A stretch of DNA of 28,977 bases from Cladosporium sp. IMV 00045 (taxonomy: Eukaryota; Ascomycota; Dothideomycetes; Cladosporiales; Cladosporiaceae). Both the position numbers and the translations under genes were made by a program. The stretch is from the NCBI GenBank assembly GCA_001931905.2, contig MSJI02000531.1, forward strand, positions 1 to 28,977. Direction: 5' to 3'. Numbering within the stretch: position 1 is the first letter of the stretch; every line of letters begins with the position of its first letter. A model generated the notes under the pieces. It did not search any database. It saw only the letters and a program-made list of their open reading frames with translations, and was not told the origin of the DNA. Positions 1 to 28,977 of this stretch are shown here, one piece after another.

Positions 1-720
1 TTTACCGATATCTTTTACTCGGCCGACCTCGCTCTCGCTTACCCGCGACTATCCTCCTATACTCCTTAATCGCCGCTTTATACTAAATATTATCGTTTAC
101 TACTATCTTTAAGAACCGCCTCGAAATCGCTCGCTATCGTAGTCTCGAGTAAGTAAGAATAACCCGTAGTAAGTAGACTACTAGGTAGATTAGGCTCGCT
201 AATAGTAGGCGTAGGAACGGTTAAGGTAGTTAAGCGGTAAAAGCGCCGAGAAAGACTATTAAGAGTAGTAAAAATATAAAGGCGGTAAAGGCTTAGTAGA
301 TATAGGGCTAGGGGGGGTATCGCCGTAGGTAGAAGCTAGGAAGTAAGTAAAACCGTAGCCGGTAAAGCGTAGCCGGTACTCGCTAACGATTAATCTAGCT
401 ATCGCTCTCCGTAAGATCCGTCGCTACTAGAAGACGACCGATCTCCTTATCCCTAAGACCTTATTCGCGCGCCTATACCGTAAAGTTACGTAGGACGTAA
501 GCGTCTTAGGTTAAGATTTACGCTTTACTACGACTATATTAGGTGCGATTTAGGAGGTAGCTAAGGCGTTTCTAGTCTCCTAATTTAAAAGTAAGTAAAA
601 TGATTAACGATTTATATAGCGATTAATACTAATCTAGATTTCTTAGTAGTAAACCTAGCTACTATCTACGTAAAGCGCGTAACTATTATATAGAAGGATT
701 TCTAATTAATTAATAGGCTG
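1..720. repeat. RIP-mutated repeat block (left end outside window)
   Basis: Positions 1-543 contain no CpA and no TpG dinucleotide at all, on either strand by definition, where some 65-70 would be expected by chance. CpG is still frequent and TpA is very common. The first TpG is at 544-545, the next at 600-601 and 719-720; from about 735 onward CpA and TpG are normal again. Loss of CpA/TpG in favour of TpA, with CpG left alone, is the signature of repeat-induced point mutation in Pezizomycotina, which acts on duplicated DNA during the sexual cycle. The block therefore marks a sequence that existed in at least two copies. It covers the histone-like pseudogene described separately and continues beyond the window. 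Confidence 0.93.
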
Positions 721-765
721 CGTAAGAGTATAACTAGGCAGCGAATCGGCATAATAATGGAGTAA
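2..765 (+). pseudogene. RIP-inactivated histone H3-like gene, probably CenH3 type
   Basis: In the frame with codons starting at 407, 410 and so on, the raw sequence reads ALRKIRRY-stop-KTTDLLIPK (404-457), then R-x-x-R-K-V-T-stop-D, LRF, and a block ending F-L-V-S-stop-F. Stops at 428, 491, 512, 551 and 581 each become Gln by one TAG/TAA to CAG/CAA change, the change RIP makes. This matches the H3 alpha-N helix (ALREIRRYQK), alpha-1, and alpha-2 (ALQEASEAYLV). GTAAGT at 591, a TACTAAT branch site at 627 and TTAG ending at 646 mark a 56-nt intron. The second exon (647-765) reads N-L-A-T-I-H-A-K-R-V-T-I-M after reversion, the H3 C-terminal block. Loop 1 is about three residues longer than in canonical H3, which favours a centromeric variant. 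The frame stays open upstream to the window edge once RIP stops are discounted, so the N-terminal tail is long, Gln/Arg/Lys-rich and of unknown start. Confidence 0.85.
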
Positions 766-1416
766 AAATGGGTTATTATCATGTATTATAGGCGACGATT
801 AAACGATTAATTAAGTAATAACTATATTAAATGAAGTTTGGATTTTGGCACTTTAGTATTTTTCATGTTTTTGGCACTTTTGTAGGTATGGCCGACCGTC
901 ATTACCGAGGCCCCTTCACGCTGAAACGTCGACTTGTTGGCGGCAACCGAGGTACAACAAGCCCCAAGGAGAGGGGAGACGCAGAGGCGCTCTTGAACCA
1001 TTACTACCCACGAGGGTGCCACGCGGTTATGGACTAGCTGAGCCTCTCAAGATGGGCTCGCTTCCGTGTCGTTTCCTGCGATGCTACGCAGAATGATCGC
1101 TTTACCCCGCGTAACCCCAGATGCCAACCCCGGTTTCTGTCTTCAACCGAGCCACTACTCTCCCAAGCCTCTTAGCATTGCCACTTGGAGGCTCCTGGGC
1201 GAGTGCTGATAGGATCAAACTGCCCGTGAGGCGACCTGCCGATATTGCTTCCAAGAACGTGCCCAGGAACACAGATCTGCTTGCGTCTTCGATAACTTAG
1301 ATATCATGGCTATGTAAGTGACATTGCTCCGCTCTTTTTGAGATGATCGAAACAGGCTTACGACTCGTTCGTCAGCTTTTCCATTTTTCATTCTGAACTT
1401 TTGGGATCGATAGAAA
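766..1416. other. Intergenic region upstream of the first MFS gene
   Basis: This is the border between the RIP-mutated block and normal-composition DNA. I see no convincing coding sequence: the two short opposed reading frames at about 822-1037 have no recognisable content and no splice context. The right part presumably holds the promoter of the transporter that starts at 1417. No tRNA-like fold or repeat was recognised. Confidence 0.5.
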
Positions 1417-3347
1417 ATGGCTACCGAGAAGGAAGATGTCAGTCACCTGGAGCAAGCGAAGGAAGATTTGCCGGCTACCTCGACAAGAAACCCCGGCGAA
1501 GCCCTTGACGATGACCCAGTTTACACGTACAAACAGCAGCGCAAGATCATCCACCGTGTCGACATTCGCCTCATCACCGTCGCTGGAATCATCTACATGA
1601 ATAGTCTGATGGACCGATCGAACCTGCCGAACGCGGGCATCGCGGGCATGCGTACCGACTTGGAGATGGTGAATTCTAGATATGTCGGTTGCATCTACAT
1701 CTGAACATTGAAGCAAACCGTAGCGCTAATGAACTCGCTGCAGTCGATTGTCGCTCTCGTATTCTTCATTACCTACACCTTCCTTCAACCTCCCGCCACG
1801 CTCCTCACCCGAAAATTCGGACCGAGACTCTTCCTGTCATCGATTTGCTTCGCCTGGGGTGTCGTCATGGTGGGTAAAAGTCATAAAACAGGTTGAGTGG
1901 CCATTTCTGATCGGATCACACAGGTCGGCTTTTCGTTTGTCACCGAATGGTGGGAATTGGTACCCTTGCGACTGGTCCTGGGTGTCTTTGAAGCTGGATA
2001 CTTTCCCGGAGTCGTGTACCTCATCTCCACCTGGTATACGAGATACGATATGGGTAAGTGATGTCTACCACTCGAATAGTTCTAGTTCATGGTGATTGAC
2101 ATGAGCTTTTTGCGAAACAGGGAAAAGATATGCTTGCTTTGTAGGTTTAGCCCGAGTCACAATGTCATCTTTCGCCTTGCTGATGAGACTTCTAGTACGC
2201 TCTCGGCCTCGTTGCCTCTGGCTGTTCTGGCATCCTTGCATATGGTCTACAGCAACTGGTGTGTGCAATCGAAGCCATTAACGATAAAAGTCACCTTACT
2301 AACAACATGACACAGGCTGGTGAAGGTGGACTCGAAGGATGGAGATGGATTTTCCTCGTATTCGGACTTCTGACCGTAGCTGCTGCATTTCTTGGGTTTG
2401 CTTTCCTGGTTGACTTCCCCGACCGAGCAATCAACAAGAAATACTACGGCTTCATCAACAGCGATGAGATTGCATTCATCATCCGCCGTATCAATAAGGA
2501 TCGAGACGATGCAGGAGCCGAGCCTTGGAACTTCATGAAGTGGCTGGCTGCCGGCAAAGATTGGAAGATCTGGACATTCGCTCTGCTCTTCTTGTAAGAT
2601 AACCAGTCTACTGCTTGCGGAGTATTTGCTTACCTGACGTTGAACAGTTCTCTGACCACGCAAGCTTACTCCCTGGCTTACTTCCTTCCGATCATCCTCA
2701 ATGAGACCTTGGGATACGACATTGGGATGTCTCAGTTATTGAGTGCTCCGCCGTACGGCTTCGCTGGCATCGTCATGTACGCCTGTGCATGGGTCGGTGA
2801 TCGATACAAGTTTCGTGGCCCAGTCATCGTCTTCCTTGCGTGTTTAGGCATCATTGGGACCCCAATTCTCGTACGACTCATCCGAAAGAATTCACATTGG
2901 CATATGCTGACTCATTACAGCGCTGGGCAACCAACCCTGGCGTCCGTTATTTCGGCATCTTTCTCATTTGCTGCACAGCCAACGGTGGAATACCTGCAGT
3001 AATGGCCTACCAAGCAAACAACATCCGCGGCCAGTGGAAACGAGCCTTTGCCTCTGCCACGCTCGTCGGCTTTGGTGGCATTGGCGGAATCGCAGGCTCC
3101 ACCATTTTTCGAGCTGAGGACTCTCCCGTAAGTTGACAATCTCAGTCGCGACGCACAAAAGACTTTTCCTGACTAACACCTTCAACCTCAGGACTACGAT
3201 CTGGGCATTATCTTCTGTCTTTGTGTAAACGTTCTGATGATCGTAATCGTTGCAGTCAACGCAATTATCTTCAGACGGCAGAACAAACGAGCAGACCGCG
3301 GAGAAATCGTCCTCGAAGGCGATCCAAATTTCCGCTACACACTTTGA
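1417..3347 (+). CDS. MFS transporter, ACS (Dal5/Tna1-like) family
   Basis: This is a plasma-membrane permease of the anion:cation symporter family, which imports small organic anions and vitamins such as nicotinate, pantothenate, allantoate or sulfonates; the substrate cannot be read from sequence. Proposed exons are 1417-1683, 1744-1869, 1924-2053, 2121-2140, 2196-2258, 2316-2593, 2648-2870, 2921-3127 and 3192-3347, giving 489 residues, normal for about 12 membrane segments. Family marks in order are MDRSNLPNAGIAG near helix 1, FFITYTFLQPPATLLTRK, RLVLGVFEAGYFPGVVYL, GLEGWRWIF, SLAYFLPIIL, MAYQANNIRGQWKRAF, and the tail GEIVLEGDPNFRYT. All introns are GT-AG and 50-67 nt, several with TACTAAC/CTGAC branch sites; the first donor is weak (GTCGGT). 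The fourth exon is only 20 nt. The ATG at 1417 gives a normal polar N-terminus. Tna1-like members are the closest I recall. Confidence 0.9.
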
Positions 3348-3774
3348 TCTTAAGATACCATAAATGGAAGAGACATCAGATTCGCGAATTCGCTAAAGTG
3401 TACATCAAAGCTTGTGATTCGCAGCGATACGCGATATTCCATCTCGTCAGAACAGCCCATGTCTCCATGGTCACATCAATCGGTAGCGAGCGCTTACCCA
3501 AAAGTGAGGCTGACGTGCAGATTTGCCAAGTGCACAAGACTTGTTCCCTTCAAAGCCCGTTGACATGTATGGATAGCTGCCTAAGATTAGCGAGCTGACG
3601 CATTGCTCTCAGCCACACGAATCAGCCCCAATCATTTGCCATCTTCTCTGCGTCTGGGATGGTGGGGCGTGTTTTGGATAACTTGCATGTCAGCGCAGCT
3701 CCAGATTTTGTTCAGAGAACGCTTCAATCCCTCCGACAGCGCTGTGGACAATCGAAAATTCGTCGAGAAGCACG
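3348..3774. other. Intergenic region, no gene seen
   Basis: This stretch holds the 3' flank of the transporter and DNA leading to the broken membrane-protein fragment. Several overlapping short reading frames exist, but none resembles a known protein or shows matching splice sites. Confidence 0.45.
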
Positions 3775-3969
3775 ATGTTTTCACCTTTCGGCAATACTAC
3801 CGTTCTCCCCCCCGCTGAATGGCACCCGGAGCCACAGTTTCGAGGGACCTTCAGCATCCTTTCGACCTGCTTGATAACCATGTCGCTGTGCATTTGGACT
3901 TCGCTGCATCTCAATCTTCCAGAGCACAAAAAGGGAGACTCGCAAGGTTATCGGAAGTTGCGATGGATG
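3775..3969 (+). pseudogene. Truncated fragment of a fungal integral membrane protein
   Basis: The ATG at 3775 opens a frame containing W-H-P-E-P-x-x-RGTFSILSTC (from 3820), then TMSLCIWTSLHLNLPEHKK and a lysine/arginine stretch ending KLRWM. I recognise this W-x-x-x-P-x-x-RGT-x-x-ILxSC ... LCxWTxxHLN-P arrangement from the first membrane segment of a large family of uncharacterised fungal membrane proteins, usually 400-600 residues long. After about residue 65 the similarity stops, and the sequence becomes the leader of the oxidoreductase that starts 64 bp further on. No continuation exon is visible. I read it as the 5' remnant of a gene cut by deletion or by insertion of the neighbour; a short functional peptide is less likely. 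Confidence 0.6.
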
Positions 3970-4033
3970 GTGCTTCCCTGTGATTCCCGGCAAATTTGTC
4001 AATATCCTACTTTCACCAATTTTCGAAAGCACA

Positions 4034-5434
4034 ATGGCTACAGAACAACACTTTGACGTTGTGATTCTGGGATCTGGTCAAGCTGGCAACAGCCTCCTTG
4101 CTTTCTTCGCTTCCTCCGGCAAAAGCGTCGCTCTCGTTGAGCGTGAAATGATAGGTGGAGCCTGTCCAAATGTCGCTTGTCTTCCGAGCAAGAACCTGAT
4201 TCATTCGGCGAAGACCGTACAAGAGGTCAAGCTGGCTCAACAGACCGGTCTCTGCAAGCTTGAGGTTGGAAAGATCGACTTTGGCATGGCGATAGAAAGG
4301 AAGCGCTTAATGGTGCAGACGCTTTGGGACCGCCACGTTGCTGGGTTTGCAAAGGCTGGAGCCGTCACATTCTTTGGTCAAGGATGCTTCTTGGGACCGA
4401 AGACTCTCAAGGTCGAATGTGAAGATGAATCCTGCATCATTACTGGAGACACCATGATCATTAACCTAGGCACCACTGCCCGCATTCCTGATATCCCTGG
4501 TCTGCTTGCGTCTTCGCCATTGACTCACATTCAAGCGCTTGAGCTGGACGATGTGCCTGGTCATCTTCTCATCCTTGGTGGCGGCTACGTTGGGATCGAG
4601 TTTGCCCAGATGATGAGGCGATTTGGCGCTCAAGTCAGCATTATCGACCACAACGACCGGATTCTCAAACACGAAGACGCAGACGTCTCAACCGCAGTCA
4701 TGGACATGCTCTCAGCTGAAGGCATCAGGTTTCATCTTTCTGCAAACGTTACTCTCGTGGAAGGCCAATCCGGAAATCACCTCACCTTGAAGTTCTCCAA
4801 AGCCGGCAAAGAGAACTCGATTTCTGGGACGCATCTTCTCTGTGCCACAGGGCGCGTGCCGAATACATCAGGTATTGGCCTGGCAGAGTCCGGCATCAAG
4901 CTTGATGGGAACGGGTACATCCTCGTCGATGATCGCCTCCAGACCAACGTCAAGGGTGTCTTCGCAGTCGCCGAGTGTGCTGGTAGCCCGCACTTCACAC
5001 ATGTCTCGATCGATGACGGCAGGGTAGTGCAAAGCTTTTTCCTGAACGGCGAAATGCGGAAGTCTGCAGCCAACAGGTTGGTGCCCAGCACTCTGTTCAC
5101 ATCGCCCGAGCTTGCGCACGTCGGCGTACGCGAGCATGAGCTGAAAGCCAAAGGCGTCGAATATCGCTTGGGCAAGGTGTCTGCGGGAAGTCTGTTGCGT
5201 AATCTGGCGACGGGGGAGACCGAAGGTTTCCTCAAAGTGATGGTTGCAGCAGATACCGATGAGATTCTTGGATTCACGGCATTGAGTGCGCAATCAGGGG
5301 AGATGCTGCTGCCGATACAGCTGGCAATGCAACATGAGATCCCATATACGGACATCATGGACACCATGATCTGCCACCCTACTTACTCCGAGGGTCTGCT
5401 CGCTCTTTTTGCAACGGTACCTCCGAGGAAGTAG
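4034..5434 (+). CDS. FAD pyridine-nucleotide disulfide oxidoreductase, mercuric reductase-like
   Basis: This is a class I flavin disulfide oxidoreductase of 466 residues, related to dihydrolipoamide dehydrogenase and mercuric reductase, that passes electrons from NAD(P)H through FAD and a cysteine pair to an unknown substrate. The order of parts is: FAD-binding Rossmann GSGQAGNS (residues 13-20); redox motif GGACPNVACLPSKN with Cys44 and Cys49; NAD(P)-binding GGGYVGIE near residue 180; second FAD contact ATGRVPN; a GVFAVAECAG motif where GD/DC is usual; and C-terminal HPTYSE with the His-Glu pair of the dimerisation domain. The N-terminal heavy-metal domain of true MerA and its C-terminal vicinal cysteines are absent, so mercury reduction should not be assumed. 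I chose the ATG at 4034 because an upstream in-frame ATG at 3980 adds a non-family extension. The gene has no intron and lies 687 bp downstream of the MFS gene on the same strand. Confidence 0.88.
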   Translation: MATEQHFDVVILGSGQAGNSLLAFFASSGKSVALVEREMIGGACPNVACLPSKNLIHSAKTVQEVKLAQQTGLCKLEVGKIDFGMAIERKRLMVQTLWDRHVAGFAKAGAVTFFGQGCFLGPKTLKVECEDESCIITGDTMIINLGTTARIPDIPGLLASSPLTHIQALELDDVPGHLLILGGGYVGIEFAQMMRRFGAQVSIIDHNDRILKHEDADVSTAVMDMLSAEGIRFHLSANVTLVEGQSGNHLTLKFSKAGKENSISGTHLLCATGRVPNTSGIGLAESGIKLDGNGYILVDDRLQTNVKGVFAVAECAGSPHFTHVSIDDGRVVQSFFLNGEMRKSAANRLVPSTLFTSPELAHVGVREHELKAKGVEYRLGKVSAGSLLRNLATGETEGFLKVMVAADTDEILGFTALSAQSGEMLLPIQLAMQHEIPYTDIMDTMICHPTYSEGLLALFATVPPRK

Positions 5435-5708
5435 CTGATCGCACGAGGACGTTCTGTTAACCCATCCATGCTACCGCGGGTATTTGGAAGGAGCAGGGGT
5501 GGATTTGTTGGCGAGATCAGGTTATCAATGCTCGCAATGCTCAAGGTTTCGTTGTAATGAGGGTAAAGACTTGCCTAGCCCATCCTTCGCAGACAGCTCT
5601 TTCTTGCGAAGTAAATGAAGATCATCATGCGGCCTTCTCTTCTTGAGCTGATGAGACACCTAAGGCAAATGCAGACTCATATTGCAATACCAGTCGACAT
5701 GGTCGAGC

Positions 5709-6269
5709 CTACATCTGCAAGGCAGCATTAAGAGTCAAGAGGCCAGCAGCGAACACGGCCAAGATCCTCCCCAAGTGCCACATGCGCCATCGTTTGACCA
5801 TATCCAGCAACATCATGTGCTCCAAAGCGCTCAGCCAAACTTGCGATTCGCCTTCGAACTTCCCTTCGATTGCCTTAACCTCATCGTTGATTGGGAAGAT
5901 AAAGACAGCTTCCCACCAGGCAACTGACAATAGCACTGCAAGCGCAGCCAAGTAGAGTTCCCAGTCGGACACTCGGTACGTGAGATACGTCGTGATCGGC
6001 AGAAGAAAAGCCATGAGTCGGGAGGCGGTCTGGAGGTATTTGCCTCCCCGGCGGATAGTCTCGTTGAACTGATCAATGACAGTGCGAGAGGGCGTGGAGG
6101 GGAAGAGAAGCAGGGGAACCACCCAAGCAGAGAGAGATGCAGCGATTCCTTCATCGGTCTTGTTAGTGGCAATGATATCTCAGACTTATCATGCGAGTCA
6201 CTAACCGCATAGAAAGAACAGAGATGCTGGAAGCAGAGCTCGGAGCATCCAAATGGTTGAATGCAGCAT
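5709..6269 (-). CDS. DUF1772-like small integral membrane protein
   Basis: The proposed protein has 167 residues from two exons, 6269-6206 and 6148-5709, with a 57-nt intron (GTTAGT donor, ACTAAC branch site, GAAG acceptor). Joining them gives a first hydrophobic helix running into AWVVPLLLFPSTPS. Further membrane helices follow (LMAFLLPITTYLTY; LYLAALAVLLSVAWWEAVF; a last one near the C-terminus), with a polar loop containing FPINDEVKAIE and a late W-x-x-x-H-x-x-R. That four-helix plan with PIN-x-x-x and RW/H-x-x-R is the DUF1772 pattern, which includes fungal anthrone-oxygenase-like proteins of polyketide clusters. No polyketide synthase is present here, so a role in secondary metabolism is not supported. 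The AG two bases after the branch site was passed over as too close. The first exon is the least certain part. Confidence 0.7.
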
Positions 6270-6829
6270 CTTCACTCGGGGGAGGGGATGTCGCAAGCCT
6301 TGCTTATAGTGCGTTCCAAGTGTCGAAAATTGATAACGAGCAGGAAATTTTTGTTGGTATAACGTCTGGGAGAAAGACGAAAACTTCGCGAGTTTATATG
6401 CATTGCCGTAACCGAATCCTGTTGCCTTCGAGAGATGCCAGACAGCAAATCACTTCGTATTCGACCAGCTGTCCTCAGTTCAGCTCGACGTTCGGGAACT
6501 TTGATTTGCAACCATTCTCTCGCTTTACCATAATATGCCTGCCGGTCAGCGTGCGTGCGTCGAGATCGAAAGCTCGAGCCCAACCGGCCGGCTTTGAGAT
6601 GGATGTTCAGTGCTGTCGCTTATTTGAGACTCCCGATACCACAGCGAGGACATCGTCCTTGTTCGTGGGCTGCCCTGCATACTTCTCACTACATTGGCAA
6701 ATTAAACAAGTGCATGTAGCTTATAAATGATGGCCTTATTGAATAAATCCGTAGTCATAGCGCATTAGAAAACAGGTAAGAACTTGGGCAAAACAGCAGC
6801 AGACGTGAGTCTCTCACATTAAAACACAA
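6270..6829. other. Intergenic region
   Basis: This stretch lies between the start of the DUF1772-like gene and the 3' end of the pseudouridine gene, both on the minus strand, so it holds the promoter of the former and the terminator of the latter. The 179-codon plus-strand frame across 6191-6730 overlaps the DUF1772 first exon and has no recognisable motif. No RNA gene was seen. Confidence 0.45.
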
Positions 6830-9372
6830 CTAATTTCTCAAAGTCTCCAGCGCCGGGCTAACAGCTTCCTTACTCTTGAGCGAAAGAACGGCCGCCCTCT
6901 GCGCAACGTCAACAAACTCTTCAACGCCCGCCTCCCGACCCTCAGCCTTAGCCTTTGCCATCGAAGAAATTAGCGTGCCGACGAATGAGTCACCAACGCC
7001 GTTGACGCTCACGACGTCCTCCGCCACCACCTCTTCGACGGGCGGGAAAAGGCGCATGTACACGCCACCGACTCCCAGTTCTTCCTCGGTACCGTTCGTG
7101 CATCTTGAAAGAATAAAGGGTGCGTGTTGTCCAGAAGTGAGGCGGGGATCGCCAGCCTTTAGAAGTTGAGTGACAAGCACACCCTTGGCTCCTAGCTTGG
7201 TACAAATGCTGGGAATGAAAGGAAGGAGCTGAACGCTCTGTTGGGGAATGCCCTGATCGACGAGTTCTGGAGACGTGGCAAGCGACATTGCGGTCCTGGC
7301 GCCGGACGATGGGATGCCGAGAGAGTCAATTACCTGCCACCAGTCTTGTCGTTCGAAGAAGCCGCCGGAGTGAGCGGCGGTGTGCATAGCAGCTAGCTCG
7401 TAGCTGTTGGGGGTTGCGAGATGAATTGACGCATGTGGGAAAGTAGGCAGACTTTCATACTGCTTCTGGCCAGAAGGTGCGGGAAGTTGGAAAAGGATGA
7501 TGGACTTCGCGTTGCTAACGGGCTCGAAAGTGACGTGGGCGCCAATAGCTTTTCCTGCTTCCAGCCAACGGGACAAGTACTGAGGAGGCCAGTTGGCATC
7601 GATTGCGAGATGAGTGGGACGGGACTCGTTGAGCTGGGGCAGCCAATGCTCTTCAAATGCTTGCCCGATGACATCTGCCTTGCCGTCTTCTGCAACATCA
7701 AGAATGCTCATATCAGCCATTGCAACTGCCAGGTCTTTGTTCTGCTCGTTCACAGCGACATATTGAGCTGTGCGTCTCGACGAGTCTTCCATGACCTTCA
7801 CAGTGGAACTGTCCAAGCCTTCAGCAGACAATGCCTCCAGCGCTGCCTTGCCACTCAAGTCATTCCCAACAGCGCTGCAGAAGCGCACATGGCCTCCGGT
7901 CAAGCTTGCGGCTCGAGCGACGTTGTGGCCGACACCACCTAGTGATTGGACGATACGCGCCGGGTTGGAGGTGTGCATCTCTAGCGAAAAGTTTGAATTT
8001 GAACGCGGTTGGTGGTCGCAAGCGTAATCGACTGCAAGGATGCCGGCAACGAAGATGTTGGACTTCTGCGCAATTGGCGGCGCGGGTTCTTGCACCTTTG
8101 GCGTTTCAGGACTGATGGAAGTGACGCTGGAACTGCTGATGCCTTGTTCTGGATCACGAAGAGTCCCACGGCTGACTCCGGAACGGTTGTAGCTGACACT
8201 ACCTGGATCAACGATGTGCTGACTTGGTTCGACATGCCTAGGATCTGTGCTATGAGCGTTTGTATTGTATTTGTATCTACCATACGAACCACTTACTCGA
8301 CATTTGATGATTCCTGCACCTTCAATTCCGTCAAAGCCTTAGCGACGCTGGTGCCGACTGTGACATTTGATTCTATCAAAGCGCTGTTTGCCACAAGACT
8401 CTCGTTGCCCGTGAGTTCCTTGATCTTTGCAAGGATGTAAGGGGTACTCTTGGCACCAGTAGCGCCGGCTTGTGTCGCCTCCGCGAGTGCTTGCTTGATG
8501 GCCACTTCCATTTGCTCGAAAGGTACCTCGACTTCCTGAGGAATTGGGTTGGCAAAGAGCATACCAGATTGCAGACCGAGCGAATCGTGAGCATGAATCA
8601 TTTTCGCCGCTTCGGTGGCATTCTGCACGGTTAAGGGCGAAGGGACTCCACTGTCTCTACTGTAGAATGCGGGAAATTCGACATTTCCTGTCCTGCCATC
8701 CGCAAATGTTGCTACAGAGACGCCCTGGGTTTCCAGAAACTCGATGGTCCGGGGAATGTCCAGGAAAGACTTGCAGCCAGCGCTTACAACTGCAATCGGA
8801 GTCTTTCCAAGTTCGGTCAGGTCAGCACTAATATCCATGGTTGCTTCGACGCCGCGGTGGACGCCACCAAGCCCACCGGTAGCAAACACTTTGATGCCGG
8901 CAAGGTGAGCAAGCACCGACGTCGCCGAGACCGTGGTGCCTCCGTTGTAAGCTTTTCCATTCTGATCCTTGAGCCCAAGAGCGTAGCCAAGATCCCTGCG
9001 TGATACCTTGAGAGCTCCGGTGGACGTGCTCGATGCCAGCCGGATCAGCTCATCTGCAGACAGACCGACCCGAGCAACGCCGTCTAGAACCCCAATGGTA
9101 GCGGGCACGCCACCTCCTAGTCGGACAAGAGTCTCTAGTCGAGTTGCGAGAGTTACATTCTCAGGATAAGGATAACCGTGAGTGTATATGGTGCTCTCGA
9201 GAGCAACGACCGGCCGTTTCTCGGAAAGCGCTTGTCGAACTTCCTCGGATACTTGGAAAAAGCGGCTGTTGGTCGACAAGAGACGCCGCTGGGCAGTTCG
9301 AGTAGAAGGTAAGATCTTGTGGTGAGCTCTACCCAGGACAGCCCGGCGGCTTGCCAGACATGCTGATTGCAT
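6830..9372 (-). CDS. Bifunctional pseudouridine-5'-phosphate glycosidase / pseudouridine kinase
   Basis: This is a pseudouridine-degrading enzyme. The C-terminal PfkB kinase phosphorylates pseudouridine, and the N-terminal glycosidase splits pseudouridine 5'-phosphate to uracil and ribose 5-phosphate. The glycosidase lies on 9372-8297 and carries VVALESTIYTHG (catalytic Glu59), LKVSRRDLG, FATGGLGGVHRG, ATMDISADL and VVSAGCKSFLDIP (Lys201 as Schiff-base lysine, by family motif). The kinase ends at 6830 and has NPARIVQSLGGVGHNVARAA and VSVNGVGDSFVG, whose GVGD holds the catalytic Asp. The kinase part has no ATG of its own before a late internal one, which supports the fusion usual in eukaryotes. 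The donor GTAAGT is at 8296; acceptors ending at 8250, 8238 or 8193 all keep frame, so length is about 812-831 residues. The first 35 residues are Arg-rich, lack acidic residues and look like a mitochondrial presequence. Confidence 0.9.
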
Positions 9373-9753
9373 GGTTTATTCGATTGCCGAGGGTCAGTTT
9401 GTACCGAACTTCAGCTGCTGTGCATTGGGTAATAGATTTTGACCGGATGTGTCCAGTAAGTGTGGGACCTCGAGAATGCTTCTATGTACAAGAAGAAAAA
9501 TGAGCGATCGACCAGTATTTATCTCTGGGGCATGGGCGAGAAGGTCGCAGCCCCGTCCTGGTGTGTCGGGGAATGAAGTTGAGATCACGGCGGAAGAGCT
9601 TCAAGGCGAGAGCGGAAAGGCTCCGCCCAGCGTCAGCCAGGTGTCCATACGTAAGTCCAGCTTCACCAAGCTGTCTGTGTATGTAGCTGCATTGATTGAT
9701 ATATACACGTCTTGTGGATACATACCAACAATCGACAATCTCTCTCTACCAAG
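9373..9753. promoter_or_regulatory. Divergent promoter region, pseudouridine gene / OST1
   Basis: These 381 bp separate two divergent ATGs and must hold both promoters. A TATATA string at 9700-9705 lies about 50 bp upstream of the OST1 start and could serve as a TATA element. No other motif stands out. Confidence 0.4.
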
Positions 9754-11361
9754 ATGAGATTGATCCATTGGGCCGTCGCCGGCCTCCTGGGTCTCACATC
9801 CGCTACCGACTCCAACCTCACCCATGGCTCCAAGAACATTCTCCCTTCAACCTTCAAGCCACCACAGCACTTCCGCAACACCAACCTGGTGCGGAACATC
9901 AACCTGGAGAAGAGCTATCCTAGGGAAACGATAAATGTTGTCATTGAAAATGTCGACAAGCAGCCTCAGTCGGAGTACTTCCTGCCTTTCGAGCAAGACG
10001 CGATCAGCCACATTGGTGGATTGGAGGTCAAGGACAAGAAGGATGCCGAGAAGGGCAATTTCGATGTCGAGATAGTCGCATTGGACGAGGGAAGGTATGA
10101 AAAAATCCGTGAGCTTGGTTTCTTGACATTCACAACACTGACAATGTCCCAGCGCGACCGAATACTACAAGATCACCCTCCCCGAACCTCTCGCGAACAA
10201 GGAGCAACTCACCCTGTCCATCACCTACTTCGTCCTCTCCGCCCTTGAGCCTCTTCCTGCGCAAATCGCCCAGAACGACAAGCAATACGTGCTGCACAAG
10301 TTCTCCGCCTACGCCCCCAGCGCATACACAACCCTCAAGCAAAAGACCAAGCTCAAGCTTCCCACAACCGACGTGCCCGACGCAACCGTCCTGCCCGCCG
10401 AGTTGAACACCGAAGGCAAAGCCGACCCGCAGAAGCAGGGCACGACTTTCACCTACGGACCCTTCGGCGAGCTGCCCGCCGGAGCCCAGGAGGAGGTCAG
10501 CGTGCGCTACGAATTTACCAAATCCCTGACACACGCCACGCTCCTCGAGAGAGACATTGAGGTCAGCCACTGGGGCGGCAACGTTGCGACGGAGGAGCGC
10601 CACTGGCTCACGAATCGCGCGGCCAAGCTGAAGAACCACTTCAGTCGCGTCGCCTACCAGCAAGCACAATACTTCAACCCACCCACGACAGCGCTGAAGG
10701 AGATGCGTTTCCCTCTCGCCGTGGGATCGGTCGACGCTTACTTCGTCGACGACATTGGCAACGTCTCCACCTCTCGATTCAGGAGCAACGACCGCGAAGC
10801 CAACCTCGAATTGAAGCCCAGATACCCCATGTACGGCGGGTGGAACTACAGCTTCAAGACGGGATGGAACGCAGACCTGAGCACCGTGCTGCGCGCCGTG
10901 CAGGGCAAGTCCGAGGAATTTGTCCTGAAAGTGCCCTTCCTCGAGGGACCCCGCCAGGCCGAGGGCGTAGAGTACGAGCGCGTGGTCACGCGCATCATCC
11001 TGCCTGAAGGAGCCAGGTAAGCAAGGAATCGATCCCTCCAGCTCAAAACTATGAGACTAAAAATTTCCTTTCCAGCATCACATCCTTCTCAACCTCCGTC
11101 CCCCTCGTAAGCAACACCACGACCCTCCACCGCACCTTCATGGACACCGTCGGCCGCACGACGCTCAACCTGATCGCGCTGAACGTGGTGGACGAGCAGC
11201 GCGACCGCGACCTGATCGTAACCTACACCTACCCTTCGTCGGCCAAGTACCGCAAGCCCCTGGCGCTGGCGGGTGGTCTGCTCGTCGTTTTCCTGTTTAG
11301 CTGGGTTGTGGGGAATCTGGACGTTAGCATTGGAAGGAAGCAGAAGCAGAAGACCACGTGA
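9754..11361 (+). CDS. OST1: Oligosaccharyltransferase subunit OST1 (ribophorin I)
   Basis: This is a subunit of the ER oligosaccharyltransferase that transfers the dolichol-linked glycan to Asn of nascent proteins. Exons 9754-10094, 10153-11016 and 11076-11361 give 496 residues (introns 58 and 59 nt, GT-AG). A hydrophobic signal peptide (WAVAGLLGLTSA, residues 6-17) leads into a large lumenal domain. Recognisable family blocks are KSYPRETINVVIEN, YYKITLPEPLA, LTLSITYFVLSALEPLP, TFTYGPFGELPAG, a VSHWGGNVATEERHWLTN segment, and YPMYGGWNYSFKTGWN. One membrane segment near the C-terminus (LALAGGLLVVFLFSWVVG) is followed by a short basic tail KQKQKTT facing the cytosol. Length matches yeast Ost1. 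It is convergent with ATG7, 267 bp away. Confidence 0.95.
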
Positions 11362-11628
11362 AGTCTTGAGCAGGTCTACTAGATGATATTTAGCTTAGCG
11401 ATCTGCCTCGATCTGGAGAGGCGTAGATGAGCGAAAGCGCTTTGTATTGTATGTGAAGCAAAAGCATGATATTCATTTTCTAAGTCGGGACCTCTCGCAT
11501 GAGAATTCCATCATGCAGAATGAAGTGATGATCGAGCACATGAACTTGGTCCTTCAAACAAATGTAACAGCGAAAAGGCATTTCATTTCATCTCTTGAAT
11601 TCGTTAATAAGTGTTCCCACCAAGCCAT

Positions 11629-14189
11629 CTAAACCAATTCGCCCTCACCCTCCTCCTCATCCCAAACATCATCTTCCATCTCCATAGCCTTCTCCGCCTC
11701 GTCAGCGCGTCTCTGCACCTCCGCCAGCCCCGAGACTTCCTCCACATACCCCTTCTCGTTGATAGCCTTCTTGACGAACTCCCAGCCCTCATCCTCATAG
11801 CACTTGAGGATCTTCGGCGAGCAAGCAGCACAGCTGTCGTACGCTTTGCCGACGACATTGATGGTTTGCCATGTGCTCAGGTATCCACGCAGAGTGTGCG
11901 GGACGGTGCCGAGAGGGTGAGAGTCGGGGAGTGAAGGGTCTGTAGGCGGCGCGGGCAGAATGTGGTTTCCTGAGTGAGCCGGAGGAGGAGCTGGGGCAGG
12001 AGCGCGGGCTTTGAGGCGGTGTTGGGTGATGCTCACGAGGAGTTCGACGGCGAGGGCGGATGCGAGAGGAGCACAACCTGGTCGGGTCACGGTGCATTGT
12101 TGATCGAGAGTGGCTGACTTTAAGCTGTTTGCTGGGGCCACGACGTCGGTGCAGAAGTAGCAGCCGAGTTCTTCGCCTTGCCCTTGGTCGGCGTGTTTGG
12201 CGGACTCGTGTTGCTTCTCGTTGGAATATGTTCTTGACTTAGGCAACTCTACGGGATCTGACGCTGCTTTCTTGATGGGTGACGGGACTTCATCTGCGTG
12301 TGAGACGGCCGACTCCTCCGCGCTGTGCGTTCTCGCGTCGGCTGGGCGCTGGCCGTGGCGCATCACCACGTAAGTATCAAATCCAAGGGCAGCGTTGATT
12401 ACGATCTTGCCTGCCGACTTGCCCATCAATGTTGGTAGCCAACGGCTTTCTCTGGTGTCCATGAGCAGAAATATGACGTCGTGTTCATCGATGAGCTCCT
12501 TCAATTTGTTGAAGTCCTTCTGTGTCCTTTCTTCATCCATAATTGGGTGTCCAGCCATAGGCACGCTCAAGCTGTATCCTTGCGCATTTGCACCAGGATA
12601 AATCTCCTTCAACGCCTCAGCAGCCCGCTCTGCTTTTCGAGCACCACCATTCTGGCAATCCTTGAAGTTGTACAAAGGCTGTCGGACCGGATTGCTGTAG
12701 CTCACGCGAGCGTTGTCGACAAAAGTGATCTTACGAACTCCCCACCCCATCAGATTCCTGGAAATGTACGACCCTAATGTACCGGCACCGAGAAGAAGAC
12801 ATGAGGTGTGCTTGATGGTCTCCAGATCAATCGATGGCGAGATCCTCCATTTGATCAATTTGAGATTGAGGTCCACAGCTTGGTCTGCAAGTCTGGCTGG
12901 GTCAAGATACGCGGCAAGGTCGACTGTGCGAGACATGAGTTTGTTGTGCTCTGTTCGTTCCCAACCTGTGACTTTGGGGAGCGGAGGCAGTTTCGGTGGT
13001 GACTTTTCTCGAGGAGGCGGCGTCGGCTGCTTCTCTGCGGGAGCTTCTTTGGGTCGCTCTATTAATTCGCCGAAGGCATCCACATCATCCGGTGACAGAG
13101 CCGAGGATGACTTCATGGTAGGGATGTCTTGGCTCATCTTCTGTGGCGTGAGGTCCTTGTGAACAGGCGAAGCGGATTGGAGGGTCATGATAAGACTGCT
13201 AGGATGCTCTCGTCGAGCATGCGTGTCCCTGTAGCACATGATCTGCACTTCGTCCAGATGCCAGCGCTGTCGCACCAAAATCAGGTAGTTCCGGAGCATC
13301 CATCCTGGGTTTGTCGCATAATTTGAAGGATCGGCGAAACACACAAAGCGATCTTCGGGTTCGACGTGCTCGAAAAATCCATTCTCATAACTTGACAGAG
13401 AGCCCACCGCCCATCTGAAACCAAGTTCGTCAACGGTTGGTGTTATGGGTTCCTTGTTCTTGTGCAAATTGCCATCCTCCTCTTCTTCCTCGATGCTCTC
13501 GTTGTACATCTCCAACATGTCCTTTCTCAATCGCTTGGCCAGGAAAAAGCCATGTTGCCGTCTGTCCACACTATACCTCCAAGTCTGCACTTTGTCGACA
13601 AGCGCGGTCGTCTCCTTCGATCCAAGGTGTGTGATTCCACTCTGAACATCTTCTCCGGGAGTTTTTATTCTCCACTGCGGGTCCGAGTGTAGCGCTGGAA
13701 AGGCGAAATGGTAGGTGAATTTGTATTTCTTTAGATCGGCAAAGCAGATGGCGGAGAAAGAAGTGAGCAATGACGGGCAGGAGTAGATCGTTCCATCGTT
13801 GACTGCTTCCCAGATGGTCTTGCCGGCGCGTTCCACAAGGGCAGCTTTGTCGACTTGTCGGAATTCTTCGATTGTGTTGAAGTTGCGAATGATGCCCTCG
13901 GCACGGTAGAAGTTCAGAGGATTCCTGGGCGTGCGGTCAGTCCTAGACTTTGAAGATATATTACATGATCTCTTCCAGTGACTTACTCGTCTGTTGTGAG
14001 GGCGTTGCCGTGGATTTGCATGCGCGTGGAGCGTTCGGGTGAGTCTTTGGGGTTGATCTCGTACAGTCCGAGGACTTTGCGGGCGGAAGAATCGAGCTTG
14101 TCATGGTTGATCTTGATATTGGCCAGGGCGGAGTAGAAGGCCAGCTCGATATCGGATATCCATGGCGCGTATTGGAGGGGCACGGACAT
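11629..14189 (-). CDS. ATG7: Autophagy E1-like enzyme ATG7
   Basis: This is the cytosolic E1-type enzyme that adenylates Atg8 and Atg12 and passes them to Atg3 and Atg10. Exons 14189-13987 and 13924-11629 (62-nt intron) give 832 residues, against about 630-700 for most homologues. The N-terminal Atg3/Atg10-binding domain starts with [16 protein letters not shown] and includes [12 protein letters not shown] and [15 protein letters not shown]. The adenylation domain has [16 protein letters not shown] (about 445-460), [15 protein letters not shown] and [13 protein letters not shown]. The catalytic Cys is about residue 678 in QQCTVTRPG. Two Cys-x-x-Cys pairs, GCYFC and SCAAC, fit the zinc site. 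The acidic C-terminus (DDVWDEEEG) fits the Atg8-recruiting tail. Two extra low-complexity segments explain the length: a Pro/Glu-rich linker between the domains (about 320-385) and a polar insert of about 60 residues (593-653). Confidence 0.96.
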
Positions 14190-14653
14190 GGTTGCTGGAG
14201 GATCGCGTGTGTGATGTAAGGTATATGGAGAGGGAGAAGAGATGAGAGAAAGGTGAGGGTCAACGCGATGTCTCCACGAAGGAGACAGATTGTGTTTGTC
14301 CAGGTGGAAGTGACTGGATGTCTCAAGCAAAAAGAAGGGGGATGACGGCAGGGCAGTCACAAGTGGTGAGGGAATGATGAGTGAGAGAGTGGATCAGATG
14401 TGATTGTGCCAGCTCCCTCTCCCTTTTGGCAGGTGACATAAGACTTGAGCGTTATGCGGGGTCGCTCTACTGCTGCAGGAACAGACACCAACCAGAGCAA
14501 GTCGCCGAGCGCCGACTCGAGAACTTCACTCCATCTGTTGCTTGCCAAGACTCGCATATACAGTATATTTTACAAGCATTCGTTCTAAACGCGTCTTCTC
14601 CTAATAGCTCGTAACCAAGAAGACCGGGGAGATTCACAGGAGATTTCGACAAG
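14190..14653. promoter_or_regulatory. Divergent promoter region, ATG7 / DCD1
   Basis: The 464 bp between the ATG7 and DCD1 start codons contain both promoters. The ATG7 leader is pyrimidine-rich in mRNA sense and free of ATG for at least 170 nt. The DCD1 side carries an ACGCGT box, listed separately. No gene is seen inside. Confidence 0.5.
14589..14594. promoter_or_regulatory. MluI cell-cycle box (ACGCGT) upstream of DCD1
   Basis: A perfect palindromic ACGCGT lies 60 bp before the dCMP deaminase ATG. MBF binds this element to drive G1/S transcription of DNA-synthesis genes in yeasts, which suits a dNTP-supply enzyme. Six-base words also occur by chance; other copies lie inside coding sequence in this window. 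Confidence 0.4.
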
Positions 14654-15779
14654 ATGCTCATTGGAATATGCGGCGGTGAGTAAAACACATACAACTCGAG
14701 AAACAAAACAAATACTGATAAACAAATCAACAGGCATATGCGCCGGTAAATCCTCCATCCAGCAATACCTCATTGAACATCACAACTTCGTTCCCTTGAA
14801 AATCTCCCGGCCAGCCAGCACGCCCAGCATCGAAAAAAGCGCCTCAGACATCCACGTACCCTCATCGACCTCCAGCCCAACACCCCAAACCTTCACCACG
14901 GCCTCCGACCTCCTGGACTTCGCCACTCAACACTGGCAAGAGAACTTTGTCACAACCTCCATCCACAACGAGCAATGCGTCGACGTCCTCTCCCGCCGAC
15001 CCCACTTCATCCTCGTCCACGTCGACAGCCCCATCAGCCAACGATGGCAACGCTTTCGGGCCCGCTGCGAAACCGCCTCCCTCCCACCTCCAACACTCGA
15101 ACAATTCGTCATCCGCAACGACGAAAACCACTACTCCCCCTCCACAGGCCTCGCCTCCCTCGCCTCCCGCGCCCAGATCAAAATCCTCAACACGGCACCG
15201 ACCCTCCCCTCCCTGCGCGCATCCCTCGACGCCCTCAACCTCCCGGACCCAGACCGCATCCGACCAAGCTGGGACCACTACTTCATGACCCTCGCATCGC
15301 TCGCCGCCCGCCGCGCAAATTGCATGCGCCGCCAGGTAGGCTGCGTGCTCGTGCGCGCACACCGCGTGATCAGCACGGGGTACAACGGCACGCCTCGACA
15401 CCTGACCAACTGCGCGTCAGGAGGATGTCCGCGATGCAACAACGCAGGATCCAATTCCGGCGGAGCAGCGCTCTCCACATGCCTGTGCATACACGCAGAA
15501 GAGAACGCGTTGCTGGAAGCAGGGCGGGATCGCGTGGGCGGTGGCGCGGTGTTGTACTGCAACACGTGTCCGTGTTTGACGTGCAGTATTAAGATCGTGC
15601 AGGTGGGGATTGCGGAGGTGGTGTTTAGCCAGAGTTATTGGATGGATGAGGAGGCGGCGAGGATTTTTCGCGAAGCGGGCGTGAAGTTGAGGCAGTTTTC
15701 GCCGCCGAGGGAGGGGTTGGTTATGATTGGGGATGGGGAGGAGGGGATGGGTGGGAAGGAGGTGATGAACGGGGTGTGA
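14654..15779 (+). CDS. DCD1: Deoxycytidylate (dCMP) deaminase
   Basis: This zinc enzyme converts dCMP to dUMP, the substrate of thymidylate synthase. Exons 14654-14675 and 14734-15779 with a 58-nt intron give 355 residues. The first exon is only 22 nt but is fixed by the fungal N-terminus MLIGICGGICAGKSS, a P-loop-like motif formed across the splice. The middle (about 120-210) is a kinase-like region of unclear role typical of fungal Dcd1. The deaminase domain starts near WDHYFMTLASLAARRANCMR and includes VGCVLV, STGYNGTPRHLTNC, the zinc-binding and catalytic HAEENALLEAG, and CNTCPCLTC with two zinc cysteines, followed by SIKIVQVGI. An extra Cys-rich stretch (GGCPRCNNA) matches the usual fungal insertion. 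Divergent from ATG7. Confidence 0.94.
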
Positions 15780-15997
15780 GAATTGTATTGGGGAAGATGA
15801 GTGATGATGATGAAAATGATGGGATGGGAAACCGCATTAGCGGGCTTGAGCATGAAGCATTATGGTGGTTTCGATGAAGTGAATTCTTTTCTTCTCGTTT
15901 TCGTATTACTAATAGTATCGTCTCTTCATGCGATCATGCCAAATGTGAGCAGTGCTAGTAACAATTGCAAGCAGAACCAAAGTCGTTCTGAAATCAT

Positions 15998-17935
15998 TTA
16001 CAACGTGAGTACGCCAGCGCCTTCTCGCTTCTGCACGTGCGCCTGGCTGTTCTTGAACAAACTCTGCCAGATGAAAGCCTCGCTCAGCAGCAGCTCGATG
16101 TCCTTTTCCGTCCAACTCTTAGTCGGAAGGGCTTGCAGGAACATCATGATTTCTTGGAAATCCATCTTGCAGAGCTTGTCGGACCATTTCACCAGGAAAG
16201 CGGCGCAGACGTACAGGTGGAAGGCTGAGAAGCCTTGGTCTTCAGCCTGGGAAAGAGGTCAGTAGGTGTTGCATGGTGGTTCGCTGCAGATCATAACTCA
16301 CCAAATATGTATCCCACATTCTTATTGTGTTCTTGACACTGATCTCGCGCATGAGAAGACAGTTCATCCATCGAAAGCTGAACTGAATGAACTCGACTCC
16401 CTCTCTTTCCATGTGCTTGGCTAGCGTGCCATCGATTCTGGCAGTGAGATCTCGCAAAGCCGCGACTTGCCGTTGTATGCCTGGCTGTGCATGAATGTAG
16501 TTGTCCTGTATGCCATCGAGAAGCTTGGTGAGGCACCAGAAACTGTCTGCCTCCACCGCATCCAGCACAGCTTTTGGCAATTGCCCAGGGTCCATTCCTG
16601 AGTCGACGTCGGCGTCGGTGATATACTGACCTAGGAAGACTTGCCAGAAGGGAGTGACTAGGTCGTTGATTCCCTGTACGTAGCCGGATGCGGGATGCCG
16701 TATTGCCCAGAGGTACAATATGCGTTCCAGGCTGCGCTGTGTGGCCTCGTAGCTGTAGAGTTGGAGGTGTGGATTCGTCCGAGGCACATCAATACTGATC
16801 TGATGCCACACCGCCTCGTCAAGACCTCTGGCTTTCCCACGCGATGACCCTGATGATTGAGTTGCCGCGATACCAGTAACAGGAGTGAAATCACCACCAG
16901 TACCTTGATCGAAAGCCTGACGAACACCGTCCAGATACTCCTTACGTTTCCGCTCCAGCGTGGCGACGCGACGCTCGCTGCTTGTTGGTAGATATCCAAG
17001 AAGTAGTTGCCATGACATTGCACGAACTTCGGAAGGCAAGCCCGACCATGCTGCTTCTCGCAATTCTGACACGTTGATGGTAGATGCCTGTAAGATGCGC
17101 TTGAATTTGTTGATGCGAGTTATGCGTGCTGAATGAGCTTCTAGGTCCTTGCCAGTCGCGCCAGGTGGTATGGGTGGGTGGCTGATGAGATGGAGAGAGT
17201 TTGCCGGATCCCGTAGAATATCCTTGTACTGCGGTCTGAGGATTTTGCCTTCTATGTTTTTCGCAGAAGGGTATGTGGGGAGTGTTCGTTCTTCGGCAAC
17301 GTCGCCATTATCCAAGGCCCAACTCGCCAACGTGCTGGTGGCATTCCCACCGTTCCGTCGATGACTCGCTCGCGCCGCGACATTGCCAGAGTCTTTTGAC
17401 GCTTTCTTCGATGACTTCTTGTCCTTTCGCCGCATGGAGGCTATGCTGGGCAGACCAAATTCATCCTCATCTTCGTCGAAACCGATATCGTCGTCATCCT
17501 GGCTCTGCTCTCGTACATCTTCTGCGCTTGATAGGAAGCTCGTGTATATGCGACGTGAGGGAGGCGATGCCGGATTGCTCGGAGGAGGGGTGCTTTTGTT
17601 TCGAGATAGGGTTGGTGGTGTTTGTGGACGCGAGCCGCTGGATAGGTTGCTAGTGTTGTCAGCGACGTGGTCAATCGCAAGCGGCGCAAAGGACATACAG
17701 ATTGCTGAAGTTCAAGATGTCGGCATGCGAATAACTCGCGCCAATGATTTTTCTTTCCCTCTCAGGAAGGGCAGGCTGTTGTCGTTTGTCGCGTTGGCTA
17801 TTGGCGGAAGCGGTGCGCCAGAAGGGAGATGCTGATCTAGATGGCAGGTGGACGGTCAGTTGCCGTGGCCTTAGCATAAGATCAACAAGGTGATTGAACA
17901 TACTCGGATCGGTCTATGAATTCGAAGGGATCCAT
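15998..17935 (-). CDS. GYP1: TBC-domain Rab GTPase-activating protein, Gyp1 type
   Basis: This protein stimulates GTP hydrolysis by a Golgi Rab (Ypt1 in yeast). Exons 17935-17904, 17836-17699, 17649-16302 and 16246-15998 give 588 residues, with introns of 67, 49 and 55 nt that all have CTGAC branch sites. The N-terminus MDPFEFIDRSE is built by the first splice; the tempting ATG at 17696 lies inside the second intron and was rejected. Residues 60-200 are a disordered Ser/Pro/Asp-rich stretch. The TBC domain (about 250-570) contains LREAAWSGLPSEVRAMSWQL, the arginine finger in IDVPRTNP, the glutamine finger in YVQGINDL, and SFRWMNCLLMREI. The last exon supplies AEDQGFSAFHLYVCAAFL and WSDKL. The C-terminus is short after the TBC fold, as in yeast Gyp1. 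An upstream ORF sits directly before the ATG. Confidence 0.92.
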
Positions 17936-17936
17936 A

Positions 17937-17993
17937 TTAGCCAGAGTTGATCTCGGTTGCTGTGCGGGCTGGATACGAACCGACCTGGACCAT
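17937..17993 (-). promoter_or_regulatory. 18-codon upstream ORF before the Gyp1-type gene
   Basis: An ATG at 17993 opens an 18-codon frame (MVQVGSYPARTATEINSG) whose TAA ends one base before the main ATG at 17935. If both lie in the same leader, ribosomes would have to leak past the first ATG or reinitiate at once. Whether the transcript starts upstream of 17993 is unknown. Confidence 0.4.
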
Positions 17994-18614
17994 CTCCTGT
18001 GTTGATTGAGCGTTGGTCAGTTATTGTTGTTGTTGTTTTGATTCGGACATGTTCTAGATTGGATATGGCTTACCTGATGAGACGGTTTCTGAAAGTTCAT
18101 GTCTGATCTAAGCATGAAAGACAAGAGGTATGTTTACAGTAGAAGTGACATGGATGATGTTGTCACACGCGGTCTGTCTGCCGTCCGTCTGCCAGCCGAT
18201 GCTCGTCACTCGCTCGCTGCCCGCCCGCCTCGTCGAAGTGCCACCACCAACTTGACACTTGACTCGCGCGGCTTTTACTCCGTCATTCTAGCACGGGATC
18301 TGCCGCGTCTCGGCCCGCAGCTTCACTCGCCTCCGCGCAGATACAACTACTCGACTGCAGCTCGCCAGCTCCCTCACTTCCATCCATCACTGCGCTTGCC
18401 AATACCACATCGCAATCACCACATCTCTATCCCGTACTGACCCGACCCTCTCTAACATCAACAGATCCTCTTCCTCCCAGACCCACCAGTTGCTCGCTGG
18501 GTCATCTGACCCCTTCGCAAGAAGAGCCGCGCCAACCCCGTCGCGCGCTCGCCCGCTCTTCTCAGCTGTCAACACACCTGTCCCTCATAACTCGACACTC
18601 TTCCAACCCTCACC
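17994..18614. promoter_or_regulatory. Divergent promoter and long leader, Gyp1-type / Hrp1-type genes
   Basis: This region lies between the two divergent genes. From about 18170 it is pyrimidine-rich with many CTC/ACC repeats, as in long leaders of highly expressed fungal genes. A good branch/acceptor pair, TCTCTAACATCAACAG ending at 18464, and a GTATGT donor at 18128 could bound a leader intron of about 337 nt; this is a weak call. No protein-coding gene was recognised. Confidence 0.4.
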
Positions 18615-21529
18615 ATGGCTGACGGAGCCGACGAGGATCTCTTCGCCGATCTGTAAGCCATCGCCCAGGCTGTCAAATATTGCATGCGACCGAAGCTGAC
18701 AGGCCACTACAGGTACGATGGCGAAGACGCCGAGCCGGAAGCCGCCGCTCCTTCCGCTGCACCAGCCAAGACTGAGGCCGAAGCGCCTGTCACTACTACC
18801 ACTGCTGCCGTCGAAGCCAACAACGACGCCTCGGCCACCCAGCAGGACGATGATGACGAGGCAAAGCCCTTCGATCCCTCTGCCGAGGACATGGACGGCG
18901 CCGCCACGGCAGCTCCCCCGGCCTATGACACTCTCGAGGTCGATCGCGCCCCCGTTCACATGAAAGACGACGGGTAAGTTCACCTCCCTCACTAACATGT
19001 TTAGCCAGCTTTCAGCGTGCGTGCAACGTGCAATGGTCCTCGGAATCTTATACTCTGCGAATATTCGTAACATACGCCTATCTCTGGAACAACATCTGTA
19101 CATTACTACCAACTCTGTGGATTGCGTCAGTCACTCCGGCTATGCCACAGCGCTTTGCCACAGCGAATGGTCGCTGGGTGATCTTCGTCCATGAAACGTG
19201 AAGAGCAGGATGATAAGCGGTGCATTGGCTCCCCTGGGCCAGACATACCGCCATTTGAGGTGGAGGAAATTACTCTATGAGCTCCATGTCGGGCCGATGC
19301 TATTGGTGAAAATCGAGCATGTATGGAAATGGACTGAGTCCGTGTGGGAAGGCCTGTCAGGCATTTGTCGTGAAGCTTGTCAAGGGCCTCATGCGTGGGA
19401 GGATATGGCAGACGTGTTGCATTGGGAATGATTTGAGCATGGATGCGGACTTGGCTGGCATGTCAAGGCCTTGATACACATTTTGCTCGCACGTGGGGAA
19501 CGTGCAGAACCTGGTCTCTGGACAGTCGAATACCTTCTCAGCACCCATAGCTTCAAGTCGATAACCGCAGCTACTTAGCAAGCAGATGAGAAGATAGTGG
19601 ATATACTTCAGTTGAGTCACTCCTTTCGAGTGGCCAGCAAGCATGCAGCTCCGTACAACGCAGCACACGCGCAGCATCACATCCTGTCTGTCTCAGCTTG
19701 CTTGCGCTTTTTCGCGCAGCTCTCTTGGATATATTATGATGGCATTGGTGGGCAAGCAAACCCGACTCCATGCTCCATGCTTGTGCAAATTCAAGAACGT
19801 GCATGCATGGCCGGACGTACGCCACTTCGTCAATCTCTCCTGCACACACGTTCAACGTGTAGCGTTAGGGTCTAATGCTGCTGGAGATGCCGTAATCCTC
19901 TCACGTCTTGCTATGCTCGTGATGGAATTGAGCAAGCCAGCCGGAATTCGCTCCTCTTGTGGCAACAAACGACCACGCTCCTGGATATCAACAATGCTTC
20001 GACCCACCAGACCACTTGCACGCACGCTAAACGAGGCTTTGTTTGTACTTTTGCGCGAGATGTACGTAGCTAACATGGGACAATAGCAAAATGTTCATCG
20101 GTGGCCTCAACTGGGAGACCACAGATCGTAAGCTTCACCATCCCCACCACAGATTCCATCTTCTAACATAACACCTCGTTTAGAATCCCTCAAGGACTAT
20201 TTCACTCAATTCGGAGAGGTCACGGAATGCACGGTCATGCGCGATGGGGTTACTGGCCGCTCGCGTGGTTTCGGCTTCCTCACCTTCAAGGACCCCAAGG
20301 TCGTCAACGTCGTCATGGTCAAGGAGCACCTGCTCGACGGTAAACTCGTGAGTGTTCAACAGCGACTACCATACCCGCACAACGTAATCCTAACACAGAC
20401 ACAGATCGACCCCAAGCGCGCCATCCCTCGCGATGAGCAGGAGAAGACGTCTAAGATCTTCGTCGGAGGTGTGAGCCAGGAGGCCACCGAGACGGACTTT
20501 CGTCAGTTCTTCGCCCAGTTCGGCAACGTGCTCGACTGCACGCTCATGATGGACAAAGACACCGGCCGCCCGCGTGGGTTCGGCTTCGTCACTTTCGACG
20601 ACGACAATGCCGTCGAGCGCGCTCTCTCCCAGCCTCTCGCTATTCACGGGAAGCCGATCGAAGTCAAGCGCGCCGAGCCACGCGGTAACCTGCGCGAGGA
20701 AGGCGGCGGCGGTCGCGGCGGTGGCCGCTTCGGTGGTGCTGGCAGAGGTGGCAGCCAGCAGGCCAACTTCGGTGCTCAGCAGGACCAGGCTGCCCAGGCC
20801 GCCGGTGCTAACAACATCAGTCAGGCGATGATGGGACAGTACATGGCCCGCATGCAGCAAATGTTCGTTATGATGCAGAACAACATGGCTGGATCCGGTG
20901 GTATGCCTGGTGGCATGAACCCAATGGCTGCCATGCAACAGAACCCGCAGATGATGCAGCAGATGATGGCCAACATGGGCCGCGGCCAGGGCGGCGGCAA
21001 CGGCGGCATGAGTCCTCAGATGATGCAGCAGATGGGCCAGCAAATGCCTCAGCAGATGCAGCAGCAGATGCCGCAGCAGATGCAGGGCGGTTACCCAGGC
21101 GGCATGTCAGGCTCCGTCTCTCCTGGCCCAGGCGCCGGCGGTCAAGGCATGCAGGCCGGCTACAACGCGCAGGAGCAGATGCAGTTCGAACAGCAGAAGT
21201 ACGAACGCCAACAGATGGCGCGCATGCAAGGCCAGAACTTCAACGGCGGCAACGCCTGGGACGGCATGTACGACGACGTGCCTGCGCCGGCCGGCATGAA
21301 CAACAACAACCGCGGTGGTTTCGCAGGCCGCGGCGGTGGCGGCGGTCGTGGAGGCGCTGCCGGCGGTGGCCCTCAGCGCGGCGGCTCTGGCACGCCGGGT
21401 AATGCCCCTGCCAACGCCCCGACTGGACCTAAGAACGCCGGCATGCCGGGCTCCAACTACCGTGGTGGAGGACGTGGAGGACGCGGCGGTGGACGCTTCG
21501 ATCCGTACGGGCGCAACAATGCGAAGTAG
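18615..21529 (+). CDS. HRP1: Two-RRM hnRNP, Hrp1/Nab4 type
   Basis: This RNA-binding protein is, by family, the cleavage factor IB/nuclear shuttling hnRNP that acts in mRNA 3'-end formation and export. Exons 18615-18652, 18713-18973, 20087-20127, 20184-20347 and 20405-21529 give 542 residues. An acidic Ala/Glu-rich N-terminus (1-100) precedes RRM1 (RNP2 MFIGGL at 102, RNP1 SRGFGFLTF) and RRM2 (RNP2 IFVGGV near 186, RNP1 PRGFGFVTF). After RRM2 come an RGG patch, a Met/Gln-rich prion-like stretch (QQMQQQMPQQMQ near 21045-21085), and a C-terminal Arg/Gly-rich tail ending DPYGRNN. The join D-D-G/K-M-F-I across 18974-20086 is fixed by RRM1, making a 1113-nt intron, many times longer than any other in the window. 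Intron 4 (57 nt) is in frame and has no stop. DAZAP1/Musashi-like hnRNPs share this domain plan, so the symbol is by best resemblance. Confidence 0.92.
18974..20086 (+). other. HRP1: 1113-nt intron of the Hrp1-type gene
   Basis: The donor GTAAGT at 18974 and the acceptor AATAG ending at 20086, with GCTAAC about 17 nt before it, are both good. A second strong branch/acceptor set (CTAAC at 18992, TTTCAG ending at 19015) lies only 42 nt after the donor. Short reading frames on both strands inside the intron match no known protein, and no tRNA or box C/D snoRNA pattern was found by eye. Confidence 0.8.
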
Positions 21530-21949
21530 TACTCCGCACCGAGCAGCCTGAGCAAACGGTTCATCTGAGGAAGCCATCGCCTCTCCTTCCGTTGGATGCT
21601 TGGAAGACATGGCTGGTGCTGCTCAGTGCAGCGACCCCATGGGACCGAGCATGGTCTTTGTCACTTCTTCTTGACGACTGAGGAAAAAACGCTGGGGAAA
21701 AATTCACAACAGTTACTGACCAAGGGCGGAGGAAATTTGGCTCTTTTTTCTTTTTCTTTTTTTTCTTTTTTTCTGTTAAGGAGGGCAACCGTGGCTTCTA
21801 CAAGGTGCGTGCGCTGCTCTCGAATTGAGGTTCTATCGTGTACACTAGCCTGCTCTTGGTCAAAAGCACCACAAGAATGAAGTGGTCATTACTCTTGAAA
21901 GTTCCTATCATCGTAGACCAGTCGAAAGTTGCATACTTCTAACGATTAC
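21530..21949. other. Convergent intergenic region with a pyrimidine tract
   Basis: This stretch lies between the 3' ends of the Hrp1-type gene (+) and the flavin monooxygenase (-). Positions 21741-21774 are an uninterrupted C/T run, mostly T, with single C residues. It would give a U-rich 3' UTR on the plus transcript or an A-rich one on the minus transcript. No gene was recognised. Confidence 0.6.
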
Positions 21950-23572
21950 TCACCACACAGATGGCACGATCTGCAAACTGGCATGGATCGCTTCAGCCCC
22001 TGGGGTGGAAGCAATCGCCTCCGCCGCCAGTCTGTGTCGAGATGCTTCGAGGTCCTCTTTGCTCGTATGTCGCACCTTCTCCGACGTGGTCTTACTCGGC
22101 GGCGAGTAAGGTGGTTCCTCCTCGTAGACCTCATACTTATACCTGCTACCCGTATGGTCACCCCTCAACCCCCTCTGACCTTTCCCATAAACCTTCTCTC
22201 TCGCCGTCAACCCGTCTTCGGCCTTCTCCGGATACAATCCCCTCCTCCTCAGTTCCGGAACCAGCAAATCGACCACATCCTCAAACGTCCCCGGGGTAGT
22301 CACATAAGCCAGATTGAAACCATCCAGATCCCCCTCCTCGATCCACCGCTCCAGCTCATCCGCAACCGTCGACGCAATCCCCACACCGACAGGACCAAGG
22401 CCACCGATCGAAGCCTTTTCAGCTACCACTCGCGGAGTCCACTCAGGAACTTCCTTGCTAGTAGTGGTGAAAGCGGACAAGATGGAAGTGACTTTGTTCG
22501 CCTCCTTTGAGTCCGAAGCGGTGATTTTCTGATCCAACGGGATCTTGGAGATATCGATGCCCGTCCAGCCGGAGAAGAGGACGAGTCCACCGATCGTGGA
22601 TGCGTGGCTCAGATGGCGCTTGAGTTTCGCCTGGGCTTCTTCTTCCGTGCGGCCCAGGATGGGAGTGAATGTTGCGAATATTTTGATTGAGGATGGATCG
22701 CGGCCTTGTTCTTTGGCGAGATGCCGGATGTTGTCTACTTTCGGTCTGAGGAGGGCGGGATTGTGCGAGGAAACGAAGATTGCTTCGGCGTGGTTGGAGG
22801 CGAAAGTCGAGCCGGCTGCGCTCGTGCCGGCTTGGAAGAGGAAAGGGGTCCGCTGCGGTGAAGGGCTGGTGATGTGGCGGCTTTCCAGATCGTAGTATTT
22901 GCCGTGGTGGTTGATGGTGCGGATCTTGTCGGGGTCGAAGAAAGCGTCGTTCTCTTTGTCTTTGATCGTCGCTTCGTCGCTCCAGGAGCCTTCCCAAAGC
23001 TTGTAGAGCACTCTGAGGTACTCGTCTGCTTGGAGATAGCGCTCGTCGTGCTCGATCGGAGTGTCGATGCCGATGGCTTTGAAAGCTGCTTTCTTCCATG
23101 ACGTGACTATATTCCACGCAATCCTACCGTTGGTGAGATGATCGAGCGTCGAGAATCGTTTGGCGAGGAGGAAGGGTGGTTCGAACGATGTTGATGCTGT
23201 GATCCCAAAAGCCAGATTCTTGGTCACAGCCGCCATGGCGGAGATGGGGATCGATGGATCCGTCATTGGCCATTGCGCTGCCCTTCGAATACAATCGTCC
23301 AGGCTGTCGTTGTACGTATCGTAGCCACCGTACGTGTCAGCCAGGAATAGAGCGTTGATGTCGCCGCGCTCTAGAATTTTGGCCAGGTTGATCCAATAAT
23401 CCAGTCCTGTCTTCGTTGCACTTTTGTCCTCTGGGTCTTTCCATTGACCTGGTGAGAGATGACCAATTGTGCTCATGTCGAACGCATTGAGGAGAACATG
23501 TTTCTTCTTGGAGGATCCATTGCCATTCGTCGAGCTTGCGGCTCCGTTCTGTAATCCTCCAGTACTCGCCAT
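21950..23572 (-). CDS. FMN-dependent monooxygenase, NtaA/SnaA/DszA family
   Basis: This is a luciferase-like flavin monooxygenase that uses FMNH2 from a partner reductase to oxidise small C-N, C-S or similar substrates; the actual substrate is not evident. The intronless frame of 540 residues starts at the ATG at 23572; the 13 codons before it lack an ATG. After a Gly/Ser/Asn-rich start, the family blocks are LLNAFDMSTIGHLSPGQWK, DYWINLAKILERGDINALFLAD, FGITASTSFEPPFLLAKRFSTLD, GRIAWNIVTSW, DEYLRVLYKLWEGSW, HHGKYYDLESRH, PFLFQAGTSAAGSTFASNHAE, and the late DGFNLAYVTTPGTFEDVVDLLVPELRRRG split over positions 450-490. A polar tail of about 60 residues follows the barrel. Two CACGTG boxes lie just upstream, and an MFS gene in the same orientation lies further upstream. 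Length agrees with fungal members. Confidence 0.9.
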   Translation of the reverse strand: MASTGGLQNGAASSTNGNGSSKKKHVLLNAFDMSTIGHLSPGQWKDPEDKSATKTGLDYWINLAKILERGDINALFLADTYGGYDTYNDSLDDCIRRAAQWPMTDPSIPISAMAAVTKNLAFGITASTSFEPPFLLAKRFSTLDHLTNGRIAWNIVTSWKKAAFKAIGIDTPIEHDERYLQADEYLRVLYKLWEGSWSDEATIKDKENDAFFDPDKIRTINHHGKYYDLESRHITSPSPQRTPFLFQAGTSAAGSTFASNHAEAIFVSSHNPALLRPKVDNIRHLAKEQGRDPSSIKIFATFTPILGRTEEEAQAKLKRHLSHASTIGGLVLFSGWTGIDISKIPLDQKITASDSKEANKVTSILSAFTTTSKEVPEWTPRVVAEKASIGGLGPVGVGIASTVADELERWIEEGDLDGFNLAYVTTPGTFEDVVDLLVPELRRRGLYPEKAEDGLTAREKVYGKGQRGLRGDHTGSRYKYEVYEEEPPYSPPSKTTSEKVRHTSKEDLEASRHRLAAEAIASTPGAEAIHASLQIVPSVW

Positions 23573-23611
23573 TTTGTCTGAGATGCGATTGATATACGAG
23601 CAATGGTCCAA

Positions 23612-24317
23612 ACACTTTTAAACAAGACTATGTGTTATGTAGTAAGATCTCTCCCACGCACGTGTGATGATACGTCCTTTATCGGAAGCTAATGGATCCA
23701 CACGTGGTGGTGAAAGCTAGGCCTGCAAGCACGCAAGTCAGCTTGCATGAACATACGAGCACGTCATTCTTTAAAGCAACATGGCACGACGGATGGAATT
23801 TTGTTGGGACGCTTCTTGAGCTGTGAAGCAGAGATGTATACATTTACGGGGTTTTGTGAACAGGTCTAATCAAGTATGGCGAACTTCGCGATCATTGCTT
23901 TGCGATAGACAGGCAGACCTGTTGCTTTAATGTTAAGGTCTAAGAACACGGCTATGGCCTGAATGCAAAGCAAGTTATAGAACTTTCAGGATGTTGAAGT
24001 TCGAGTATCACAACTGCTTAATGAGGAGGAAATTGCAAGATACACTCAAGTGCGATCGAACACGCATCTCAAGACAACGCGTAGTCTTTCCAGCACCCAT
24101 CTTCTACTACAAATATACGAAGGTTGAAAAATAGGAGAGCATGCTAGAGCGGGCTTCATCAATTCTCTCCACTTCACTTGCAAGAGATATGAACTTTTCC
24201 ATACCCTGAACCAATCCCTGTTGTGGAAGGAGGTGTTTCGAAACGAAAGAACCAATGCTGCAGTACACCGACAAACTCCAACCGCCTCGATCACGACCCT
24301 AAAGAGAGGCAGCCTCA
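23612..24317. other. Intergenic region upstream of the flavin monooxygenase
   Basis: This stretch holds the promoter of the monooxygenase at its left end and the 3' flank of the MFS gene at its right end. Apart from two CACGTG palindromes near the left end I see no gene, repeat or RNA fold. Confidence 0.5.
23659..23706. promoter_or_regulatory. Pair of CACGTG palindromes upstream of the monooxygenase
   Basis: CACGTG occurs at 23659-23664 (GCACGTGT) and 23701-23706 (ACACGTGG), about 85-135 bp before the ATG and 42 bp apart, four helical turns. Basic helix-loop-helix factors such as Cbf1 bind this word; in yeasts Cbf1 works on sulfur-assimilation genes. Function here is inferred from position only. 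Confidence 0.45.
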
Positions 24318-26134
24318 TCATACTCTCGAGTGGTCCCTACGCAGATCTCGATCCACAACATCATCAACCACAGCCAGATTCTTCTTCTCAGCCTCGATTC
24401 TCGCTCTCTTGACCCTCCTGGTATCACTTTCAGTCTGCCTGGTAACCCACCACGTCAAGAGAGTGACCAAAGAACAAGCACCCACAAGGCCCATGGCACT
24501 AGCGAAACTTTCTTGATATCTTGGTGCATACTTCGACTTGAAGATCTGAGGTCCGATCGCTCCTCCGATCTGGCCATAGCTGTTAACAAAGCCGATGCTG
24601 AAAGCAGATCCCGTTGCGCGGGAAGTCGTCTGAACCCTCCAGGGCCACATCAGGGGAAAGAAGCTGGCGGTACAGGCATTGCCTATCAGAGTCGCGGCGT
24701 AGACGGCCCCGTTGGATGGAAAGACGACCATGACGGCGTAGCAGGCTAGGATGATGACGAAGATCCCAAGTGGGTATACGGGTCGAGGAAGCCTGGCATT
24801 GTCTGCGAAGAAACCCGTCACGCCAATCACCACGATAGCAAGGATTGATATCGGTAGATTGAGCAGCTGTGCTTGCGCAATGCTGGTGTAACCGAGCCCA
24901 GCGATGATTGTCGGCTGGAAGAATCGAACGCCAGAGCTTCCTACCGTGAAGGTCGCCCAGATCAGAGTGAACAGCCAGAGTCTCTGGTCTTTGAGAGAAT
25001 CCCAGATCTCGCTTAAGTTGAAGTCTTGCTCAGCAGCACGGGGAGCATTGGGCGGAAGACGAGCTTGGATGAATCGTTTCTCTTTCTCCGTGAGCCATTT
25101 GGCAGTCGGCGGAACTGCGTTCTAGTCAGCCTGATGGCAACGGTTAGGAAATATGGAGACTTACAATCAGGAGGAGGAACATGACGGCAACACCGAAGAC
25201 GACAGTAAGCAGTCCCTCGAAAAGGAATAAGTACTGCCATCCACTCAGGCCTGCCGAACCAGACACAGTGTCGAACGCGTAGGCCAACAGACCGCTGAAG
25301 ACGCCGGACAGATTCCCGAGCACATCTGTCACGAAAGTTAGTCCTGCATGATTGAAGCTTTCAAGCGTAGAACTCACAGAAGTAGAGGAGTCTCATCGAC
25401 ATTTCGTCCGGTCTGTACCAGTAAGACATCTGAAGGATGACACCGGGGAACATTCCAGCTTCGAACTGTAGTCATTATCAGCATTGATGCCGTTAGTGCG
25501 CCAGGAGCATGATTCCCTCACCAATCCAAGTAGAAATCTTGTCGCATAAATGCCTTCTTTGTTGCTGACGCCAACATGCGCAAGCAAAGCAACACCCCAA
25601 GAGATCATAATCCTAGACTGCCACATGCTTGGTCTGACCTTCTTCAAGAGCAAGTTGGAGGGTGCTTCAAAAACGATGTACGGGACCTAATAATCGGTCA
25701 GCGCTCGAATTTCTGTCTTACGTGAAATCTGAACGTACGTAGTATAAGACGTTCAAGAGATTGTACTCGTCTGAAGTCATGTTCAACTGCGTCATGATGT
25801 TGCGATCTGTGCCTTTGTTCATGATGCGGGCGTTAGAGATGTTGTCGGCGTCGATGTTCTTCATTAGAAACAGCAGCGAGCAAATGGTCATGATTCGCCA
25901 GTCGATACGCCGCAGCAATGCTTTCTCTTCCTGCGCTGAAAGAAGTGTCCGGTCGCGTACCAGAGTTGCCTCTGTTGACTCGTCGTCCGCATCTTGGGTC
26001 ACCTGATCGCCTCTCTGTGCTAGAGTGATGTTGGTGCTCTTGCCATCTGCAGATTCGAGCCCCTTGCCCTGACCATCGTCGAGGGTGTTGCTTGTCGGTT
26101 CAGTGGTTACCAACCCGTTTTTGGTGTCTGACAT
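24318..26134 (-). CDS. MFS transporter, ACS (Dal5-like) family
   Basis: This is a second plasma-membrane permease of the anion:cation symporter family. Exons 26134-25739, 25686-25522, 25465-25378, 25325-25165 and 25121-24318 give 537 residues; introns are 43-56 nt. A hydrophilic N-terminus of about 85 residues precedes the first helix (RRIDWRIMTICSLLFLMKNID). Diagnostic blocks follow: NISNARIMN, MTSDEYNLLNVLYYVPYIVF with the typical EAPSNLLLKK, ATRFLLGLFEAGMFPGVILQ, SYWYRPDEMSMR, GLSGWQYLFLFEGLLTVVFG, PPTAKWLTEKEKRFI, and the later PLMWPWRVQTTSRATGSAFS. The substrate is unknown: the family covers allantoate, nicotinate, biotin, cysteine and sulfonates. It lies 745 bp upstream of the flavin monooxygenase on the same strand, suggesting a shared nutrient. 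The second acceptor AG in the 43-nt intron was chosen because the first leads to an immediate stop. Confidence 0.92.
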
Positions 26135-27253
26135 GCTGGTGGGTGGCTAGAGTGAGTAATAATCTGATCAAGTGTGACCTGGGATAGACAAGAAGCAACG
26201 CCAGCCTCAAAGGTTATAACGCATCTTGCTATACGGATATAGCCATGTAGATGCACCAAGACTGCTTGCATGTCGAGACCCGCATCGATCCTCCGTTTTT
26301 CGGAGCACGACATAAGTAACGATACGCATCGGGGGAGCAACCATTAGCCGCTCTGTCGACGGCCAGTCGCATGAGTGGGCCTGATAGCATTACTCGCGGC
26401 TTGATATGCTGGTCCGAAAGGGAGCGGATGAGCTCAGAGTGAAAGCCAAGAGAGAGATGGGGCCTTGGGATGAGATATTTCTTGCATTGGATGTCGACAA
26501 GGCATAAACCGATGCTTGGTCAAACATCTCAAGCATTGAGTGAGCTTTGCATATTGTCAAGCGAGAGTAGCAAGCACGTCAATCTCCAGGCGCTGTCATT
26601 GGATCAAGTCCCCGAATTGTTGAAGTCGCCATCTCAAATTGTGATTGCGAGCTTCCTTTGCCCGGCATCAGGTGTTGGAGCCTTCCTCGAGGAAGATTCT
26701 CCAGTGGACTTTACGCAATTCCTATCACGTCGGGCATGATTCTGGAGCACCAGGTTATCGTTGTAGGAGCTCTGCAGTATCACTGTGCAGGCCTGACATC
26801 CGAGTTCATTTGGAAAGGCATGGCAACTTCGCGATATTCTCATGCGCGGGCAGGCATTCATTCTTCTTCTATGATCTCAAACAAACGTAGCGAAATTAAG
26901 CAGTCATTACAGATCCGATGCTATATGCATTGATGTATTCTACATTATGGGCATAGCAGGATGCGAACATTCAGAAATCGATATACGTTCAATGGTCGCA
27001 TGTCACGTGGCGATCCCAAACCCATATTTTGGGCCTGGACCCTGATCCCGGCCCGCCCCAGTGGCAACCCACGCGGGCGGGACTGATGCCTGCCTCGGAT
27101 GTCGTCACTTCTTAGACCTTTGCTCAGAATATTTATGCTGATAAACACCTTATTGCGCACGCCACGACACTCGTTACATCTGATTCGAGGACTTCAAGTC
27201 ATTATCTCGCGGACAGCACGACTTCTCTCTTAACGACAGCAAGGCCGTCGATC
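26135..27253. promoter_or_regulatory. Long divergent intergenic region, MFS / RAD14
   Basis: These 1.1 kb separate two divergent genes. Short frames at 26470-26933 have no recognisable content. The right third (27004-27081) holds a CACGTG box and two dyads, listed separately, about 170-250 bp before the RAD14 ATG. No RNA gene or transposon remnant was seen. Confidence 0.45.
27004..27081. promoter_or_regulatory. CACGTG box followed by two inverted repeats
   Basis: CACGTG lies at 27004-27009. CCCAAA at 27015-27020 pairs with TTTGGG at 27028-27033. CCCGCCC at 27052-27058 pairs with GGGCGGG at 27075-27081, and inside it GTGG (27061-27064) pairs with CCAC (27069-27072) around a CAAC loop. The last forms a 30-nt hairpin with one 2x2 internal loop. 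These could be paired binding half-sites for the RAD14 promoter or a structure in its leader. Confidence 0.45.
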
Positions 27254-28363
27254 ATGGCAGACACGTCGCGACCAACGACGCCACCACGGCCGCCTGCGAA
27301 CAACCCGCCCATCACGCCCGAACAAGTTCGACGCATGGAAGAAGCACGACTGCGAGCCAAAGCCCTCCGATCTCAACACCAAGAGCAGCAGCAACAACAA
27401 CAACAACAGATCCGCACGACCCGCTCCCACAATGCTCAACCATCACCGGCAGCCGGTCAAAAGAGACCAGCACCAGAACCCATCCCCTCGACGAACCGCG
27501 ACGCTCGCGCACCCAGCAGCAATAATGGCCTCGCCTCAACAGCAGACACAGGCATCCGACCAGCGCGGAAATTCCAGAGATTCGTCGAATACGACTTCAG
27601 CAAAATGACCGACACGAAAGGCGGGTTCATGACGCAAGAAGACGACCCCGGCAACCGAACGCTGCACGCACCCGACGACAGCGGCAAGCCAGCCAACATG
27701 AGCTTGAAAGAGTGGGAGCAACAGCAATTGCGCAAGAAACTGCGCGAGCGGCGCGAGGGACCGTACGAACCAGGACTGTCGGTCCTGAACGCGGACCGGA
27801 AAAAGTGCCGGGAATGCGGCAGCCTGGAAATCGACTGGCAGTTCGACGAGCACTTGCAATGCCAAGTCTGCCATACGTGCAAAGAAAAGTTCCCCGAAAA
27901 ATACAGCCTGCTCACCAAAACGGAGGCGAAGGAAGACTACCTCCTGACGGATCCTGAGCTGCGGGACGAGAATCTCCTTCCGCGGATGGAGAAGCCTAAT
28001 CCGCACAAGAGCACGTGGAACAACATGATGCTGTTCATGCGGTGGCAGGTCGAAGAGTACGCTTTCAGCGAAAAGAAGTGGGGGAGCGCTGAGGCGCTGG
28101 ACGAGGAGTTCGAGCGGCGGCAGAAAGAAACGAAGGAGCGCAAAGAGAAGAAGTTCAAGAGCAAGCTGAACGAGCTGAAGAAGCGCACGAGAGTGGATGC
28201 GTACAAGAAGGGGAGGGCGGGCGGGGGTGGAGACTTCGGAGATGCGATTGGGAATGGAAAGCATGAGCATGAGTGGGGGCGGAGCGTGGAGGATCCCGAG
28301 ACGGGGATGACGAAGAAGAGTTGCATCGAGTGTGGGATGGAGGTGGAGGAGCTTGAGTTTTGA
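27254..28363 (+). CDS. RAD14: DNA damage recognition protein RAD14 (XPA)
   Basis: This is a nucleotide excision repair factor that verifies and scaffolds at DNA lesions in the nucleus. The single exon gives 369 residues, close to yeast Rad14. The N-terminus is disordered, Pro-rich, with a run of eight Gln at 27386-27409. KFQRFVEYDFSKMTDTKGGF is the conserved lead-in. The XPA zinc finger has Cys185-x2-Cys188-x17-Cys206-x2-Cys209. After it, KFPEKYSLLTKTEAKEDYLL and DPELRDENLLPRMEKPNPH are the signature XPA blocks, then TWNNMMLFMRWQVEEYAF and a basic coiled helix. The C-terminus HEHEWGRSVEDPETG and CIECGMEVEELEF match the second Cys-x-x-Cys tail of XPA. The ATG at 27254 is the first in frame. 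Confidence 0.96.
   Translation: MADTSRPTTPPRPPANNPPITPEQVRRMEEARLRAKALRSQHQEQQQQQQQQIRTTRSHNAQPSPAAGQKRPAPEPIPSTNRDARAPSSNNGLASTADTGIRPARKFQRFVEYDFSKMTDTKGGFMTQEDDPGNRTLHAPDDSGKPANMSLKEWEQQQLRKKLRERREGPYEPGLSVLNADRKKCRECGSLEIDWQFDEHLQCQVCHTCKEKFPEKYSLLTKTEAKEDYLLTDPELRDENLLPRMEKPNPHKSTWNNMMLFMRWQVEEYAFSEKKWGSAEALDEEFERRQKETKERKEKKFKSKLNELKKRTRVDAYKKGRAGGGGDFGDAIGNGKHEHEWGRSVEDPETGMTKKSCIECGMEVEELEF
27386..27409 (+). repeat. RAD14: CAG/CAA microsatellite encoding polyglutamine
   Basis: Eight consecutive Gln codons (CAG, CAG, five CAA, CAG) lie in the disordered N-terminus of RAD14. Mixed codons make slippage less likely, but length variation between strains is possible. Confidence 0.8.
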
Positions 28364-28567
28364 GCAATATTTTTTAGATATTTGATACCCCAAATGATTG
28401 AGTAGTTTGATTATGGACCGCAATCTAAGCGTTCTCGCTGGACAGATTTTAAGATTTTTCTGAAGCGCCAGCCAAAAGAAGCAAACCGGGTGTCCTCCCT
28501 CTCTTAGCCAGCACCTCACATGCCACAATCGCAATAGCGCCTTGGAAGAATAAAAGAAAGAACCCTC

Positions 28568-28977
28568 TTACTCCTCCTTAGCACCACCGCGACCGGCCCT
28601 CTCGGCAGCCTCGATGCTCTTCTTGTCGGTCTTGACATCGCCAGCGCCAGCACCGCCCATCATGCCGCCGAGGCCACCGGCGGCCTTCCAAGGGCGCTTG
28701 AGCTCGCCGGAAGCGGGCTGGCCGAAGACGTGGACCTTGACGAGGTTGCCCTCGAGGGCGCCCTTGAAGGGGATGATGGACTGGATGAGCAGCGGGTTGG
28801 TGTAGTGGAAGTACAGGTGCATGACGCCCATCATGCCGACGCCCATCAGCTGCGACTTGAAGAGGGCGCGCAGGGCCTGCTGGTCGTAGGCGTGCACGGT
28901 GGTGGTGACGACCTTGGGCTCCTCGGTGCTGCCCATGGGGGAGGGCTCGACGTACTTGAGGACGGTCATGTCTGTGA
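28568..28977 (-). CDS. PHO88: PHO88/SND3-like ER membrane protein, 5' end missing
   Basis: This is the C-terminal part of Pho88, an ER membrane protein of the SRP-independent (SND) targeting route, first described in phosphate transport. The visible 135 or so residues include TVLKYVEP, TTTVHAYDQQALRALFKSQ, GVGMMGVMHLYFHYTNPLLI, PFKGALEGNLVKVHVFG, the conserved LKRPWKAAGGLGGM, and the tail KTDKKSIEAAERAG. In Pho88 the TLKYVEP block lies after about 60 residues carrying the first two membrane segments, so the Met at 28969 is internal and the gene runs beyond the window, either directly or through an intron ending at the CACAG next to the edge. Confidence 0.93.
   Translation of the reverse strand, partial: TDMTVLKYVEPSPMGSTEEPKVVTTTVHAYDQQALRALFKSQLMGVGMMGVMHLYFHYTNPLLIQSIIPFKGALEGNLVKVHVFGQPASGELKRPWKAAGGLGGMMGGAGAGDVKTDKKSIEAAERAGRGGAKEE

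Follow-up and report, generated by a model that had tools for sequence, protein, structure and literature searches.

The window, by which we mean the whole stretch of 28,977 nucleotides analysed here, is contig C528 in full from the Cladosporium sp. IMV 00045 assembly (49.87 Mb, 954 contigs) and has a G+C content of about 53%. At its left edge lies an H3-like histone gene broken by stops, within the right-hand end of a RIP-damaged repeat that is very probably a DNA transposon (Table 1). The left part of the element is missing from the window because the contig begins inside the element. From 1300 to 28977 the window appears to hold ordinary un-RIPped genes; by eye, a transporter-like gene occupies about 1420–3400 and an oxidoreductase-like ORF 3878–5434.

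Table 1. Features at the left edge of the window
Feature	Position	Strand	Basis
Right-hand (3′) end of RIP-damaged DNA transposon (very probable)	1..900	+	29 readable 3′ ends stop at the same place
Extreme RIP tract, CpA/TpG almost absent	1..765		Dinucleotide ratios
Exon 1 of H3-like gene: tail (no start codon assigned) and helices alpha-N, 1 and 2	2..590	+	PF00125 match 398–586
Predicted 56-nt intron, GTAAGT...TACTAAT...TTAG	591..646	+	Signals kept in both subfamilies
Exon 2: helix 3 and C-terminus, TAA at 763–765	647..765	+	In frame once spliced; conserved in the other subfamily
Right terminal inverted repeat, 31–34 bp	867..900		Matches the inverted left end of other copies
ATTAC, right copy of 5-bp target duplication	901..905		At the same point of sister site C274; 5-bp duplications at other copies

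The H3-like gene

RIP has changed this end of the contig severely. The TpA/ApT ratio of window 1–765 is 2.2 and its (CpA+TpG)/(ApC+GpT) ratio 0.07; in 765-base tiles over the remaining window the first ratio never exceeds 0.76 and the second never falls below 0.98. The outer part of the element is nearly spared, with a (CpA+TpG)/(ApC+GpT) ratio of 0.87 in 766–900 versus 0.07 in 1–765. CA/TG words survive at the left ends of copies C457 and C692 too.

The frame from base 2 reads ALRKIRRY*KTTDLLIPKTLFARL...DLRF...AI*E..AKAFLVS*F (asterisks are stops). Exon 1 closes at 590 with ...AKAFLVS*FK, and the translation of exon 2 is VNLATIYVKRVTII*KDF*LINRLRKSIT. When the exon 1 stops are taken as Gln, the histone family PF00125 is found at 42.3 bits, over its cut-off of 26.4. 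The first-pass annotation had called a RIP-destroyed H3-like gene here, and the corrected histone fold together with the dinucleotide ratios bears it out. The limits it gave, 2..765, are right for the gene, but the repeat itself extends as far as 900 and, on the other side, past the contig edge at base 1.

The stop-free protein P0004 (82 aa, 88% identical to a sister copy over 55% of the query) allows the original residues at the damaged codons to be read. The exon 1 part of the fold contains five stops, all of which had been expected to revert to Gln. Four have a counterpart in P0004, and each is Gln there (RRFQK, VAQD, AIQE and VSQF); the fifth falls within loop 1, at a position that P0004 lacks. 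Loop 1 was expected to exceed that of H3 by about three residues, and it is indeed three residues longer in the subfamily of the window (A) and two residues longer in the other (B). The TAA closing exon 2 may be either a true stop or a RIP stop. The 56-nt intron is predicted from its signals; the donor is unchanged in the other subfamily, where the branch site is CTAAT, the acceptor ATAG and the intron body diverged.

The tail, which has no assigned start codon, contains nothing that clearly corresponds to the H3 N-terminus. The first-pass annotation described it as long, Gln-rich and unlike canonical H3; its Gln-richness is uncertain, because a RIP TAG can derive from CAG or TGG and because the tail of the sister subfamily differs.

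Transversions between C948 and the right part of C655, which belong to different subfamilies, number 23 in the 94 codons of the fold (5, 5 and 13 at the three codon positions) and 50 in the 82 codons of the tail (18, 11 and 21). Upstream of the tail, change has likewise been slow, with 10 transversions in 47 codons. This pattern suggests that the histone fold was under constraint before RIP; the evidence is modest, since it comes from a single pair of copies.

Copies, inverted ends and sister sites

At least 29 readable 3′ ends of the repeat are present in the assembly, every one ending at the position of window 900, and the left 2 kb of the element gives at least 25 matches, all 25 with an identical left start. 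Both counts are lower bounds, and they far surpass the two copies of the H3-like gene that had been postulated as a minimum. A genome scan reading through stops returned 17 PF00125 matches with stops, and all 17 are copies of this repeat (window copy 33.3 bits, E 1.9e-6; best copy E 1.0e-8). With host H3 as the query (E up to 1), C872, C930, C692, a piece on C18 (E 0.005) and C446 (E 0.72) were added. Some histone fold is present in 22 of the 29 copies whose 3′ end can be read; the remaining seven do not begin until window position 530 or beyond. All 22 histone matches carry at least one stop. The genome search for an intact copy and for relics, which the first-pass annotation had proposed, thus yielded many relics, but among the copies in the assembly no complete undamaged element was found.

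The terminal sequence of the element is AAGGG..CCGTC, and its inverted ends match over 31 bp at 97% identity, starting three bases inside the edge. Two copies can be laid out whole without N, C457 24397–31262 (6866 bp) and C692 82505–76130 (6376 bp). Seventeen left ends were tried for target duplications, of which 16 were readable (C693 was not). Fifteen of these 16 have a 5-bp word in common with a right flank, where about 0.45 would be expected by chance over the 16 x 29 pairs; the left end of C118 has no right-flank partner. Left and right ends lie on one contig in three of the 15 pairs (C457, C692 and C872) and on two contigs in the rest, as expected where an assembler breaks inside a repeat. 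The left end of C419 matches two right flanks, and the sister site backs C655, not C292. The layout of scaffold C655 is a chimera, in which the left part of one insertion is linked across a gap to the right part of a different one.

A fixed 3′ end with variable 5′ ends would also fit a non-LTR (LINE) retrotransposon that was 5′-truncated at insertion. The left edges of eight internal short copies were inspected: N runs adjoin five of them (C295, C320 and C339 have none), and seven further short copies begin at a contig edge. Together with the inverted ends, the target duplications, the fixed left ends and the DDE transposase described below, this refutes the LINE reading, which was dropped and to which we give virtually no weight.

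Two copies have an unusual arrangement. The C18 copy (L023/L025) falls into two parts that overlap by 4 bases and are separated by some 414 bases, probably another insertion. On C841 (L028 1025–1479 and 1853–2306) a 456-base direct repeat, 97% alike, stands on either side of a short copy with an N gap, and may represent an unresolved empty and filled allele.

The assembly contains two subgenomes about 92% alike (92.6% at the H3 locus, 92.0% at the CenH3 locus and 92.7% at the window locus) and looks like that of a hybrid or diploid. H3 and CenH3 each occur twice in the genome, and the subgenome pair is seen at window 1100–5000 versus C274:13681–17055. On the sister contig C274 the homology with the window starts at base 900, with ATTAC at the junction, and the element is absent beside it; this comparison is one-sided because the left flank of the window is unassembled.

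Fourteen of the 29 right flanks were searched for a second genomic place, which was found for 13 and not for C194. The last 300 bases of the element are absent within about 1.5 kb at all 13 second places. Seven of them, found with the right flanks of C655, C446, C692, C165, C845, C850 and C948, show the two flanks joined across just one copy of the target word. The other six offer one flank or a weak match; that of C71, with a similarity of just 69%, is perhaps a paralogue. The absence of the element at all 13 sister places means that the tested insertions postdate the lineage split, or arose separately in each lineage. A mobile H3 variant had been suspected from the window alone, and the inverted ends, 5-bp duplications and empty sister sites establish the mobility.

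The same observations, with the linked transposase, refute a free-standing duplicated histone gene killed by RIP without any transposon. Such a gene would fit the histone fold and RIP taken alone, and it now has almost no probability.

The transposase and related elements

Near the left end, the read-through translation of C457 scores 32 bits against PF24764 ('Integrase core domain'; cut-off 26), and that of C692 reaches 17.5 bits. A match of the transposase to rve is sub-threshold. PF24764 alone searched against the own genome gave no match, and control genomes likewise gave none. A protein search found two stop-free relatives, P0002 and P0003, both with PF24764. P0002 (389 aa) aligns without gaps over all its residues to C457, C655 and C692, at 59, 65 and 56% identity. 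By comparison with retroviral-type integrases we take its catalytic residues to be D47, D106 and E148. In the three copies E148 has become Lys throughout, D106 is Asn in C655 and C692, and D47 is kept. The one PDB match to P0002 had an E of 0.13, and amino-acid identity between the subfamilies, compared by frame, weakly favoured the transposase frame. Transposition by the DDE transposase acting on the inverted ends is well supported.

In the middle region Pfam gave only matches under the cut-offs and no recognisable family, for which reason its gene is left unnamed; by eye the best reading is perhaps one gene on the opposite strand. We are confident that window 1–900 is the right end of a RIP-killed TIR DNA transposon of 6.4–6.9 kb, with a PF24764 DDE transposase at the left, an uncharacterised middle and an intron-containing H3-like gene at the right; this confidence applies to the anatomy and identity of the element.

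Two hAT lineages of DNA transposons with H3 genes, either RIPped or intact, have been described before (PMC3538342, PMC6710886). The first is a 5.6-kb hAT of Pyrenophora tritici-repentis with a transposase, a central ORF and an H3-like gene, H3L (Manning et al. 2013, PMC3538342). Its H3L occurs in 26 nearly identical copies over both forms of the element, and it is reported to fall in 'neither group' of H3 or CenH3, with no complete match to either (PMC3538342). The present element resembles it in the inverted ends, in the succession of a transposase, a central ORF of unknown function and an H3-like gene, and in its tens of copies; the Pyrenophora element differs in being a hAT of 5.6 kb with nearly identical, mostly open copies, H3L having been compared by its description in the accessible text (PMC3538342).

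The second group comprises hATs of Pseudocercospora, Cercospora and Sphaerulina that carry H3 (Dhillon et al. 2019, PMC6710886). The available part of that report gives the H3-carrying hAT of P. fijiensis as about 9.5 kb, with DUF659, 20-bp inverted ends and 8-bp duplications, describes the H3 cargo of this type as captured intronless and present in hundreds of copies, and reports these hATs as without similarity to the Pyrenophora hAT (PMC6710886). The element described here likewise bears H3-like cargo in a DNA transposon with all copies RIPped and the host H3 intact; unlike the Pseudocercospora hATs it has an integrase-type transposase, 5-bp duplications and an intron in the histone gene (PMC6710886, as far as its available text shows). 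No hAT family was found in the forward frames of C457 and C692 or in the reverse frames of the C457 middle, a test limited by the heavy RIP, and the duplication is of 5 bp instead of the 8 bp of hATs.

The IS3EU elements, among them Styx of Zymoseptoria and TET/JBP-carrying families, similarly combine an integrase-type DDE transposase with cargo in fungi (PMC10045372, PMC10853768, PMC12730594; available parts). IS3EU elements have TA..TA ends and usually 6-bp duplications according to the available text of PMC10045372, unlike the AAGGG..CCGTC ends and 5-bp duplications found here. No histone cargo was found in the accessible portions of these accounts of IS3EU (PMC10045372, PMC10853768, PMC12730594). 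Among the papers listed in literature searches on histone-carrying transposons were the two hAT reports, but none with an H3-like gene in an integrase-type transposon. New in the present element are the different transposase class, the intron-bearing H3 gene, the distinct H3-like family and the subgenome-specific insertions.

The kind of histone and its possible use

The host H3 (C860, C896) has an open frame that is truncated where the contig begins. The host also has its own CenH3-like pair, C209/C909, with two introns by eye, a long loop 1 and the motif RWQ. A Trp before helix 2 (RWQ) is typical of CenH3. The copies of the element and P0004 have RF at this place. The longer loop 1, another feature of CenH3, is present in the element (+3/+2), and loop 1 is also longer in several rows other than CenH3.

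A histone query found six proteins, including P0004 and P0005 (H3-like, Watsoniomyces obsoletus), and 20 sequences were taken from the best 120 of 7939 matches of a profile search. Two features are common to the element and seven H3-like proteins (P0005, P0076, P0078, P0088, P0084, P0087 and P0105): Pro-Lys in place of Arg-Lys after the DLL/ELL/DLI of helix 1, and an acidic or Gln residue before the FE ahead of helix 3. A C-terminal TG occurs in seven of the nine rows that reach the C-terminus, and is absent from the window's subfamily and P0088. These H3-like proteins of Watsoniomyces, Geoglossum and Talaromyces are open and without stops, whereas the copies of the element carry stops. At least four (P0005, P0076, P0078 and P0088) come from the Watsoniomyces obsoletus assembly, three of them on contigs under 9 kb, and they are perhaps a repeat family as well.

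The tree comprises 29 rows and 94 columns; it has long branches and RIP-damaged element rows, and the group was named after the motifs had been seen. A divergent protist row (P0009) and a row with a duplicated end (P0086) were excluded beforehand. In this tree the element joins the H3-like proteins from Watsoniomyces, Geoglossum and Talaromyces (95/97); H3 lies outside this group, as does CenH3, whose rows cluster by themselves (93/93).

The first-pass annotation had called the gene probably a centromeric H3 variant, and this identification is not supported: the element falls in a separate H3-like group (95/97), its host has a CenH3-like pair of its own, and RF stands where RWQ would be. A transposon-borne CenH3 could steer the element or its chromatin to centromeres. 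The longer loop 1 and a helix 2 of the AEAFLV type, like that of host CenH3, would suit it, and forcing the element together with CenH3 costs 9.4 log units at a p-AU of 0.13, which does not reject that grouping and makes CenH3 descent less likely. Against it stand the separate groups in the tree, the lack of RWQ and the location of the copies examined, in what appears to be normal genic DNA matched by a collinear sister site. We consider a centromeric role improbable. Judged from motifs and tree, the histone of the element is probably not CenH3; it appears to be a third type of H3, distinct from the canonical one as well.

We infer that, until RIP struck, the element carried the histone gene as functional cargo. 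The helices and residues by which H3 contacts H4 and a second H3 are kept in the element histone, which makes a hybrid nucleosome plausible. The element histone would then partner host H4 and be built into nucleosomes, either on the element itself or in chromatin close by. Its altered tail would make this chromatin a poor substrate for H3K9-type silencing, and the transposase gene could thereby remain expressed. Cargo linked to silencing has a precedent among fungal DNA transposons in the TET/JBP genes, which are carried by elements of many classes and are read by the author, in the available part of PMC12730594, as an aid in escaping methylation-based silencing. We put forward, tentatively, that the element-encoded H3 may blunt H3K9-type silencing.

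Passive transduplication would instead have a host H3-type gene picked up by accident and carried without benefit. The H3 genes in hAT elements are described in this way in the available parts of PMC3538342 and PMC6710886, and the fast divergence of the tail is consistent with it. However, the fold changed more slowly than the tail and its changes are concentrated at third codon positions, both subfamilies retain the intron signals, and H3-type cargo is now present in at least three transposon lineages. We regard accidental capture as a serious possibility, if not a probable one, with roughly the same likelihood as the anti-silencing use.

Two hAT lineages with H3 cargo could be due to chance, whereas a third from an unrelated class points to use. 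The third lineage, the intron-bearing H3 gene and the signs of constraint on the fold together indicate a use for the cargo. It is conceivable, albeit rather doubtful, that Ascomycetes hold a third branch of H3 apart from H3 and CenH3, mobile on DNA transposons and making chromatin that escapes silencing, and that H3 has been taken up for this purpose at least three times by unrelated transposon classes. The natural proteins P0004, P0005 and P0087 allow testing whether transposon-encoded histones fight silencing.
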